Origin: Aminobacter anthyllidis | GTDB lineage: Bacteria; Pseudomonadota; Alphaproteobacteria; Rhizobiales; Rhizobiaceae | NCBI RefSeq assembly: GCF_018555685.1 | Contig: NZ_JAFLWW010000006.1 | Coordinates: 434,001 to 498,000, forward strand | Reading direction: 5' to 3' | DNA length: 64,000 nt | Shown here: piece after piece, positions 1 to 64,000 of the stretch | Layout of the letters: each line of letters starts with the position of its first letter | How positions within the stretch are numbered: the first letter of the stretch is position 1 | Program-made: the position numbers and the translations under genes | Notes under the pieces: model-generated | Databases searched by the model: none | What the model saw: only the letters and a program-made list of their open reading frames with translations | What the model was told of the DNA's origin: nothing

Positions 1-656
1 CCGGCACGACCAACGGCATCACCGCGCTGCAGATGGACATCAAGATCGACGGCATCACCGAAGAGATCATGAACATCGCGCTCGGCCAGGCCAAGGACGG
101 CCGCCTGCACATCCTCGGCGAAATGGCCAAGGCTCTGTCGGAAGGCCGCTCGGAGCTCGGCGAATTCGCTCCGCGCATCGAGGTCATGCACATCCCAACC
201 GACAAGATCCGTGAAGTCATCGGTTCGGGTGGCAAGGTCATCCGCGAGATCGTCGAAAAGACCGGCGCCAAGATCAACATCGAGGACGACGGCACGGTCA
301 AGATCGCTTCGTCGAACGCCAAGGAGATCGAGGCGGCCAAGAAGTGGATCCACACCATCGTGGCTGAGCCGGAAGTCGGCGAGATCTACGAAGGCACGGT
401 CGTCAAGACCGCTGACTTCGGCGCCTTCGTCAACTTCTTCGGCCCGCGCGACGGCCTCGTCCACATCTCGCAGCTTGCCAACGACCGCGTTGCCAAGACC
501 TCGGATGTGGTCAAGGAAGGCGACAAGGTCTGGGTCAAGCTGATGGGCTTCGACGAGCGCGGCAAGGTCCGCCTGTCGATGAAGGTCGTCGACCAGGAAA
601 CGGGCAAGGAAATTGCTCGCGACAAGAAGGCTGAAGGCGAAGAATCCGCCGCCTGA
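1..656 (+). CDS. pnp: polyribonucleotide nucleotidyltransferase, C-terminal part
   Basis: 3'-5' phosphorolytic exoribonuclease of mRNA turnover. The window opens inside the gene, and the frame is open from base 3. What is visible is the end of the second RNase PH-like core ([12 protein letters not shown]), then a KH domain with its GxxG loop ([15 protein letters not shown]), then an S1 domain ([18 protein letters not shown] to [11 protein letters not shown]), and a short Lys/Glu tail ending in EGEESAA. This domain order and these motifs are diagnostic of PNPase. The catalytic core lies upstream of the window. A hairpin terminator follows about 24 bases after the stop codon. Confidence 0.97.
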
Positions 657-679
657 TAGCCTGATAAGTTGATAAGAAG

Positions 680-708
680 CGGGCGCGCCGTAAGGTCGCG
701 CCCGTTTT
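680..708 (+). terminator. rho-independent terminator of pnp
   Basis: A GC-rich hairpin (arms at 680-689 and 694-704, one bulged base, short loop) is followed by TTTT. It sits just after the pnp stop codon. Confidence 0.8.
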
Positions 709-719
709 CGTTTGTCGTG

Positions 720-876
720 CGTCCTTCGAGGCTCGCTTCGCTCGCACCTCAGGATGAGGTAGGTAGCGGCTCGGTGGCCACGGCATGACAGGTTCCATCA
801 AGCCACAACATCTCCGGTTGGTGGCGCCAACCACCCTCATCCTGAGGTGCTTGCCTGAAGCGAGCCTCGAAGGACG
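720..876. repeat. inverted pair of palindromic intergenic repeats (family A, copies 1 and 2)
   Basis: Copy 1 (720-759) begins CGTCCTTCGAGGCTCGC and ends CACCTCAGGATGAG. Copy 2 (836-876) is the same element on the opposite strand. Between them is about 75 bp of sequence with no gene. The same element occurs again at 8591-8634 and 8775-8813. The pair fills the pnp-rsmC gap and could fold into a long hairpin. Confidence 0.8.
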
Positions 877-894
877 CCCGACTAGGAAGCCAGA

Positions 895-1908
895 ATGCGC
901 GACGCCCTGAAAACCCTGTTCTATCCCTTCGAGGCCGAGCTGCTGGCAATGCCGGGGCAGGGCACGCGTGCCCTGTTCATCGGGGCTGAGCCGGGCTTCA
1001 GGAAGCCGCAGGGCTTCGATGCGAAGCTCTCGCTGGTTCAGGGCTTCCGGCCTCACGTGCTGGCCCTGGCGGCCGCTGGGCACGATGTTGCGGCGCGCGC
1101 CGAGGAAGATGGCTTCGACGTCACGCTTGTGCTTGCCGGGCGTCATCGTGGACTGAACGAGCTACGTGTCGCCGAGGCGATCAAGCGCGTGGTGCCAGGC
1201 GGGCTGGTCGTCGTTGCCGGTGGCAAGGATGATGGCATCGCCAGCCTGCGCAAGCGGCTTGGCGGCCTGCTCGACATCGAGGACCATCTGCCGAAATATC
1301 ACGGCACGGCACTGTGGTTCCGCCGTAACGCCCAGGCAGAGGCTGCGGCAGCGACGCTGCGGGCCGACAATCCGGAGATGCTGGTCGAAGGCCGCTTCCG
1401 CACCGCGCCCGGCATGTTCTCGTTTGAACGTGTCGATGCGGGTTCGCGGCTGCTGGTCGACAACCTGCCTGCTGACATCAAGGGCAAGGTCGCCGATTTC
1501 TGTGCCGGTTGGGGCTATGTCGCGGCCGAGGTGGCCGCGCGCGCCAAGGAACTCAAGGCGCTCGACCTGTTCGAGGCCGACTTCGATGCGCTGGAGGCGG
1601 CCAGGGCCAACGTTCCCGGCACGCCTGTCCAGCCCGGGTTCCACTGGCAGGATCTCGCCAAGGAGCCGGTCGAGCGGCGCTATGATCTGGTGGTGATGAA
1701 TCCGCCGTTCCACCAGGATCGCGACGCGGACCCGGAGATCGGCCAGCGCATGATCAAGGCAGCTGCCGCGGCGCTCAAGCCGGGCGGCCGGCTGTTCATG
1801 GTGGCCAACCGCCATCTGCCCTACCAGCCGGTGCTGGCGCAGGCCTTCTCGTCGGTTCAGGAAATCGCCGTCGACAGCGCCTTCAGGGTCTATTCGGCGA
1901 AGCGCTGA
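895..1908 (+). CDS. rsmC: class I SAM-dependent methyltransferase, RsmC-like (16S rRNA guanine-N2)
   Basis: The 337-residue product has the length of E. coli RsmC (343 aa) and its two-lobe plan: a degenerate N-terminal half and a C-terminal catalytic Rossmann domain. The SAM site is seen as KVADFCAGWGYVAAEVA (about residues 197-213), and the catalytic motif as DLVVMNPPFHQ (about residue 265). NPPFH is typical of N-methylation of guanine in RsmC and RlmG proteins. It ends VFRVYSAKR-like, as the family does. The ATG is preceded by AGGAAG. RsmC modifies G1207 of 16S rRNA; that exact site is inferred from family, and RlmG is the alternative. Confidence 0.8.
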   Translation: MRDALKTLFYPFEAELLAMPGQGTRALFIGAEPGFRKPQGFDAKLSLVQGFRPHVLALAAAGHDVAARAEEDGFDVTLVLAGRHRGLNELRVAEAIKRVVPGGLVVVAGGKDDGIASLRKRLGGLLDIEDHLPKYHGTALWFRRNAQAEAAAATLRADNPEMLVEGRFRTAPGMFSFERVDAGSRLLVDNLPADIKGKVADFCAGWGYVAAEVAARAKELKALDLFEADFDALEAARANVPGTPVQPGFHWQDLAKEPVERRYDLVVMNPPFHQDRDADPEIGQRMIKAAAAALKPGGRLFMVANRHLPYQPVLAQAFSSVQEIAVDSAFRVYSAKR

Positions 1909-1917
1909 CGTCGAGCG

Positions 1918-3456
1918 TCAGTGGACGCGGGCGACGCCCTCTGTGCCTTGCGTCAGCGCCGGGTCGCCGAGGCTGAGCGGTGCTGGGCGGCCGAAGAAGT
2001 AGCCTTGGACTTCCTGGCAACCGGCGGCCCTGAGCAGGGTCGCCTGGTTTTCCGTTTCCACGCCTTCGGCAATGGTACGCACGCCAAGCGCCCGCGACAG
2101 GCCGACGATCGTCGAAACCACGGCGCCCGAATTGCTGTCGGTTTCCATGCGGCTGACGAAGGAACGGTCGATCTTGAGCTTGTGGAACGAGAAGTCGATC
2201 AGGTAGGCGAGGTTCGAGTAGCCGGTGCCGAAATCGTCGACCGCCACTGAAATGCCCATCGCCGTCAGCTGCTTCAGGATCAGGGCCGCGCGGTCGCGGT
2301 CCTGCATCATCGCCGATTCGGTCAGTTCGAGTTCGAGCCGCTTGGGCTCGATGCCGGTTTCCTTGATGATCCGCTCGACGATGCCGACGAAATCGCGGGT
2401 CATGAACTGCACCGGCGAAATGTTGACAGCAACGAAGCAGTCTTCCGGCAGCAGGCGGGCATCGGTGCAGGCCTTGCGCAGCACCCACTCGCCGATCGGC
2501 GCGATCATGCCGGTCTCTTCGGCCACCGAGATGAACTCGACCGGCGGGATCATGCCGCGCTCGGGGTGACGCCAGCGGATCAGGGCCTCGTAGCCGACGA
2601 CGCGGCCCGACGTCAGGTCGAGCTGCGGCTGGTAGTGCAGGTCGAAGTCGCCGCGCCCGAAGGCGACATGCAGTTCCGATTCCACCCACTGGCGATGGTC
2701 GGCAACCCGACCCATTTCGGGCTGGAAGACAGCCCAGTCGCCGATGCCGCTGGCGCGTGCGTTCTGCAGCGCGAGGTTCGAGCGGCGCAACAGCACGACC
2801 GGGTCATAACCATCCTTGGGCATGGCGACGACGCCGACCGAGACATTGACCGACTGGAGGTGTGACGGCAGCTGGTAAGGGCGCATCAGGTCGTGGATCA
2901 GGCGCTCGACGAGTGTTTCGAGCGAGCAGCGCAGCATCTGGTCTGGATAGAGAATGGCGAATTCGCCGGCGCCGATGCGGCCGATGACCATGTCGCGTGG
3001 CAATGCCGCCTTGAGGCGGGCGGTGAAGGCGCGGATCAGCACGTCGCCATTGCTGTAGCCGATGGCGTCGTTGATCTGCTTGAAGCGGTCGATGTCGATG
3101 TCGATGAGGAACATCGGCTTGCCGGTGCGGGCCGTGGCGGACGCAGCTTCGGCGATCTTGCCGACCATCGCCGGCCGCGCCAGAAGCCCGGTCAGCTTGT
3201 CGAAATGCGTCTCGTTGAAGACGAAGTCTGCCGATTCGTCGACGCCGGCAAAGAACGACATCGCCGCGATCGAGGCTGCCAGTGCGCAAAGGGCGGCAAT
3301 GACCGCGCTGACCGTATCGCCCGACATGCCGCCGACATCGTCACCAAGGCCGAATTTCAAGGCCCACATGCCCAGCACGAAGCTGCCCATGCCTGAAGCG
3401 GCGATGGTAACAAGTCGAAACGTGGGGCTTCGACGGGGATTCCTGGCGGCAGACAT
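1918..3456 (-). CDS. membrane-anchored EAL phosphodiesterase with a degenerate GGDEF domain
   Basis: The 512-residue product probably hydrolyses the second messenger c-di-GMP. Two hydrophobic segments lie near residues 14-36 and 48-70. A GGDEF domain follows (about 85-245) whose signature is GAGEF, so cyclase activity is probably lost. The C-terminal EAL domain (about 260-500) keeps its key residues: EALIRW, the VNISPVQF asparagine, LELTES, DDFGTGYS, LKIDRSFV, AEGVET and QGYFFGRP. An AGGAAAA site lies 8 bases before the ATG. It is followed downstream by nothing co-oriented; fabI ends 91 bp upstream of its start. Cell role unknown; motility or biofilm control is the usual one for such proteins. 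Confidence 0.9.
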   Translation of the reverse strand: MSAARNPRRSPTFRLVTIAASGMGSFVLGMWALKFGLGDDVGGMSGDTVSAVIAALCALAASIAAMSFFAGVDESADFVFNETHFDKLTGLLARPAMVGKIAEAASATARTGKPMFLIDIDIDRFKQINDAIGYSNGDVLIRAFTARLKAALPRDMVIGRIGAGEFAILYPDQMLRCSLETLVERLIHDLMRPYQLPSHLQSVNVSVGVVAMPKDGYDPVVLLRRSNLALQNARASGIGDWAVFQPEMGRVADHRQWVESELHVAFGRGDFDLHYQPQLDLTSGRVVGYEALIRWRHPERGMIPPVEFISVAEETGMIAPIGEWVLRKACTDARLLPEDCFVAVNISPVQFMTRDFVGIVERIIKETGIEPKRLELELTESAMMQDRDRAALILKQLTAMGISVAVDDFGTGYSNLAYLIDFSFHKLKIDRSFVSRMETDSNSGAVVSTIVGLSRALGVRTIAEGVETENQATLLRAAGCQEVQGYFFGRPAPLSLGDPALTQGTEGVARVH

Positions 3457-3547
3457 GCTGATTTTCCTAACTTGCGTGGCATTTCTACCGATTCGCTCGT
3501 TAAGATCGATTTTGACGATTGTCTACAATTTTACCAGCAGGCGTTTT

Positions 3548-4360
3548 TTATTCGCGCCCGCCGTCCATCTGCTTGAGCTCGTCCAGCGTCGGCATCGACA
3601 CGATGTGATAGCCCGAATCGACGTAGTGGATCTCGCCTGTGACGCCCGACGACAGGTCGGACAGCAGATAAAGTGCCGAGCCGCCGACCTCGTCGAGGGT
3701 CACGGTGCGGCGCAGCGGCGAATTGCGCTGCTGGTAGGTGAACATGTGGCGTGCATCGGCAATGCCCGCGCCCGCAAGCGTGCGTACCGGGCCGGCCGAA
3801 ATGCCGTTGATGCGGATGCCGCGCGGGCCGTAGTCGTTGGCGAGGTAACGCACGCTGGCCTCAAGGCCCGCCTTGGCGACGCCCATGACGTTGTAGTTCG
3901 GCATGACACGCACCGAACCGGCATAGGTCAGCGTGATCATCGAGCCGCCATCGTTCATCAGCGCCGCCGCGTGCTTGGCGACCTCGGTGAAGGAGAAGCA
4001 CGAGATCACCATGGTGCGCACGAAGTTGTCGCGCGTGGTGTCGGCGTAGAGGCCCTTGAGCTCGTTCTTGTCGGAGAAGCCGATGGCGTGCACAAGAAAG
4101 TCGATGCCGCCCCACTTTTCCTTCAACGTCTCGAAGGTCGCGGCAACCGAGGCGCTGTCTTCGACATCGCACGGCACCAGGATCGAGGCGCCGATCTTCT
4201 CGGCCAGCGGCTTGACCCGGCGCCCGAAGGCCTCGCCCTGATAGGTGAAGGCCAGTTCGGCACCATGCTCGGCGAGCTTCTGGGCAATGCCCCAGGCAAT
4301 CGAGTGGTCGTTCGCGACGCCCATGATGAGCCCGCGCTTGCCCTTCATCAATCCGTCCAT
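3548..4360 (-). CDS. fabI: enoyl-[acyl-carrier-protein] reductase (NADH)
   Basis: Carries out the last reduction step of each type II fatty acid elongation cycle, in the cytoplasm. The 270-residue protein starts MDGLMKGKRGLIMGVAND, the atypical SDR cofactor loop of FabI. The catalytic Tyr-x6-Lys pair is seen in YNVMGVAK. I chose the ATG at 4360, ten bases after the fabB stop; an upstream in-frame extension would run back into fabB. It is the last gene of fabA-fabB-fabI. Confidence 0.95.
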   Translation of the reverse strand: MDGLMKGKRGLIMGVANDHSIAWGIAQKLAEHGAELAFTYQGEAFGRRVKPLAEKIGASILVPCDVEDSASVAATFETLKEKWGGIDFLVHAIGFSDKNELKGLYADTTRDNFVRTMVISCFSFTEVAKHAAALMNDGGSMITLTYAGSVRVMPNYNVMGVAKAGLEASVRYLANDYGPRGIRINGISAGPVRTLAGAGIADARHMFTYQQRNSPLRRTVTLDEVGGSALYLLSDLSSGVTGEIHYVDSGYHIVSMPTLDELKQMDGGRE

Positions 4361-4370
4361 GTCGGGGTCC

Positions 4371-5594
4371 CTATGCGGAGAGGCGCTGGAAAACGAGCGT
4401 GGCGTTGGTGCCACCGAAGCCGAAGGAGTTAGACAGCACGGTGTCGATCTTGGCGTTGTCGATGCGCTTGCGCACGATCGGCATGCCTTCGAATTCCGGG
4501 TCCAGCTCTTCGATATGCGCGCTTTCGCCGATGAAGCCGCCCTGCATCATCAGGATCGAGTAGATCGATTCCTGAACGCCCGCTGCACCCAGCGAGTGGC
4601 CGGTCAGCGACTTGGTCGAGGTGATGTTGGGCAGGTTGCCGGCGAAGACTTCGCGGATGGCGCCCATTTCCTTCGAATCGCCCACCGGCGTCGAGGTGCC
4701 GTGGGTATTGATGTAGTCGACCGGGCCCTTCACCGTGGCGAGCGCCTGGCGCATGCAGCGCATGGCGCCTTCGCCCGACGGCGCGACCATGTCGTAGCCG
4801 TCCGACGTCGCGCCATAGCCGACCAGCTCGGCATAGATCTTGGCGCCGCGCGCCTTGGCATGCTCGAGCTCTTCCAGCACCAGCACGCCGGCGCCGCCGG
4901 CGATGACGAAGCCGTCGCGGTTGACGTCGTAGGCACGCGAGGCGACCGAGGCGCGGTCATTGTACTTAGACGACATCGCGCCCATCGCGTCGAACAGGTT
5001 CGACATCGTCCAGTCGAGGTCCTCGTGGCCGCCGGCGAACATGATGTCCTGCTTGCCCCACTGGATCATCTCCGCCGCATTGCCGATGCAATGCGCCGAG
5101 GTCGAGCAGGCAGACGAGATTGAGTAGTTGACGCCGTGGATCTTGAACCAGGTGGCGAGCGTCGCCGAGGCCGTCGACGACATCGCCTTCGGCACCGCGA
5201 AAGGCCCGATGCGCTTGGGGCTGTTGTTCTTGAGCGTGATCTCGGCGGCTTCGACGATCGTGCGCGTCGACGGGCCGCCCGAGCCCATGATGATGCCGGT
5301 GCGTTCGTTGCCCGACACGTCGCTCTCTTCGAGGCCGCTATCGGCGATCGCCTGCTTCATCGCGACGTGGTTCCACATGCCGCCCTGCGACAGGAAACGG
5401 GAGGCGCGGCGGTCGACGAGATCGCTCGTGTCGAGGTTCGGCGAACCCCAGACCTGGCACTTGAAGCCATGCTCGGCGAAGGATTCGGAGAAGCTGATGC
5501 CGGACTTGGCGTCACGCAGCGAGGCTTGCACTTCGGAAGCGTTGTTGCCGATGGACGACACGATTCCAAGGCCAGTTACGACGACCCGTCTCAT
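4371..5594 (-). CDS. fabB: 3-oxoacyl-[acyl-carrier-protein] synthase I
   Basis: Condensing enzyme that elongates acyl chains, including the unsaturated branch made by FabA. The 407-residue product shows the thiolase fold. The nucleophile cysteine is in [14 protein letters not shown], the two histidines are in [11 protein letters not shown] and [10 protein letters not shown], and the glycine-rich end is [15 protein letters not shown]. It lies 31 bp after fabA and 10 bp before fabI on the same strand, so the three genes are almost surely one operon. Confidence 0.96.
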
Positions 5595-5625
5595 TCAGAT
5601 TTCCTTTCAGAATGTCCGCCAGCCC

Positions 5626-6144
5626 TTAGACTGCGGCTTCCTGCTTCGAGAGCCCGACCTTGAGGTCGAGGGCCTTGTAGATAGGTTCGCCGTCGGCCTT
5701 CAACCAGCCATCGGCGATGCCGAGCACCAAACGGCCGCGCATGACGCGCTTGAAGTCGATGCCATATTCGACCTTCTTGACCGAAGGCGTGACCATGCCC
5801 TTGAACTTCACTTCGCCGGTCGAGAGCGCCATGCCCTTGCCCTGTTCGCCAAGCCAGCCGAGGTAGAAGCCGGTCAGCTGCCACATGGCGTCGAGGCCGA
5901 GGCAGCCCGGCATGATGGGATTGCCGATGAAGTGGCAGGGGAAGAACCACAGGTCCGGCCTGATGTCGAATTCGGCGCGGACGAAGCCCTTGTCGAACTC
6001 GCCGCCGGTCTCGCTGATCTCGGTGATGCGATCGAACATCAGCATCGGCGGAGCGGGCAGCTGGGCGTTGCCGGGTCCGAACAGCTCGCCGCGGGCGCAG
6101 GCCAGCAATTCCTCGTAGCCGTAGCTGGATTTCTGATCGGCCAT
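5626..6144 (-). CDS. fabA: 3-hydroxydecanoyl-[acyl-carrier-protein] dehydratase/isomerase
   Basis: Dehydrates 3-hydroxydecanoyl-ACP and isomerises trans-2 to cis-3, the branch point to unsaturated fatty acids. The 172-residue length matches FabA. The active-site histidine is seen in [17 protein letters not shown], and the Asp-containing helix in [13 protein letters not shown] start at the ATG at 6144 ([15 protein letters not shown]), preceded by GGGGAAGG; 21 more codons are open upstream but do not look like FabA. First gene of the fabA-fabB-fabI operon and divergent from irr. Confidence 0.95.
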
Positions 6145-6275
6145 GAACACCTTCCCCGTCAACGTTTCGGGCGGTGCCACGCCCTTCTTGTGTGCTCTCA
6201 CTAGCACAGACTGTTTGCAGCCGGAAACCGGCGATTGCGATTAACGTGCCCGTCCGCGTGGGTCAATGCGCGCTA

Positions 6276-6304
6276 TTGATCGCATTTGAGTGACAGAATA
6301 TATG
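6276..6304 (+). promoter_or_regulatory. candidate sigma-70 promoter of irr
   Basis: TTGATC (6276-6281), a 17-base spacer, then TATATG (6299-6304). The predicted transcript start is near 6311. This makes the in-frame starts at 6290 (GTG) and 6302 (ATG) unlikely and favours the GTG at 6392. Confidence 0.5.
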
Positions 6305-6391
6305 TCAGGCATAGCTTGCCGGCTGCCGATCCGATTTTGGCGCGCCAGCAGGCTGGATTTGGGGCGAAGGCAAACTTCGACGAGGCAACGA

Positions 6392-6817
6392 GTGGATTCC
6401 CACAAGGCAAGCATTGCTGTGGAAACGCGTGTCCGTGATGCGGGGCTTAGGCCCACGCGTCAGCGCATTGCGTTGGCCGAACTGCTGTTCGCCAAGGGCG
6501 ACCGCCACCTTTCGGCTGAAGAGCTGCATGAGGAAGCCTTGTCGGCCGGCGTGCCGGTGTCGCTGGCGACCGTCTACAACGCGTTGCACCAGTTCACCGA
6601 GTCGGGACTCTTGCGCATCCTGGCTGTCGAAGGCTCGAAGACCTATTTCGACACCAACACCTCAGACCATCACCACTTCTTCATCGAAGGCGAAAACCGG
6701 GTGTTCGATATCGAATCGGGCCCCGTCACGGTCACCAACCTGCCGGAGCCTCCGGAAGGCATGGAAATCGCCAACGTCGATATCGTGGTGAGGCTCAGGC
6801 CCAAGCGCCCGGCCTGA
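6392..6817 (+). CDS. irr: iron response regulator Irr (Fur family)
   Basis: Transcription factor that controls iron and heme genes in rhizobia in answer to heme supply. The winged helix covers about residues 15-80 (LRPTRQRIALAELLFAKGD, PVSLATVYNALHQF), then the dimer domain has the typical TSDHHHFF metal or heme histidine cluster, ending NVDIVVRLRPKRPA. There is no cysteine in the protein, so the N-terminal Cys-Pro heme motif of Bradyrhizobium Irr is missing. The start is uncertain: the frame is open back to 6290, but a promoter-like sequence overlaps that part, so I chose GTG 6392 (141 aa). Its place beside fabA is typical of Rhizobiales. Confidence 0.88.
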   Translation: MDSHKASIAVETRVRDAGLRPTRQRIALAELLFAKGDRHLSAEELHEEALSAGVPVSLATVYNALHQFTESGLLRILAVEGSKTYFDTNTSDHHHFFIEGENRVFDIESGPVTVTNLPEPPEGMEIANVDIVVRLRPKRPA

Positions 6818-6852
6818 GGCCACCGATCCCGGCCGCTGCGGCCGGGATAAAA

Positions 6853-7410
6853 TCAGTTCTCGATGCTTTCGCCGGGGTATGCGCCCCAGACCTGCGACTG
6901 GTTCAGCCAGCCGCTGGTGCCGGAAAAGCTCATCTCGCACCAGTCGCCGTTGCACTGCTTGATCGAACCGACGACGCCGGGGTCGATGATGGCGACGGTG
7001 CGCGCGCCGCTTTCGGGCTTGGCGAGCAGGTTGAGCTGTGCCGGCTTGCCGCGTTGCCACGGTGCCGTCATCGCCGTGCGGTGACCCGACAGCAGCGACT
7101 GGTTGATCCAGCCCTCGGCACCTTCGGAATCGCGCACGCGGCGCCAGTTGTCATATTCCTGGATGATTTCCATCGGCAGGCCTGGCTTCATGTAGAGCCA
7201 GTCGACCGGGTAATTGACGCCGGGGCCGATGCGCGAATTGACCTTGCCCGACTTCAGGCTGACGAATCGCGGCAGTGGCAGCCCGCTCGGACCGATCGTC
7301 CCATTCTGGGCGGCCGCGGCCGGGCCGACAAACGCGGTGCCGGGCGAAACGAAAGCAAGGCCGATCAGTGCTGCGCTGACGGCCAGACGGAGCGACACGA
7401 AACCAGACAC
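6853..7410 (-). CDS. secreted protein with bacterial SH3 domains
   Basis: The 185-residue product starts with a signal peptide (hydrophobic stretch about residues 8-28, then a PAAAAQ cut region). Two SH3-like units follow. The first, about residues 47-110, contains VNSRIGPGVNYPVDW and EGWINQSLL; the second, about 120-180, contains GDWCEMSFSGTSGWLNQSQ. Such proteins are periplasmic and often bind cell-wall peptides or metals; the ligand here is unknown. The start codon is GTG at 7410, with a second GTG five codons on. It converges on irr and diverges from the dehydrogenase gene at 7571. Confidence 0.82.
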   Translation of the reverse strand: MSGFVSLRLAVSAALIGLAFVSPGTAFVGPAAAAQNGTIGPSGLPLPRFVSLKSGKVNSRIGPGVNYPVDWLYMKPGLPMEIIQEYDNWRRVRDSEGAEGWINQSLLSGHRTAMTAPWQRGKPAQLNLLAKPESGARTVAIIDPGVVGSIKQCNGDWCEMSFSGTSGWLNQSQVWGAYPGESIEN

Positions 7411-7570
7411 TTCCGTAACCTCTGTTTGAACTTGGCGCCCTTTTGGCGGGCACCCTTTTTCTTTGTCTTCGGCGGCACTGCTTGTTACACAGATTACCGC
7501 TCATGGATCGGATTGCAGTTTCGCCGGTCTTGGTTAAAGAGGTCTCAACGAGATCTTCGTCGAGGATAGA

Positions 7571-8572
7571 ATGGCCGGTCGAAAAAAGCCTCTCGTCGTC
7601 ATTACGCGCAAGCTGCCCGACCAGGTCGAGACGCGCATGCGCGAGCTCTTCGACGCGCGGCTGAATGTCGACGACAGGCCGATGAGCCAGCCGGAGCTGG
7701 TCGCGGCGGTCAAGGAAGCCGATGTGCTGGTGCCGACGGTGACCGACACCATCGACGCCGCACTGATCGAACAGGCCGGCCCCAATCTCAAGCTGATCGC
7801 CAATTTCGGCAACGGCGTCGACAAGATCGACGTCACCGCGGCCGCCAAGCGCGGCATCACCGTGACCAACACGCCGAACGTCCTGACCGAAGACACCGCC
7901 GACATGGCCATGGCGCTGATGCTCGCCGTGCCGCGCCGCCTGACCGAGGGCGCCAGCGTTCTTACCAGTGACAAAAAGTGGGCCGGCTGGTCGCCGACAT
8001 GGATGCTCGGCCGCCGCATCGGCGGCAAGCGTCTCGGCATCGTCGGCATGGGCCGCATCGGCACCGCCGTTGCCCGCCGCGCCAAGGCCTTCGGCCTGTC
8101 GATCCACTATCACAACCGCCACCGCGTGCTGCAGTCGGTCGAAGACGAACTGGAGGCGACCTATTGGGAGAGCCTCGACCAGATGCTGGCCCGAATGGAC
8201 ATCATCTCGATCAACTGCCCCTCGACGCCGGCGACCTTCCATCTGCTGTCGGGCCGCAGGCTGGCGCTGATGCAACCGCACGCCTATCTCGTCAACATCG
8301 CCCGCGGCGATATCATCGACGAGGATGCGCTGGTCAAGATGCTGCAGGACGGCAAGCTTGCCGGTGCCGCCCTCGACGTCTTCGAGCACGAGCCGGCGGT
8401 CAACCACAAGCTGCTCAAGCTCGCCGCCAAGGGCAAGGTGGTGCTGATGCCGCATATGGGCTCGGCGACAATCGAGGGCCGCATCGACATGGGCGAAAAG
8501 GTCATCATCAACATCCGCGCCCATGTCGACGGGCACCGCCCGCCGGATAGGGTGCTGCCACTGAGGACTTGA
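7571..8572 (+). CDS. gyaR: D-2-hydroxyacid dehydrogenase, glyoxylate/hydroxypyruvate reductase type
   Basis: NAD(P)H-dependent reductase of glyoxylate or hydroxypyruvate, or a D-glycerate dehydrogenase. The 333-residue protein has the split catalytic domain and Rossmann domain (RLGIVGMGRIGTAVARRAK). The catalytic residues are in order: Arg in NIARGDIIDEDAL, Glu in ALDVFEHEP and His in VLMPHMGSA. Gene symbol is by family likeness; the substrate cannot be read from sequence. The ATG follows GAGGATAG. A palindromic repeat lies 18 bp past the stop. Confidence 0.85.
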   Translation: MAGRKKPLVVITRKLPDQVETRMRELFDARLNVDDRPMSQPELVAAVKEADVLVPTVTDTIDAALIEQAGPNLKLIANFGNGVDKIDVTAAAKRGITVTNTPNVLTEDTADMAMALMLAVPRRLTEGASVLTSDKKWAGWSPTWMLGRRIGGKRLGIVGMGRIGTAVARRAKAFGLSIHYHNRHRVLQSVEDELEATYWESLDQMLARMDIISINCPSTPATFHLLSGRRLALMQPHAYLVNIARGDIIDEDALVKMLQDGKLAGAALDVFEHEPAVNHKLLKLAAKGKVVLMPHMGSATIEGRIDMGEKVIINIRAHVDGHRPPDRVLPLRT

Positions 8573-8590
8573 GCGGGGCGTATGGTCGTG

Positions 8591-8813
8591 CGTCCTTCGA
8601 GGCTCGCCCTTTGGGCGAGCACCTCAGGATGAGGACGGTCGGCGCTCTTCAGGTTGAGAACGATTGCCGCGTTGCTACCGCAGCGTTTGAGGCTTTGTTG
8701 TTTGCTGCCGCCTTTTGCTGCCGCTATGGCTGCGGGTTTGGCGGTTCAGGATCTGGGGTGCAGCACCCGCGGTCCTCTTCCTGAGGTGCGAGCGTAGCGA
8801 GCCTCGAAGGACG
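8591..8813. repeat. inverted pair of palindromic intergenic repeats (family A, copies 3 and 4)
   Basis: Copy 3 (8591-8634, plus) and copy 4 (8775-8813, minus) match the repeats at 720-876. The whole 8573-8833 gap consists of these plus about 140 bp of filler with no gene. It separates gyaR from the convergent aconitase-X operon and may act as a bidirectional terminator. Confidence 0.78.
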
Positions 8814-8833
8814 CAGGGCCCCTGCCGCCCGCC

Positions 8834-9247
8834 TCAATCGGAAACGCTGATTTCCCCATCAGCGTCGACCCGCACGTGCCGGCCCTTGAAGGCGCTGAAC
8901 GCCTCTCGCGGCAACTTCACCGCCACCGGCGTCTGCCAGCCCATCTCGCGCGCCACGATCAGCCCGAGCAGCAGGATGGCGTCGGGCTCGTGCAGCACCA
9001 GCGCTGCCGGCGCATGGCCGGCATGCACAAGCTCCATCAGCACCGCCGAAGCCGACGACGAACCAATGGTGCCGGGCAAAAACAGCACCTTGCCTGATAT
9101 GCATTGCCCGCATTCGGGATGGCGCACGTCGGCGATGCGTCCGGATTTCGCATCGACGCCGCCCCAGAAGCTGATCGGCGCCGACAGGATCAGGGCCGGG
9201 CCTTCGCCCGCTTTGCCCGGGACCAGGATTTCGGCGTGCGTGCTCAC
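8834..9247 (-). CDS. aconitase X small (swivel) subunit, DUF126 family
   Basis: The 137-residue protein is the swivel subunit that pairs with the aconitase X catalytic subunit encoded just upstream. The sequence GKAGEGPALILSAPISFWGG near the N terminus and a central CGQCISGKVLFLPGTIGSS stretch are family features. In bacteria, two-subunit aconitase X proteins include cis-3-hydroxy-L-proline dehydratases, and archaeal ones act on mevalonate 5-phosphate; the first is more likely here. It starts at GTG 9247 in a four-base GTGA overlap with the large subunit, so the two are translationally coupled. Confidence 0.85.
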   Translation of the reverse strand: MSTHAEILVPGKAGEGPALILSAPISFWGGVDAKSGRIADVRHPECGQCISGKVLFLPGTIGSSSASAVLMELVHAGHAPAALVLHEPDAILLLGLIVAREMGWQTPVAVKLPREAFSAFKGRHVRVDADGEISVSD

Positions 9248-10497
9248 GAGTTGAGCCTCGCGAATACCGGTCGTCCTATGACAGCGCTCTCGACGCAGTC
9301 GGCAAGCGAGCCATAAAGCACGGCGTAACCGGTATTGCCCGGCGCATAGTGCGCGAATTTTCCGGAATTGGTCATCAGCACGCCATCGGCCTGGTCTGGC
9401 AGGATCGGCGTCACCACCACGCAGGTGTCGGCAACGATCACCACGCCCAAGGCCTCCAGCGCCTTGCGCCGGCCGTCGCTGTCGAGCTCGGTCAGGACAT
9501 GCCGGCCGGTGCAGGCATGGATCGGCACTGCAAGCCGTCGCCCCGCCATCAGCCGCTCAAGCGCATCGAACTCGGCCAGCGACAGATGCGGGCTGCCGAT
9601 GGCGACCGCGTCGATCCGGTCGGTGCTTTCAGCCGTCGACAGCCGTGCTTGCGCCTGCCTGACCATGTCAGGCGTCACCCGGATCACCGTTTCAGCCTCG
9701 ACGCCACCCAGCGCGGTCGCGGCGTCAGGCGCTTCCGGCGTCACGCCTGAAATATGGAACAGCCCGACGGCACCCGACGATGCGGCAGCCGCGCCAAAGG
9801 CCTTGAGCGCGTCCTCGCCGGGATTTTTCTCCACCCCGGTCACCACGCCGATCGCGTTGCCGACCTCGCGGCCATAGAGGCTGCCGAGCACCGGCCAGGC
9901 GATCTCGGAGGCGAGGAACTCGGGGGGCAGGGCGGAGACGTCGAGCACCAGGCTGGCCCGCCGGTTCTCGGCTTGATGCAGGCCGTAGTCAGGTGCCCGT
10001 CCTGATATCGCGCAGGCAATGTCCAAAAAGTCGCCGTAGCGGTTGGTGCGCGCGCCGAGCACCGAATTGCAGAACACCACCGCGTTGGATTCACCCCAGG
10101 CGACGTCAGTGCCGAAGGCCGGGCGATGGCCGGCCTGATAGGGCGCGCAGGTCCAGCTCTGCTCGCAGCCGAGCTTGCGGTAGGCTTCCATCATCCGCCG
10201 CGCCATGGAGCGTTGCGGCTCTTCCAGCCGCACGCGCGAACAGCCCATCAGATCGAGCGCGCCGACATTGAGCGTTGCGCGCACCGCAACGCGCGCGCCA
10301 CCTTCGACCAGCCTTTCGGCGAACAATGTGCCCGAATCGCCGTGATAGAGCGCGCCGTCGATATGCGCCGAGGCGATCGGGATCAGCCTGGGCGCGCCGA
10401 GCAGCGTGGCGCTTTCGGCGACGATGCGCATCGCCATCGCCGCACCATCAGTGCCGCCGGCGATATGGCGCTCGTCGCTGGTGAGGTCGAGGCTCAA
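9244..10497 (-). CDS. aconitase X catalytic subunit
   Basis: Iron-sulfur dehydratase of the aconitase superfamily, 417 residues. It shows three cysteines suited to hold the cluster: VVFCNSVLGARTNR (C143), PIHACTGRH (C329) and VADTCVVV (C359). The C-terminal part has DGVLMTNSGKFAHYAPG, typical of the family. The likely reaction is dehydration of cis-3-hydroxy-L-proline to a pyrroline carboxylate, inferred from family only; no other proline-degradation gene is near. The start is TTG 10497, overlapping the acetyltransferase stop by TTGA. Part of a four-gene coupled operon. Confidence 0.87.
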   Translation of the reverse strand: MSLDLTSDERHIAGGTDGAAMAMRIVAESATLLGAPRLIPIASAHIDGALYHGDSGTLFAERLVEGGARVAVRATLNVGALDLMGCSRVRLEEPQRSMARRMMEAYRKLGCEQSWTCAPYQAGHRPAFGTDVAWGESNAVVFCNSVLGARTNRYGDFLDIACAISGRAPDYGLHQAENRRASLVLDVSALPPEFLASEIAWPVLGSLYGREVGNAIGVVTGVEKNPGEDALKAFGAAAASSGAVGLFHISGVTPEAPDAATALGGVEAETVIRVTPDMVRQAQARLSTAESTDRIDAVAIGSPHLSLAEFDALERLMAGRRLAVPIHACTGRHVLTELDSDGRRKALEALGVVIVADTCVVVTPILPDQADGVLMTNSGKFAHYAPGNTGYAVLYGSLADCVESAVIGRPVFARLNS

Positions 10498-10982
10498 GTG
10501 AGCGTCTTCCGAAAGGTGATCGAGGTCGGGCGGTCGAAGCCGTCATGCGCCGTGCGCTCGAACTCGACAAAACCCAGCTTCGCAAAGGTCGCGTGGTTCG
10601 TGGCGAGCTCGATTCGGGTCTGCAGTTCGAGCACCGGCTTGCCTTGTGCGATGGCATGGCGTTCGGCGGCCAGCATCAGCGCCCGGCCGATTCCCAGGCC
10701 GCGTGCACTGTCGTCGACGGCCAGCTTGCCGACATAAAATGCGTCGCTCCGTTCGGCGGCGAAGATGCAGCCGACGAGCCGCCCTTCAAGCGTCGCGATG
10801 AAGCAGACTTCGTCCTTGGCCTTGTCGCGCAGGTTGGCAGGCGTCAGCCGGTGCGCCGAGGACGGCGGGTCGATGACGCCGTCCATGTAGGCAAAGCAGC
10901 GCATGATCAGGTCGAGCAGGTCGTCCCAACGCTCGAAATCCTGGGGCAGGCGCGCAATGGTCACCTGTGCTGCCACGATCAC
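10494..10982 (-). CDS. GNAT family N-acetyltransferase
   Basis: The 162-residue protein has the acetyl-CoA binding motif DDSARGLGIGRAL, then the usual C-terminal strand KLGFVEFERTAHDGF. The N-terminal part (FERWDDLLDLIMRCFAYMD) is typical of small-molecule or amino-group acetyltransferases; the acceptor is unknown. I chose GTG 10982, which overlaps the upstream stop by GTGA; the frame is open much further back but there it lies antisense-free inside the upstream gene in another frame. It is coupled on both sides, between the moeB-like and aconitase X genes. Confidence 0.85.
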   Translation of the reverse strand: MIVAAQVTIARLPQDFERWDDLLDLIMRCFAYMDGVIDPPSSAHRLTPANLRDKAKDEVCFIATLEGRLVGCIFAAERSDAFYVGKLAVDDSARGLGIGRALMLAAERHAIAQGKPVLELQTRIELATNHATFAKLGFVEFERTAHDGFDRPTSITFRKTLT

Positions 10983-11737
10983 GCCGCCTTGTAGCGAACG
11001 GTGTCGAAGCGCGCGCCGAGCGCATCGTAGAGCAGGAGCCGGCCGACAAGCGGTTCGCCGATGCCGGTGATCAGCTTGATTGCCTCCATCGCCTGCAAGG
11101 TTCCCATGACCCCGGTCAGCGCGCCGAGCACGCCGGCCTGCGCACAAGACGGCACCAGCCCCGCCGGCGGCGGCTCGGGAAACAGGTCGCGATAGGAAGG
11201 ATTCCTGCGGCCTTCGGCATTGCTCTCGAACGGCTTCAGCACGGTGATCGAGCCGTCGAAGCGTCCGACCGCGGCATGCACCAGCGGCCGCTTCACCTCG
11301 GCGGCGGCATCGGCCACGGCATAACGCGTCTCGAAATTGTCGGAGCCGTCGATCACCAGGTCGTAGCCTGAGATCAGCGCGCCAGCGTTGTCGGCTGTCA
11401 GCCTGAGCTTGTGCAACTCGACCCTCACGTGCGGGTTGATGCGGACGATTGTCGCCTTTGCGCTCTCCGCCTTGGAGAGGCCGACCGATTCGGTGGCGTG
11501 GATCACCTGGCGCTGCAGATTGGATAGCGACACGTGGTCGTCGTCGACGATGCCGAGCGTGCCGACGCCGGCGGCGGCGAGATACTCCAGCACCGGCGCG
11601 CCGAGTCCGCCGGCACCGATCACAAGCACGCGCGCGCGCTTCAGCTTCTGCTGACCCGGCCCGCCGATCTCCGGCAGCACGATGTGGCGCGCGTAGCGCT
11701 CGAGTTCTTCCGGGGAGAGGGGGGCTGCCTGGTTCAT
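10979..11737 (-). CDS. moeB: MoeB/ThiF family adenylyltransferase (HesA-like)
   Basis: E1-like enzyme that adenylates the C-terminal glycine of a small sulfur-carrier protein such as MoaD or ThiS. The 252-residue protein shows the ATP site VLVIGAGGLGAPVLEYLA, the arginine finger in SNLQRQVIH, IDGSDNFETRY, and PSCAQAGVLGALTG. That cysteine is the only one in the protein, so the two CxxC zinc pairs of E. coli MoeB are missing. No carrier protein gene is near. Start at ATG 11737 (MNQAAPLSPEELERYARH). The first gene of a coupled operon with GNAT and aconitase X; 55 bp after recF. Confidence 0.85.
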   Translation of the reverse strand: MNQAAPLSPEELERYARHIVLPEIGGPGQQKLKRARVLVIGAGGLGAPVLEYLAAAGVGTLGIVDDDHVSLSNLQRQVIHATESVGLSKAESAKATIVRINPHVRVELHKLRLTADNAGALISGYDLVIDGSDNFETRYAVADAAAEVKRPLVHAAVGRFDGSITVLKPFESNAEGRRNPSYRDLFPEPPPAGLVPSCAQAGVLGALTGVMGTLQAMEAIKLITGIGEPLVGRLLLYDALGARFDTVRYKAA

Positions 11738-11792
11738 GGCGCAAGCATATCGCTGCGAAATCGGCTTGTCAGTCCGGTAGCGGCGCGATCTA

Positions 11793-12977
11793 TCAGTCCA
11801 GGCCATCCTGCAAGGCCGTGGCCCGCACGCTGCCGTGGTCGACGGTCAAAAACTGCGCCCGTCCGACAAGGCTCGAAAACAGGCTCGCCTCGGTGCCGGT
11901 CATGAAGGCCTGGCAGTTCAGCTCTTCGAGGATCGAAAACAGCGCCGCCCGGCGCCCGGCATCGAGATGGGCGGCGATCTCGTCGAGCAAGAGGATGGGC
12001 GCGGCGCCCGCCATCTCGCCGGTGAGGCGCGCATGCGAAATCACGATGCCGACCAGCAACGCCTTCTGCTCGCCGGTCGAGCACAGCTCCGCCGGCATGG
12101 ATTTCGGCTTGTGGCGCACGACGAGGTCGGAGCGGTGCGGGCCTTCGAGCGTGCGTCCCGCCGCGCGGTCGCGCTCGCGCCCGCCGGCGAGCGCCTGGCG
12201 GAACCGTTCTTCCAGCTCCACCGCCGGCATGTCGCCGATGCTCTGTTCGAGCGTGCCCGCCAGGCTGAGCTCGGCCTGCGGAAAGGGCCCGGTCTCCGGC
12301 ATCCGCCCGATCATCGCGGTGAGCAGGCGCACCATCTCGACGCGGGCGGCCGCGATTGCGGCACCTGTCTCGGCCATCTGGATCTCGATCGCGTCGAACC
12401 AGGCATTGTCGCGGCGGTCCTCGGCAAGCAGCCGGTTGCGGCCGCGCATCGCCTTTTCGTAGTCGAGGGCGCGCTGGCCGTGCGCCGGATCGATCGCTAG
12501 CACCAGCCGGTCGAGAAACCGCCTGCGGTCGCCGGCCGGTCCGGTGAACAGCGCGTCCATCGACGGCGTCAGCCAGACCACGCGCAGCCATTCGAGCATG
12601 TCGTCGGCCCTGGCGTTGGCGCCGTTGATGCGCACCCGCCGTCCTGCCTCGCCCATGGCTTCAGGCGCGGTGCCCGTGCCGATCTCGACCTCGCCGAATG
12701 GTGCTTCGATGCCGGCATGTACGGCAAAGCTGCCGGCGCTGCCCTCGCGCGCAACGTCGGGATAAGGCGCCCGGCGCAAGCCGCGTCCCGGCGTCAGGAA
12801 GGAAATGGCTTCGAGCAGGTTGGTCTTGCCAGCACCGTTCTCGCCGGTGAACACCACCGCGCCCGGCCTGAGGTCGAGCGAAAGCGAGCTGTAATTGCGG
12901 AAGTCCGTAAGCGTTAGCTTACTGATATGCGTCGGGGGGATGCGTTTCCGCGTCTCCCCCGTATCTGGCTCTTGCAC
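11793..12977 (-). CDS. recF: DNA replication and repair protein RecF
   Basis: SMC-like ATPase that helps load RecA at single-strand gaps, together with RecO and RecR (recR is at 54155). The 394-residue protein starts its domain with ISKLTLTDFRNYSSLSLDL, has Walker A in GENGAGKT (residues 45-52), the signature motif region around CSTGEQKALLVGIV, and Walker B in ILLLDEIAAHLD. It lies 11 bases after the dnaN stop, so dnaN-recF is an operon, in the classical dnaA-dnaN-recF order. Confidence 0.96.
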   Translation of the reverse strand: MQEPDTGETRKRIPPTHISKLTLTDFRNYSSLSLDLRPGAVVFTGENGAGKTNLLEAISFLTPGRGLRRAPYPDVAREGSAGSFAVHAGIEAPFGEVEIGTGTAPEAMGEAGRRVRINGANARADDMLEWLRVVWLTPSMDALFTGPAGDRRRFLDRLVLAIDPAHGQRALDYEKAMRGRNRLLAEDRRDNAWFDAIEIQMAETGAAIAAARVEMVRLLTAMIGRMPETGPFPQAELSLAGTLEQSIGDMPAVELEERFRQALAGGRERDRAAGRTLEGPHRSDLVVRHKPKSMPAELCSTGEQKALLVGIVISHARLTGEMAGAAPILLLDEIAAHLDAGRRAALFSILEELNCQAFMTGTEASLFSSLVGRAQFLTVDHGSVRATALQDGLD

Positions 12978-12988
12978 CGGCGTGCGCG

Positions 12989-14107
12989 CTACACGCGCAT
13001 CGGCATCAGCACGTAGAGAGCGTTCTCGTCGGCTGTGTCATGGATGAGCGTGGGCGAACCGGCGTCCGCCAGCATGAAGCGGGCTTCGCTGCCCTTGAGC
13101 TGGGCGGCGACGTCGAGCAGGTACTTGGCGTTGAAGCCGATCTCGATCGGGTCCGACGAATAGTCGGCGGCGAGTTCTTCGACGGCACTGCCCGAATCGG
13201 GGTTGTTGACGGCAAGCGTCACCAGCCCGTCGGCGATCGACAGCTTGACCGCGCGGCCGCGCTCCGACGAGATCGTCGACACGCGGTCGACGGCGGCGGC
13301 AAAGCTCTGGCGGTCGATGATCAGCTGCTTGTCGTTGCCGCTCGGAATGACGCGCTGGTAGTCGGGGAAGGTACCGTCGATCAGCTTCGAGGTCAGGATG
13401 ACGCCGCCGATGGTCAGCCGCATCTTTGTGTCGGAGATTTCGGTGGTCACCGCGACATCCGGGTCGTCGATCAGCTTCTGCAGCTCGGACACGGTCTTGC
13501 GCGGGATGATGATGCCCGGCATGCCTTCGGAACCCGCCGGCGCCTCGACCTCGGCACGCGCTAGGCGGTGGCCGTCGGTGGCGACAGCGCGCAGCATCAG
13601 CTTGCCGCCGCTCTCATGCGTGTGCAGGTAGATGCCATTGAGATAATAGCGCGTCTCTTCGGTCGAGATGGCGAACTGGGTCTTGTCGATCAGGCCCTTG
13701 AGCGCATTGGCCTCGAGCCGGAAGATATGGGAAAACGTGCCGGCCGAAAGCTCGGGGAAGTCAGACTGCGGCAGGCATTGCAGGCGGAAGCTCGAACGGC
13801 CCGACACCACCGACATGGCGTTGCCGTCCTCGTCGGTCTTCAGCATCACCTCAGCGCCGTCGGGCAGCTTGCGCACGATGTCGTAGAGCAGGTGCGCCGG
13901 AACGGTGGTGGCGCCGCCTTGCTCGACATTCGCAGGCGTTGCTTCCGAAATCTCGAGATCGAGGTCGGTTGCCTTCAGTTCGAGGCTCGCGCCATTGGCC
14001 TGCAAAAGCACGTTGGACAGGATCGGAATCGTGTTCCGCCGTTCGACCACGCGGTGCACGTGGTTCAGCGACTTCAACAGGTTGGAGCGTTCCAGGATAA
14101 CACGCAT
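12989..14107 (-). CDS. dnaN: DNA polymerase III beta sliding clamp
   Basis: Ring-shaped processivity clamp of the replicative polymerase. The 372-residue length is standard for the three-fold repeated clamp domain. It starts MRVILERSNLLKSLNHVHRV, includes ATDLDLEI and ATDGHRLARAE (clamp hallmarks), and ends ALYVLMPMRV with the typical MPMRV terminus. Start at ATG 14107; 24 more codons are open upstream but lack homologous character. It sits 203 bp after dnaA. Confidence 0.97.
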   Translation of the reverse strand: MRVILERSNLLKSLNHVHRVVERRNTIPILSNVLLQANGASLELKATDLDLEISEATPANVEQGGATTVPAHLLYDIVRKLPDGAEVMLKTDEDGNAMSVVSGRSSFRLQCLPQSDFPELSAGTFSHIFRLEANALKGLIDKTQFAISTEETRYYLNGIYLHTHESGGKLMLRAVATDGHRLARAEVEAPAGSEGMPGIIIPRKTVSELQKLIDDPDVAVTTEISDTKMRLTIGGVILTSKLIDGTFPDYQRVIPSGNDKQLIIDRQSFAAAVDRVSTISSERGRAVKLSIADGLVTLAVNNPDSGSAVEELAADYSSDPIEIGFNAKYLLDVAAQLKGSEARFMLADAGSPTLIHDTADENALYVLMPMRV

Positions 14108-14263
14108 GACGAAACAGGCTCGCTTCTTTTGAAGGTGCGGGTTCGCGGGCTCGAATGCGCCCGGGAAAGCCCGCAACACGATCGGAATTGTGCTGAGTCT
14201 GACAGTAAAAACACTGGAAAGGCAAGCCCGCGCAGCGACTCCAAGGCCGTTGCACGGGCGTTC

Positions 14264-14272
14264 TGGGGATAA
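14264..14272 (-). promoter_or_regulatory. DnaA-box-like 9-mer in the dnaA-dnaN gap
   Basis: The minus strand reads TTATCCCCA, one mismatch from the consensus TTATCCACA. It lies between the dnaA stop and dnaN start and might tie dnaN expression to DnaA. Confidence 0.35.
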
Positions 14273-14310
14273 GTCTCAGGCGTCAAACTGTCGCCTGCGC
14301 CGACAAACCA

Positions 14311-15855
14311 TCAGGCCTGGTCGTTGATCAGCCTTCTCAGCAGTTCGAGCTCCTGGGCAAGCGTGTTGTCGCCGCCCGAAAGGTCCTCGATCTTGCGCAC
14401 CGCATGCAGCACCGTGGTGTGGTCGCGGCCGCCGAAACGCCGGCCGATCTCCGGCAGCGAGCGTGGCGTCATCACCTTGGCCAGATACATCGCGATCTGG
14501 CGCGGCTTGACGATGGTGCGGGTGCGGCGGTTCGACAGAAGCTCCGTCTTCGACACGTTGTAGTGGCGGGCAACGATGCGCTGGATGTCTTCGATGCGCA
14601 CGCGCTTGGGCTCGCCCGAGCGGTAGATGTGGCCGAGGATCTCGTCGATGCGCTCGATCGATAGCTGCGGTTCAAACGACTGGCGGAAGATCAGCTGGTT
14701 GAAGGCGCCTTCAAGCTCGCGGCCCGAGCCGGTCACGGTGCGGGCGACATGGGTGAGGATCTCCTCGTCCATGGCCAGGCTGGGGTCTTCGTTCTTGGCA
14801 CCCGCAAAGCGCAGCTTGAGCATGCCAAGGCGCATGCCGAAATCAGGCGCCGACATTTCGAGCGCGACACCGCCGTTGAGGCGCGAACGCACGCGCGGCT
14901 CGAGCGATTCCAGTTCCGCCGGCGGACGGTCGGCGGCAACCACCACCTGCTTGGCCGAGTCGAGCAGCATGTTGATGAGATGGCAGAACTCGTGCTGGAT
15001 CGACTTGCCCTGCAGGAACTGCATGTCATCGATGATCAGAAGGTCGATGTCACGCAGCTGTTCCTTGAGCGTCAGCGCGTTGTTGTCGCGGATCGCCGTC
15101 GCAAAGCGCCACATGAAGTATTCGGCGGTCAGGTAGACGACGCGCGACTTCGGGTTCTGGCGCAGCGACTCGGCTGCGATCGCCTGCAATAGGTGCGTCT
15201 TGCCGAGACCAACGGTGGCATGGAGGAACAGCGGGTTGAAGCGCGAGTTCGATTCCGCCACCGCACGCGCCGCGGCGAGCGCCACGCGGTTGGAAGGGCC
15301 TTCGACGAAGGACTGGAAGGTATAGCGCGGGTCGAGCGGCGAGCCGAGCACGCTCTGCTTGAACTCCTGGTCCGCCGTGCCGTTGCGGGTGGGGGCGGGG
15401 CGTTCGGCAGTGCGTCCGGCAGCAGCCGTGCTGGTGGCAAGGGCGGTCTGCGTCGTCTGGCGCAGCGGCTTGCGCAGCGTTGCCTCGGTCTCCACGCCGG
15501 GGCGCGCCATGCGGGTCGCCGTGCGGATGATGATTTCGAGCTTCAGCAGCTCCGGCTCTTCCTGCCGCCACAACTCGGAAATGAGGTCGAGATAATGGCT
15601 GTTGATCCAGGAACGCAGGAAAGCCGTCGGCACCGAAAGGCGCACCACGCCTTTGGATGTTTCCGCGAGCTTCATGCGGCCAAACCAGCTGGAGAAGACC
15701 TCGCTGCCCAGGCGAACCTGGAGCTGCGTCTTGACGCGGTCAAAATTCTTCTCTGCGGCGCTGGTTGCTGCCACTGCATTGCCCTCGATCAGTTCGCCGG
15801 TAAAAAGAAAGCCCGCATTTGCTTCCCTTTCGATGCCGCTTTGCATTGTTTGCAA
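14311..15855 (-). CDS. dnaA: chromosomal replication initiator protein DnaA
   Basis: Binds DnaA boxes, melts the origin and loads the helicase; also a transcription regulator. The 514-residue protein has domain I (about 36-115, [15 protein letters not shown]), a variable linker, the AAA+ domain with Walker [14 protein letters not shown] (about 204-216) and Walker [14 protein letters not shown], and the C-terminal helix-turn-helix with the signature [16 protein letters not shown]. The first ATG is at 15855, another at 15846. Upstream lies an 826-bp non-coding stretch with weak DnaA-box-like sequences. Confidence 0.97.
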
Positions 15856-16681
15856 TCCCTAACCTTCGGTCCTCGTTGCCGTATGGAGGCGCGCCGCTCG
15901 CGTCTCCACCGGTATATGTTCATTCGGGATGCTTGCCGTTTCCGGCTGAGCCCCAATAACCTTCCCCTAGCGCCACGCAGCGCTTTCGGAAGGCCAGTGC
16001 CGCGGGGGCCGCAGCACCAGGCAAATGCGTAGCCATCCGGCGAAATCGCCGGTGCGATGCAAAGTCACCATGCCGTGTATCCCCACACGCCCCAAGTATA
16101 CTTCGAAGTGGGCATACCTCCCCCGGACGCGGATTCCATCCACGCCGAGAACGCCGCCGATTTTTTGGCTTTGCAGAGGGCTTGCTGCCCGTCCCTTCGA
16201 TAAAAAGACCTTACAAAAATCGCTGTGGACAGGGCAAGGCCGAGTCTAACCCGTTTTTAATGAATCTGCTTACCTCGGCTCCGGATTCAAAGCTTGCCGG
16301 CACCCCTCAAAGGGACAAAGCCGTTGTGATTCAAACCCTTTTCCGGGGATCGAAAAAAAGCGCAGGCCGTCCGAAATAATTATAAAAGAATCCGCTTGAC
16401 ACCAACTTGTCCCCCGAGGCTCAGGGGTAGCTTGAACAACCTGTGGATGACTGTGTGTAAGTATATGAAATTACAGGGGAAATTCTGACACGGTGAGTCT
16501 GGTTGTAGGGCTACTTCTAACAGTTGTAGTTATCAGAATAGCCGCATATGCCGGCAAAATTTCGACCCCCTGGAGACCCTGCTCAGGTGGCCCTTGGGAC
16601 GGCTTTTTCGGCCCCATGCCGGCAAAAGAAAAACCCGGCTGGTGAGGCCGGGTTGATCAGAAATCCAATTTCTTGCAGGGC
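15856..16681. other. 826-bp non-coding region between dnaA and rpsT
   Basis: No credible gene. It holds the dnaA promoter region and the rpsT terminator, AT-rich patches (16196-16222, 16372-16390), overlapping palindromes at 16095-16110 (AAGTATACTT and ACTTCGAAGT), and 9-mers close to the DnaA box: 16077-16085 (7 of 9), 16224-16232 (7 of 9, minus) and 16442-16450 (TCATCCACA on minus, 8 of 9). A 12-base direct repeat ATGCCGGCAAAA occurs at 16548 and 16616. It suits autoregulation of dnaA; a role as replication origin is possible but not shown. Confidence 0.5.
16624..16654 (-). terminator. rho-independent terminator of rpsT
   Basis: On the minus strand, an 8-bp GC-rich stem (arms 16632-16639 and 16647-16654) is followed by TTTTTCTTTT, 28 bases past the rpsT stop. 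Confidence 0.85.
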
Positions 16682-16948
16682 TTAGGCGGAAAGTGCCTTG
16701 AGCCGCTGTGCCAGACGCGAAACCTTGCGCGAGGCGGTGTTCTTGTGCAGCACGCCCTTGGTGGCGGCGCGCATCAGTTCCGGCTGGGCGGCGTTGAAGG
16801 CGGCTTCTGCCTTTGCCTTGTCGCCCGAGGCCAGTGCCTCTTCGACCTGGCGGACATAAGTCCGGACGCGCGAGCGGCGGTTCTTGTTGACCGCTGCGCG
16901 GCGGGCGATCTTACGCGTTGCCTTCTTGGCCGAGGAGGTATTGGCCAT
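16682..16948 (-). CDS. rpsT: 30S ribosomal protein S20
   Basis: Primary 16S-binding protein of the small subunit. The 88-residue basic protein starts [19 protein letters not shown] and has [19 protein letters not shown] and [19 protein letters not shown], all typical of S20. It is monocistronic: its own promoter (17044-17072), a leader with a terminator-like hairpin (17001-17030) and its own terminator (16624-16654). Confidence 0.97.
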
Positions 16949-17000
16949 GGTGCCTCTCTTTGATCTCTAGGTGGGCGCAACGCGGGTATCCGCAGAGCGC

Positions 17001-17030
17001 AAAAATAAATCGGGCGTCCCTGGGGGCGCC
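17001..17030 (-). promoter_or_regulatory. terminator-like hairpin in the rpsT leader (possible attenuator)
   Basis: On the minus strand a 7-bp stem with one bulged A (17013-17030) is followed by a U-rich run (complement of 17001-17010). It lies after the rpsT promoter and about 50 bases before its ATG. It may be an attenuator, or simply the terminator of the crotonase gene placed after the next promoter. Confidence 0.5.
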
Positions 17031-17043
17031 TCAGTTGGTGCGG

Positions 17044-17072
17044 CTTATAGTTCAGCTTCTTGCCAACGTCAA
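17044..17072 (-). promoter_or_regulatory. sigma-70 promoter of rpsT
   Basis: Minus strand: TTGACG (17072-17067), a 17-base spacer, TATAAG (17049-17044). This is close to consensus and lies 96 bases upstream of the rpsT ATG. Confidence 0.75.
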
Positions 17073-17083
17073 CGCGATTCAGG

Positions 17084-17857
17084 TCAGCGGTTGCGGAAAT
17101 TCGCAGTCCTTTTCTCGGCAAAGGCGGCCATGCCTTCCTTCTGGTCGTCGAGCGAGAACATCGAATGAAATACCCGGCGCTCGAAGCGCAAGCCTTCGGC
17201 AAGCGTTACTTCGTAAGAGCGATTGACGGCTTCCTTGCACATCATGACTGCCGGAAGCGAGAAGTCGGCGATCTTGGCTGCTGCCTTCATCGCTTCTTCC
17301 ATCAGGTCGGCCGCGGGCACGACTCGCGAGACGAGACCGGAGCGCTCGGCTTCGGCCGCATCCATCATTCGGCCGGTCAGGCACATGTCCATTGCCTTCG
17401 ACTTGCCAACGAAACGGGTGAGTCGCTGCGAACCTCCCATGCCGGGCATGACGCCAAGCGTGATCTCGGGCTGGCCGAACTTCGCCGAGTCGGCGGCGAT
17501 GATGAAGTCGCACATCATGGCGAGCTCGCAGCCGCCGCCCAGCGCGTAGCCGGCGACAGCGGCGATCATCGGCTTGCGATTGCGGGCAAAAGCCTCCCAG
17601 CCGGAGAAGAAGTCTTCCATGTAGGCGTCGACATAGGACTTGGCCTGCATCTCCTTGATGTCGGCACCGGCCGCGAAGGCCTTTTCCGAGCCGGTGATGA
17701 CGATGGCGCCTATGGCCTGGTCGGCTTCGAAGGTGCCGGTTGCGGCAAGCAGTTCGGCCAGCACCTGGGAATTCAGGGCATTGAGTGCCTTCGGGCGGTT
17801 GAGCGTGATCAGCCCGACCTTGCCGCGTGTTTCCACGATGATCGTTTCATAGGCCAT
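17084..17857 (-). CDS. enoyl-CoA hydratase
   Basis: Adds water to trans-2-enoyl-CoA in beta-oxidation. The 257-residue crotonase starts [19 protein letters not shown], shows the oxyanion-hole segment [11 protein letters not shown], and the two catalytic glutamates in [11 protein letters not shown] and [16 protein letters not shown]. This pair of glutamates indicates a true hydratase (short-chain, mitochondrial-like) rather than an isomerase. Start at ATG 17857 with GAGAGGGAGAGCC just upstream; the longer open frame upstream overlaps mutM and lacks the fold. Confidence 0.92.
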
Positions 17858-17906
17858 CTCCGGCTCTCCCTCTCTCGCAGCGTCACCAATGAGGCTTTGC
17901 TCTAGC

Positions 17907-18797
17907 TCAGCGCTGGCACTGGCGGCAATAGAAGGTTGAGCGCCCGCTCTGCACGATACGCTCGATATGGCCCGCACAGCCGCTGTGCGGGCAAGGTTCG
18001 CCCTCGCGGTCATAGACCGAGAAGGAGTGTTGGAAGTAGCCGAGCGAGCCGTCGGTGTGGACGTAATCGCGCAGCGAAGACCCGCCCGCGGCGATCGCAT
18101 CGGCGATCACTTCCCGCACGGACGTTGCAAGCAGCGTTGCCCGCTCCCGCGCGACCTTGCCGGTGCCGGAGATGGTGCCGGCTGCACGCGTGGGCGAAAG
18201 CCCGGCGCGCCACAGCGCTTCCGCGACATAGATATTGCCAAGACCTGCGATCAGCCGCTGGTCGAGCAGAGCTGCCTTGAGCGGTGTCTTCTTGCCTGCG
18301 AACAACTGGGCCAGGAGTTCGCCGTCGAGCGTATTGCCGGTCGGCTCGACGCCAAGGCCCTGCAGCATCGGATGCTCGGTGCCGTTGCGCTCGGCAAACA
18401 GCATGAAGCCAAACCGCCTGGGGTCGTTGAAGACGACGCGCGCCGGCACGCCCTTGGCATCGGCGACGTGAAAGACGACGTGATCGTGGGTTTCCGACTT
18501 CGATCGCTCGTGATGGAAGCTGCCAGGGGCGGCTGCGTCGTCGTCGGTTTCGACGCGGAACGAGCCGGACATGCCGAGATGGCAGATCAGCAGCGGCGCG
18601 TCCTCGACGTCGGCGATCAGATATTTGGCGCGGCGGCCAAGCGAGGTGATCTTCCTGCCGGCAAGGCGTTCGCCGAACTGCTCGGGGAAGGGGTAGCGCA
18701 GATTGGGCCGCCGGGTCTCGACGCGCTCGATGCGCGCGCCTTCGAGCACCGGCTGCAGTCCGCGCCGCACGGTTTCGACTTCGGGCAATTCAGGCAT
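17907..18797 (-). CDS. mutM: bifunctional DNA-formamidopyrimidine glycosylase/AP lyase
   Basis: Removes 8-oxoguanine and ring-opened purines and nicks the abasic site. The 296-residue protein begins [14 protein letters not shown], with catalytic Pro2 and Glu3, has the helix-two-turn-helix [19 protein letters not shown], and ends with the zinc finger (CPHSGC, then YCRQCQR). The ATG at 18797 is fixed by the invariant N terminus and overlaps the 3' end of deoB by 8 bases. Confidence 0.96.
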
Positions 18798-20028
18798 GGG
18801 GGGCGATCGTTTCGAGGAAGGAGGTGCCGTGGCGCCCGGGCGCCAGGCTGAGATGCTGGGCCACCGTCTCGCCGATGTCGGCGAATGTCGGCCTGAGCCC
18901 AATATCGCCGCCGGAAAAGCCCTGGGCGATGCCGATCACCGGAATGCGCTCGCGTGTATGGTCGGTGCCGGGCCAGGTCGGGTCGTTGCCGTGGTCGGCG
19001 GTCAGGATGAGCAGGTCGCCCGGCTTAAGCCGCGCGAATGCTTCCGGCAGGCGCCTGTCGAAGGCTTCGAGTGCTGCGGCATAGCCCGGCACGTCGCGGC
19101 GATGGCCGAACTCGGTGTCGAAGTCGACGAAATTGGCGAACACAAGGTCGCCGTCCTGGGCATCGTCCATGGCGCCGAGCGCCTTGTCGAACATCGCCAT
19201 GTTGCCGACGCCCTTGCGGATTTCGCTGATGCCGCGATGGGCAAAAATGTCACCGATCTTGCCGATGCCGATGACCTTGCTGCCGCGCGTCGTGAGCCGG
19301 TCGAGCAGCGTGGCCTCGGGTGGCGGGGTGGCATAGTCGCGGCGGTTGGGCGTGCGCTGGAACGTCGCCTTGTTCTCGCCCAGGAAGGGGCGGGCAATCA
19401 CCCTGCCGATCTTCAGCGGGTCGACGAGGCGGCGAACGACCTGGCACAGCTCGTAGAGCCGCTCCAGCCCGAAGTGTTCTTCATGCGCGGCGATCTGCAG
19501 TACCGAATCCACCGAGGTGTAGCAGATCGGCTTGCCGGTCCTGATGTGCTCCTCGCCGAAGCGCTCGATGATCTCGACGCCGCCGGCGTGGCAGTCGCCC
19601 AATATGCCTGGCACCTTGCCTTCGCGGATGATGGCTGCGGTCAGCGATGCTGGGAAGGTCGGGACTGCTTGCGGAAAATAGCCCCAATCGAAGGTCACCG
19701 GCAGTGCGGCGATTTCCCAATGGCCGGACGGTGTGTCCTTGCCGCTCGAGATTTCCTGGGCAGCACCATGAAAGGCACCGGCGCGTAGCGGCTTGTCGCC
19801 GGCGAATTCGAAGCCGGTTGCCACTTTCGCCGCGCGGCCCAGTCCGAGCGATGCCATGTTGGGCACGTCAAGCGCGCCGGAGCGCAGGCCTTCGCGGTCG
19901 CCACGACCTTCGGCGCAGGCGCTCGCGATATGCCCGAAGGTATCCGATCCGACGTCACCGAAGCGCGCGGCGTCCGCCGCGCCGCCTATGCCGAAGGAAT
20001 CCAGGACGAACAGGAATGCACGCGCCAT
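18790..20028 (-). CDS. deoB: phosphopentomutase
   Basis: Interconverts (deoxy)ribose 1- and 5-phosphates in nucleoside salvage. The 412-residue alkaline-phosphatase-fold enzyme starts [20 protein letters not shown] with the metal-binding and phospho-acceptor region ([11 protein letters not shown]), and has [15 protein letters not shown]-like metal ligands ([14 protein letters not shown]) and [19 protein letters not shown]. Its end overlaps mutM. No other deo genes are near. Confidence 0.95.
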
Positions 20029-20137
20029 CTACAAGGGGTTCTCGGTTGCCAGTCTGCCAGACATAGGATCAGTCGCCGGCATTGGCAATTATCCCGCCGC
20101 AAGGCAGCTGACAGGGGCGCCATACAGGGGAGGCTGC

Positions 20138-20779
20138 TCAGCAGTCGGAGCAGGGTATCGACTGGCTCATGCGTGGGCGCAGGTAATAGGTCTCGGACAT
20201 CGAGATACCGTCGAATGCGGCAGCAAGGCCTAGAGCCGGCTTGGACTCCGCCGCCCAGGTGATGACGGGCTTGTACTCGAGATCGCTTTTGACGCGGATC
20301 AGGAAGGTGCCCTTGATCTTTAGTGCAGCAGGCACGGTCGTGGGAGCCTCTTTTGGTGCATCCACAGAGGCCACGCCATTTACAAGCTTGCGCGACCACA
20401 CCACCTTGACTTTGGGCGTCGCCTCGTCGGTGATCTCGATCGCGGTGATCACGATCTTGCCGACGCTGCGATTGTAGGGCTGCAGGATCGATTCGCCGAT
20501 CTTCATGATCGCATCGATTTCGCTTTTTTTGATCGTCTGCTGCTGGGTGACCAGGTCGGCGACCATCGAGCCGACACGGCTGACCTTCTTGTTGGTCTCG
20601 ATCCCTTGCGAAACCTCCATTGTCACGAAGTAGAGCGACAACAGCAGCGGCGCGATGATGGCGAATTCGATGGCGGCAACACCGCGTTTATCGCCGACCA
20701 GCGCGCGCGTGCAAGACTGCCAGCGCTCCAGCATGGATCGTGCTCCCGCGCAGAAAGACATGTTGCCCCTTCTTCCCAT
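20138..20779 (-). CDS. tadG: TadG/TadF-like pilus assembly pseudopilin
   Basis: Minor pilin-like membrane protein of the Tad pilus. In 213 residues it shows a prepilin-like N-terminal helix after a short basic leader (GVAAIEFAIIAPLLLSLYF), with the Glu five residues after the predicted cut, as in TadE and TadF. The rest is periplasmic, ending with two cysteines (SIPCSDC). ATGs at 20779, 20761 and 20737 are all possible. It lies 29 bp after the tadE-like gene. Whether to call it TadF or TadG cannot be settled from sequence alone. Confidence 0.75.
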   Translation of the reverse strand: MGRRGNMSFCAGARSMLERWQSCTRALVGDKRGVAAIEFAIIAPLLLSLYFVTMEVSQGIETNKKVSRVGSMVADLVTQQQTIKKSEIDAIMKIGESILQPYNRSVGKIVITAIEITDEATPKVKVVWSRKLVNGVASVDAPKEAPTTVPAALKIKGTFLIRVKSDLEYKPVITWAAESKPALGLAAAFDGISMSETYYLRPRMSQSIPCSDC

Positions 20780-20808
20780 GCCACGGCTTTCGAAGCCGAT
20801 CGGTCCAC

Positions 20809-21384
20809 TCAGTCGTTAAACGGTTCGTTCTGCCAGGTAACGGTCGCGTATTGCAAAGTCTTGCCGTCCTTGAGGTTCGACATCGACGCCCGCATGAAGT
20901 CGGTGATGACAGGCCATCTATAAAAAACCTGCAGCATGTTCTTGGACATCGACGGTCCCGGGGTGACAGCGAAGCCCGTCGTGTCGATATCTTTGTCGCT
21001 GGTCAGCTTGACCTTGACCTTTGCCGCATCGGCAAAAGTCGGATAGCTGCGCAGATCGACGACCAGTTCGGGGCAACCCTTGGCAACAAGGACCTCCAGC
21101 TTGTCGCAGATCATCTTTTCCAGCGCGACCTTCGTAATGGCGGCCGCCCTGACTTGACCGGTGCGCAGCTGCCGGGCGACTTCGTCGGCGGCGTTGGCCA
21201 ATACCTGCTGGCCGGCGAAGGCAATGCAGCTTTCCAGAATGGCAAAGACCAGCAACGAGAACGGGATCGCCAGTACGGCGAACTCGATCGCCGTACTGCC
21301 GCTCTGGTTACGCATGAACCGGGCAAGGAAGCTTGGCTTGGTTCCGTTCACGTCATTGCTTTCTGCAACCGCTGCTGCGCTCAT
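20809..21384 (-). CDS. tadE: TadE-like pilus pseudopilin
   Basis: Minor pseudopilin of the Tad apparatus, 191 residues. After a cytoplasmic leader (about 28 residues) comes the motif GSTAIEFAVLAIPFSLLVFA, the TadE hydrophobic helix with conserved Glu. The soluble part has two cysteines (MICDKLEV and AKGCPELV). It is coded away from pilA on the minus strand with tadG. Pre-pilin peptidase CpaA (22643) is the likely processing enzyme. Confidence 0.85.
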   Translation of the reverse strand: MSAAAVAESNDVNGTKPSFLARFMRNQSGSTAIEFAVLAIPFSLLVFAILESCIAFAGQQVLANAADEVARQLRTGQVRAAAITKVALEKMICDKLEVLVAKGCPELVVDLRSYPTFADAAKVKVKLTSDKDIDTTGFAVTPGPSMSKNMLQVFYRWPVITDFMRASMSNLKDGKTLQYATVTWQNEPFND

Positions 21385-21516
21385 GTCCCGACCGCTTCTT
21401 GTGGTTCGCGTCGACGTATAAGGGAAAGCTGTTGAAGTCCGGTTTGAATGATCCGGAAAATTGCGCGGACCCGGTTTACTGGCCGCTAACCATAGCTGGC
21501 AGGTTCAAACGCCAAC

Positions 21517-21942
21517 CTATTGGCTGGCGTTCATTTCGCTCTCGGACATCCGCTCTGCGTCGCTCTTGTAGGAGCTCTCGCAATAGGGCGTGCATGAAAG
21601 CGTCTGGACCTCCGAACGCCGGTAGATACGGACGGACGAGGCATCGTGGCGGATGACGGTCACCTGCTCGTCGACGATCGGGCTTCCGTCGGCATCGAGC
21701 ACGACGAGGTTGGTGACGCCAAAACCCTTGCCGGTGAGCACGATGGTCGAGGCATCCTGTATCGCAGCGTCGGCGATCGCCGAGTTGCCGACCACGATAG
21801 TGTCGGCCGGGCGGGTGAGCCGCACGATTTTGGCCTGGTTCATCGTCACTTCGATGCCCGCGCCTGCATATACATGCGTCGCAGTGGCGAACGATGCCAG
21901 CCAGGTGCAGGCTCCCAGGACATAAAGGTTTGGCTTGGCCAT
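21517..21942 (-). CDS. pilus assembly protein with N-terminal secretin-like domain
   Basis: The 141-residue exported protein has a signal peptide (to about residue 26, VYAGAG) and one domain, MNQAKIVRLTRPADTIVVGN to VLTGKGFGVTNLVVLDADG. This is the N-terminal domain that also opens the CpaC secretin (24114). It lacks the secretin barrel, so it may be a periplasmic accessory of the secretin or a decoy copy. Two cysteines sit near the C terminus (LSCTPYCES). It faces away from pilA across a 365-bp divergent region. Confidence 0.8.
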   Translation of the reverse strand: MAKPNLYVLGACTWLASFATATHVYAGAGIEVTMNQAKIVRLTRPADTIVVGNSAIADAAIQDASTIVLTGKGFGVTNLVVLDADGSPIVDEQVTVIRHDASSVRIYRRSEVQTLSCTPYCESSYKSDAERMSESEMNASQ

Positions 21943-22007
21943 GATAGGCGCCCCCTCGGCGGCTGTCGGTGTCGGTCAACTGTTCAATGGAAGATGAACG
22001 ACTTTGG

Positions 22008-22022
22008 TGAACCAACGGTTAA
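22008..22022 (-). promoter_or_regulatory. CtrA-box-like site upstream of the pilus N-domain gene
   Basis: Minus strand reads TTAA-N7-TTCA, 7 of 8 to TTAA-N7-TTAA, 66 bases before the start codon at 21942. Confidence 0.4.
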
Positions 22023-22147
22023 GCGCCGTACCTGGACAACCTTGGGGCGAAAGTGACGCTGTGTTGGCTCGTTCGAATGCCTGTGCAGCTGCCACGAAAA
22101 TCCGCAGTTCCGGCACGGCTGCATCGCCGACATTTGTCCGGTTCTGC

Positions 22148-22162
22148 TTAGTCTGCGATTAA
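22148..22162 (+). promoter_or_regulatory. CtrA-box-like site upstream of pilA
   Basis: Reads TTAG-N7-TTAA, 7 of 8 to the CtrA consensus, about 145 bases before the pilA ATG. CtrA activates pilA in Caulobacter. Confidence 0.4.
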
Positions 22163-22307
22163 CCACACGGGGCCAAGTCACGGCGAAAGGATTCGGTAAG
22201 GCTATTTCTTAAGTCGATTGAAAGAGCTCCCCGCTAGGTTGCAGTCATCCGATCGACGACAAAGAAATGTTGGCGGAAGTGCTGTAACACGGAGCAAGGA
22301 GCTTTCA

Positions 22308-22484
22308 ATGTCTAACCTCATCGCACGTTTTGTGAAGGACGAGTCCGGCGCGACCGCTATCGAATACGGTCTGATCGCCACCCTTATCGCGCTCGCAATC
22401 ATCGTCTCTGCCGGCGCGGTTGGCACCAACCTTAACACTCGATTTGAAGAAATCAGAGACGCACTGATAGCACCGGCGCCGTGA
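22308..22484 (+). CDS. pilA: Flp/PilA type IVb major pilin
   Basis: Structural subunit of the Flp pilus. The 58-residue prepilin has a short basic leader (MSNLIARFVKDESG), the cleavage site G/ATAIEYGLIA, and one hydrophobic helix (TLIALAIIVSAGAV), ending EIRDALIAPAP. Glu at position five of the mature chain and the adjacent Tyr are pilin hallmarks. AAGGAG lies 7 bases before the ATG at 22308. A strong terminator follows, so it can be expressed far above the assembly genes downstream. Confidence 0.95.
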   Translation: MSNLIARFVKDESGATAIEYGLIATLIALAIIVSAGAVGTNLNTRFEEIRDALIAPAP

Positions 22485-22530
22485 TCATGGATTGACGCCC
22501 ACGTCGATGTAGTTTCGGCAGGGTAAGCGA

Positions 22531-22556
22531 AAGGCCACTCACGAGTGGCCTTTTTG
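22531..22556 (+). terminator. rho-independent terminator of pilA
   Basis: A perfect 9-bp stem (22531-22539 with 22544-22552), CACG loop, followed by a T run. It separates pilA from cpaA. Confidence 0.88.
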
Positions 22557-22642
22557 CATTTGTAGAACGTCTACCTTCGACAGAACTTCATTCAAGCTTA
22601 ATTCAGCTGTCGTATGCTGAGTCGAGAACCTAACTTGGACGC

Positions 22643-23170
22643 GTGGCGATGCTAGAAGCGCTGATCTTTGTCGTTTTTCCTTTCTGCATGGTGTTTTCGG
22701 CTGTCTCCGATACCTTGTCGATGACCATCGCCAATCGGGTGCCGTTGCTGCTGCTCGGCGTATTCCTCGTGGTCGCTCCGCTGACCGGTATGGCCTGGAC
22801 GGATATCGGCATACATCTGGCCGCTGGTGTCCTGTTGTTGGCTGTCACCTTCGCGTTGTTCGCGTTTGGCGGGATGGGCGGGGGTGACGCCAAGCTGATC
22901 GCGGCTACCGGGGTCTGGATGGGGTTCGGAATGCCGTTGATGCAGTATCTTCTCACCTCGGCGGTCCTTGGTGGCCTGTTGACGCTTGCGATCCTGTATT
23001 TCCGCAGCTCCGCACTGTCTCACATCACCGGGCAGAACATGTTTCTCAGGAATTTTTCCAAGGATGCGGACGGCGTGCCTTACGGTATCGCGCTCGGCCT
23101 TGGCGGGCTTGTCACATTTCCCGCGTCGCCGCTGGTGGTCTGGGCGGTCGAGCGCCTGGCAGCCCAATAG
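22643..23170 (+). CDS. cpaA: prepilin peptidase (A24 family)
   Basis: Inner-membrane aspartic protease that trims the Flp prepilin and the TadE-like pseudopilins. The 175-residue protein is hydrophobic, with about five membrane segments. The two catalytic aspartates are in FSAVSDTLSMTIANRV and in the GxGD motif GMGGGDAKLIA. It lacks the N-terminal methylase domain of PilD, as CpaA/TadV does. Start is GTG 22643 or ATG 22649. Confidence 0.93.
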   Translation: MAMLEALIFVVFPFCMVFSAVSDTLSMTIANRVPLLLLGVFLVVAPLTGMAWTDIGIHLAAGVLLLAVTFALFAFGGMGGGDAKLIAATGVWMGFGMPLMQYLLTSAVLGGLLTLAILYFRSSALSHITGQNMFLRNFSKDADGVPYGIALGLGGLVTFPASPLVVWAVERLAAQ

Positions 23171-23226
23171 CTGCATGACCAGCAGGCCCGCGTAAGAAAC
23201 AATTAATCACGCTCGTAAGGACTACA

Positions 23227-23241
23227 TTAACCATAAGTTGA
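23227..23241 (+). promoter_or_regulatory. CtrA-box-like site upstream of cpaB
   Basis: Reads TTAA-N7-TTGA, 7 of 8 to TTAA-N7-TTAA, about 60 bases before the chosen cpaB start. Confidence 0.4.
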
Positions 23242-23301
23242 CGATTGCCTATGCAAAGTCCGGCTTGGCTTGATGGGGTGCCAGGGCGAGGTTTCGGACA
23301 A

Positions 23302-24117
23302 ATGGCTGCATCGCGACTGATGATACTGGGCGTGGCGGTCGCTGCCGCAGGCGGCGCCGGCTTCGTCGCAAAGAACATGTCGGCACCGCCGCCGGCCGAG
23401 GTCATTGTCGAATCCGGCCCGCAGCAGCCACAGATTGCCCTGACAGATGTCCTGGTGTTGACCGGCGACGTGCCGATGGGCGGTGCCGTCGAAAACAACA
23501 TCGCCTGGCAGCCTTGGCCCAGCGACGGCGTCAACCCCAATTTCATTACGCGAAATGCCGAGCCCGAAGCGCTTGAGAAATTCAAGGCCTCGGTAGCTCG
23601 CCTCGCCATGTACAGCGGCGAGCCGCTGCGCAAATCCAAGCTGATCGGCGAAGGCCAGAGTTTCATGTCCGCCGTCCTGCCGGCCGGAATGCGCGCGGTA
23701 GCCACCACCATCTCCGCCGACACGTCAGCCGGTGGTTTCATCCTGCCCAACGACTATGTCGACGTCATCATGACGCGACGGGCCGATGCGTCGAAGTCCG
23801 GCGGCGGCTTCACCACCGAAACCATCCTCAGCAACATCCGGGTGCTGGCCATCGACCAGGCCATTCAGGAAGACGAGGAAGGCAAGAAGGTCAAGGTGGG
23901 CGAAACGGCGACGCTCGAACTTACGCCCCAGCAGGCCGAGATCATCACCGTGGCGCAACAGATGGCCGACAGGCTGACGCTGGCACTGCGCTCTGTCGCC
24001 GATACACAGGAAAAGAACCTCGCCGAAGCCGACTATCTGGTTTCGGGTTCCGGCAAGCGCGGCACCGTGCGGCTCATCAAATCCGGTGAGATTTCTGAAT
24101 CGGGAGCAAGGAAATGA
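23302..24117 (+). CDS. cpaB: Flp pilus assembly protein CpaB/RcpC
   Basis: Periplasmic, membrane-anchored part of the Tad secretin complex. One N-terminal helix (MAASRLMILGVAVAAAGG) is followed by an SAF/beta-clip region (GEPLRKSKLIGEG, AVLPAGMRAVATTISAD, VDVIMTRR). I start at ATG 23302 because the membrane helix then begins at once, as in relatives; the frame is open to TTG 23245. Its last four bases overlap cpaC (ATGA). Length 271 residues is normal. Confidence 0.9.
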   Translation: MAASRLMILGVAVAAAGGAGFVAKNMSAPPPAEVIVESGPQQPQIALTDVLVLTGDVPMGGAVENNIAWQPWPSDGVNPNFITRNAEPEALEKFKASVARLAMYSGEPLRKSKLIGEGQSFMSAVLPAGMRAVATTISADTSAGGFILPNDYVDVIMTRRADASKSGGGFTTETILSNIRVLAIDQAIQEDEEGKKVKVGETATLELTPQQAEIITVAQQMADRLTLALRSVADTQEKNLAEADYLVSGSGKRGTVRLIKSGEISESGARK

Positions 24118-25631
24118 GATCCTGCGTCAGCTTCCTGGCGACTGCCACCGCTGCTCTCGCCATTTTGGCCGCAGGGGCTGTCGTTCCCGATCTCGCCCCG
24201 GTCTCCGCCGCTTCACGGGCACAGGTCAGTTCGAGCACCGCCAACATCCAGCGTGTCAAGCTCGGGCTCAACAAGTCGGTGGTCATCGACCTGCCGAGCG
24301 ACGCCTATGACATCCTTGTCGCCAACCCGACAGTCGCCGATGCCGTCACCCGCACGGCGCGGCGCATCTACCTGTTCGGCAAGGCAGTGGGTGAAACCAA
24401 CATCTTCGTCTTTGGCCCCAATGGCGAGCAGATCGTCAGCCTCGATCTCGCTGTCGAGCGCGACGTCGCCGGCCTCGAGGACTACATCAAGCGCTTCATT
24501 CCCGGCGCCGACATCAAGGTCGAGTTGCTGAACGACAACGTCGTGCTGACCGGCACCGTCGACACCCCGCTCGATGCCAAGCGCGCGGTCGACCTGGCGA
24601 CGATCTTCGTCACCGGCGGTGAGGCGACGACGGGACAGTACTCGCAAACCGCTACTGGTGGATCCGAAAACGGCGGCGTCGACATCAACAACCCCGACCA
24701 GACGCGCCAGAAGAGCAAGATCGTCAACCTGCTCCAGATCATGGGCGATGATCAGGTGACATTGAAGGTCACGGTGGCTGAAGTCAGCCGTACTGTCATG
24801 AAGCAGCTTGGCGTCAATTTGATCGCGGGCGGCAACGCCAATGGCATCAGCTGGGGAGCTATCGGAGAGAATTCTTTCGGTCTCGGCAAGCCGCTGTCGT
24901 CAGGCGGCTTCTCGGTCGGTACCGACATGCTCAAGGCCTATGTCAACGCCATGGAGCAGGCTGGTGTCATGAAGACGCTGGCCGAGCCGACATTGACGGC
25001 TGTCTCGGGCCAGCAGGCCACCTTTAAGGTGGGTGGAGAATTCAATCTTGTAAGCGGCCGCAAAATCGATGCGGACACTGGCGAAGTCATCTACGACATC
25101 GAAAAGCTGGAATACGGGATCGGACTTGAGTTTCAGCCGGTGGTACTGTCTCCCGGCCGTATCAGCCTCAAAGTTCGCACGCAGGTCTCCGAACCGACTA
25201 CTGAAGGGTCTGTGCAGCTTGAAGCGGGGGGCAAGCTTCCGGGCACTAATCTTCTTTCCATTCGTAAGCGCTTGGCAGACACGACGGTCGAACTGCCCTC
25301 TGGCGGCTCGATGATGATCGCCGGCCTGGTCCGCGACGATGTCAGGCAGGCCGTCAACGGCATGCCTGGCCTGTCCAAGATTCCGGTGCTTGGTACCCTG
25401 TTCCGCAGCCGCGACTTCGTACGCAACGAAACCGAGCTGGTCATCCTGGTCACGCCCTACCTGACCCGTCCGGTCGCGCGCAACGAACTCGCCAAGCCAG
25501 ATGACAATTTCAACGCCGCCAGCGATGGCGCCGGCATGTTCCTTGGCCGAGTCAACCGTGTCTACGGCACCATGAAAACCGACAAGCCTATGGGCCGTTA
25601 CCACGGCGTCGTCGGCTTCATCTACAAATGA
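24114..25631 (+). CDS. cpaC: outer-membrane secretin of the Tad pilus
   Basis: Forms the outer-membrane channel for the pilus. The 505-residue protein has a signal peptide (to about residue 35), the pilus N domain (KLGLNKSVVIDLPSDAYD), a BON-like segment (LNDNVVLTGTVDTPLDAKRA) and the C-terminal secretin domain (about 275-460) with VEPTLTAVSGQQATFKVGG-like and VPVLGTLFRSRDF-like motifs (KIPVLGTLFRSRDFVRNETE). Translationally coupled to cpaB. Confidence 0.95.
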   Translation: MRSCVSFLATATAALAILAAGAVVPDLAPVSAASRAQVSSSTANIQRVKLGLNKSVVIDLPSDAYDILVANPTVADAVTRTARRIYLFGKAVGETNIFVFGPNGEQIVSLDLAVERDVAGLEDYIKRFIPGADIKVELLNDNVVLTGTVDTPLDAKRAVDLATIFVTGGEATTGQYSQTATGGSENGGVDINNPDQTRQKSKIVNLLQIMGDDQVTLKVTVAEVSRTVMKQLGVNLIAGGNANGISWGAIGENSFGLGKPLSSGGFSVGTDMLKAYVNAMEQAGVMKTLAEPTLTAVSGQQATFKVGGEFNLVSGRKIDADTGEVIYDIEKLEYGIGLEFQPVVLSPGRISLKVRTQVSEPTTEGSVQLEAGGKLPGTNLLSIRKRLADTTVELPSGGSMMIAGLVRDDVRQAVNGMPGLSKIPVLGTLFRSRDFVRNETELVILVTPYLTRPVARNELAKPDDNFNAASDGAGMFLGRVNRVYGTMKTDKPMGRYHGVVGFIYK

Positions 25632-25645
25632 GCGGGGGTAGGGGC

Positions 25646-26356
25646 ATGTCTCAGGCAATCGTCACGCGCAGCGCCGACCGCAACCGGTTGAAGAGGTCGC
25701 GCATTTTCCGTCCGCTACTTGCCGTTGCCGCAGTTGCCCTCTTGGCCGGCTGCGCCAACCGCGACAGCGTCACGGTCGGTTCGATCCCCGATGACTACCG
25801 TACCAATCATCCGATCGTGATTGCCGAAAAGAACCAGACCATCGACATCCCTGTTGGTGCGAGCGATCGTGGCATTACCAAGGGGCAGAAGGTAACCTTC
25901 GAAGGGTTCCTGCAGAATTACGATCGCCAAGCAGCGCCCGCGCTGACGATCATGGCGCCATCAGGCGGAGCCAACGATGTCGCGGCCACACATGCGGCGC
26001 GCGGTCTGATGAACATCGCGATGAAGGCGGGCGTTCCGAAGAATCGTATCGCCATCACCAGCTATCAGGCGGAATATCCCGAAGCGTCTTCGCCGATCCG
26101 CGCTACATATTCGGCGATGCGGGCACAGACCGGCCGTTGTGGCAGCTGGCCCGAAGACATCGCCAATACCACCGACAACAAACACTACGCCAATTTCGGC
26201 TGCTCCTATCAGAACAATCTCGCCGCACAGATTGCCAACCCGGCTGACCTGCTCGGGCCGCGCAAGCAGACAGAGATCGATGCCGAGAATCGTAATGTGG
26301 TGATCGATCAGTATCGAAAGCCGCCGGCCGTTTGGAATCCGGAAACGTTCTATTGA
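25646..26356 (+). CDS. cpaD: pilus assembly lipoprotein CpaD
   Basis: Outer-membrane lipoprotein that helps the Tad secretin. In 236 residues it shows a lipobox (AVALLAGCANRDS), then a CpaD domain with an OmpA-like look (SDRGITKGQKVTFEGFLQNY) and four later cysteines region (GRCGSWPED, FGCSYQNN). The ATG at 25646 has GGGGGTAGGGG before it; an ATG at 25628 overlaps the cpaC stop. Next to cpaC and cpaE in the expected order. Confidence 0.9.
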   Translation: MSQAIVTRSADRNRLKRSRIFRPLLAVAAVALLAGCANRDSVTVGSIPDDYRTNHPIVIAEKNQTIDIPVGASDRGITKGQKVTFEGFLQNYDRQAAPALTIMAPSGGANDVAATHAARGLMNIAMKAGVPKNRIAITSYQAEYPEASSPIRATYSAMRAQTGRCGSWPEDIANTTDNKHYANFGCSYQNNLAAQIANPADLLGPRKQTEIDAENRNVVIDQYRKPPAVWNPETFY

Positions 26357-26375
26357 TGGGTAGGGGCAGTCCGAC

Positions 26376-27659
26376 ATGAGCAATCTCGCCTACGATTCCC
26401 CGCCCGATGGTGCCGAGCTGTCGCAGCAGGACCTTGATGTCATGCAGACATTGAGACCCGTGCCGCGCATTTCGATCCAGGCGTTCTGCGAGACCGACAG
26501 TGTCGCTGGGCCGATCGGCCGCGCCGGCGAGGACCGCCGCATGGCCAAGGCCCATCTCCAGGTCCATATGGGCGGCATCGAAACGGCCATCGAAGTCTAC
26601 AGCGGCGCCCCAACGCCCAACCTGATCATCATCGAATCGCGCGGCGAACCCAAGAGCCTGCTCGAGACGCTGCATAGGCTGTCTGAACATTGCGACCCGA
26701 GTTCCAAGGTCGTGGTCATCGGCCACTACAACGATGTCGCGCTCTACCGCGAGCTGATCCGCACGGGCATCTCGGAATATGTCGTGGCGCCCGTATCGAC
26801 CGCCGACGTCGTCAGCGTCATCTCCTCGATTTTCGTCGATCCCGACGCCGAACCGATCGGCCGCTCGATTGCCTTCGTCGGCGCCAAGGGCGGCGTGGGT
26901 TCGTCCACCATCGCCCACAATGTTGCTTGGGCGATGTCGAGCCTGTTCAAGTCGGAGGTTATCGTCGCCGACCTTGATCTGGCTTTCGGCACCGCCAATA
27001 TCAACTTCGACCAGGACCCCGCTCAAGGTATCGCCGAGGCGGTATTCGCGCCCGAACGTGTCGACGAGGTCTATCTTGACCGCTTGCTGGCGCAGTGCGC
27101 CGAACACCTGTCCCTGCTTGCGGCACCGTCGACACTGGAGCGCGTCTACGACTTTGATGCCGAGGCGTTCACGTTGATCATCGATACGGCGCAGCGCAGC
27201 TCGCCGATGCTTGTGCTCGATGTTCCCCATATCTGGAGCGGCTGGAGCAAGAACACGCTGCTCCGTGCCGATGAAGTGGTCATCACCGCCACGCCGGAGC
27301 TGGCAAACCTGCGCAACACCAAGAACATGGTCGACATGCTGAAGCGGCTTCGGCCCAACGATCCGCCGCCGCGGCTGATCCTCAATCAGGCTGGTGTGCC
27401 CAAGCGCCCCGAAATCACTGCCAAGGACTTCTCCGAGCCGCTCGGGATCACGCCGTTGGCGATCATCCCGTTCGACCCGCTGCTGTTCGGCAATGCCGCC
27501 AACAATGGACGCATGCTTGGCGAGATGGATGCCAAGAACGCGGTCGTCCAGACGATCAACGAGATCGCCCATGTTCTGACCGGTAGGTCCGAGGCCAAGG
27601 CCAGGAAGGCGTCCGCGCTCGGTGGAATTCTCAATCGGCTGAAAGCCCGCAAGAAGTGA
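26376..27659 (+). CDS. cpaE: pilus assembly ATPase CpaE/TadZ
   Basis: MinD/ParA-like protein that places the Tad machine at its cell site. The 427-residue protein has an N-terminal receiver-like domain (about 60-150) without the usual phosphorylation signature, and a C-terminal ATPase domain with the deviant Walker A GAKGGVGSSTIAHN and VIVADLDLAFGTAN. It ends in a basic tail (LNRLKARKK). Order cpaD-cpaE-cpaF is typical. Confidence 0.94.
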   Translation: MSNLAYDSPPDGAELSQQDLDVMQTLRPVPRISIQAFCETDSVAGPIGRAGEDRRMAKAHLQVHMGGIETAIEVYSGAPTPNLIIIESRGEPKSLLETLHRLSEHCDPSSKVVVIGHYNDVALYRELIRTGISEYVVAPVSTADVVSVISSIFVDPDAEPIGRSIAFVGAKGGVGSSTIAHNVAWAMSSLFKSEVIVADLDLAFGTANINFDQDPAQGIAEAVFAPERVDEVYLDRLLAQCAEHLSLLAAPSTLERVYDFDAEAFTLIIDTAQRSSPMLVLDVPHIWSGWSKNTLLRADEVVITATPELANLRNTKNMVDMLKRLRPNDPPPRLILNQAGVPKRPEITAKDFSEPLGITPLAIIPFDPLLFGNAANNGRMLGEMDAKNAVVQTINEIAHVLTGRSEAKARKASALGGILNRLKARKK

Positions 27660-27688
27660 TGCCAATGCGGCGGAGGTGTTAGTCGATC

Positions 27689-29191
27689 ATGTTTGGCAGG
27701 AGAGGCAACGACGACGGTAATCGCCCCACGCCGGGGTTCCGCCCGCTCGCAACAACGCCACCGCCCGCAGCGCCACAGGCCGGCGACACACTGGTTGCCC
27801 CGCGCCCGGCGACACCTTCGCCGTCCGCGCCGGCAGCCGCACCGCGCCGCACCTTCGAGTCGTCGCCTTCCTTTGCGCCCGAGCCACGCAAGGCGCAGCG
27901 CGAGCGCAGCGAAAGCTACTACGACACCAAGAGCCAGGTGTTTTCGGCGCTGATCGACACCATCGATCTGTCGCAGCTCGCCAAGCTCGACCCTGACAGC
28001 GCGCGCGAGGAAATCCGCGACATCGTCAACGACATCATCGCGATCAAGAACTTCGCGATGTCGATCTCCGAGCAGGAAGAGCTGCTTGAGGACATCTGCA
28101 ACGACGTGCTGGGCTACGGCCCGCTCGAGCCTTTGCTGGCGCGCGACGACATCGCCGACATCATGGTCAACGGCGCCAAGCACGTCTACATCGAAGTCAA
28201 CGGCAAGGTGGAGCAGACCGGCATCCGCTTCCGCGACAATCAGCAGTTGCTCAACATCTGCCAGCGTATCGTCAGCCAGGTCGGCCGCCGGGTCGACGAA
28301 TCCTCCCCGATCTGCGATGCGCGCCTGCCCGACGGCTCCCGCGTCAACGTCATTGCGCCGCCGCTGTCGATCGATGGCGCCGCTCTCACCATCCGCAAGT
28401 TCAAGAAGGACAAGCTGACGCTAGACCAGCTCGTCAAGTTTGGCGCGATCTCGCAGCATGGCGCCGATGTGCTGAAGATCATCGGGCGTGTCCGCTGCAA
28501 CATCATCATCTCCGGCGGTACCGGCTCGGGCAAGACGACGCTGCTCAATTGCCTGACCAACTACATCGACCGCGACGAGCGCGTCATCACCTGCGAGGAC
28601 TCTGCCGAACTGCAACTGCAGCAGCCGCATGTCGTCCGTCTCGAAACGCGCCCGCCCAACCTAGAAGGCGAGGGCGAGGTGACGATGCGCGACCTCGTCA
28701 AGAACTGCCTGCGCATGCGTCCCGAGCGCATCATCGTCGGCGAAGTGCGCGGACCAGAGGTCTTCGATCTGCTCCAGGCGATGAACACCGGCCATGACGG
28801 CTCGATGGGCACCATCCACTCCAACAGCCCGCGCGAATGCCTCAACCGTATCGAAGCGATGATCGCCATGGGTGGGTATTCGCTGCCGCAAAAGACCGTG
28901 CGCGAGATCGTTGTCGGCTCTGTCGATGTCATCATCCAGGCAGCGCGTCTGCGTGACGGTTCGCGCCGCATCACCCACATCACCGAGGTGATCGGCATGG
29001 AAGGCGACGTTATCATCACCCAGGATCTGGTGCTCTACAACATCAAGGGCGAGGACCAGAATGGTCGGCTGATTGGCCAGCATGTCTCCACCGGTATCGG
29101 ACGGCCGCATTTCTGGGATCGCGCGAAGTACTATGGTGAGGAGGCGCGCCTCGCGACTGCTCTCGAAGCCATGGAAAAGGCATCTGACTGA
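27689..29191 (+). CDS. cpaF: Tad pilus secretion ATPase
   Basis: Hexameric motor that drives pilus extension and retraction. The 500-residue protein has a Pro/Ala-rich N terminus (about 1-60), then the type II/IV secretion ATPase domain with Walker A SGGTGSGKTTLLN (about residue 275), the Asp box CEDSAELQLQQPHVVRLE, Walker B RPERIIVGEVRGPEVFD and the His box NTGHDGSMGTIHSN. Called TadA in other nomenclature. 29 bp after cpaE. Confidence 0.96.
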   Translation: MFGRRGNDDGNRPTPGFRPLATTPPPAAPQAGDTLVAPRPATPSPSAPAAAPRRTFESSPSFAPEPRKAQRERSESYYDTKSQVFSALIDTIDLSQLAKLDPDSAREEIRDIVNDIIAIKNFAMSISEQEELLEDICNDVLGYGPLEPLLARDDIADIMVNGAKHVYIEVNGKVEQTGIRFRDNQQLLNICQRIVSQVGRRVDESSPICDARLPDGSRVNVIAPPLSIDGAALTIRKFKKDKLTLDQLVKFGAISQHGADVLKIIGRVRCNIIISGGTGSGKTTLLNCLTNYIDRDERVITCEDSAELQLQQPHVVRLETRPPNLEGEGEVTMRDLVKNCLRMRPERIIVGEVRGPEVFDLLQAMNTGHDGSMGTIHSNSPRECLNRIEAMIAMGGYSLPQKTVREIVVGSVDVIIQAARLRDGSRRITHITEVIGMEGDVIITQDLVLYNIKGEDQNGRLIGQHVSTGIGRPHFWDRAKYYGEEARLATALEAMEKASD

Positions 29192-29219
29192 CATGCATAA
29201 GATGAGGATCTGACGCGCC

Positions 29220-30233
29220 ATGTTCGGCCTCGACGCCATGATGCTGATCTTCATCGCCCTTGCCGGTCTTAGCGCCGGCGCGGTGGCTTATGCATTTCTG
29301 TTCAACCGTATCGAGACCCAGGCCAATACCGATCGTCGTCTGGCTACCGTCAGGCAGACCGACTCGGACCGGTCGGTGGTCAAGGCTTCGCGCGACCGTG
29401 TCGCCGAGGTCGCCAAGCGGCGCAAATCGGTCCAGGACACGATCAAGGAACTTGAGGAAAAGCAGAAAGCCAAGGATCGCAATATCAAGAAGCCGCCGCT
29501 GCGCGTCCAGATTCGCCAGGCGGGCATGCTGGTCACGATCGAGCGGTTCTACGTCTATTCGGCGATCTGCGGTGTCGTGGTCACGCTGCTGGCCTATCTG
29601 CTGGGCGCGCCGCTGATCCTGTTGCCTGGCGCATTGCTTGCCGGTGGCATTGGTTTGCCCAGGTGGTTCGTCTCCTTTCGCCGCGGCCGCCGCGTCAAGC
29701 AGTTCCTCGAAGAGTTTCCCAATGCGCTCGACATCATCGTGCGCGCGGTGAAATCCGGCCTGCCGCTCAACGACGGCATCCGTCTCATCGCTTCGGAATC
29801 GCCCGAACCGGTTCGCGGGGAATTCCGTCGCCTCGTCGAAGCCCAGCAGGTTGGCGTTTCGATCCCCGAAGCCGCCTTGCGCATGACCGAGACGATGCCA
29901 TGCCCCGAGGCGGGCTTCTTCGGTATCGTCATCCAGATTCAGAGCCAGGCTGGCGGCAATCTTTCCGAAGCGCTCGGCAACCTGTCGCGGGTGTTGCGCG
30001 ACCGCAAGAAGATGAAGGCCAAGGTTCAGGCGCTGTCGATGGAAGCGAAAGCGTCGGCTTGGATCATCGGATCTTTGCCGGTCATCGTCGCCATACTCGT
30101 CTTTTTCTCAAGTCCGAACTACATCATGCCGCTGTTTGTCACGAGCACTGGCCACCTCATCCTTGGCATCTCCGGCGTGTGGATGGCGATCGGCATTTTC
30201 GTGATGCGCAAGATGATGAATTTCGAGGTCTAG
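29220..30233 (+). CDS. tadB: Tad pilus inner-membrane platform protein TadB
   Basis: Platform protein with a T2SSF domain, on which the CpaF motor acts. The 337-residue protein has N-terminal membrane helices (about 5-27, then 105-150), a conserved cytoplasmic T2SSF part (FPNALDIIVRAVKSGLPL, FFGIVIQIQSQAGGNLSEA) and C-terminal helices. TadB and TadC form a pair; TadC starts 4 bases after the TadB stop. Confidence 0.94.
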   Translation: MFGLDAMMLIFIALAGLSAGAVAYAFLFNRIETQANTDRRLATVRQTDSDRSVVKASRDRVAEVAKRRKSVQDTIKELEEKQKAKDRNIKKPPLRVQIRQAGMLVTIERFYVYSAICGVVVTLLAYLLGAPLILLPGALLAGGIGLPRWFVSFRRGRRVKQFLEEFPNALDIIVRAVKSGLPLNDGIRLIASESPEPVRGEFRRLVEAQQVGVSIPEAALRMTETMPCPEAGFFGIVIQIQSQAGGNLSEALGNLSRVLRDRKKMKAKVQALSMEAKASAWIIGSLPVIVAILVFFSSPNYIMPLFVTSTGHLILGISGVWMAIGIFVMRKMMNFEV

Positions 30234-30237
30234 GCCG

Positions 30238-31254
30238 ATGACGGACCAGGTTGTCAAATCGCTTACCGATCCCTCCTTCCTCATCGCGCTGCTCGTTGCC
30301 ATCGCGGTCTTTGCCACCGTGTTCACGGTACTGCCCTCGCTAAACGGCAATCCGCTCAAGGGGCGCATGAAGGCTGTAGCTCTGGAACGCGACGAGTTGC
30401 GTGCCAAGCAGCGCATTCGCCTTGCCGCTGAAGCCGACCGTCGCCACAAGGGCCTGCGCGAACAGCAGTCGGTCGGCATGCGCAACATCGTCGAGCGGCT
30501 CGATCTGCGCCGCGCGCTCGTCGACGAAGCGACACTCAACAAGCTCAAGATCGCCGGCTTTCGCGGCCAGAATCCGCTGACACGTTTCCTGTTCTTTCGC
30601 CTGGTCCTGCCGTTTGTTGGCCTGCTGCTGGGCATCGTCTATGTCTTCGTGCTTGGTGGGGTCGCCGACAAGCCGTTCTTGATGAAGGTCTTTATCTGCA
30701 TCGTCCTGGCATATGCCGGCTTCTACGCGCCTGTGCTTTACGTCAACAACCGCGCCACCAAGCGCAAGCAGTCGATCCAGGCGGCCTGGCCGGATGCGCT
30801 GGATTTGCTGCTGATCTGCGTCGAGTCGGGCATGTCAGTCGAGGCCGCCCTGCGCAAGGTCGCCGACGAGATCGGCGCCCAGTCCGTCGATCTCGCCGAG
30901 GAGTTCGTGCTGACCAATGCCGAGCTGTCCTATCTCACCGAACGCCGCCAGGCCTATGAAAATCTGGCCGGCCGCACCGGCCTCGATTCGGTCAAGTCCA
31001 TCACCCAGGCCCTCATCCAGGCCGAGCGTTATGGAACGCCGGTTGCCCATGCCCTGCGCGTTCTGGCAGCCGAAAGCCGCGACATGCGCATGAACGCGGC
31101 CGAAAAGAAGGCGGCCGCACTGCCGCCCAAGCTTACCGTGCCGATGATCCTGTTCTTCCTGCCGGTGCTGTTCGCCATCATTCTCGGGCCCGCCGGCATG
31201 CAGATCAGCGAGCGCGGCATCATGGGCGACAAGCAGCAGTCGAGCAGCGAGTAG
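30238..31254 (+). CDS. tadC: Tad pilus inner-membrane platform protein TadC
   Basis: Second T2SSF platform protein. The 338-residue protein has an N-terminal helix (about 15-35), two mid helices (about 118-160), and the T2SSF domain with WPDALDLLLICVESGMSVE, DSVKSITQALIQAERYGTP and LPPKLTVPMILFFLPVLF. It closes the plus-strand tad operon, before a strong terminator. Confidence 0.94.
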   Translation: MTDQVVKSLTDPSFLIALLVAIAVFATVFTVLPSLNGNPLKGRMKAVALERDELRAKQRIRLAAEADRRHKGLREQQSVGMRNIVERLDLRRALVDEATLNKLKIAGFRGQNPLTRFLFFRLVLPFVGLLLGIVYVFVLGGVADKPFLMKVFICIVLAYAGFYAPVLYVNNRATKRKQSIQAAWPDALDLLLICVESGMSVEAALRKVADEIGAQSVDLAEEFVLTNAELSYLTERRQAYENLAGRTGLDSVKSITQALIQAERYGTPVAHALRVLAAESRDMRMNAAEKKAAALPPKLTVPMILFFLPVLFAIILGPAGMQISERGIMGDKQQSSSE

Positions 31255-31272
31255 ACTTCGATCCAGCACGTA

Positions 31273-31310
31273 CAAAAAAGCCGCGTCACGACGCGGCTTT
31301 TTTTATTTTT
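31273..31310. terminator. bidirectional terminator between tadC and tadD
   Basis: An 11-bp stem (31276-31286 with 31291-31301) with CACG loop is flanked by A and T runs on both sides, so it can end transcripts from tadC and from tadD. Confidence 0.9.
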
Positions 31311-31325
31311 TGGCAGATGGGTTGG

Positions 31326-32117
31326 TCAGTTCTTCTTCGCCTTGTCGTCGGCCTTGATCTGGTTCCAGGCATTCTGCTGGGTCAGCATGCTCCTGAGATA
31401 GCTGACATTGGCCTGCGCCTGTTCGGGCGAAAGCTCCTGGCTGGCGATCTGCTCGGCCTCGTCGAAGCGGCCCTGGAGGCCGACCGCCAGCGCCAGGTTC
31501 TGGCGCACGCGGCTGTCGGCGCCGGGCTGCGAGGCAGCGGAACGAAGATAGGTCTCGGCCGACTTCAGGTCGCCTTCGAGCACATAGGACATGCCCAGAT
31601 TGGACAGGATCGTCGGCTCGTTCGGCTTGAGGTCGAGCGCCTTGCGATAGAGGCCGCGCGCATCCTGGGTCTGGCCGAGCTGGTCGAGGATCGCCGCTTC
31701 CGCCGACACCAGCTTCCAGTCGGGATATTCAGGTGTCTGGGCGCGGCGCACGGCGTCGAGTGCCGGCTGGAACTGCCCCGAAGCGGCGAGTGCCTTGCCA
31801 TAGGCTGCAAGCACGTCGCGATCCTTGGGATAGCCGATGGCAAGCTTGCGCATCACCGCCAGCGACTGGTCGGTCTGGCCCTTGACCTGCAGCGCCGATG
31901 CGTATTGCAGCGCCACCGGCTTGTTGTTGGGATCGCTGGCATAGGCGCGGCCGATATGGTCGACGGAGCCGCCGATGGCGCCTGTCGACATGGTGTCGAC
32001 AGCTTTGCCGCGGCCGATCGAGCCGGTGGTCATCTTGGCGGCGCCGCAGCCGGCGACGCTGGCCATCAGCAGCGTCAGCAATGCCGCTTTGGCGAGGTGT
32101 TTTCCCGTTGCGTTCAT
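31326..32117 (-). CDS. tadD: TPR lipoprotein TadD
   Basis: Outer-membrane lipoprotein with tetratricopeptide repeats, needed for Tad pilus assembly. The 263-residue protein has a lipobox (LLMASVAGCGAAK), then about five TPR units (for example PVALQYASALQVKGQTDQSL and PTILSNLGMSYVLEGDLKSA). Start at ATG 32117, or 32135. It converges on tadC and may be controlled by the CtrA-like site at 32210. Confidence 0.88.
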   Translation of the reverse strand: MNATGKHLAKAALLTLLMASVAGCGAAKMTTGSIGRGKAVDTMSTGAIGGSVDHIGRAYASDPNNKPVALQYASALQVKGQTDQSLAVMRKLAIGYPKDRDVLAAYGKALAASGQFQPALDAVRRAQTPEYPDWKLVSAEAAILDQLGQTQDARGLYRKALDLKPNEPTILSNLGMSYVLEGDLKSAETYLRSAASQPGADSRVRQNLALAVGLQGRFDEAEQIASQELSPEQAQANVSYLRSMLTQQNAWNQIKADDKAKKN

Positions 32118-32209
32118 CGAGCGATTGGTCAACATCGGCGACGGGTCTCCATTCGTTCGCGTGGCCGTTCACAGGCCATTCCCCGCCTTGGAGAAATATT
32201 CTGTTAACC

Positions 32210-32224
32210 CTAACGGATGGTTAA
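32210..32224. promoter_or_regulatory. CtrA-box-like site between tadD and the aminopeptidase gene
   Basis: Reads CTAA-N7-TTAA, 7 of 8 to TTAA-N7-TTAA. It lies 93 bases before the tadD ATG and 46 before the aminopeptidase ATG. TTAACC and GGTTAA also form an inverted repeat here (32204-32224). Confidence 0.35.
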
Positions 32225-32269
32225 GAACGTGCTGAAACGCCGTTCCATCCGAGACTGAAGGAAGACGAT

Positions 32270-33634
32270 ATGCCGGTCGAACTGTTCGAGCAAAAGCCCT
32301 CCGACGCACTGCCGATCCACCTCGTCGCCAAGGGCGGTCTCGAAAGTGCCGGGCTCTCCGCCGATGTCCTGGCCTGGGCCAATGCCAACGATTTCGCCGG
32401 CGAGGCCGGCAAGGTGCTGGCGATCCCTGGAGCGGACGGCAGCTTGGCGGGCGCGTTGTTCGGCACTGGCCAGGGCGACAGCGGGCTCGCCTTCGGCGCA
32501 CTCGCGCGCAACCTGCCCGCAGGCAACTGGCATTTCGCCAGCGCCCCGGCGCAGCCCGAACTGGCAGCCCTTGGCGCCGCTCTCGGCGGCTATGCCTTCA
32601 CCCGCTACGGCAAGAAGCCGGGCAGGGAGCTTGGCCTCGCCGTGCCTGGCGGCGTCGACGCTACCAGGCTGAACAGCATCGTCGAGTCGGTGTTCCTCGT
32701 TCGCGATCTCGTCAACACGCCGACAAACGACATGGGGCCATCGGCGCTCGAAGCAGCGGTCCGCAAGCTTGCCGGGGTTCACGGTGCCGAGGTCAGGGTC
32801 ACGCTTGGCGACGACCTGCTCAAGCACAATTTCCCGATGATCCATGCCGTCGGCCGCGCGTCCGACGATGCGCCGCGCCTCATCGACCTGACCTGGGGCG
32901 CGCAGGACGCACCCAGGATCACGCTTGTCGGCAAGGGTGTGTGCTTCGACACCGGCGGCCTCGACATCAAGCCGGCCTCAAGCATGCTGTTGATGAAGAA
33001 GGACATGGGCGGTGCCGCCAACGTTCTCGGCCTCGCCTCGATGATCATGGCGGCAAGGCTCAACGTCAGGCTGCGCGTGCTCATCCCGGCGGTCGAGAAT
33101 TCGATCTCGGCCAACGCTTTCCGGCCCGGCGACGTGCTGCAGAGCCGCAAGGGCATATCAGTCGAGATCGGCAACACCGATGCCGAGGGACGGCTGGTGC
33201 TGGCCGATGCGCTCGCCCTTGCCGATGACGAACAGCCGGAGATGCTGATCGACATGGCAACACTGACCGGGGCGGCGCGCGTGGCGCTCGGCCCCGACCT
33301 ACCGCCTTTCTACACCGACGACGAAGTGCTCGCCGCCGAACTGGCTGCTGCGTCGCTAGCCGTCGAGGACCCGATCTGGCGCATGCCTTTGTGGAAGCCC
33401 TATGACTCGAAGCTTGCGTCGAAGATCGCCGACATGAACAACGTCACCACGGACGGCTTCGCCGGCTCGATCACCGCCGCCCTGTTCCTCAAGCGCTTCG
33501 TTGAGAAGACATCAGGCTGGGCGCATTTCGACATCTTCGCCTGGAACCCGAGCGATCGCCCGCATGGCCCCACCGGCGGCGAAGCCCAGGCCATCCGGGC
33601 GTTGGAAAAGGTGATTTCGGCGCGATTTGGTTGA
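32270..33634 (+). CDS. leucyl aminopeptidase family protein (M17)
   Basis: Two-metal cytosolic aminopeptidase, 454 residues. The catalytic C-terminal domain shows LVGKGVCFDTGGLDIKPASS, MKKDMGGAAN and the family signature NTDAEGRLVLADALA, then MATLTGAARVALG. The N-terminal domain (to about 170) is divergent, as in the PepB-like branch. GAAGGAAG lies 6 bases before the ATG. It may degrade peptides taken up by the cell; the nearby yej importer is on the other strand. Confidence 0.93.
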   Translation: MPVELFEQKPSDALPIHLVAKGGLESAGLSADVLAWANANDFAGEAGKVLAIPGADGSLAGALFGTGQGDSGLAFGALARNLPAGNWHFASAPAQPELAALGAALGGYAFTRYGKKPGRELGLAVPGGVDATRLNSIVESVFLVRDLVNTPTNDMGPSALEAAVRKLAGVHGAEVRVTLGDDLLKHNFPMIHAVGRASDDAPRLIDLTWGAQDAPRITLVGKGVCFDTGGLDIKPASSMLLMKKDMGGAANVLGLASMIMAARLNVRLRVLIPAVENSISANAFRPGDVLQSRKGISVEIGNTDAEGRLVLADALALADDEQPEMLIDMATLTGAARVALGPDLPPFYTDDEVLAAELAAASLAVEDPIWRMPLWKPYDSKLASKIADMNNVTTDGFAGSITAALFLKRFVEKTSGWAHFDIFAWNPSDRPHGPTGGEAQAIRALEKVISARFG

Positions 33635-33643
33635 CGGTCTTGT

Positions 33644-33693
33644 CCCTTCTCCCCGTTGACGGGGAGAAGGTGCCGGCAGCCGGATGAGGGGCG
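33644..33693. repeat. palindromic intergenic repeat (family C, copy 1)
   Basis: CCTTCTCCCCG and CGGGGAGAAGG form a hairpin, followed by a conserved GCCGGATGAGGGGC tail. A second copy is at 56232-56285. It follows the aminopeptidase stop and may end its transcript. Confidence 0.75.
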
Positions 33694-33776
33694 GCGCGAG
33701 CTGGGCAGATAGTGCGACCCCGCCTCACCCCCGCCGCAAATTCTCTCTTGAATGAAACGGAAGCGAAACAATTAGC

Positions 33777-34142
33777 GTGGATGCTGGCGTCATGCCGATC
33801 GCATTGCGTCCGAGCCAGTCGCTGAGGCTGCTGCAGCAGTTTTCCCTGTCCGAGGTGCGTGACGACGCGCCCGACCTGACGCTGCGCCAGATGGCGATCC
33901 TGCTCACCATCTATCTCGACCCGCCGCCGCATACGGTGCGCGCGCTTGCGGCCCGCCTCGGCGTCAGCAAGCCGGTCATCACCCGCGCGCTCGACACCAT
34001 GGGCGCGCTCAAGCTGGTGTCGCGCCACCGCGACGAGAGCGACAAGCGCAACGTGCTGATCCGGCGCACGGTTGAAGGCGCGCTCTATGTCGAGCGTTTG
34101 GGCGATGCTATCATTGCCAAAGCCATGGAGCTTCCGATTTGA
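33777..34142 (+). CDS. MarR-type winged-helix regulator
   Basis: The 121-residue DNA-binding protein has the helix-turn-helix PPHTVRALAARLGVSKPVIT with the wing RHRDESDKRNVLIRR, both typical of MarR proteins. It is shorter than most MarR members, lacking part of the N-terminal dimer helix. Start is GTG 33777 or ATG 33792. The stop overlaps the next gene by TTGA, so it is coupled to the NlpC/P60 hydrolase; the regulated genes are not evident. Confidence 0.83.
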   Translation: MDAGVMPIALRPSQSLRLLQQFSLSEVRDDAPDLTLRQMAILLTIYLDPPPHTVRALAARLGVSKPVITRALDTMGALKLVSRHRDESDKRNVLIRRTVEGALYVERLGDAIIAKAMELPI

Positions 34143-34999
34143 CCGCCCGCGACAGCCGCCTTCACGCCTTCCGTCCCGATCTCGCCGATGCCCGCCTTCA
34201 AGGCGAGGTCACGGCCGAGCGCTTTGTCTCCGGTCGTCCCGCGCGCATTACCGCGGCTGTTGCCGATGTCCGCAAGGCGCCGCGTCCCGATGCCGGTCTC
34301 AACACCCAGTTGCTTTACGGCGACGAGGTTGTGGTCTTCGACGATACCGATGGCTTTGCCTGGCTACAGGCCGGGCGCGACGGCTATGTCGGCTATGTCT
34401 CGGCGGGCGACCTCGCACCGCGCGGTGCTGAACCGACCCATGTCGTCACCGCCTTGCGCACCTTCGTCTATCCCGGCCCTGATATGAAGCTCCCGCGCAG
34501 CGGCCAGCTGTCGATTGGCTCGCAGGTCGCGGTCACCGGCTTCGCCGAAACGCGCGGCACGCGCTACGGATTGCTGGCGTCGGGTGAAGCGCTTGTCACC
34601 CAGCATCTGGCACCACTTGATACCGAGGCCGAAGACTTCGTCTCGGTAGCGGAACGGCTGATCGACACGCCCTATCTCTGGGGCGGCTCCAGCGCCTTCG
34701 GCATCGATTGTTCGGGCCTCGTCCAGTTGTCGATGCGCATGACCGGGCGCAACGTGCTGCGCGATTCCGACATGCAGGAAGCCTCGCTCGGATCGCCTGT
34801 CGATGCGGGCGCCGATTTTTCGCGGCTCCAGCGCGGCGACCTCGTCTTCTGGAAAGGTCACGTCGCCATCATGACCGATGCCGAGATGATGATCCACGCC
34901 AACGGCCACACCATGACCGTTGCCCGCGAGGGCCTCCGCGACGCCATCGACCGCATCGGCTACCTCTATGGCGGGCCGACGAGTTTCAGGCGACCGTAA
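34139..34999 (+). CDS. NlpC/P60 peptidoglycan endopeptidase with SH3 domains
   Basis: Probable gamma-D-glutamyl-diamino acid peptidase like dipeptidyl-peptidase VI. The 286-residue protein has two SH3-like domains (about 30-155) and a C-terminal NlpC/P60 domain with Cys in GIDCSGLVQ, His in WKGHVAIM and a third polar residue in MIHANGHT. There is no signal peptide, which fits the cytoplasmic branch that acts on recycled muropeptides. It starts at TTG 34139, coupled to the MarR gene. Confidence 0.9.
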   Translation: MTARDSRLHAFRPDLADARLQGEVTAERFVSGRPARITAAVADVRKAPRPDAGLNTQLLYGDEVVVFDDTDGFAWLQAGRDGYVGYVSAGDLAPRGAEPTHVVTALRTFVYPGPDMKLPRSGQLSIGSQVAVTGFAETRGTRYGLLASGEALVTQHLAPLDTEAEDFVSVAERLIDTPYLWGGSSAFGIDCSGLVQLSMRMTGRNVLRDSDMQEASLGSPVDAGADFSRLQRGDLVFWKGHVAIMTDAEMMIHANGHTMTVAREGLRDAIDRIGYLYGGPTSFRRP

Positions 35000-35019
35000 G
35001 CGGGCAGCTTCAGGCGATA

Positions 35020-35046
35020 CGATCGTGGAGAATTTCTCCACGATCG
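35020..35046. terminator. 12-bp perfect hairpin after the NlpC/P60 gene
   Basis: A 12-bp perfect inverted repeat (35020-35031 with 35035-35046) with a 3-base loop, followed by an AATTTT stretch. It is probably a terminator, 20 bases after the stop at 34999. Confidence 0.6.
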
Positions 35047-35093
35047 CGAATTTTGTTACGCGACGGATCCCGCAGATTATCTCGGCCGCGATC

Positions 35094-35286
35094 CTTCGCA
35101 CCCCCCTCTGGCCTGCCGGCCATCTCCCCCACAAGGAGGGAGATTAATCGCGTCGCCGGCGGCGCATATCCTGAGAAGTCGCAACGACCACGCCTCTGAC
35201 ACTTACGATTGGGCGGGGCGCCGATGAAGGCGTGATCTCCCTCCTTGTGGGGGAGATGGCCGGCAGGCCAGAGGGGGGTGCGAAGA
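35094..35286. repeat. RIME-like inverted repeat element (family B, copy 1)
   Basis: Two ~52-bp arms in opposite directions (35094-35145 and 35234-35286), carrying CTCTGGCCTGCCGGCCATCT and its complement, flank about 88 bp. The same full element lies inside the transglycosylase gene at 54818-54982. The remaining gap, 35287-35498, has no gene; it includes a short piece (about 35391-35465) of the kind often repeated in rhizobial genomes, but I see only one copy here. Confidence 0.8.
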
Positions 35287-35498
35287 AACGCGATCGACGA
35301 GATTGGCTTTCTCAGGCAGCGGCACCTGTCACCATCTTGCGTGGATAGCCGTCCCCATTTTTCTGCGCCACCCGGACCCATTGACTGGACCATCGTCAAG
35401 CACGGCCGGGACCCCAGCCGCGCTCATCAATGGGGGCCTAGGTCTGCGCTCGCCCGGAATGACACGCGCGACTTGCGGCGCCCCCGAAGAAACGTCCC

Positions 35499-36449
35499 TC
35501 AATACCCCGCGTTGCGGTCGACCACATTCTCCAGCGGCTCGCCGCGTTCGAAGGCGGCCATCTGGCTGAGCATGGGGGCCACAAGATGCGCCGGATCGGA
35601 GGTTGCCGCCGCGTGCGGGGTGACGAACACCTTGGGGTGGTTCCACATCGGGCTGGTCTTGGGCAGCGGCTCGACCTCGAAGACGTCGAGGCTGGCTTCC
35701 TTCAGCGTGCCGTCGTCGAGCGCGCGCAAGATGTCGGCGTCGCGCTGCAGCCTGCCGCGTCCCGCATTGATCAGCACCGCTCCGCCGAGGCCGTTGCGCC
35801 GGCGTAGCTCCTTGAGCAGGCCGTAATTGATGATGCCCTTGGTCGTCTCCGTCAGCGGCAGCAGCACGACGAGAATATCGGTCGCGTTGAGGAACGGCAC
35901 CAGCCCGGCTTCGCCGCTGAAGGTGGTAACGCCCGCGACTTCCTGCGGCCGGCGGCTCCAGCCATTGATGCGGAAGCCGACCGCCTTGAGCACGTCGGCT
36001 GCGGCGCGGCCGAGATTGCCCATGCCCATGATGCCGACCGAGATGTCCTCGGCCGGCCGCTGCGGCGGTTCGTGCCAGGCCTTCTTGGTTTGCTGGGCGC
36101 GGTAGAGCTGGCCCTGGCGGTGATGGTCGAGCACTCGCCACAGCACATATTCGCTCATGTGCTGGCTGAGATTGTCGGCGACGACACGCACGATCGGCAC
36201 GTCGGGCAGGCCGGGATCTGCAAAGACGTGGTCGACGCCGGCACCGATCGAGAAGATCGCCTTGAGGTTCGGCAGCTTGGCCAGCGTGCCCGGCTTCTGC
36301 TTCCACACCACGGCATAGTCGATCGAAGGGTCGGCCGCCCCGTCTGGTTCGAGCACCACCTCACGCTCCGCCGACAGAAGTTCGTACCAGCGTTGCGGGT
36401 TGAAGCCGGTGATCGAAAGAAGGATCTTTCCCTTGCCCTTGGTCGACAT
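35499..36449 (-). CDS. ghrA: glyoxylate/hydroxypyruvate reductase A-like dehydrogenase
   Basis: NAD(P)H-dependent 2-hydroxyacid dehydrogenase, 316 residues. The Rossmann motif is VGIMGMGNLGRAAADVLKAV; catalytic Arg is in LINAGRGRLQRDADIL, Glu in SLDVFEVEPLP, His in FVTPHAAATSDP. The N-terminal WKQKPGTLAKLPNLKAIFSI and AGVDHV are typical of GhrA. Symbol by likeness only; substrate not proven. It lies 20 bp after yejF on the same strand, so it may be the last gene of the yej operon. Confidence 0.85.
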   Translation of the reverse strand: MSTKGKGKILLSITGFNPQRWYELLSAEREVVLEPDGAADPSIDYAVVWKQKPGTLAKLPNLKAIFSIGAGVDHVFADPGLPDVPIVRVVADNLSQHMSEYVLWRVLDHHRQGQLYRAQQTKKAWHEPPQRPAEDISVGIMGMGNLGRAAADVLKAVGFRINGWSRRPQEVAGVTTFSGEAGLVPFLNATDILVVLLPLTETTKGIINYGLLKELRRRNGLGGAVLINAGRGRLQRDADILRALDDGTLKEASLDVFEVEPLPKTSPMWNHPKVFVTPHAAATSDPAHLVAPMLSQMAAFERGEPLENVVDRNAGY

Positions 36450-36469
36450 GCTCTTCCCTTGAAGTCCTG

Positions 36470-38098
36470 CTACTCGCTGACCACGCCGGTCGGCGCGGTT
36501 TCGATCCTGAACGCCGCCGAGATCAGCGCCCGAGTGTAGTCCGTTTGCGGGCGCTCGAAAATCTGTTCTGACGGCCCGGCCTCCACCACCTTGCCGTTGC
36601 GCATGACGATGACGTCGTTGGCGAGCGCACGCACCACCTTGAGGTCGTGGCTGATGAACAGATAGGCGAGGTCGTGCTTGGCCTGCAGGGAGCGCAGCAG
36701 GTCGACAACCTGCGCCTGTACGCTCATGTCGAGTGCCGAAGTCGGCTCGTCGAGCATGACGAAGCGCGGCTTCAGCACCATGGCGCGCGCGATGGCGACG
36801 CGCTGGCGCTGCCCGCCAGAGAACTCGTGCGGGTAGCGGAAGCGCGTCTCGGGATCGAGGCCGACCTCGCGCAGCACGTCGACAACCTTCTGGTCGCGTT
36901 CGGCTGCCTTGAGACTGGGCTCGTGGATCTTGAGGCCCTCTTCGATGATGTCGGCCACCGACATGCGCGGGCTGAGCGACCCGAACGGGTCCTGGAAGAC
37001 GATCTGCATCTCGCGCCTCAGCGGCCGCATGGCGCTGAAGCTGAACTTGTCGATCTCGCGGCCGTCGAAGTCAATCCGGCCTTGCGACGAGATCATGCGG
37101 GTCAGCGCCAGCCCCAGCGTCGTCTTGCCGGAGCCGGATTCGCCGACGACGCCGACGGTCTGGCCCGCCCGCACGGCAACGTCGATGCCGTCGACGGCCT
37201 TCACATGGTCGACGGTCTTGCGGAAGAAGCCCTGCTTGATCGGGAACCACACCTTAACGTCCGAGCCCGACATCACCGTCTTGGCCGAGGCGTCGGCCGC
37301 AGGTGGCTTGCCTTTCGGCTCGGCGGCGAGCAGGTGGCGCGTATAGCTGTGCTGCGGGTTGGCGAAGATCTCTTTCGTCGGCCCGGTCTCGACGATCTGG
37401 CCCTTGGTCATCACGCAGACCCGGTCGGCGATGCGCCTGACGATGCCGAGGTCATGCGTGATGAACAGCATCGACATGCCCTTGCGGGATTTGAGCTCGG
37501 CAAGCAATTCGAGGATCTGCGCCTGGACCGTCACGTCGAGCGCGGTCGTCGGCTCGTCGGCGATCAGAAGCTCCGGCTCGTTGGCGAGCGCCATGGCGAT
37601 CATCACGCGCTGGCGCTGGCCGCCGGAGAGCTGGTGCGGATAGGCGTCGAGCCGCTTCTTGGGCTCGCGGATGCCAACCTCTTCGAGCAGTTCGAGCGTG
37701 CGGGCACGCGCCTGCTTGTCGCGCATGCCCTGATGCAGCGACAGCACCTCGACGATCTGGTGCTCGATCGTGTGCAGCGGGTTGAGCGAGGTCATCGGCT
37801 CCTGGAAGATCATGGTGATCTTGTTGCCGCGCACCTTGCGCAATGCGTTTTCGTCGAGCGCGAGCAGGTCCTGGCCGCCGAACATCATCCGCCCCGAGGG
37901 GTGGCTTGCCGGCGGGTAGGGCAGGAGCTTGAGCACAGACAGCGCCGTGACCGACTTGCCCGAGCCGCTCTCGCCGACAAGCGCCACCGTCTCGCCCTTG
38001 GCGATGTCGAAGGAGATATGGTCGACGGCAATCGTGGTTGCGCCGCCCTGGCTGAAGGCGACCGACAGGTCCTGGACGGAAAGGAGAGGGACGGTCAA
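36470..38098 (-). CDS. yejF: dual-domain ABC transporter ATPase, YejF-like
   Basis: Energises the Yej importer. The 542-residue protein holds two ATPase domains. Walker A is GESGSGKS in the first and GESGSGKT in the second; ABC signatures are [10 protein letters not shown] and [10 protein letters not shown]; Walker B runs are [12 protein letters not shown] and [12 protein letters not shown]. YejF homologs carry this fused pair. Its start is TTG 38098, which overlaps the vapC stop by TTGA, so translation is coupled to the toxin gene. Confidence 0.94.
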
Positions 38099-38487
38099 AT
38101 GGCGGCCTCGATGTCTGTCATGCGAAAGTCGTCGCCTTTGAAGAGAAGTGGCTGCTGGCGGGCCTTGGCAAGCGCATAGGCGAAGCAGTCGCCGAGGTTG
38201 AGCGTGGCCGGGTGGTTGCCCTTGCCGAATTTCTGGTAGGCCTCGCGGGCGAGAAGTGCCTGTTCAGGCGTGATCGGCACAATCTCGATGTCAAAATCGG
38301 CAAGCAGATTGTTTAGCTCCGCGCCTTTCCTGGTGTCCTTCAAGCCATCCGCCTTAACAGCGGCTTCAAGGTAGTTGACAGGCGACATCGCATGGCGTTG
38401 GCGAGGTGAAAGAAGCTTGTCTTCCATCGCGTCGCCATCGGACTCCTCCAATAAGATCGCTAGAATTGCCGATGCATCAACGATCAT
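38095..38487 (-). CDS. vapC: PIN-domain toxin, VapC family
   Basis: Probable site-specific endoribonuclease. The 130-residue PIN domain shows the acidic catalytic set: Asp4 in MIVDASAILA, Glu in SPVNYLEAAVKA, Asp in LGDCFAYALAKA, and a further Asp in FKGDDFRM. It overlaps vapB upstream by 4 bases and yejF downstream by 4 bases. A VapC here would act on RNA in the cytoplasm and be blocked by VapB. Confidence 0.92.
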   Translation of the reverse strand: MIVDASAILAILLEESDGDAMEDKLLSPRQRHAMSPVNYLEAAVKADGLKDTRKGAELNNLLADFDIEIVPITPEQALLAREAYQKFGKGNHPATLNLGDCFAYALAKARQQPLLFKGDDFRMTDIEAAI

Positions 38488-38732
38488 GCCGGCAAACCGT
38501 CATCGTCGTACAAATCGGAATGATCGCTTGTGACACCGGGAGGTGTCGGGCCGGAACGTTTCAATATTTCCTTGATGCGCGCCTTGCGGATCGCAAGGTC
38601 ATCATTGATTTCAAGCCTTTTGAGTTCAGCTTCCAGGGCCTGTTCTATGGCGGCGGTCATGCTCTGCTGCGTTGCATCGGCCAACTGTCGCGCGAGCCTT
38701 TGTGCCTTCTCACTCTTGATGTTCATGCCCAT
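38484..38732 (-). CDS. vapB: VapB-type antitoxin
   Basis: The 82-residue antitoxin to the adjacent VapC. The N-terminal part (MGMNIKSEKAQRLARQLAD) fits a small DNA-binding domain, and the acidic C-terminal tail (SDHSDLYDDDGLPA) fits a toxin-wrapping segment. It belongs to the short transcription-factor antitoxin families that pair with VapC. The start is ATG 38732 with GGAGCGG 6 bases before it; ATG 38756 and 38726 are also in frame. Confidence 0.85.
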   Translation of the reverse strand: MGMNIKSEKAQRLARQLADATQQSMTAAIEQALEAELKRLEINDDLAIRKARIKEILKRSGPTPPGVTSDHSDLYDDDGLPA

Positions 38733-38740
38733 GTTCCGCT

Positions 38741-38790
38741 CCATGGTAGAAAACATAAGAAATTATACCATGGTTCCAAGCTCACTTGAA
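38741..38790 (-). promoter_or_regulatory. vapBC promoter and operator
   Basis: Minus strand: a perfect -10 hexamer TATAAT (38767-38762) and TTCAAG as a weak -35 (38790-38785), spacer 17. An 8-bp perfect inverted repeat CCATGGTA/TACCATGG (38741-38748 and 38766-38773) spans the -10 box, fitting autorepression by VapBC. The -35 element lies in the end of yejE. Confidence 0.65.
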
Positions 38791-39924
38791 CGTCTTCCTT
38801 GGGTCGAAGGCGTCGCGGGTGGCTTCGCCGACGAAGATCAGCAGCGACAGCATCAGCGAGATCACCACGAAACCGGAGAGGCCGAGCCATGGCGCGTTGA
38901 GGTTGCGCTGGCCCTGCTTGAGCAGTTCGCCGAGCGAGGCGGAGCCGGGCGGCAGGCCGAAGCCGAGGAAGTCGAGCGAGGTCAGCGTCGAGATCGAGCT
39001 GTTGAGGATGAAGGGCAGGAAGGTCAGCGTCGCCACCATCGCGTTGGGCAAGAGGTGGCGGAAGATGATCGTGCGGTTGGGCACGCCGAGCGCGCGGGCC
39101 GCGTTGACGTACTCGAAGTTGCGGGCGCGCAGGAACTCGGCCCGCACCACGCCGACCAGCGCTACCCAGGAGAACAGCAGCATCAGCCCGAGCAGGATGA
39201 AGAAGCCAGGCGGCAGGATGGCAGCGACGATCAGCAGCAAATAGAGCACCGGGATCGCCGACCAGATTTCGATGAAGCGCTGGAACAGAAGGTCGGTCCA
39301 GCCGCCGAAATAGCCCTGCATCGCGCCAGCCGTCACGCCGATCAGCGCCGAGCCCGCGGTCAGGATCAGGCCGAACAGGACGGAGATGCGGAAGCCGTAG
39401 ATGACACGGGCGAGCACATCGCGGGCCTGGTCGTCGGTGCCGAGCCAGTTCCAGTTGCCGACGTTGCAATTGGGATCGTCGACGCCAAGGGGATAGCGCT
39501 GGCAGCGCACGTCCTTGGCATACATCCACGACGGCTTGGCGGGTGCCGCCTCGGGAATCTCGTTGTTGGTGGTCCGGTAGGAATAGCGGATCGGCGGCCA
39601 GATCGCCCAGCCATTTGCCGATATCGCCTCCTGCACCACCGAGATGCGGTAGTCGGTAACCGGCAGGAAGCCGTCCTCGCCGAGGAACGTGCTTTCTTCA
39701 TAGTTGCTGATGATCGGCGAATAGAACTCGCCCTTGAAGCGGATCAGGAGCGGCTTGTCGTTGGCGATCAGTTCGGAAAACAGCGACAGCACGAACAGCA
39801 CCAGGAAGATCCACAACGACCAGTAACCGCGGCGGTTGGCCTTGAAGCTCAGCCAGCGCCGCTTGTTGATCGGCGAGAGCCAGGGCCGCTTGACCGGCGC
39901 GGCAACGGTGTCAATGGCCGACAT
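38782..39924 (-). CDS. yejE: ABC transporter permease, YejE-like
   Basis: Inner-membrane permease, 380 residues. It has an N-terminal helix (about residue 32-52), a large periplasmic loop (about 55-165) typical of YejE, and the binding-protein-dependent transport fold with EAA loop RARNFEYVNAARALGVPN. It ends VGEATRDAFDPRKTFK. Its ATG overlaps the yejB stop (TGATG), and vapBC follows 49 bases later. Confidence 0.94.
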   Translation of the reverse strand: MSAIDTVAAPVKRPWLSPINKRRWLSFKANRRGYWSLWIFLVLFVLSLFSELIANDKPLLIRFKGEFYSPIISNYEESTFLGEDGFLPVTDYRISVVQEAISANGWAIWPPIRYSYRTTNNEIPEAAPAKPSWMYAKDVRCQRYPLGVDDPNCNVGNWNWLGTDDQARDVLARVIYGFRISVLFGLILTAGSALIGVTAGAMQGYFGGWTDLLFQRFIEIWSAIPVLYLLLIVAAILPPGFFILLGLMLLFSWVALVGVVRAEFLRARNFEYVNAARALGVPNRTIIFRHLLPNAMVATLTFLPFILNSSISTLTSLDFLGFGLPPGSASLGELLKQGQRNLNAPWLGLSGFVVISLMLSLLIFVGEATRDAFDPRKTFK

Positions 39925-41027
39925 CAGACGTCCCTCCGCTCGAAGTCGATGCGTGGGTCGATCCAGGTGTAGATCAGGTCCGAGATCAGGCCGACGAACA
40001 GCCCCATCAGCGAGAAGATGAAGAGGTTGGCGAAGACCACCGGATAGTCGCGTTCGAGCACCGAGCGGAAGCCGAGCAGGCCGAGTCCGTCGAGCGAGAA
40101 GATGTTCTCGATCAACAGCGAGCCGGTGAAGAAGGCCGAGATGAAGGCGCCGGGAAAGCCGGCGATGACGATCAGCATGGCGTTGCGGAAGACGTGGCCA
40201 TAGAGCACCTGGCGCTGTGAAAGCCCCTTGGCGCGGGCGGTGACGACATACTGCTTGCGGATTTCGTCGAGGAACGAATTCTTGGTCAGAAGCGTCGTGG
40301 TGGCAAAGGCCGACAGAACCAGCGCGGTCAGCGGCAATGCGAGGTGCCAGAGATAGTCGAGCGCCTTGCCGCCGAGCGACAGCTGGTCGAAATTCTCCGA
40401 GGTCAGCCCGCGCAGCGGGAACCAGTCGAAGAACGAGCCGCCGGCAAACAGCACCATCAGCAGGATGGCGAACAGGAAGGCCGGGATGGCGTAGCCGATG
40501 ATGATGACGCCGCTGGTCCAGATGTCGAAGGTAGATCCGTCCTTGACCGCCTTGCGGATGCCGAGCGGGATCGAGATCAGGTAGGACAAAAGCGTGATCC
40601 AGATGCCGAGCGAGATCGATACCGGCATCTTCTCGAGGATCAGGTCCAGCACCGAGACGTCGCGGAAGTAGCTGTCACCGAAATCGAAGCGGATGTAGTT
40701 CCACAGCATCATGAAGAAGCGTTCGAGCGGCGGCTTGTCGAAGCCGAACTGCTTCTCCAGCTTGGCGATGAACTCAGGGTCGAGCCCCTGGGCGCCGCGA
40801 TATTTGGACGAGCCTTCGCCGCCCGCCGGATCGAGACTGTTGCCGCCGATTTCGCTCCCGCCGCCGGACAGCCGGTCGCCGGCGTCGCCGCCCTGGCCTG
40901 TCAGCTTGGCGATGACCTGCTCGACAGGCCCTCCCGGCGCGAACTGGATGACGGCAAACGAGATCGCCATGATGCCGAACAGGGTCGGGATCATCAAAAG
41001 GATGCGGCGGAGGATATAGGAGCCCAT
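39924..41027 (-). CDS. yejB: ABC transporter permease, YejB-like
   Basis: Inner-membrane permease, 367 residues. It starts [20 protein letters not shown], the usual DppB-type helix, and has the YejB-specific insert (about 45-110) before the permease domain, the EAA loop [20 protein letters not shown], and ends [14 protein letters not shown]. Coupled to yejE by a one-base overlap. A palindromic repeat element fills the gap to the upstream binding-protein gene. Confidence 0.94.
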
Positions 41028-41035
41028 CAGTGTTT

Positions 41036-41183
41036 ACCCTCCCCCTTGTGGGGAGGGTCGATCCGCGAAGCGGAGCGGGGCGGGGGTAGAGAACGGTCGA
41101 TAGTGCTTGCACCCCCACCCCGTCTCACAAGCTTCGCTTCACTCAGCTTGTTCACCGACCCTCCCCACAAGGGGGAGGGTGAA
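41036..41183. repeat. inverted repeat element within the yej operon (family D)
   Basis: ACCCTCCCCCTTGTGGGGAG at 41036 and its complement near 41158-41180 form outer arms; inner parts (GGGGCGGGGGT and ACCCCCACCCCG) also match. It is about 148 bp long and lies between the second binding-protein gene and yejB. Confidence 0.7.
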
Positions 41184-41198
41184 GCGCAGCGAAAAATC

Positions 41199-43070
41199 TC
41201 AGGTCTTGCCAATACGTGCAGCCTTGTCCTTGTCGAACCACCACATAGCCTCGACTGGGAAGCCGAAATCGGGTTTCGGCTCCTTGTAGCCGAACATGTC
41301 CCAGAAAGCGGCGCGGTGATTCGCCGAAAACCAATTTGGAATCCAGTCTTGCCGGGCGCGCAAGACCCGGTCCAGTGCGCGCATCGCAACGGTCAGCGTA
41401 TCGCGGTCCTTGGCCGCACCCACGGCGTCGATCAAGGCATCGATTGCCGGGTCGGTGGTGCCGGGCAAATTGCGAGAGCCCTGCAGCCTGGCCGCGCGTG
41501 AATGGAACAGCTCGTCGATCTCGTCGCGGCTCGGCGTTGCGCTGAAAGACACAGCCATGACGATGGCGTCGAAGTCGAAGCTGGTCTGGCGCGCCTGATA
41601 CTGGGTGGAATCGACCATGCGCGCGGAAGCATCGATGCCGATTGCCCGCATGTTTTCGATCCATGGCGAAAACACCCGCACGAAGGTGTCGTCATCGACA
41701 AGTACTTCGAGTGACAAAGGCTCGCCCTTGGCGTTGCGCAGGCTGCCGTCCTTGCGCGCCCAGCCCGCCGCGGCAAGCAGCTTCGTGGCCTGCCCGAGCA
41801 GCTTGCGGTCGCGGCCGGAGCCGTCGGATGGCGGCTGAATCACGGCTTCGCCGAAGGTCTCGTCGGGGATGCGTCCGCGGAACGGTTCGAGCAGCGCCAG
41901 TTCGGCGGGCGAGGGCAGGCCCTCGGCGCGATAGGCCGACTTCTCGAAGGTTGATTGGGAGCGCTGATAGGCGCCGTAGAACAGGTTGCGGTTGGTCCAT
42001 TCGAAGTCGAAGCACAACGCAACTGCCTGACGCACACGCGGGTCGCGAAAGCGCTCACGCCGCTGGTTGAGTGCAGTCGCCTGCATCATCGGCCTTTTCT
42101 CGCTTGGGAATTCGCGCTTGACCACCTTGCCCGACTTGAGCGCGGGGAAATCATAGCCTGTCGCCCAAATGCGCGAGGTGAACTCCTGGCGGAAGAGGAT
42201 GTCGCCCTTCTTGAACGCCTCGAACGCGGCCTGTCGATCCTGGTAGAACTCGATGCGGATGCGGTCGAAATTGTAGAGGCCTCGATTGACCGGCAGGTCG
42301 CGGCCCCAATAGTCGGCTACCCGCTCGAATTCGATTGTCTGGCCCGGTGACACGCGGCCGACCTTGTAGGGGCCTGAGCCGAGCGGTGCCTTGAGCTGCG
42401 AGGCGTCGAAGGGATTGGCTTCGAAGAAGGATTTTGCCGGGATCGGATAGGTGGCGATGTCGAGGAAGGTTCGGTCGGACTGCTTGCCATCGAAGCTGAG
42501 CCGCAGTGTGTGCGCATCGATCGCCTTGGCTTCGGTCAGGTGGGTCAGCGGCAAAAGCAGGCTCGGATGGCCATCCTTCTTGAACAGCGTGAAGGCATAA
42601 GCCACGTCCTCGGCGGTCAAAGGCGTGCCGTCATGGAACCTTGCCTCGGGGCGGAGGGCGAAGTCGAAGCTGTTGCGGTCGTCCGAAATCGTCACCGATT
42701 TCGCCAGCAAGCCGTAGATCGCATCCGGCTCGTCCAGCGCCGACGTCATCAGCGAATCGTAGCACAGCCCCATGCGTGGCGGCGCGTCACCCCGGCTGAC
42801 AAAAGTGTTCAGCGTGTTGAAGGTCAGCGGGTTCTGGTTGAGAACCCAGTTGGGCGGCGAGAAGTTGAACGTGCCGCCCTTGGGGGCGTCGACATTCACG
42901 AAGTCGAAATGCGTGAAGTCGGGACCGTATTTGAGGTCGCCGAAGGCCGACAGGCCGTGCAGTCCGGTGCCGGTCGGGCTCGCTGCGAAGGCGCGTCCTG
43001 ATATGAACGGGGCGGCGGCGGCAGCGGCGCCGAGCGCGAGGAAGTCCCGGCGGGGGAGGCGCGTGCTCAA
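41199..43070 (-). CDS. extracellular solute-binding protein of the Yej importer, with Tat-like signal
   Basis: Periplasmic family 5 binding protein, 623 residues, for oligopeptides or muropeptides. It starts at TTG 43070, overlapping the stop of the upstream binding protein by TTGA. The leader LSTRLPRRDFLALGAAAAAA has a twin-arginine motif (RRDFLAL), unlike the Sec leader of its neighbour. The mature part begins LSAFGDLKYGPDFTHFDFVN and continues VDAPKGGTF, a feature shared with YejA. In Agrobacterium a second binding protein, YepA, feeds cell-wall fragments to YejBEF; this may be the same, inferred. Confidence 0.9.
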   Translation of the reverse strand: MSTRLPRRDFLALGAAAAAAPFISGRAFAASPTGTGLHGLSAFGDLKYGPDFTHFDFVNVDAPKGGTFNFSPPNWVLNQNPLTFNTLNTFVSRGDAPPRMGLCYDSLMTSALDEPDAIYGLLAKSVTISDDRNSFDFALRPEARFHDGTPLTAEDVAYAFTLFKKDGHPSLLLPLTHLTEAKAIDAHTLRLSFDGKQSDRTFLDIATYPIPAKSFFEANPFDASQLKAPLGSGPYKVGRVSPGQTIEFERVADYWGRDLPVNRGLYNFDRIRIEFYQDRQAAFEAFKKGDILFRQEFTSRIWATGYDFPALKSGKVVKREFPSEKRPMMQATALNQRRERFRDPRVRQAVALCFDFEWTNRNLFYGAYQRSQSTFEKSAYRAEGLPSPAELALLEPFRGRIPDETFGEAVIQPPSDGSGRDRKLLGQATKLLAAAGWARKDGSLRNAKGEPLSLEVLVDDDTFVRVFSPWIENMRAIGIDASARMVDSTQYQARQTSFDFDAIVMAVSFSATPSRDEIDELFHSRAARLQGSRNLPGTTDPAIDALIDAVGAAKDRDTLTVAMRALDRVLRARQDWIPNWFSANHRAAFWDMFGYKEPKPDFGFPVEAMWWFDKDKAARIGKT

Positions 43071-44950
43071 TTGACGCCCTTGTACTTGGCGGCCAGCGCC
43101 GCTTCCTTGTCCTTGTCGATCCACCAGGAATCGATGTCGGCGCCGATGAAGCTCGGCTGTTTTTCAGGAATGCCGAACTTGTTCCAGTAGGCCAGCCAGA
43201 CGACCGCCCGGTGGTACTGCGGCACGACGTAGTAGTTCCACAGCAGGACCCGGTCGAGGGCGTGGGTAGCCGCAAGCAGGTCATCGCGATCGGTGGCGAA
43301 GATGACGCGCTCGACCAGCGCGTCGACGACAGGATCGTTGATGCCCATGATGTTGCGCGAGCCCGGCTTGGCGGCCGATTTCGAACTCCAGAAGTCGCGC
43401 TGCTCGTTGCCCGGCGAGGACGACTGGTTGAGCGTTGTCGTCGTCACGTCGAAGTCGAAGTCATTGATCCGGTTGATGTACTGGCTGGTGTCGACCATGC
43501 GCAGGGTCGCATCGATGCCAAGCCTGCGCAGGCTGTCGATGAAGGGGCTTGCGATGACCTCGTCGGTGGCGTCCTTGCCGAGGAACTCGATCTTGAATTG
43601 CTCGCCGGTCTTTTCGTTGATCAGCTTGCCGCCGCTGGCGCGCCAGCCGGCCTCGGCCAGCAGCATAGTCGCCTGCCTCAGATACTGCCGCTCGGACTGT
43701 GGCGAGTCATAGACCGGCAGCTTGAACTCCTCGGTGAAAAGCTCGGGCGGCAGCTTGTCCTTGTAAGCCGTCAGCAACTCAAGTTCCTTGCCGCTTGGCA
43801 GGCCGCTGGATGCCAGGTCCTGGCCCTGGAAGTAGCTGCTGGTCCGCGTGTTGAGCCCGAAGAACAGCGTGCGGTTCATGTATTCGAAATTATAGGCCAG
43901 CGTCAGCGCCTGCCTGACGCGGCGATCCTGGAACTGCGGCCGGCGCAGGTTGAGCGCGTAGCCTTGGAACGGCTCGCCTGAGGTCGTCTTGAACACCTGC
44001 TTGATGACGTCGCCGGCCTGGAAGGCGGGGAATGTGTACTGCGTCGACCAGCGCCGCGAGCTGTTTTCAGCCTTGATGTCCTGAATTCCGCCCTTGGTGA
44101 AGGCCTGCCATTCGGCGCTGTCGTCAAGGAAGTAGGAGTAGCGGCGCTTGTCGAAGTTGTTGCGTCCGACATTGACCCCGACATTCGCCGACCAATGGTC
44201 GGGTACGCGGCTCCAGACGATCTCCGTGCCCGGCTTGAAGCTCTCGACCTTGTAGGCACCGGAGCCGAGCGGGATTTCGAGCGTTGGACGCGTGATGTCG
44301 CGCTTCTTGCCCGAGGCGTCGGTGCCCTCCCACCAATGTTTCGGCAGGACGACCAGGTCGCCCATGATCTTCGGAAGCTCGCGGTTGCCCTTCTGGTCGA
44401 AACGGAACTCGACCTCGCGGTCCGAGATCGCGACGGCTTCCTTCACGTTGGTGTAGTACTGTCCGTATTGCGGGCTGTTTGCCTTCAGGAAATTGAATGA
44501 CCAGATGACGTCGTCGGTGGTGATCGGCTTGCCGTCGTGCCACCTGGCGCGTGGGTCGAGCCGGTACGTCGCGGAAGAGTAGTCGGCCGGAAACTTGTAG
44601 GCATCGGCGATCAGGGGATGGCTGGTGCTCGGCTCGTCGAGCGATTGCTCCATCAGCGTTTCGTAAAGCAGGCCGCCGCCGAAATATCTGAAGCCGGCGG
44701 CCGATGCGCCTTTGACGATGTAGGGATTGAAGCTGTCGAACGTGCCGCCGACCGTCGAGTTCAGCGTGCCGCCCTTGGGCGCGTTCGGATTGACGTAATC
44801 GTACTGCTTGAAGTCCTGGCCATATTTCGAAGTGCCGTTCAAGGACGAGCTGGTTTGCCATTCCTGGGCTGCCGCGGAAGCTATGGCGCCGGACAGAACC
44901 GCCACGGCAAGACCCGCAATTGCAACCAACCTGGTCAGCCCAACCTTCAT
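43067..44950 (-). CDS. yejA: extracellular solute-binding protein, YejA-like, with Sec signal
   Basis: Periplasmic family 5 binding protein, 627 residues. Sec signal peptide LTRLVAIAGLAVAVLSGAIA, cut near ASAAAQ. Mature part has GTSKYGQDFKQYDYVN and NPNAPKGGTLN, and closes IGADIDSWWIDKDKEAAL. I start at ATG 44950, with GGAGGGG 8 bases before it. It is the first gene of the operon; it and the next gene are paralogs of similar length. Confidence 0.92.
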   Translation of the reverse strand: MKVGLTRLVAIAGLAVAVLSGAIASAAAQEWQTSSSLNGTSKYGQDFKQYDYVNPNAPKGGTLNSTVGGTFDSFNPYIVKGASAAGFRYFGGGLLYETLMEQSLDEPSTSHPLIADAYKFPADYSSATYRLDPRARWHDGKPITTDDVIWSFNFLKANSPQYGQYYTNVKEAVAISDREVEFRFDQKGNRELPKIMGDLVVLPKHWWEGTDASGKKRDITRPTLEIPLGSGAYKVESFKPGTEIVWSRVPDHWSANVGVNVGRNNFDKRRYSYFLDDSAEWQAFTKGGIQDIKAENSSRRWSTQYTFPAFQAGDVIKQVFKTTSGEPFQGYALNLRRPQFQDRRVRQALTLAYNFEYMNRTLFFGLNTRTSSYFQGQDLASSGLPSGKELELLTAYKDKLPPELFTEEFKLPVYDSPQSERQYLRQATMLLAEAGWRASGGKLINEKTGEQFKIEFLGKDATDEVIASPFIDSLRRLGIDATLRMVDTSQYINRINDFDFDVTTTTLNQSSSPGNEQRDFWSSKSAAKPGSRNIMGINDPVVDALVERVIFATDRDDLLAATHALDRVLLWNYYVVPQYHRAVVWLAYWNKFGIPEKQPSFIGADIDSWWIDKDKEAALAAKYKGVN

Positions 44951-45050
44951 CAACAATCCCCTCCGCCCGGTGCTTCGCAACACTCTAATTAAATCCCGGC
45001 GCATGGAAACCGCACGTTAGACGATTGTCGCCTTATGTTTGCGCCAGGCA

Positions 45051-45083
45051 ACAAAAAAGCCGGGCTAAACCCGGCTTTTTCAA
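45051..45083 (-). terminator. rho-independent terminator of cycM
   Basis: GCCGGG (45061-45066), a 5-base loop, CCCGGC (45072-45077), with A and T runs on both flanks. It lies after the cycM stop and may also insulate the yej promoter. Confidence 0.88.
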
Positions 45084-45104
45084 GATGCGAAGATTACAAA
45101 TCGT

Positions 45105-45755
45105 TTAGTGAGCGGCCGCCGGGGCAGCACCCTCGGCCGGAGCGGCCGGTGCAGCACCTTCGGCAGGAGCTGCAGCAGGCGCGGCGGCCGGAGCAGCATC
45201 GGCCGCGGGCAAAGGTGCCGGGCTGTCCGACTGAGAATTCAGGTAGGCGATGAGGTTTGCGCGCTCGTCATCCTTCTTGATGCCGGCGAAGCCCATCGCG
45301 GTGCCCTTGATGTAGCCCTTGGGCGACGTCAGGAAGTGGTTGAGGTGCTCGAAATCCCAGACGACCTTGCCGCCTTCGGAGAATTCCTTCATCGGGCCCG
45401 AGTAGCCGAAGCCGCCATGCGAGGCGATCGGACGGTTGACCACGCCCCACAGATCCGGACCGACCTTGTTGGGGCCGCCCTTCTCGATGGAATGGCAGGC
45501 GGTGCACTTCTTGAACACGGCAGCACCGGCTTCGGCGTTCGCGCTGGCCAGCAGCTGGGCGATCGGCACGGCAGCCGGAGCGGCTTCGCCGCCACCTGCA
45601 CCTGCGCCGCCTTCTTCAGCCGCTTCGATGGCAAAGCCCGGCTTCTCGGGAACCGGAGCAGCGAAGATCGCGTCCGACACGAGCGAGATGGAGAACACCA
45701 CAAAGGCAGTACCCAGCAAGCCGCCAAGCACCTTGTTCATTTCGAATGAGTCCAT
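45105..45755 (-). CDS. cycM: membrane-anchored c-type cytochrome, CycM-like
   Basis: Electron carrier between the bc1 complex and terminal oxidases, held by an N-terminal helix ([20 protein letters not shown]). The 216-residue protein has one heme site CTACHS (about residue 84), and axial Met in [10 protein letters not shown]. An Ala/Gly-rich linker separates anchor and domain, and the last 35 residues are an Ala/Pro/Glu repeat (PAEGAAPA twice). Start ATG 45755 or 45740. Divergent from kdsB. Confidence 0.92.
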
Positions 45756-45954
45756 ACGCCCCTGGCTCCCTTATCCGGCCGATCGCCATCCTCTGCGACC
45801 GCTGCCGTTCGTCGGTATCGTACATCGCCCGGCAGGCCGGGTGAAATCGCGCGGAAACTAGGTCTTTTGCTTGCCGGTTGCAACACCTATAAGGGCGCTT
45901 CCAGTGAGACCTTTTGACACTTTCCAAAGCCATTTAGAAACAGACGCACCAGCC

Positions 45955-46683
45955 ATGTCCACCCTTATCCTGATCCCCGCCCGCATGGCCTCGACGCGCT
46001 TGCCGGGCAAGCCCTTGGCCGACATCGCCGGTCGCCCGATGATCGTCCATGTAGCTGCCCGCGCCTCGGAAAGCGGGCTCGGCCGGGTGGTCGTGGCGAC
46101 CGACACCGACATCGTGGCGGAGACGGTGAGGGCGCACGGCTTCGAGGCGGTGATGACCCGGGCCGATCATGAGTCGGGTTCGGACCGCATCTTCGAGGCG
46201 CTGACGACGCTCGATCCGAAAGGCGAGGTTGAGACGATCGTCAATGTCCAGGGCGATCTGCCGACGATCGATCCGGCAATCATCCAGGCAGCCCTGCGGC
46301 CGCTGCAGGAAAAGGCGGTCGACATCTCCACGCTTGGCGTCGAGATCACCCGCCACGAGGAAAAGGTCGACCCGAACGTTCCGAAGATCATCGGCTCGCC
46401 ACTGTCGGCGCAGCGGCTGAGGGCGCTCTATTTTACCCGCGCGACGGCACCCTGGGGCGATGGCCCGCTCTATCATCATGTCGGGCTTTATGTTTATCGC
46501 CGCGCCGCACTCGAGCGCTTCGTCGGGCTGGGCCCGTCGCCGCTTGAAAAGCGCGAACGCCTAGAACAGTTGCGGGCGCTCGAAGCCGGCATGCGCATCG
46601 ACGTCGAGCTTGTCGACACGGTGCCGCTCGGCGTCGACACGCCCGAACACCTCGAACGCGCGCGCGAACTTCTCTCGAACTAG
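45955..46683 (+). CDS. kdsB: 3-deoxy-manno-octulosonate cytidylyltransferase
   Basis: Activates Kdo with CTP for lipopolysaccharide core. The 242-residue protein begins [20 protein letters not shown], the nucleotide-binding signature, with [12 protein letters not shown] as the metal motif and [17 protein letters not shown]. Start at ATG 45955 fits the family length. It is followed 16 bp later by pheA. Confidence 0.96.
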
Positions 46684-46699
46684 AACAGACAGGCCTACC

Positions 46700-47563
46700 A
46701 TGCCGACGACGACCAACAAGATTTCCTTCCAGGGCGAGCCGGGCGCCAATTCCGACACCGCCTGCCGCAACATGTTCCCCGACATGGAGCCGCTGCCCTG
46801 CGCGACCTTCGAGGATGCGTTCAACGCAGTCGAGACCGGCAAGGCCGATCTCGCCATGATCCCGATCGAGAACACGATCGCCGGCCGCGTCGCCGACATC
46901 CATCACCTGTTGCCGGAATCGAAGCTGCACATCGTCGGCGAATATTTCCTCCCGATCCATTTCCAGCTGATGGTACTGCCGGGCGTGCAGCGCTCCGAGA
47001 TCAAGACCGTGCACAGCCACATCCATGCACTCGGCCAGTGCCGCAAATACATCCGCAAGAACAGCTGGAAGCCGGTGATCGCCGGCGATACCGCAGGTGC
47101 CGCCAAGCTCGTTTCCGAGGTCAAGGACCGGACGATGGCCGCCCTTGCGCCGCGTCTCGCCGCCACGCTCTATGGCCTCGACATACTTGAAGAGAATGTC
47201 GAGGACACCGACAGCAACGTCACGCGCTTCGTCGTCCTGACCAAGAACAAGCAGTGGGTCGAGCGTCCGAGCCAGGACGCCAAGATGATGACGACTTTCA
47301 TGTTCCGCGTCCGCAACGTGCCGGCGGCGCTGTACAAGGCGATGGGCGGCTTCGCCACCAACGGCGTCAACATGACCAAGCTGGAGAGCTACCAGCTCGG
47401 CGCCTTCACCGCGACGCTGTTCTATGCCGACATCGAAGGCCATCCGGAAGACCCGGGCGTCACCCACGCGCTGGAGGAGCTGCGCTTCTTCTCGCGCGAG
47501 GTGCGTATCCTCGGCGTCTATCCGGCGAGCGATTCCCGCGAGGCGTGGCAGGTCGCCGACTGA
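46700..47563 (+). CDS. pheA: prephenate dehydratase
   Basis: Converts prephenate to phenylpyruvate in phenylalanine synthesis. The 287-residue protein has the PDT domain (ISFQGEPGANSDTA, MIPIENTIAGRVADIHHLL, and the catalytic TRF in VTRFVVL) and a C-terminal ACT domain (about 195-275). The usual ESRP effector motif is ESYQ here, as seen in alphaproteobacteria. No chorismate mutase domain is fused. Start ATG 46700, 16 bp after kdsB. Confidence 0.95.
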   Translation: MPTTTNKISFQGEPGANSDTACRNMFPDMEPLPCATFEDAFNAVETGKADLAMIPIENTIAGRVADIHHLLPESKLHIVGEYFLPIHFQLMVLPGVQRSEIKTVHSHIHALGQCRKYIRKNSWKPVIAGDTAGAAKLVSEVKDRTMAALAPRLAATLYGLDILEENVEDTDSNVTRFVVLTKNKQWVERPSQDAKMMTTFMFRVRNVPAALYKAMGGFATNGVNMTKLESYQLGAFTATLFYADIEGHPEDPGVTHALEELRFFSREVRILGVYPASDSREAWQVAD

Positions 47564-47583
47564 GGCGACACGTCTTCTTCAGG

Positions 47584-48525
47584 TCACCCCGCTTCCGCCC
47601 AGGTGCGGATGAGCTGGTGCGCAATGGCATGTCCCGGCGGCACCCTGAGTTCGGCGGGGTGGGTCCCGGCGAGCATCTGCAGCACTTCCGCCCGGGGAAA
47701 CCAGCGGCAGTCCTCCAGCTCGTCGGCGTCGGTCGAGATGTCCTGGTTGAGCGCTTCGCCATAGCAGCCGATCATCAGCGAATAGGGGAACGGCCAGGGC
47801 TGGCTCGAATGGTAGACGACGCGGCCGAGCCGGATGCCGGCTTCCTCAAGCGTTTCGCGCCGCACCGCCGCCTCGATCGTTTCGCCCGGCTCGATGAAGC
47901 CGGCGAGCGCCGAATAGACGCCCGGGGCGAAATGCCGGCCGCGGCCCATCAGGCACTTGTCGCCCGACACGGTCAGCATGATGGCGACCGGGTCGGTGCG
48001 CGGGAAGTGTTCGGTGCCGCATCCCGTGCAGCGGCGCTTGTAGCCGCCGGCGCGCATCTCGGTTTCAGCACCGCAGCGGCCGCAGAAGCGGTGGCTGGCA
48101 TGCCATGCGAGCAGGGCGGCACCTTGCGCCAGGGCGCCGAGGGCGGCCTCGTCGGTCAGGCGTTGCGCCAGGATGGAGCGGAAGTCGATGGCTTTCAGGT
48201 GCTCCGGCAAGCCCTCAAGCTCGGCAGCGACGGGCAGTGCCAGCATGGCGATGTCGTCTGCACGGCCGAGCAGGATCGCCTCGCCGGTTTGGGCACCCAT
48301 CGCCTCGGCCGTCGCGAGCGTGAAATATGGGTTGGGCGAAGTCTCGCTGAAATCGAGCAGCAGCCGCCCCGACGCGACCAGCAGCAGCCTTGCGCCGGGC
48401 TCCGCGAGCGCTTTCACTGCGGAATCGTCGCTGCGCTTTTCCGACTGGCGGTCGATGATGTTGCCGGCGAAGCCGAGGAAATGGCTGGCTTCACGCGTCG
48501 GTGCGTCGAACAGGCTGAAAGGCAT
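47584..48525 (-). CDS. nudC: NAD(+)/NADH pyrophosphatase
   Basis: Nudix hydrolase that splits NADH to NMNH and AMP, and in E. coli also removes NAD caps from RNA. The 313-residue protein has a zinc ribbon (CGRCGAE, then CTGCGTEHFPR), the Nudix box GFIEPGETIEAAVRRETLEE, and the NudC signature SQPWPFPYSLM. It converges on pheA and is 29 bp after the HIT gene on the same strand. Confidence 0.95.
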   Translation of the reverse strand: MPFSLFDAPTREASHFLGFAGNIIDRQSEKRSDDSAVKALAEPGARLLLVASGRLLLDFSETSPNPYFTLATAEAMGAQTGEAILLGRADDIAMLALPVAAELEGLPEHLKAIDFRSILAQRLTDEAALGALAQGAALLAWHASHRFCGRCGAETEMRAGGYKRRCTGCGTEHFPRTDPVAIMLTVSGDKCLMGRGRHFAPGVYSALAGFIEPGETIEAAVRRETLEEAGIRLGRVVYHSSQPWPFPYSLMIGCYGEALNQDISTDADELEDCRWFPRAEVLQMLAGTHPAELRVPPGHAIAHQLIRTWAEAG

Positions 48526-48554
48526 CTGAAACTCGGTCTGCGTCGTTTCGGCTG

Positions 48555-48974
48555 TTATAGAGCCGACTTGATGCGCTCGGCAAACCGGTGGAGATCGTCG
48601 CGGCGATAAGGCTCGCGCACGCCATGGCCCCAGACCGGGCCAGGCCAGCCGGGATCGCCCTCGGAGCGCCCGACGACATGGAAATGCAACTGTCGCACGA
48701 TGTTGCCAAGCGCGCCGCTGTTGATCTTGGCGCAGCCGGTGGATTGCTTCAGCGCATGCGCCACCATGTTGCTCTCGAAGGTCAGCATCGCCTGGTCGAG
48801 CGGGGTGAGGTCATGGATTTCCTCGACGCCGGGGCGCTGTGGCACGAGCACCAACCAAGGCCAGCGTCGGTCATTCATCACGCGCAATTCGCAAAGGCCG
48901 AGCCACATCAGCGGTTCGCTATCGGCGTCGAGACGCGAATCCAGCGTAAACCCGGCCTTGAGCCCCGAAATCAT
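48555..48974 (-). CDS. HIT family hydrolase
   Basis: The 139-residue histidine-triad protein has QLHFHVVGRSEGDPGWP, in which the third His is replaced by Arg (HFHVVGR), so catalytic competence is reduced in the classic scheme. This variant is common in the alphaproteobacterial subfamily. Substrate unknown, likely a nucleotide. It precedes nudC on the same strand. Confidence 0.87.
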   Translation of the reverse strand: MISGLKAGFTLDSRLDADSEPLMWLGLCELRVMNDRRWPWLVLVPQRPGVEEIHDLTPLDQAMLTFESNMVAHALKQSTGCAKINSGALGNIVRQLHFHVVGRSEGDPGWPGPVWGHGVREPYRRDDLHRFAERIKSAL

Positions 48975-49127
48975 CGGCGTTTCCCTTGTTTGATCGAAGG
49001 CTAGAGTGTGGCTGTCATGGCTGCAAGCGAATCATTGAAAAGACCGGGCCAGAAACATCGCAAGGCGCACTGACGCACCGCGCGTTGCGCCGATATGCTA
49101 TGCGTCGAACGTCAGCGGAGATGCGCA

Positions 49128-49568
49128 ATGTTTGCCGGTCAGATCGCCCTGGTTCTCGCGGCCGCCTTTGCCGGTGCGGCATTCTACATCAATTTCGCCG
49201 AACAGCCCGCACGGCTCGGCCTCGACGACAAGAATCTGCTCGCGCAGTGGAAGCCGAGCTATGCCGCAGGCTTCACCATGCAGGCGAGCCTTGCAGCCGT
49301 GTCCGGTTTGCTTGGCCTGCTGGCCGCCTGGCTGGCGGCGGACTGGCGCTGGGTTGTCGGCTCGGCGCTGATGCTCGCCAACTGGCCTTACACAATGCTC
49401 GGCATCATGCCGACCAACAAGCGGCTCGAGGCGATACCGAACGAGGAAGGCGGCGCCGCGTCCCGGCGGCTGATCGTGCATTGGGGAACGTTGCATGCGC
49501 TGCGCACCGGTCTCGGCGTCGCGGCAACGCTAGCCTATCTCTGGGCGCTGAACTTCGGCAGCGCCTGA
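49128..49568 (+). CDS. DUF1772 membrane protein
   Basis: The 146-residue integral membrane protein has about four helices (for example ALVLAAAFAGAAFYINFAE and VVGSALMLANWPYTMLGIMP). The features WKPSYAAGF, NWPYTMLGIMPTNKRL and VHWGTLHALRTGLG are DUF1772 hallmarks, a family that includes anthrone-oxygenase-like proteins. Function unknown. GCGGAG stands 7 bases before the ATG at 49128. Confidence 0.8.
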   Translation: MFAGQIALVLAAAFAGAAFYINFAEQPARLGLDDKNLLAQWKPSYAAGFTMQASLAAVSGLLGLLAAWLAADWRWVVGSALMLANWPYTMLGIMPTNKRLEAIPNEEGGAASRRLIVHWGTLHALRTGLGVAATLAYLWALNFGSA

Positions 49569-49598
49569 TCGTCGCGTCGACATGTCGTCCAAGGGCTC

Positions 49599-49627
49599 TT
49601 GCAATTGGTGCGGCAATTGCCGATATG
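49599..49627 (+). promoter_or_regulatory. candidate promoter of the SRP RNA
   Basis: TTGCAA (49599-49604), 17-base spacer, GATATG (49622-49627), 7 bases before the predicted RNA 5' end. Confidence 0.45.
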
Positions 49628-49633
49628 GAGGTT

Positions 49634-49729
49634 GGGAGGTTGGTGGTGGACGATCCACTCGCCAACCGGGTCAGGTCCGGAAGGAAGCAGCCCTAACGAG
49701 CCCGGAACGGGTCATTGTTCCAGCCTCCC
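49634..49729 (+). ncRNA. ffs: signal recognition particle RNA (4.5S, small bacterial type)
   Basis: The conserved apical part GGTCAGGTCCGGAAGGAAGC at 49669-49688, with the GGAA tetraloop and both symmetric loops, matches bacterial SRP RNA. The ends GGGAGGTTGG (49634) and CCAGCCTCCC (to 49729) pair to close the hairpin, giving about 96 nt. It works with Ffh in membrane targeting. Location just upstream of dnaX is common in alphaproteobacteria. Confidence 0.95.
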
Positions 49730-49853
49730 GCCTCTTCGCCCTTCTCCGCGTCATTGACGGCGTTGCGCCGTGCGGGCGAAACTCGTTTCGCGGAATCGGC
49801 CCTTTGCGGTCGAGGCAGGGGCGCCAATACGAACGGGCGGGCGAACGGGGCGG

Positions 49854-51671
49854 ATGAGCGAAGCCGGACAAACCGATAACAGCAAGGCCTACCGCGTTCT
49901 CGCGCGCAAGTATCGTCCTGCGGATTTTACGGCACTCGTCGGCCAGGAGCCGATGGTCCAGACGCTGACCAACGCCTTTTCCTCGGGACGTATCGCTCAG
50001 GCCTGGATGCTGACCGGCGTCCGCGGCGTCGGCAAGACCACCACCGCCCGCATCCTGGCACGTGCACTCAACTACAAGACGCCCGACATTGACCGCCCGT
50101 CCGTCGACCTCACCGTGCTCGGCGAGCATTGCCAGTCGATCATGGAAGGCCGCCATGTCGACGTCATCGAGATGGACGCCGCGTCCCACACCGGCATCGA
50201 CGATATCAGGGACATCATCGACCGCGTCCGCTATGCGCCCGTTTCGGCGCGCTACAAGGTCTACATCATCGACGAGGTGCACATGCTGTCGACGCAGGCC
50301 TTCAACGGCCTGCTCAAGACGCTGGAAGAGCCGCCTCCGCATGTGAAGTTCATCTTCGCCACCACCGAAATCCGCAAGGTGCCGATCACGGTGCTGTCGC
50401 GCTGCCAGCGCTTCGACCTGCGCCGCATCGACGCCGGCAAGCTTGTCGGGCATCTGCGCAACATTTCGGCGCAGGAAGGCATATCGGTCGAAGACGACGC
50501 TTTGGCCATGGTCGCGCGCGCGGCCGAGGGCTCGGCGCGCGATTCGCTGTCGATCCTCGACCAGGCCATCGCCCATGGCGGCGGCACGGTGACCACGGAA
50601 GCGGTGCGTGCCATGCTCGGCCTTGCCGACCGGGCGCGGGTCGTCGACCTGTTCGAAAACATCATGAAGGGCGACATCGCTGCCGCCCTTGGCGAGTTGC
50701 GCGCGCAGTACGACACCGGCGCCGACCCGGTGGCGGTGCTGAACGACCTTGCCGAATTCACCCATCTGGTTACCCGCCTGCGTTTCGTGCCGTCGGCGGC
50801 CGATGACGCCTCGCTGTCCGAGGACGAGCGCAAGAGGGGCGTGGAATTCGCCCAGTCTCTTTCCGTCAGGGTGCTTTCCCGCGCGTGGCAGATGCTGCTC
50901 AAGGGCATTCCCGAGGTGCAATCGTCCAACCGGCCGGTCAGTGCTGCCGAGATGGTTCTGATCCGGCTGGCCCACGCCGCCGACCTGCCGACGCTCGACG
51001 AAGCGCTGAAATCGCTCGGCGATGCGCCGTCGCAGCCTTCGGGCGCCCCTCGCAATGGTGGTGGCATGCCTGCCGGCGGCAATGGCGGAGCCGGCGCTTC
51101 GGCCGTGTCGCAGGCGCGCATGCCGGTCAGCAATGGTGGCGGCCAGGCGATGCGCCTGGTTGAAAGCGCACCCGCTCCCACGGCCTTCGTCGCGCCGACG
51201 CCCGCACCGGAGCCGGTTGTCGATGCGGTGCCGGTGCGCACCATCGCCGAGCTCGCGAACCTCGCCGAAGCCAACCGCGAAATGGCCTTCAAGGTACTGA
51301 TCCGCCGTGCTGTGCGCCCGGTGCGCATCGAGCCCGGCCATATCGAATGCAGCCTGACCTCTGACGCGCCGCGCACGTTCCTCAACGACCTGACAACCAA
51401 GCTGAAGCAATGGACCGGCCGCCACTGGATGGTGTCGCTGTCGCGCGAGGAAGGCGGACCGACGCTGGCCGAGCTCGAGGCGACCAAGCGCGAGGTCGCT
51501 CTTACCGATGCCAAGGCGGACCCGACTGTCGCGGCGATCCTGTCGCGCTTTCCCGGCGCCAAGATCATCGACGTGCGCCTGCCGACGGCGCCGGATGCAC
51601 CTGACCTTGATACCGACACCGAGTTGCCGCCCGATCCGGGCGTGGACAACGACGATGACGAACCGTTCTGA
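49854..51671 (+). CDS. dnaX: DNA polymerase III subunits gamma/tau
   Basis: Clamp-loader ATPase, 605 residues. Starts MSEAGQTDNSKAYRVLARKY; Walker A is GVRGVGKTTTARILA, Walker B region VYIIDEVHMLS, sensor ATTEIRKVP. The zinc-ribbon cysteines of E. coli are mostly absent: only GEHC remains in that segment. A low-complexity Gly/Ala/Pro linker (about 390-470) leads to the C-terminal tau-like domain. I saw no clear slippery site for the short gamma form. ybaB and recR are its usual partners. Confidence 0.96.
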   Translation: MSEAGQTDNSKAYRVLARKYRPADFTALVGQEPMVQTLTNAFSSGRIAQAWMLTGVRGVGKTTTARILARALNYKTPDIDRPSVDLTVLGEHCQSIMEGRHVDVIEMDAASHTGIDDIRDIIDRVRYAPVSARYKVYIIDEVHMLSTQAFNGLLKTLEEPPPHVKFIFATTEIRKVPITVLSRCQRFDLRRIDAGKLVGHLRNISAQEGISVEDDALAMVARAAEGSARDSLSILDQAIAHGGGTVTTEAVRAMLGLADRARVVDLFENIMKGDIAAALGELRAQYDTGADPVAVLNDLAEFTHLVTRLRFVPSAADDASLSEDERKRGVEFAQSLSVRVLSRAWQMLLKGIPEVQSSNRPVSAAEMVLIRLAHAADLPTLDEALKSLGDAPSQPSGAPRNGGGMPAGGNGGAGASAVSQARMPVSNGGGQAMRLVESAPAPTAFVAPTPAPEPVVDAVPVRTIAELANLAEANREMAFKVLIRRAVRPVRIEPGHIECSLTSDAPRTFLNDLTTKLKQWTGRHWMVSLSREEGGPTLAELEATKREVALTDAKADPTVAAILSRFPGAKIIDVRLPTAPDAPDLDTDTELPPDPGVDNDDDEPF

Positions 51672-51689
51672 GACGAAAGGACAAAGACG

Positions 51690-52013
51690 ATGAAGGATCT
51701 CCTCGGCCTGATGGGCAAGGCGAAGGAAATGCAGGCCAAGCTCCAGGCCATGCAGGAGGAGGTCGCCCTGATCGAGGCGACCGGCCAGTCCGGCGGTGGC
51801 CTGGTTATCGTGACGCTTTCGGGCAAGTCGGAAATGAAGTCGGTGAAGATCGATCCGTCGCTGCTGAAAGAAGGCGAGGGCGAGATTCTCGAAGACCTGA
51901 TCGTCGCCGCGCACAACGACGCCAAGGCCAAGGTCGAGGCGACGATGCAGGAAAAGACCAAGGCCCTGACCGCCGGCCTGCCGATCCCGCCGGGCATGAA
52001 GCTGCCGTTCTGA
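51690..52013 (+). CDS. ybaB: YbaB/EbfC family nucleoid-associated protein
   Basis: Small DNA-binding protein of 107 residues. It has [20 protein letters not shown], a long helix, then [20 protein letters not shown], and ends [12 protein letters not shown], the family terminus. Lies 18 bp after dnaX as usual. The normal next gene, recR, is 2.1 kb further on here. Confidence 0.95.
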
Positions 52014-52018
52014 GAAAG

Positions 52019-52128
52019 AGCGAATAGGGAATAGTGAGTGGCGAATAGTGGCGGCGCTTGATCTTCAGGCGCCGTTTCTCGTCAATCTATTCGCTATTCG
52101 CTATTCGCTATTCGCTATTCGCTATTCG
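52019..52128. repeat. hairpin repeat with six tandem CTATTCG units (family E, copy 1)
   Basis: Starts with CGAATAGGGAATAGTGAGTG (52021), then a GGCGC/GCGCC inner hairpin, and ends with six head-to-tail copies of CTATTCG (52087-52128). The tandem units complement the first part. The last unit touches the stop codon of the convergent dehydrogenase gene. A related copy lies at 54063-54140. Confidence 0.85.
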
Positions 52129-52129
52129 C

Positions 52130-53170
<1,041 letters not shown>

Positions 53171-53350
53171 TGTGTCTTCCTCTTGCTTTTGGAGCGTCGC
53201 GCGGGCCTTTGGCATCGACAATAGCGACCGAGCGTTGCAGTGGCGACCCCGGCAATGAGGCACGTCTCAGCCTTCGGCCATCATTTTGCCCGAAACGAGC
53301 GCATTGTTGCTGCAATCTGGGGACGTGGCGGGCATACGAGAGGGGCGCTT

Positions 53351-54061
53351 TTGATCGCCAAGAATTGGAAGATGCCGATGCTTGTCGGCGTCGTGGCCTT
53401 GCCGTTCATCGTTTCGGGATGCACCACCAGCAAGCTCGCTGACGGCATTACCACGAGTTCGGTTCGTTCGGGTTCCTACGCCTATACGGCGAAGGACAAG
53501 GAATGCCTGGCCAGGGCGATGTTCTTCGAATCCAACCGCTCCAGCCGCGACGGCCTTGTCGCCGTCGGCAGCGTCGTCATGAACCGTCTCAAGTCGGGCG
53601 AGTATGGCGACAGCGTCTGCGGCGTGGTCGGCCAGAAGAACCAGTTCGCGCCCGGGGTTTTGTCGCGGCCGATGAATTCAAAGGCCTTGCCCGACGTACA
53701 GGCGGCCGCGGAATCCGTGCTCAAGGGCGAGCGCCATCCCAAGGTGAAGGACGAAGTGATGTTCTTCCACACGGCAGGGCTGAAATTCCCCTACAAGAAC
53801 ATGCACTACACAACCGTCGCCGGCGGCAACGCCTTCTACGAGAAGCGCAGCCGCAGAAAGCCGCTGCCAGCCATGCCCGAAACGATGGTCGCCTCAGTCG
53901 AGCAGCCGGCGCTGCCTGGCGTCGTCGAGGAGGCGCCGGCGACTGTCGCTTCCGCCGGTTCCGATGCAGCCCTGGCCAGCGCGATGTCGTTCCAGGCGAC
54001 CCCGGAGAATGCCGACGCGATCGGCGCGCTGATCGCCAGCCAGGATCGGCCGATGGAATGA
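53351..54061 (+). CDS. SleB-like cell wall hydrolase, probable lipoprotein
   Basis: Hydrolase_2 family protein related to spore cortex-lytic SleB, in this setting a peptidoglycan enzyme. The leader ends with a lipobox (VALPFIVSGCTTSK). The catalytic domain (about 60-165) has ECLARAMFFESNRSSRDG, with the presumed catalytic Glu, and VGSVVMNRLKSGEYG, NQFAPGVLSR. A Pro/Ala/Val-rich tail follows. I chose TTG 53351, with GAGAGGGG 6 bases before it, so that the signal sequence is N-terminal; ATG 53372 also fits, and the frame is open to 53240. Confidence 0.85.
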   Translation: MIAKNWKMPMLVGVVALPFIVSGCTTSKLADGITTSSVRSGSYAYTAKDKECLARAMFFESNRSSRDGLVAVGSVVMNRLKSGEYGDSVCGVVGQKNQFAPGVLSRPMNSKALPDVQAAAESVLKGERHPKVKDEVMFFHTAGLKFPYKNMHYTTVAGGNAFYEKRSRRKPLPAMPETMVASVEQPALPGVVEEAPATVASAGSDAALASAMSFQATPENADAIGALIASQDRPME

Positions 54062-54062
54062 T

Positions 54063-54140
54063 CGAATAGGGAGTAGTGGGGCCTGAGCGGTGGCGCCGCA
54101 CCGCTACTTCACTATTCGCTACTCACTATTCGCTACTCGT
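54063..54140. repeat. hairpin repeat of the CGAATAG/CTATTCG type (family E, copy 2)
   Basis: CGAATAGGGAGTAGTG near 54063 is answered by CACTATTCGCTACTCACTAT near 54110. It is a degenerate relative of the 52019-52128 repeat and stands between the SleB-like gene and recR. Confidence 0.75.
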
Positions 54141-54154
54141 TTTATATCGCTTCC

Positions 54155-54760
54155 ATGTCGAAGCGAATCGCCGGTCCCGAGATCGAACGCCTGATCCAGC
54201 TCCTGGCCAAGGTGCCGGGGCTTGGGCCGCGTTCGGCCCGCCGCGCCGCCCTTCACCTGATCAAGAAGAAAGAACAGCTGCTCGCGCCGCTGGCCGACGC
54301 CATGAGCGAAGCGGTCGACAAGGTGCGGGTGTGCTCGACCTGCGGCAATGTCGACACCTCCGACCCTTGCATGATCTGCACCGATCCGCGCCGTGACTCG
54401 ACCACCATCATCGTTGTCGAGGATGTGTCCGATCTCTGGGCGCTGGAGCGGGCTGGCGCCATGAACGCGCGTTTCCATGTGCTCGGCGGCACGCTGTCGC
54501 CGCTTGATGGCGTGGGCCCGGACCAGCTGACCATCAAGCAGCTGGTGACGCGGATCGCCGAGGGTGGGGTCAGCGAGGTCATTCTCGCGGTTAACGCCAC
54601 GGTCGAGGGCCAGACCACGGCGCATTACCTGACCGATCAGCTTTCCGGCTTCGACATCAAGGTCACACGGCTGGCGCATGGCGTGCCGGTCGGCGGCGAG
54701 CTCGACTATCTCGACGAGGGCACGCTGTCAGCTGCGCTCAAGTCGCGGACCGTGTTTTGA
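54155..54760 (+). CDS. recR: recombination mediator protein RecR
   Basis: DNA-binding ring protein that works with RecF and RecO. The 201-residue protein starts [20 protein letters not shown], has the HhH region [13 protein letters not shown], a zinc finger ([16 protein letters not shown]), and a Toprim domain ([14 protein letters not shown]), ending [14 protein letters not shown]. Normally directly after dnaX-ybaB; here split from them by 2.1 kb. Confidence 0.96.
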
Positions 54761-54784
54761 CGCAATTGCGGTGAAGGAAGCTGC

Positions 54785-56227
54785 ATGAGCAAAGGTTCTG
54801 AATCGTCGCAGCTCCGTCCCACCCCCCTCTGCCCTGCCGGGCATCTCCCCCGCAAGGGGGGAGATCGGCAGCTTCTGGCGCGCCGCTCATCTGGCTACGC
54901 TGACGATTGGCGGAGACGGTGGCGACAGCTGATCTCCCCCCTTGCGGGGGAGATGGCCGGCAGGCCAGAGGGGGGTGCGAAGAGGCGAAACCTCCGCAGT
55001 TTGGCTGCTGTATTTCTCGTCGCGTTGATGGCGGTTCCTCTCGCCGCTCCCGCCTCCGCCGCCAGGATCGACGACCAGTTCCAGGCCTGGCTTGCCAAGG
55101 ATCTCTGGCCCGAAGCCAAGGCCAAGGGCATCTCCAAGGCGACCTTCGATGCGGCCTTCGACGGTGTCTCCCCCAATCTCAAGCTGCCCGACCTCGTCTT
55201 GCCGGGCGAAAAGCCCAAGACGCCGAAGAAGCAGCACCAGGCCGAGTTCGGCTCGCCCGGCAACTACTTCTCCGAAAAGACGCTGGGTGCCGTCACTGCG
55301 GGCGGCCGCACGCGCGCCGGCGCCAACGCCAAAACGCTCGCCGCGATCGAAAAGCGCTTCGGCGTGCCGGCCGGCGTGGTGCTGGCGATCTGGGGCCGGG
55401 AGTCAGGCTTTGGCGCCGCCAAGATGCCCTACGATGCCTTCGAGGTGCTGGGCACTAAGGCGTTTCTCGCCACCCGCAAGGACATGTTCCGCAAGGAGCT
55501 GTTGGCCGGCCTTGAAATGGTCGAGCGCGGGCTGGTCAGCCGCAAGGCGATGCGCTCGTCCTGGGCCGGCGCGCTCGGCCAGCCGCAGTTCCTGCCGACG
55601 TCATTCCTCCAGCACGCCGTCGATTTCGACGGCGACGGCCGCGCCGACATCTGGAACTCGACACCCGACACGCTGGCCTCGATCGCCAACTATCTCGTCC
55701 ACTATGGCTGGGTGAAGGGGCGCGACTGGGGTTTTGAAGTGACGCTGCCGGACAACGTCTCTTGCGCCCTGGAGGGTCCCGACCAGGGCAAGAAAATCGC
55801 CGACTGGGCCGCCATGGGCATCACCCGCGTCGGCGGCAAGCCGTTCCCGCCAAACGAGGCGCGGGCCGAAGGTTTCCTGATGATGCCGGCGGGGCGCAAT
55901 GGACCTGCCTTCATCGTCACGCCCAATTTCTACGTGCTCAAGGAATACAACGAAAGCGACGTCTACGCGCTGTTCATCGGTCACGGTGCCGACCGGATTG
56001 CCTCCAGCGACCGGCGTTTCGCGGGTAGCTGGGGCAAGGTCGACGGGCTCTATCGCTCGGACATCGCCTCAATGCAGCGCGGCCTGGAGAAGCTCGGCTA
56101 CGATGTTGGCGGCGCCGACGGGTTGCCGGGCTTCAAGACACGCCGGTCGATCGGCGACTGGCAGGCCAAGAACGGCTGGGCCGCGACGTGTTTTCCCGAC
56201 AAGGGGATCGTCGAAGCGATGCGCTGA
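54785..56227 (+). CDS. lytic murein transglycosylase, MltB-like, with in-frame repeat in its N terminus
   Basis: Cleaves peptidoglycan glycan strands. The 480-residue frame has an SLT_2/MltB domain (catalytic Glu in IWGRESGFGAAKMPYD, and SWAGALGQPQFLPTSF) and a C-terminal peptidoglycan-binding domain (SMQRGLEKLGYDVGGADGLP). The real signal peptide seems to be RRNLRSLAAVFLVALMAVPL, but it starts only near residue 66. The segment before it (about residues 12-66) is a translated copy of the palindromic repeat. GAAGGAAG stands 5 bases before ATG 54785. ATG 54953 inside the repeat is the other option, with a poorly placed site. Confidence 0.9.
   Translation: MSKGSESSQLRPTPLCPAGHLPRKGGDRQLLARRSSGYADDWRRRWRQLISPLAGEMAGRPEGGAKRRNLRSLAAVFLVALMAVPLAAPASAARIDDQFQAWLAKDLWPEAKAKGISKATFDAAFDGVSPNLKLPDLVLPGEKPKTPKKQHQAEFGSPGNYFSEKTLGAVTAGGRTRAGANAKTLAAIEKRFGVPAGVVLAIWGRESGFGAAKMPYDAFEVLGTKAFLATRKDMFRKELLAGLEMVERGLVSRKAMRSSWAGALGQPQFLPTSFLQHAVDFDGDGRADIWNSTPDTLASIANYLVHYGWVKGRDWGFEVTLPDNVSCALEGPDQGKKIADWAAMGITRVGGKPFPPNEARAEGFLMMPAGRNGPAFIVTPNFYVLKEYNESDVYALFIGHGADRIASSDRRFAGSWGKVDGLYRSDIASMQRGLEKLGYDVGGADGLPGFKTRRSIGDWQAKNGWAATCFPDKGIVEAMR
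54818..54982. repeat. RIME-like inverted repeat element inside a coding sequence (family B, copy 2)
   Basis: Arms at 54818-54865 and 54931-54982 match the pair at 35094-35286. The 165 bases between the outermost ends are a multiple of three and open in the transglycosylase frame. Confidence 0.85.
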
Positions 56228-56231
56228 ATTC

Positions 56232-56364
56232 TTCCTTCTCCCCGTTTACGGGGAGAAGGTGGCCCAAAGGACCGGATGAGGGGCCGCGCCAACCTCTTCG
56301 AGCTCAGCTCGCCCTGCTTCGCTCGCAAGCTCGCTTTGCTTCCCTCTCCAGGTAAACGGGACGA
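56232..56364. repeat. palindromic intergenic repeat (family C, copy 2)
   Basis: CCTTCTCCCCG and CGGGGAGAAGG hairpin plus ACCGGATGAGGGGC tail, as at 33644. A partial reverse copy (about 56345-56364) closes the element. It fills the gap between two convergent genes. Confidence 0.75.
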
Positions 56365-56370
56365 GGAGCC

Positions 56371-57372
56371 TTACGCCGCCTTCGCCAGTCCGGCGCCGAC
56401 TTCCGCCAAGATCTCGTAGGACCGCTTGCGCGCGGCGTGGTCGAACACCTGCGCCGTGACCATCAGCTCGTCTGCACCGGTGCGCGCAATGAAGGCCTCG
56501 ACGCCACGCCGCACCGTTTCAGGCGACCCGACAACCGCGCAGGCGAGTGTTTGCGACAGCATCTGGCGCGCGACCGGGTCGAGCTCGCGCTCGTAGCCCT
56601 CGAGCGGCGCGGGCAGACGCCCGGGGCGACCGCTGCGCAGATTGACGAAGGCCTGCTGCACCGAGGTGAACAGGAGCTTTGCCTCCGCGTCGCTGTCGGC
56701 GGCAACGATGTTGATGCCGGCCATGACATAAGGCTTGGCCAGCCGCTCCGAGGGCTGGAAGCGCGAGCGGTAGATTTCGATCGCATGGTCGAGTTCGGAC
56801 GGGGCGAAATGCGAGGCGAAGGCATAGGGGAGGCCGAGCATGGCGGCGAGCTGGGCGCCATAGAGGCTGGAACCGAGCACCCAGACCTCGACCTGCTCGC
56901 CCTCGCCGGGCACGGCGCGGATGCGCTGCTCCGGCGTTGCCGGCTCGAAATAGCCCATCAGCTCGACGACATCCTGAGGGAAATTGTCGACGCCGGCTTC
57001 GAGATTGCGGCGCAGCGCGCGTGCGGTCAGCATGTCGGTGCCGGGCGCGCGGCCGATGCCGAGGTCGATACGGCCGGGGTGCAGGGCGGCCAGCGTGCCG
57101 AATTGCTCGGCAATGACCAGCGGCGCATGGTTGGGCAGCATGATGCCGCCGGCGCCGACGCGGATGGTGCTGGTGCCGGCGGCGACATGGGCGATGACCA
57201 CCGAGGTCGCGGCACTGGCGATACCGGCCATGTTGTGGTGTTCAGCCAGCCAGTAGCGGTGGAAGCCAAGCTTCTCGGCATGGCGGGCGAGGTCGAGCGT
57301 GTTGTGCAGCGATTGGCCGGCGGTACTGCCTTCGGTGACTGGCGAAAGGTCGAGGACGGACAAGGTGGTCAT
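56371..57372 (-). CDS. LLM class flavin-dependent oxidoreductase (luciferase-like)
   Basis: The 333-residue TIM-barrel protein starts [19 protein letters not shown], has [40 protein letters not shown] and [16 protein letters not shown], all typical of the bacterial luciferase-like MsnO8 branch. It uses reduced FMN; substrate unknown. A second LLM protein lies upstream on the same strand with a 127-bp gap, so they may work together but are not close paralogs. Confidence 0.9.
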
Positions 57373-57499
57373 GAGGCAGCTCCGGCGGGTGGGGACCCGC
57401 CGGATATAGGAAGCGTTATGTCAGCAAACAAACCTTCCCTGTGTGCGGAAGTCTTGGTCCAGCGGCTGAAGCGCTCTGATTGCGCTTCCGGCCGATAGC

Positions 57500-58552
57500 T
57501 CAGGCCGCCGTGTCGACAGCGGGAACGCCCAGCTCCTTGCGCACCAGCGGCGCGACCTTGGTGCCGTAGAGTTCGATCGCCTTCATGATCTTGTCGTGCG
57601 GCATGAGGCCGATCGCCATCTGCAGCAGGAAGCGGTCGTTCTTGAAGATCTTGTGCTGCGCCACGATCTTTTCTGCGACGACTTCCGGGTTGCCGACGAA
57701 CAGCGCGCCTTGCGGTGAGCGCGATTGGTCGAAATGCGCCCTGGATGTCGGCCCCCAGCCGCGCTCGCGGCCGATCCGGTTCATCACCTCGGCCTGTGGC
57801 AGGTAGAAGTCGTCCGCCGCCTGCTCGGTCGTTTCGCCGATGAAGCCATGCACGTTGATGCTGGTGGCAAGCTTGGCAGGGTCCTGGCCGCCTCGGCGGG
57901 CCGCCTCGCGATAGAGGTCGAACAGCGGCGCGAATCGCGCCGGTTCGCCGCCGATGATGGCGAGCGCCAGCGGCAGCCCGAGTACGCCGGCGCGGGCAGC
58001 CGATTGCGGCGTGCCGCCAATGGCGATCCAGATCGGCAGCTTGTCCTGATAGGGGCGGGGATAGACGCCACGGTCGTTGATCGGCGCGCGATGCGTACCG
58101 GTCCAGGTCACGCGCTCGCTGTCGCGCAGGGCAAGCAAAAGGTCGAGCTTCTCGGCGAACAGCTCGTCATAATCCTCGAGGTTGTAGCCGAACAGCGGAA
58201 ACGATTCGATGAAGGAGCCGCGCCCGGCCATGATCTCGGCGCGGCCGCCGGAAAGCTGGTCGAGCGTGGCGAACTGCTGGAACACGCGTACCGGATCGTC
58301 CGACGACAGCACGGTCACAGCGCTCGTCAGCCGGATGCGCTTGGTGCGCTCGGCGGCGGCGGCAAGGGCAACGACGGGTGCCGAGGCTGCATAGTCCGGG
58401 CGGTGGTGCTCGCCGAGGCCGAAAACGTCGAGGCCGACCTGGTCGGCCAGTTCGATTTCTTCGATCAGATTGCGCAGCCGCTGATGCGCCCCGATGGCGT
58501 TGGCGCCGGGCTCTGGGCTAACGTCTGCAAAAGTGTAGAGGCCAAGTTCCAT
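57500..58552 (-). CDS. LLM class flavin-dependent oxidoreductase (luciferase-like)
   Basis: The 350-residue flavin enzyme starts [20 protein letters not shown], has [38 protein letters not shown] and [20 protein letters not shown]. This is the CE1758-type LLM branch. Start at ATG 58552 in MELGLYTF; an upstream 17-codon extension is not conserved in style. Substrate unknown. Confidence 0.9.
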
Positions 58553-58771
58553 GATCGCTGGTCCTATCGCTGGTTTTCGTGCTACAGGTAGCCATCGCTC
58601 CACAAAGCCGCCAGATGCGGTCTAGTGAACAATCCATATCGAGATTGGCGCCAAAGAGCGTTTCCTATCCGCAACATCACGCGAATTCATGGGAGACACG
58701 CCTTTTTGGCGCTTGAACTATGCCTTCGCACGCGTATGTAAACGTCGCGAAGTGACTCCAGGGAAATCAAA

Positions 58772-59200
58772 TTGGCAATCTACAGGGAAAAAGACGTCTT
58801 CGAGCGGCGTAACGCCGCCAATGACGCAAAGAAAGCTCTCCTCGAAAAGTACAAGGCTCGCCCGGCAGCCGACGATCCAGAAGTTCTGGCACGCCAGGCC
58901 GAGCGCAAGGCCATCCTCGAGGCTCGCGCCATCCGCGAAGCCGAGAAGGAAAAGCTGAGGCAGGAACGCCTGGCTCGCGAAGCCATTGAAAAGGCCGAGC
59001 GCGAAGCCAAGGCCGAAGCTGAACGCCTGGCCGCCGAAGAGGCCGCACAGGCGGAAGCCAAGGCACGCGAGGCCGAAGAGGCCGACCGCATCAGCCGCCT
59101 GCTCTCCGACGAGGCAGAGCGCAAGGCCAAGCGTGACGCGCGTTACGCAGCGCGCAAGTCGCGCGGCAAGCGGATGCCGCCTTCGGCCAACTTCGGCTGA
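58772..59200 (+). CDS. DUF6481 family protein, highly charged helix
   Basis: The 142-residue protein is nearly all one long charged helix (about 35-130) rich in Ala, Glu, Arg and Lys, with heptad-like KAEREAKAEAERLAAEEAAQ. The N-terminal MAIYREKDVFERRNAANDAK and C-terminal SRGKRMPPSANFG are the conserved ends. Function unknown. It starts at TTG 58772 with AGGGA upstream. The 218-bp gap before it holds only its control region. Confidence 0.75.
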   Translation: MAIYREKDVFERRNAANDAKKALLEKYKARPAADDPEVLARQAERKAILEARAIREAEKEKLRQERLAREAIEKAEREAKAEAERLAAEEAAQAEAKAREAEEADRISRLLSDEAERKAKRDARYAARKSRGKRMPPSANFG

Positions 59201-59399
59201 TCACAGGCCAATTCGCATGAATGACGCGTCGGCCCGTTAGCCGGGCTCGATCGCGCGAATTCAAACGTCCAGCGATTCGCAAACGGGGTGATTGCCAGGC
59301 CCCGGGCGCGGATCGCGTTCGTGCGTCTGATGCACGGCTGCTGAAATCGGAATCGATCCTCGCCAGGGCGTGCAAAAATCAAAGCTTGGGAAATGGTGA

Positions 59400-59422
59400 G
59401 GCCCGCCCGTTTCGGGCAGGCC
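59400..59422 (-). terminator. hairpin after the guanidinium exporter gene
   Basis: A 10-bp stem with one mismatch (59400-59409 with 59413-59422), loop of three, 18 bases after the stop. There is no clear T run, so its strength is uncertain. The gap 59201-59440 has no other recognisable feature. Confidence 0.5.
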
Positions 59423-59440
59423 GTTGCAAAGGTTGGCTGA

Positions 59441-59755
59441 TCAGGCGACGAGCTTGAGGCCAACGATGCCCGAGACGATCAGGCCGATGCAGGCGAGGCG
59501 AATCGCTGTCGCCGGCTCGCCGAAAAGCCAGATGCCGAGCATCGCGGTGCCGACGGTGCCGATGCCGGTCCAGATCGCATAGGCGGTGCCGAGGGGCAGC
59601 GACTTCAGCGCCAGACCGAGCAGGCCGAGGCTGATGACCATCGAGGCTACGGTGAGGACGGTCGGCGTCAGCTTCGAAAAGCCGTCCGTATACTTCAGGC
59701 CGATGGCCCAGCCGATCTCGAACAGGCCGGCGAAAAACAGATAAGTCCAAGCCAT
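59441..59755 (-). CDS. sugE: SMR family guanidinium exporter (Gdx/SugE)
   Basis: Four-helix dual-topology exporter, 104 residues. It begins MAWTYLFFAGLFEIGWAIGL with the ion-binding Glu (residue 13), has SLPLGTAYAIWTGIGTVG and ends IGLIVSGIVGLKLVA, all like SugE/Gdx rather than the multidrug EmrE. SugE homologs under guanidine riboswitches export guanidinium in exchange for protons. A guanidine-II riboswitch lies in the leader, so this function is well supported. Start at ATG 59755, TGGAGCG 5 bases before. Confidence 0.93.
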   Translation of the reverse strand: MAWTYLFFAGLFEIGWAIGLKYTDGFSKLTPTVLTVASMVISLGLLGLALKSLPLGTAYAIWTGIGTVGTAMLGIWLFGEPATAIRLACIGLIVSGIVGLKLVA

Positions 59756-59774
59756 GGAACGCTCCATTGGAATG

Positions 59775-59824
59775 GCGGGTCGTCCCAGCCGGTTTTTTTG
59801 GGAGATGCAAGGCCGTCCTTGCAC
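59775..59824 (-). promoter_or_regulatory. guanidine-II (mini-ykkC) riboswitch
   Basis: On the minus strand two hairpins show the hallmark ACGR loops: GCAAGG-ACGG-CCTTGC (59822-59807) and GGG-ACGA-CCC (59786-59777), joined by an A-rich linker of about 20 bases. The second hairpin ends 13 bases before the Shine-Dalgarno sequence of sugE. Guanidine binding to this class frees the ribosome site and turns on guanidine export. Confidence 0.88.
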
Positions 59825-59828
59825 CGGT

Positions 59829-59857
59829 TAGATAGGTTTTTTCAAAGAAAAATTCAA
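59829..59857 (-). promoter_or_regulatory. sigma-70 promoter of the riboswitch-sugE transcript
   Basis: Minus strand: TTGAAT (59857-59852), 17-base spacer, TATCTA (59834-59829). The expected start is at about 59822, the first base of riboswitch hairpin one. Confidence 0.65.
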
Positions 59858-59862
59858 CCATG

Positions 59863-59882
59863 CGCCCGGCCGAAACCGGGCG
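59863..59882 (-). terminator. hairpin downstream of the 41-residue gene
   Basis: CGCCCGG (59863-59869) and CCGGGCG (59876-59882) form a stem. On minus it is followed at some distance by TTTTT and lies 31 bases after the small gene and just before the sugE promoter. Confidence 0.5.
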
Positions 59883-59913
59883 TGGTTGATTGGCGTCTAG
59901 CCAGCCTGAAGGA

Positions 59914-60039
59914 CTACTTGTCCTTGATCTTGATTGCCTGCACCGGAGGCGCCTTGAATGCCGGCGTGGGCGCAGGCTTCTTGGCATCTTTTTTCGGTTT
60001 CCGGGCTTCTTTCCCGGCTTTCATCGCACCCTTGGCCAT
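59914..60039 (-). CDS. 41-residue Lys/Ala/Pro-rich small protein
   Basis: Starts at ATG 60039 and reads MAKGAMKAGKEARKPKKDAK, then a Pro-rich stretch (PAPTPAFKAPP) and ends QAIKIKDK at a TAG. A clear GGGAGAA site stands 8 bases before the ATG. Eleven of the first 21 residues are Lys, Arg or Glu/Asp. It has the look of a small basic, disordered nucleic-acid or protein-binding peptide. I do not recognise a named family; the good ribosome site, the biased composition and the hairpin after it support it as real. Confidence 0.6.
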   Translation of the reverse strand: MAKGAMKAGKEARKPKKDAKKPAPTPAFKAPPVQAIKIKDK

Positions 60040-60191
60040 GATTCGTTTCTCCCGCTGCTGAGACGCGAAGTGAAACGCGAAGTCGCCGCGCTTGCAAGAG
60101 GGGTATTGAGGGCGACGACAACGGCCGTGCCAAGGCGAAAATGCTTGAGTGGGCCAGCGTCCCGGCTACTCTGTTCGAACACGAGGGACAG

Positions 60192-61169
60192 ATGGCGGCG
60201 CAATCCGGCTCCAGATTTGTGATCTTCGCCGCGATTGCAGGCAACCTGCTGATCGCGGTGACCAAGTTCGTAGCTGCCGCCTACACCGGCAGTTCGGCGA
60301 TGCTGTCGGAAGGCGTGCATTCGCTGGTCGATACCGGCAACGGCCTGCTTCTGCTCTACGGCTTGCATCGCGCCGCCCAGCCGCCTGATTTGATGCACCC
60401 GCTCGGCCATGGCCGCGAGCTCTATTTCTGGAGCTTCATCGTCGCACTGCTGGTCTTCGCGCTCGGTGCCGGCGTCGCCTTCTACGAAGGCATTATCCAC
60501 ATGCTCGATCCCGAGCCGATCGAGAACCCGCTCATCAACTATGTGGTGCTTGCTCTGTGCATGGTGTTCGAGGGTGGTTCTTGGCTGGTCGCGCTCAAGG
60601 AATTCCGTCGCAGCAAGGGCGAGCTCGGCTACATCGAGGCCGTGCGCCGCAGCAAGGATCCGAGCGTCTACACCGTCCTGTTCGAAGACAGCGCGGCGCT
60701 GCTCGGCCTGGTGATTGCGTTCGTCGGCATATCGGCTGCGCATTATTTCGAGCAGCCCTGGCTCGACGGTGCCGCCTCGATTGGCATCAGCCTGATCCTG
60801 GGAGCGACCGCCGTGTTCCTGGCGCGCGAGAGCAAGGGGCTGCTGATGGGCGAGCCGGCGTCGCGCGACGTGCAGTCGTCGATCCTGGCGATCGCCCAGG
60901 CCGATCCTGCCGTCGAAAGGGCTAATGGCGTGCTGACCGTGCATCTGGGACCGGAGCAGGTTGTCGCCGGGCTGAGCCTCGATTTTGTCGATCATCTCTC
61001 CGCCGCCGACATCGAGACCTGCGTCGAGCGGCTGGAAGCCAGGCTCAAGGCCGAAGTGCCCGAGGTGACGGCGGTGTTCGTCAAGCCGCAGACATCGCAG
61101 CTCTGGCGGGAACGGCGAGAGCGGATCGTCAACCCTGACGCTGGGACGGCCGCGCCTGACAGCGAGTAG
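60192..61169 (+). CDS. cation diffusion facilitator family transporter
   Basis: Proton-coupled divalent cation exporter, 325 residues, with about six membrane segments and a C-terminal cytoplasmic domain (about 205-305). Segment II has SSAMLSEGVHSLVDTGNGLL with the His-x3-Asp metal site; segment V reads VLFEDSAALLGLVIA, where the usual His is not present. This pattern is like the ZNT9-type CDF branch. Start at ATG 60192 with GAGGGA upstream; the frame is open back to 60141. Metal unknown, zinc or manganese likely. Confidence 0.9.
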   Translation: MAAQSGSRFVIFAAIAGNLLIAVTKFVAAAYTGSSAMLSEGVHSLVDTGNGLLLLYGLHRAAQPPDLMHPLGHGRELYFWSFIVALLVFALGAGVAFYEGIIHMLDPEPIENPLINYVVLALCMVFEGGSWLVALKEFRRSKGELGYIEAVRRSKDPSVYTVLFEDSAALLGLVIAFVGISAAHYFEQPWLDGAASIGISLILGATAVFLARESKGLLMGEPASRDVQSSILAIAQADPAVERANGVLTVHLGPEQVVAGLSLDFVDHLSAADIETCVERLEARLKAEVPEVTAVFVKPQTSQLWRERRERIVNPDAGTAAPDSE

Positions 61170-61297
61170 GCACCCGCTCCAACGCCACGGTCTGTCTATG
61201 CTGCTGTTGCAGCCAGATCTCTGCCGAAAACCGGTTCCTCCGTTTCAGCTTCGTGCTTTAGGATGCGGGCAGTCAAAACACCCGAAGGGAGGCTTCC

Positions 61298-61699
61298 ATG
61301 AAGATCGAGGGCGGGTGCCATTGCGGCGCCATCACCTACAAGGCCGAAGTCGACCCTGAAAAGACGGCGATCTGCCATTGCACCGACTGCCAGAAGCTGA
61401 CCGGAACGGCCTTCCGTGTCACCGTGCCGGTGCCGGAGGACAAGATCGCGTTTTCGGGAACGCCGAAGATCTACATCAAGACAGGCGAAAGCGGCAACAA
61501 GCGCGCGCAGGGCTTCTGTCCGGAATGCGGCTCGCATCTCTTCGCCACCTCCGTCGGTGACGGGCCAAAGGTCTATGGCCTGAGGACAGGTACCTCAGAC
61601 CAGCGCGAGCAGCTGGTGCCACGCAAGCAGGTCTGGCACCGCTCGGCGTTGCATTGGCTGCCGGAATTCGATGGCATGGCGACGGTGGAAAAGGCGTAG
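61298..61699 (+). CDS. GFA (glutathione-dependent formaldehyde-activating) family protein
   Basis: The 133-residue zinc protein has the family cysteine pattern: GGCHCGAITYKAEV, CHCTDCQKLTGTAF and FCPECGSHLFAT. The fold binds two zinc ions. Some members act on glutathione adducts, but most are uncharacterised; no formaldehyde genes are near. AAGGGAGG lies 7 bases before the ATG. Confidence 0.9.
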   Translation: MKIEGGCHCGAITYKAEVDPEKTAICHCTDCQKLTGTAFRVTVPVPEDKIAFSGTPKIYIKTGESGNKRAQGFCPECGSHLFATSVGDGPKVYGLRTGTSDQREQLVPRKQVWHRSALHWLPEFDGMATVEKA

Positions 61700-61704
61700 C
61701 CTGC

Positions 61705-62961
61705 CTAATCCTCTTCGACGACGCGCAGGCGGAGCTGGCCGGTCTTCGAATCGGCCGCACGCGCGGCTTGAGGCGGTGGCGCGTCTTCGGCCTCGCCGGC
61801 ATGTCCCGCGCCGAACTCCAGCGCCTCGATCTTTTCGCCGCGCTTGGTGACTTTCGACGACGACACGAGGATGTCGTCAATGTCCTTGCTGGCCTGGCCG
61901 AAATGCGTCTGCAGCTTGCGCACGCGATCGTCGAGACGGCCGACGTCCTCCATCAGGCGGATGACCTCGCCCTGGATCAGATGCGCCTGTTCGCGCATGC
62001 GGGCGTCCTTGAGGATCGCCTGGATGACCTGGATCGACAGCATCAACAGCGACGGCGAGACGATGACGATGCGGGCGCGATGCGCCCGGTGGACCAGCGA
62101 TTCGAAGTTCTCGTGGATCTCGGCGAAGATCGATTCCGACGGCACGAACATGAAGGCGGTGTCCTGCGTCTCGCCAGCGATCAGGTACTTCTCCGAGATC
62201 GCCTTGATGTGCACTTCGAGGTCGCGCCGGAAAGCCTGGGCGGCATATTTCTGTGCATCCGCAGCGCCCTCCACATCAGCCGCGGCGCGGATGGCGTTCC
62301 AAGCCTCGAGCGGAAACTTGGCATCGATGACCAGCGACGGCGCGCCGTTGGGCATCTTGACCAGGCAGTCCGGCCGGTTGTTGTTCGACAGTGTCGCCTG
62401 GAATTCATAGGCGCCAAGCGGCAGGCCGTCGGCGACGATCGTTTCCATGCGCGACTGGCCAAAGGCGCCGCGTGTCTGCTTGTTGGACAGGATCGCCTGC
62501 AACTGCACGACCTGGCCGGCGAGCGACTGGATGTTGCCTTGCGCCGTGTCGATGACCGCCAGCCGCTCCTGCAGCTTGGCCAGGCTGTCATGCGTCGACT
62601 TGGTCTGCTCGACCATGGTCTGGCCGATGCGGCCGGTCATCGCGTCAAGGCGCTGGCCGAGCGACTGGGTCAGCTCTGCCTGGCGGGCACCGAAGATGTC
62701 GGCGACGGTGCCGAGCCTGCCCTGCATCTCGGCCTGGGCCTGCAGGATGCCGGCCATGCGGGCCTCGGCGTCGCGGGCATGATCAGCTGCCTCGGCAGCG
62801 GCCACGGCCCGCGCCTTGGCTGAGCGCCACAAGGCGATCATCAGCACGGCGAGCAACACGACGAACAGCAAGGCGCCGAAGCCAAGCGCCTGGCCGAGCG
62901 TGATGATGGTCGCGCCAAGCTGGGCGATGGGGGCGGACAAGATGCTGGAAAGCTCGTTCAT
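61705..62961 (-). CDS. rmuC: DNA recombination protein RmuC
   Basis: Nuclease-like protein that limits sequence inversions. The 418-residue protein has an N-terminal membrane helix (GFGALLFVVLLAVLMIALW), a coiled coil (about 55-150), and the RmuC domain (about 155-370) with PNGAPSLVIDAKFPLEAW, TAFMFVPSESIFAEIHENF and VIVSPSLLMLSIQVIQAIL. It ends in an Ala/Glu-rich tail. ATGs at 62961 and 62973 and a TTG at 62991 are possible. Divergent from def. Confidence 0.93.
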   Translation of the reverse strand: MNELSSILSAPIAQLGATIITLGQALGFGALLFVVLLAVLMIALWRSAKARAVAAAEAADHARDAEARMAGILQAQAEMQGRLGTVADIFGARQAELTQSLGQRLDAMTGRIGQTMVEQTKSTHDSLAKLQERLAVIDTAQGNIQSLAGQVVQLQAILSNKQTRGAFGQSRMETIVADGLPLGAYEFQATLSNNNRPDCLVKMPNGAPSLVIDAKFPLEAWNAIRAAADVEGAADAQKYAAQAFRRDLEVHIKAISEKYLIAGETQDTAFMFVPSESIFAEIHENFESLVHRAHRARIVIVSPSLLMLSIQVIQAILKDARMREQAHLIQGEVIRLMEDVGRLDDRVRKLQTHFGQASKDIDDILVSSSKVTKRGEKIEALEFGAGHAGEAEDAPPPQAARAADSKTGQLRLRVVEED

Positions 62962-63064
62962 GGCCGGCACCATAACCGATTCGTCCCGCAAGGTCAGATC
63001 AAAGCGAGAACATTGCCGTGTCAGACCAGTTGACGGCTTTATTCTGACATCTTAGTTGAAGCGC

Positions 63065-63595
63065 ATGACGATCAAGCCGCTCATCATCCTGCCCGATCCG
63101 CTCCTGCGCGAGCATTCCAAGCCGGTCGAACACATCGACGACGGCGTGCGCAAGTTCGCGCGCGACATGCTCGACACGATGTATGACGCGCCAGGCATTG
63201 GCCTCGCCGCGATCCAGGTCGGCGAGCCGATCCGGATGCTGGTGATCGACCTTGCCAAGGAAGGCGAGGAGCCGGCGCCGCGCATCGTCATCAATCCTGA
63301 GATCGTCACCAGCGGCGAAGACCGCTCGATCTACGAAGAAGGCTGCCTGTCGATCCCCGATTATTATGCCGAGGTCGAGCGCCCGGCGACGGTGCGGGTC
63401 AAGTATCTCGACGAGCATGGCAAGCTCCAGGAGGTCGATGCCGACGGCCTGCTCGCCACCTGCCTGCAGCATGAGATCGATCATCTGAACGGCGTGCTGT
63501 TCATCGACTACATCTCCAAGCTCAAGCGCGACATGGTGATGAAGAAGTTCAAGAAGCTCGCCAAGGACCGTCCGCCAAGCCGCATGGTGGGGTGA
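63065..63595 (+). CDS. def: peptide deformylase
   Basis: Metalloenzyme that removes the formyl group from nascent proteins. The 176-residue protein shows the three motifs in order: [10 protein letters not shown] (about 44), [14 protein letters not shown] (about 92) and [16 protein letters not shown] (about 134). The metal is bound by that Cys and the two His of HEIDH. Start ATG 63065, with a TTG at 63056 also in frame. No fmt gene in view. Confidence 0.96.
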
Positions 63596-63626
63596 TTCCA
63601 CCTTGTTTGCTGGTGCCGCCACCATC

Positions 63627-63643
63627 TGATATCATTGATATCA
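63627..63643. promoter_or_regulatory. tandem operator-like repeat upstream of the fitAB-type pair
   Basis: Two copies of the palindrome TGATATCA (63627-63634 and 63636-63643) with one base between, 16 bases before the antitoxin start. It fits a site for autorepression by the ribbon-helix-helix antitoxin. Confidence 0.55.
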
Positions 63644-63659
63644 ACCGATGGAGGCGCGC

Positions 63660-63947
63660 ATGGGCGACCTGCTGATCAGGAATATTCCGGAAGCCGTCAA
63701 GGAAAGCTTGGCCGATAAGGCGCGCCAAGGCGGGCGTAGCCTGTCTGACGAGGTGACGTTGCGGCTGGCTCAAAGCTTGGCGGAAGAGAAGGAGACGCCG
63801 CCTGACACCCGCAATGCTTTCGAGGTGCTGAGAAGCATCTTCCAGGACAACAATGCGCTCATGTCGGAAGAGGATCACGCAGACTTCATGCAAGCCGTGG
63901 ACGGGATGCGCAAGGACGAGGGACGACCACTCCCTGAACTTGAATGA
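63660..63947 (+). CDS. FitA-like ribbon-helix-helix antitoxin
   Basis: The 95-residue antitoxin begins MGDLLIRNIPEAVKESLADK, the beta strand and helix of the RHH DNA-binding fold, followed by GGRSLSDEVTLRLAQSLA, then a partner-binding tail. I start at ATG 63660, where GGAGG stands 5 bases before it; ATG 63648 is also in frame. It overlaps the toxin gene by ATGA. Confidence 0.88.
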   Translation: MGDLLIRNIPEAVKESLADKARQGGRSLSDEVTLRLAQSLAEEKETPPDTRNAFEVLRSIFQDNNALMSEEDHADFMQAVDGMRKDEGRPLPELE

Positions 63948-64000
63948 TCGTCCTCGATACGAATGTGATTTCGGAAGTCCGCCTGCAGCGTCCGAACGCC
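63944..64000 (+). CDS. PIN-domain toxin, FitB/VapC-like, N-terminal fragment at window edge
   Basis: Only the first 19 codons are in the window: MIVLDTNVISEVRLQRPNA. The first strand with catalytic Asp5 and the DTNVISE motif are typical of FitB/VapC PIN nucleases. It is coupled to the antitoxin by a four-base overlap. The rest lies outside the window. Confidence 0.85.
   Translation, partial: MIVLDTNVISEVRLQRPNA

Follow-up and report, generated by a model that had tools for sequence, protein, structure and literature searches.

Which signals control the exporter gene sugE in Aminobacter anthyllidis, and to what kind of guanidinium response do they belong? The question is raised by the region upstream of sugE on the minus strand of a 64,000-nt stretch of this genome (the window in the following), which an earlier note had read as a Guanidine-II riboswitch with its own promoter. 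Our best explanation, which we consider highly probable as a whole, comprises a Guanidine-II leader, a promoter that would start the transcript at hairpin P1, a predicted switch in front of sugE, and a second element of the same class that is linked to a gene for ATP synthase subunit a (AtpB). The window element is a well-supported further instance of the known Guanidine-II class and ordinary in kind. The link to an orphan AtpB, which lies outside the window, deserves follow-up more than the window element itself. The coordinates of the relevant features are compiled in the table.

Table. Features of the sugE leader in the window and of the second riboswitch locus in the same genome (G000)
Feature	Position	Strand	Basis
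-35-like hexamer GTTGAA	59858-59853	-	sequence; scored with controls
-10-like hexamer CTATCT, 17-nt spacer, five bases before P1	59835-59830	-	sequence; scored with controls
Guanidine-II riboswitch aptamer, RF01068	59824-59775	-	Rfam 36.0 bits, gathering score 32
Hairpin P1, GTGCAAGG-ACGG-CCTTGCAT	59805..59824, loop ACGG 59816-59813	-	Rfam alignment and comparison
Hairpin P2, GC-u-GGG-ACGA-CCC-GC, one bulged U	59775..59789, loop ACGA 59783-59780	-	Rfam alignment and comparison
Ribosome site (SD) GGAG, 6 nt before ATG	59765-59762	-	sequence
sugE (gdx-type) SMR exporter, 104 aa	59441..59755, ATG at 59755	-	PF00893, NF008512, 6wk5
Second Guanidine-II	G000:C26:119524-119565		34.1 bits, above cut-off
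Second riboswitch with orphan atpB locus	G000:C26:118603-119565		loci L002, L112, L125

The match to RF01068 covers the full model, with an E value of 0.0015 when both strands of the 64 kb are searched. A covariance score had been named in the earlier note as the check to be made, and the element lies above the family threshold; the model has 48 positions and the margin is only 4 bits. The two hairpins with ACGG and ACGA loops, initially recognised by inspection, are confirmed in the Rfam alignment, and both loops fit ACGR, which is given as the loop consensus of the class in the accessible part of PMC2864571. Between 59858 and 59441 on the minus strand, the -35 hexamer is followed by 17 bases, the -10 hexamer, five bases, P1, the linker, P2, GGAG and the start codon of sugE. 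The gene recognised by the SugE model starts 19 nt downstream of the riboswitch, and the leader consists of almost nothing but the riboswitch. The distance of 80 bases within which all elements were said to precede the ribosome site holds when counted from hairpin P1 (about 62 bases) but not from the -35 hexamer (about 97 bases). The sole other Rfam match at gathering level in the window is a bacterial small SRP RNA (RF00169, 49635-49731, plus strand, 62.3 bits).

The sugE product scores 97.9 bits against the Pfam SMR family and 134.7 bits against the curated SugE model, for which the cut-off is 126. Its residues 1-102 align without gaps to the solved SMR exporter 6wk5 (E value 1.9e-29), which we take to be Gdx-Clo, and E13, W16, S42, Y59 and W62 are common to both proteins. 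W16 and S42 presumably are part of the Trp/Ser/Tyr/Trp network of Gdx proteins around the central Glu. E13, Y59 and W62 are named for SMR-Gdx in the text available from PMC10829512. Since the SugE model is passed and the active-site residues are shared with 6wk5, the assignment of Gdx-type motifs to the downstream exporter is borne out. By family, the product is a predicted guanidinium/proton antiporter acting in export. The closest named SugE is that of Aminobacter sp. HY435 (91%; records of the window's own genome were possibly excluded).

Of 101 relatives, 36 have a Guanidine-II match with an E value of at most 0.001; in a sample of the order the number is 111 out of 397 genomes. Pooling the matches listed for both sets gave 161 distinct sites, of which 19 score below the gathering threshold, and for each site the downstream gene was sought within 1,800 nt. 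Gene classes were assigned by tblastn against seven reference proteins from the loci, three of which were checked against Pfam. Among the matches listed, the first gene was sugE at 80 of the 161 pooled sites, a chlorhexidine-type (PACE) transporter of family PF05232 at 30, a DUF1989 protein, which we take to be urea-carboxylase-associated, at 26, an AtpB-like protein at 14 (with sugE next in four cases), and an Amt-like protein and relatives of a 396-aa ORF at two each; at seven sites no recognised gene was found within 1,800 nt.

Some of the rarer arrangements are described here in their own right. For PACE-linked sites (e.g. L010, L012, L013, L018, L021, L022, L029 and L030) no mention of Guanidine-II together with chlorhexidine/PACE transporters was found in the literature as judged by listing, and the word 'pace' is absent from PMC7736828. 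Two Aminobacter genomes contain a third Guanidine-II (G005:C1:1807066-1807111 and G006:C2:177470-177513, loci L115 and L118), located about 300 nt before the Amt-like gene, by eye an ammonium transporter. At L008 (G008) and L113 (G002:C66) a Guanidine-II directly precedes the 396-aa membrane-like ORF, whose relative in G002 looks broken off by the neighbouring stretch.

A promoter of the E. coli sigma-70 type was rejected for the sugE leader, as a strict scan of 59380-60150 was negative, and the alphaproteobacterial consensus was used instead. The window promoter matches the rhizobial consensus CTTGAC-N17-CTATAT at 9 of 12 positions. For comparison, leaders were scored with CTTGAC-N16-18-CTATAT, requiring the -10 hexamer to end 3-11 nt before P1 and at least 8 of 12 matching positions. 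All nine Aminobacter sugE leaders reached this score, whereas among their controls it was reached by 10 of 180 shuffles and by none of the 36 windows further upstream. Of the 71 other sugE leaders, one was unscored and 57 of the remaining 70 reached it, versus 10 of 280 upstream windows, as did 26 of 30 PACE leaders, versus 9 of 120; shuffles reached it in 4-6%. The -35/-10 pair proposed for the minus strand is therefore a match of rhizobial type that is conserved throughout the nine leaders of the genus, and this conservation supports the predicted transcript start at hairpin P1. A riboswitch at the predicted +1 position seems to be common in the group and not peculiar to the window. Just upstream of the promoter, at 59914-60039 on the minus strand of the window, a lysine-rich ORF of 41 residues (MAKGAMKAGKEARKPKK...) is found, which is nearly unchanged in all nine Aminobacter sugE loci and probably represents a real small protein.

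The genome of the window contains two Guanidine-II elements above the cut-off, the second of which was missed in the earlier reading. The gene after this second riboswitch encodes an ATP synthase subunit a of 249 residues (PF00119, 210.6 bits; cut-off 33.9). This orphan atpB stands alone on contig C26, without an atpIBEF-type operon. The canonical copy, 60% identical to the orphan, is located on C12, where the translations give the order atpI-B-E-F'-F. In 20 chosen genomes, all 14 with a riboswitch-linked AtpB carry a second copy; five of the other six carry one AtpB copy, and none was found in G008, which is 81% complete. All 14 AtpB-linked riboswitches score above the cut-off. The pair of riboswitch and orphan AtpB is present in eight of the ten Aminobacter genomes, and G003 and G008 have neither.

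The stator Arg is kept in all 14 orphans. Four residues further on, all 14 have Val, whereas Asn is found in all 16 other AtpB copies compared; we take these two positions to be R210 and N214 in E. coli numbering. Asn was also read at 23 of 24 additional AtpB loci, the remaining one lying outside the search pattern. A single branch, with a support of 99/93, separates the 14 orphans from the rest of a 54-row tree. In four Aminobacter pairs dN/dS is 0.06-0.17 for the orphan and 0.07-0.10 for the canonical gene, which points to purifying selection on the orphan that is somewhat looser than on its canonical counterpart.

The riboswitch in front of AtpB might be incidental, the orphan being an ordinary duplicate that came to lie near a riboswitch through linkage with sugE. 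Such an origin would agree with sugE as the next gene in four of the 14 cases and with the long distance in ten of them, where AtpB starts 174-181 nt (eight Aminobacter genomes) or 225-240 nt (G266 and G353) after P2. In the remaining four genomes, however, AtpB starts only 17-20 nt after P2, and the eight Aminobacter cases have kept the riboswitch with no sugE within the 1,800 nt examined. Because the 14 cases had been found through the riboswitch, the 397-genome sample was also searched for the Val motif independently of it, with a degenerate DNA pattern. The motif was detected in six genomes and is riboswitch-linked in all six; the reversed control pattern gave none in these six genomes among the matches listed. 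Consequently, we regard an incidental neighbourhood as unlikely and prefer a genuine link between the second Guanidine-II and the orphan subunit.

As to the form of this link, the distant start of the orphan in Aminobacter, G266 and G353 counts against a simple translational switch. The orphan atpB of Aminobacter has its own SD-like sequence GGAGAGG. In the eight Aminobacter atpB leaders (L112, L114, L116, L117 and L119-L122) the sequence directly following P2 (ATCCAARAGATGGCGCCG) hardly varies and may contain a leader ORF or another element. At L024 (G027) an atpB-like N-terminal remnant lies between the riboswitch and sugE, and at L028 (G025) there is a shorter and less certain atpB-like start in the same place. 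This suggests that riboswitch-atpB-sugE is the older order and that atpB was lost in places.

An extension of the AtpB link beyond the order was considered and discarded. None of the 27 class-level riboswitch loci classified among the matches listed has AtpB, and in 270 class-level genomes the Val motif occurs only once, in the window's own genome; hence, the link does not seem to extend beyond the order. No report of Guanidine-II together with ATP synthase was found in the literature, mostly judged by listing, and an earlier mention is possible in supplementary gene tables and in the first description of Guanidine-II (Sherlock 2017). The connection of Guanidine-II to an extra ATP synthase subunit a thus looks new.

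Guanidinium is the smallest arginine mimic. According to the accessible part of PMC8873251, the a/c interface of ATP synthase is the proposed site of action of arginine-mimicking inhibitors. Some Na+-driven ATP synthases have genes under the control of Na+-I riboswitches (PMC9971707, accessible part). On the basis of this proposal and this precedent, we put forward that the orphan subunit is swapped into F0 under guanidine stress. The Guanidine-II of Rhizobiales would induce the Val-type subunit a, and the latter would replace the normal stator subunit when guanidinium competes with the stator Arg at the c-ring. Together with Gdx export this would constitute one stress response, with ATP synthase as a natural target of guanidinium. 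We offer this reading tentatively, as a possibility worth pursuing that we would not yet call probable. Two points make it slightly less probable: in our samples the link does not extend beyond one order, and according to the same part of PMC8873251 the a/c interface accommodates only some guanidine-like compounds. A guanidine-induced, guanidinium-tolerant F0 subunit is therefore proposed here and is unproven; alternatively, the orphan could be an inhibitory subunit, a decoupling subunit or a means of proton supply for Gdx. A monophyletic, riboswitch-linked variant of subunit a, sometimes in one gene string with the exporter, is a concrete candidate for the cellular target of guanidinium.

Degradation by urea/guanidine carboxylase was rejected as a route for the genus. 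The urea carboxylase model TIGR02712 gives partial matches in all ten Aminobacter genomes, none of them over the curated cut-off, compared with 1 of 14 control genomes above it. The earlier note had stated that no urea or guanidine carboxylase gene is nearby, and for this curated model the statement holds genome-wide in all ten genomes.

The ligand encountered by Aminobacter in the field has to be considered as well, and strain MD1, which is presumably an Aminobacter, is relevant here. It converts metformin to guanylurea according to the accessible part of PMC9699525, and belongs to the known guanylurea-excreting metformin degraders. In the part of PMC10829512 available, guanylurea is described as carried well by Gdx proteins, and a 30-fold rise of SMR-Gdx in metformin-grown Aminobacter is cited. 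A real aptamer could thus respond in this genus to guanylurea or another compound related to metformin, or to methylguanidine, instead of free guanidinium. Against this, neither loops nor stems depart from the standard of the guanidinium class, and the element is common to relatives across the order, beyond metformin degraders; we judge another field ligand to be improbable and retain guanidinium. The rise in metformin-grown cells also bears on the guanidine link of a rhizobial chromosome that the earlier note had drawn. This link was overstated and is not new, as the rise is cited in PMC10829512 and RF01068 had been tabulated for Mesorhizobium huakuii in 2017 (PMC5596092, accessible part).

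For the hairpins themselves, 80 sugE leaders were compared; after removal of one whose second loop is aberrant, they gave 76 distinct sets. Pairs 1 and 2 are almost invariant. The inner pairs (P1 pairs 3-7 and P2 pair 4) are nearly always kept, and their two-sided changes exceed all 200 shuffles: P1 pair 4 is formed in 75 of the 76 sets versus at most 57 in the shuffles, and P2 pair 4 in all 76 versus at most 52. The outer pair 8 of P1 (42 of 76, up to 44 in shuffles) is unconstrained across sugE leaders, and so are pairs 5 and 6 of P2 (46 of 76 each, up to 46 and 49 in shuffles). The nine Aminobacter hairpin sets alone show too little variation to exceed their own shuffles. The sugE-linked element is kept in nine of the ten Aminobacter genomes, the tenth being 81% complete. 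A false-positive match to chance hairpins, with a sugE free of riboswitch control, would fit the short model, whose margin is not overwhelming on its own, and the unremarkable z-score of the leader fold, but in view of the covariation of inner pairs in front of sugE, this retention in the genus and the frequency of sugE as first recognised gene at the pooled sites of relatives, we treat it as refuted by the comparative data.

We propose the following mechanism. The Guanidine-II riboswitch would form nearly the whole 5' leader of the sugE (gdx) transcript on the Aminobacter chromosome. Transcription would proceed from a promoter of the rhizobial housekeeping type, whose conservation points to a start at or a few bases from P1. 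With rising guanidinium, one ion would be bound per ACGR loop and the two hairpins would kiss, as expected from knowledge of the class. Kissing would free the ribosome site, so that more exporter could be made, and this predicted guanidinium/proton antiporter would remove guanidinium. The predicted response as a whole would combine export with an altered ATP synthase stator, without a carboxylase breakdown route. For the class, a translational ON switch (PMC12186494) and an anti-SD/SD scheme (PMC7544219) are described in the parts of these papers available.

ViennaRNA pairs the SD within a local hairpin both with and without P2, and gives P2 a probability of approximately 0.16-0.35 without ligand. 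Relative to the best fold, pairing of CUCC in the linker with the SD GGAG costs about 9 kcal/mol, and an energy-based proof of switching was abandoned on this account. Plain folding of the leader showed no switch with this program, which cannot model the kissing contact, and for this reason the switch step is one that we infer. The stability of the whole leader fold was discarded as structural evidence, since it is uninformative: the leader is no more stable than its shuffles (z -0.93), of which 38 of 200 folded equally well.

In comparison with the Guanidine-II class (mini-ykkC, RF01068), the window element has the same two ACGR hairpins, the short linker and the position before the ribosome site of an SMR gene. 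Nothing essential differs, and the promoter abuts P1, as in the relatives scored. The RF01068 element of M. huakuii 7653R belongs to the same family and is likewise located on a rhizobial chromosome; in the accessible part of PMC5596092 it is simply an entry in a table of predicted intergenic RNAs, with the downstream product unnamed. The exporter is of the same family as the SMR-Gdx proteins Gdx-Clo (6wk5) and Gdx-pAmi (PMC10829512, accessible part), the shared active-site residues and the ungapped alignment referring to 6wk5. In contrast to Gdx-pAmi, which is encoded on a plasmid according to the same source, the sugE of the window is chromosomal. The Na+-I riboswitches located upstream of ATP synthase genes (PMC9971707, accessible part) likewise represent cation-sensing control of ATP synthase parts, as is proposed here for the second Guanidine-II. 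The latter, however, precedes a lone paralogue of subunit a, belongs to another riboswitch class and would sense an organic cation.
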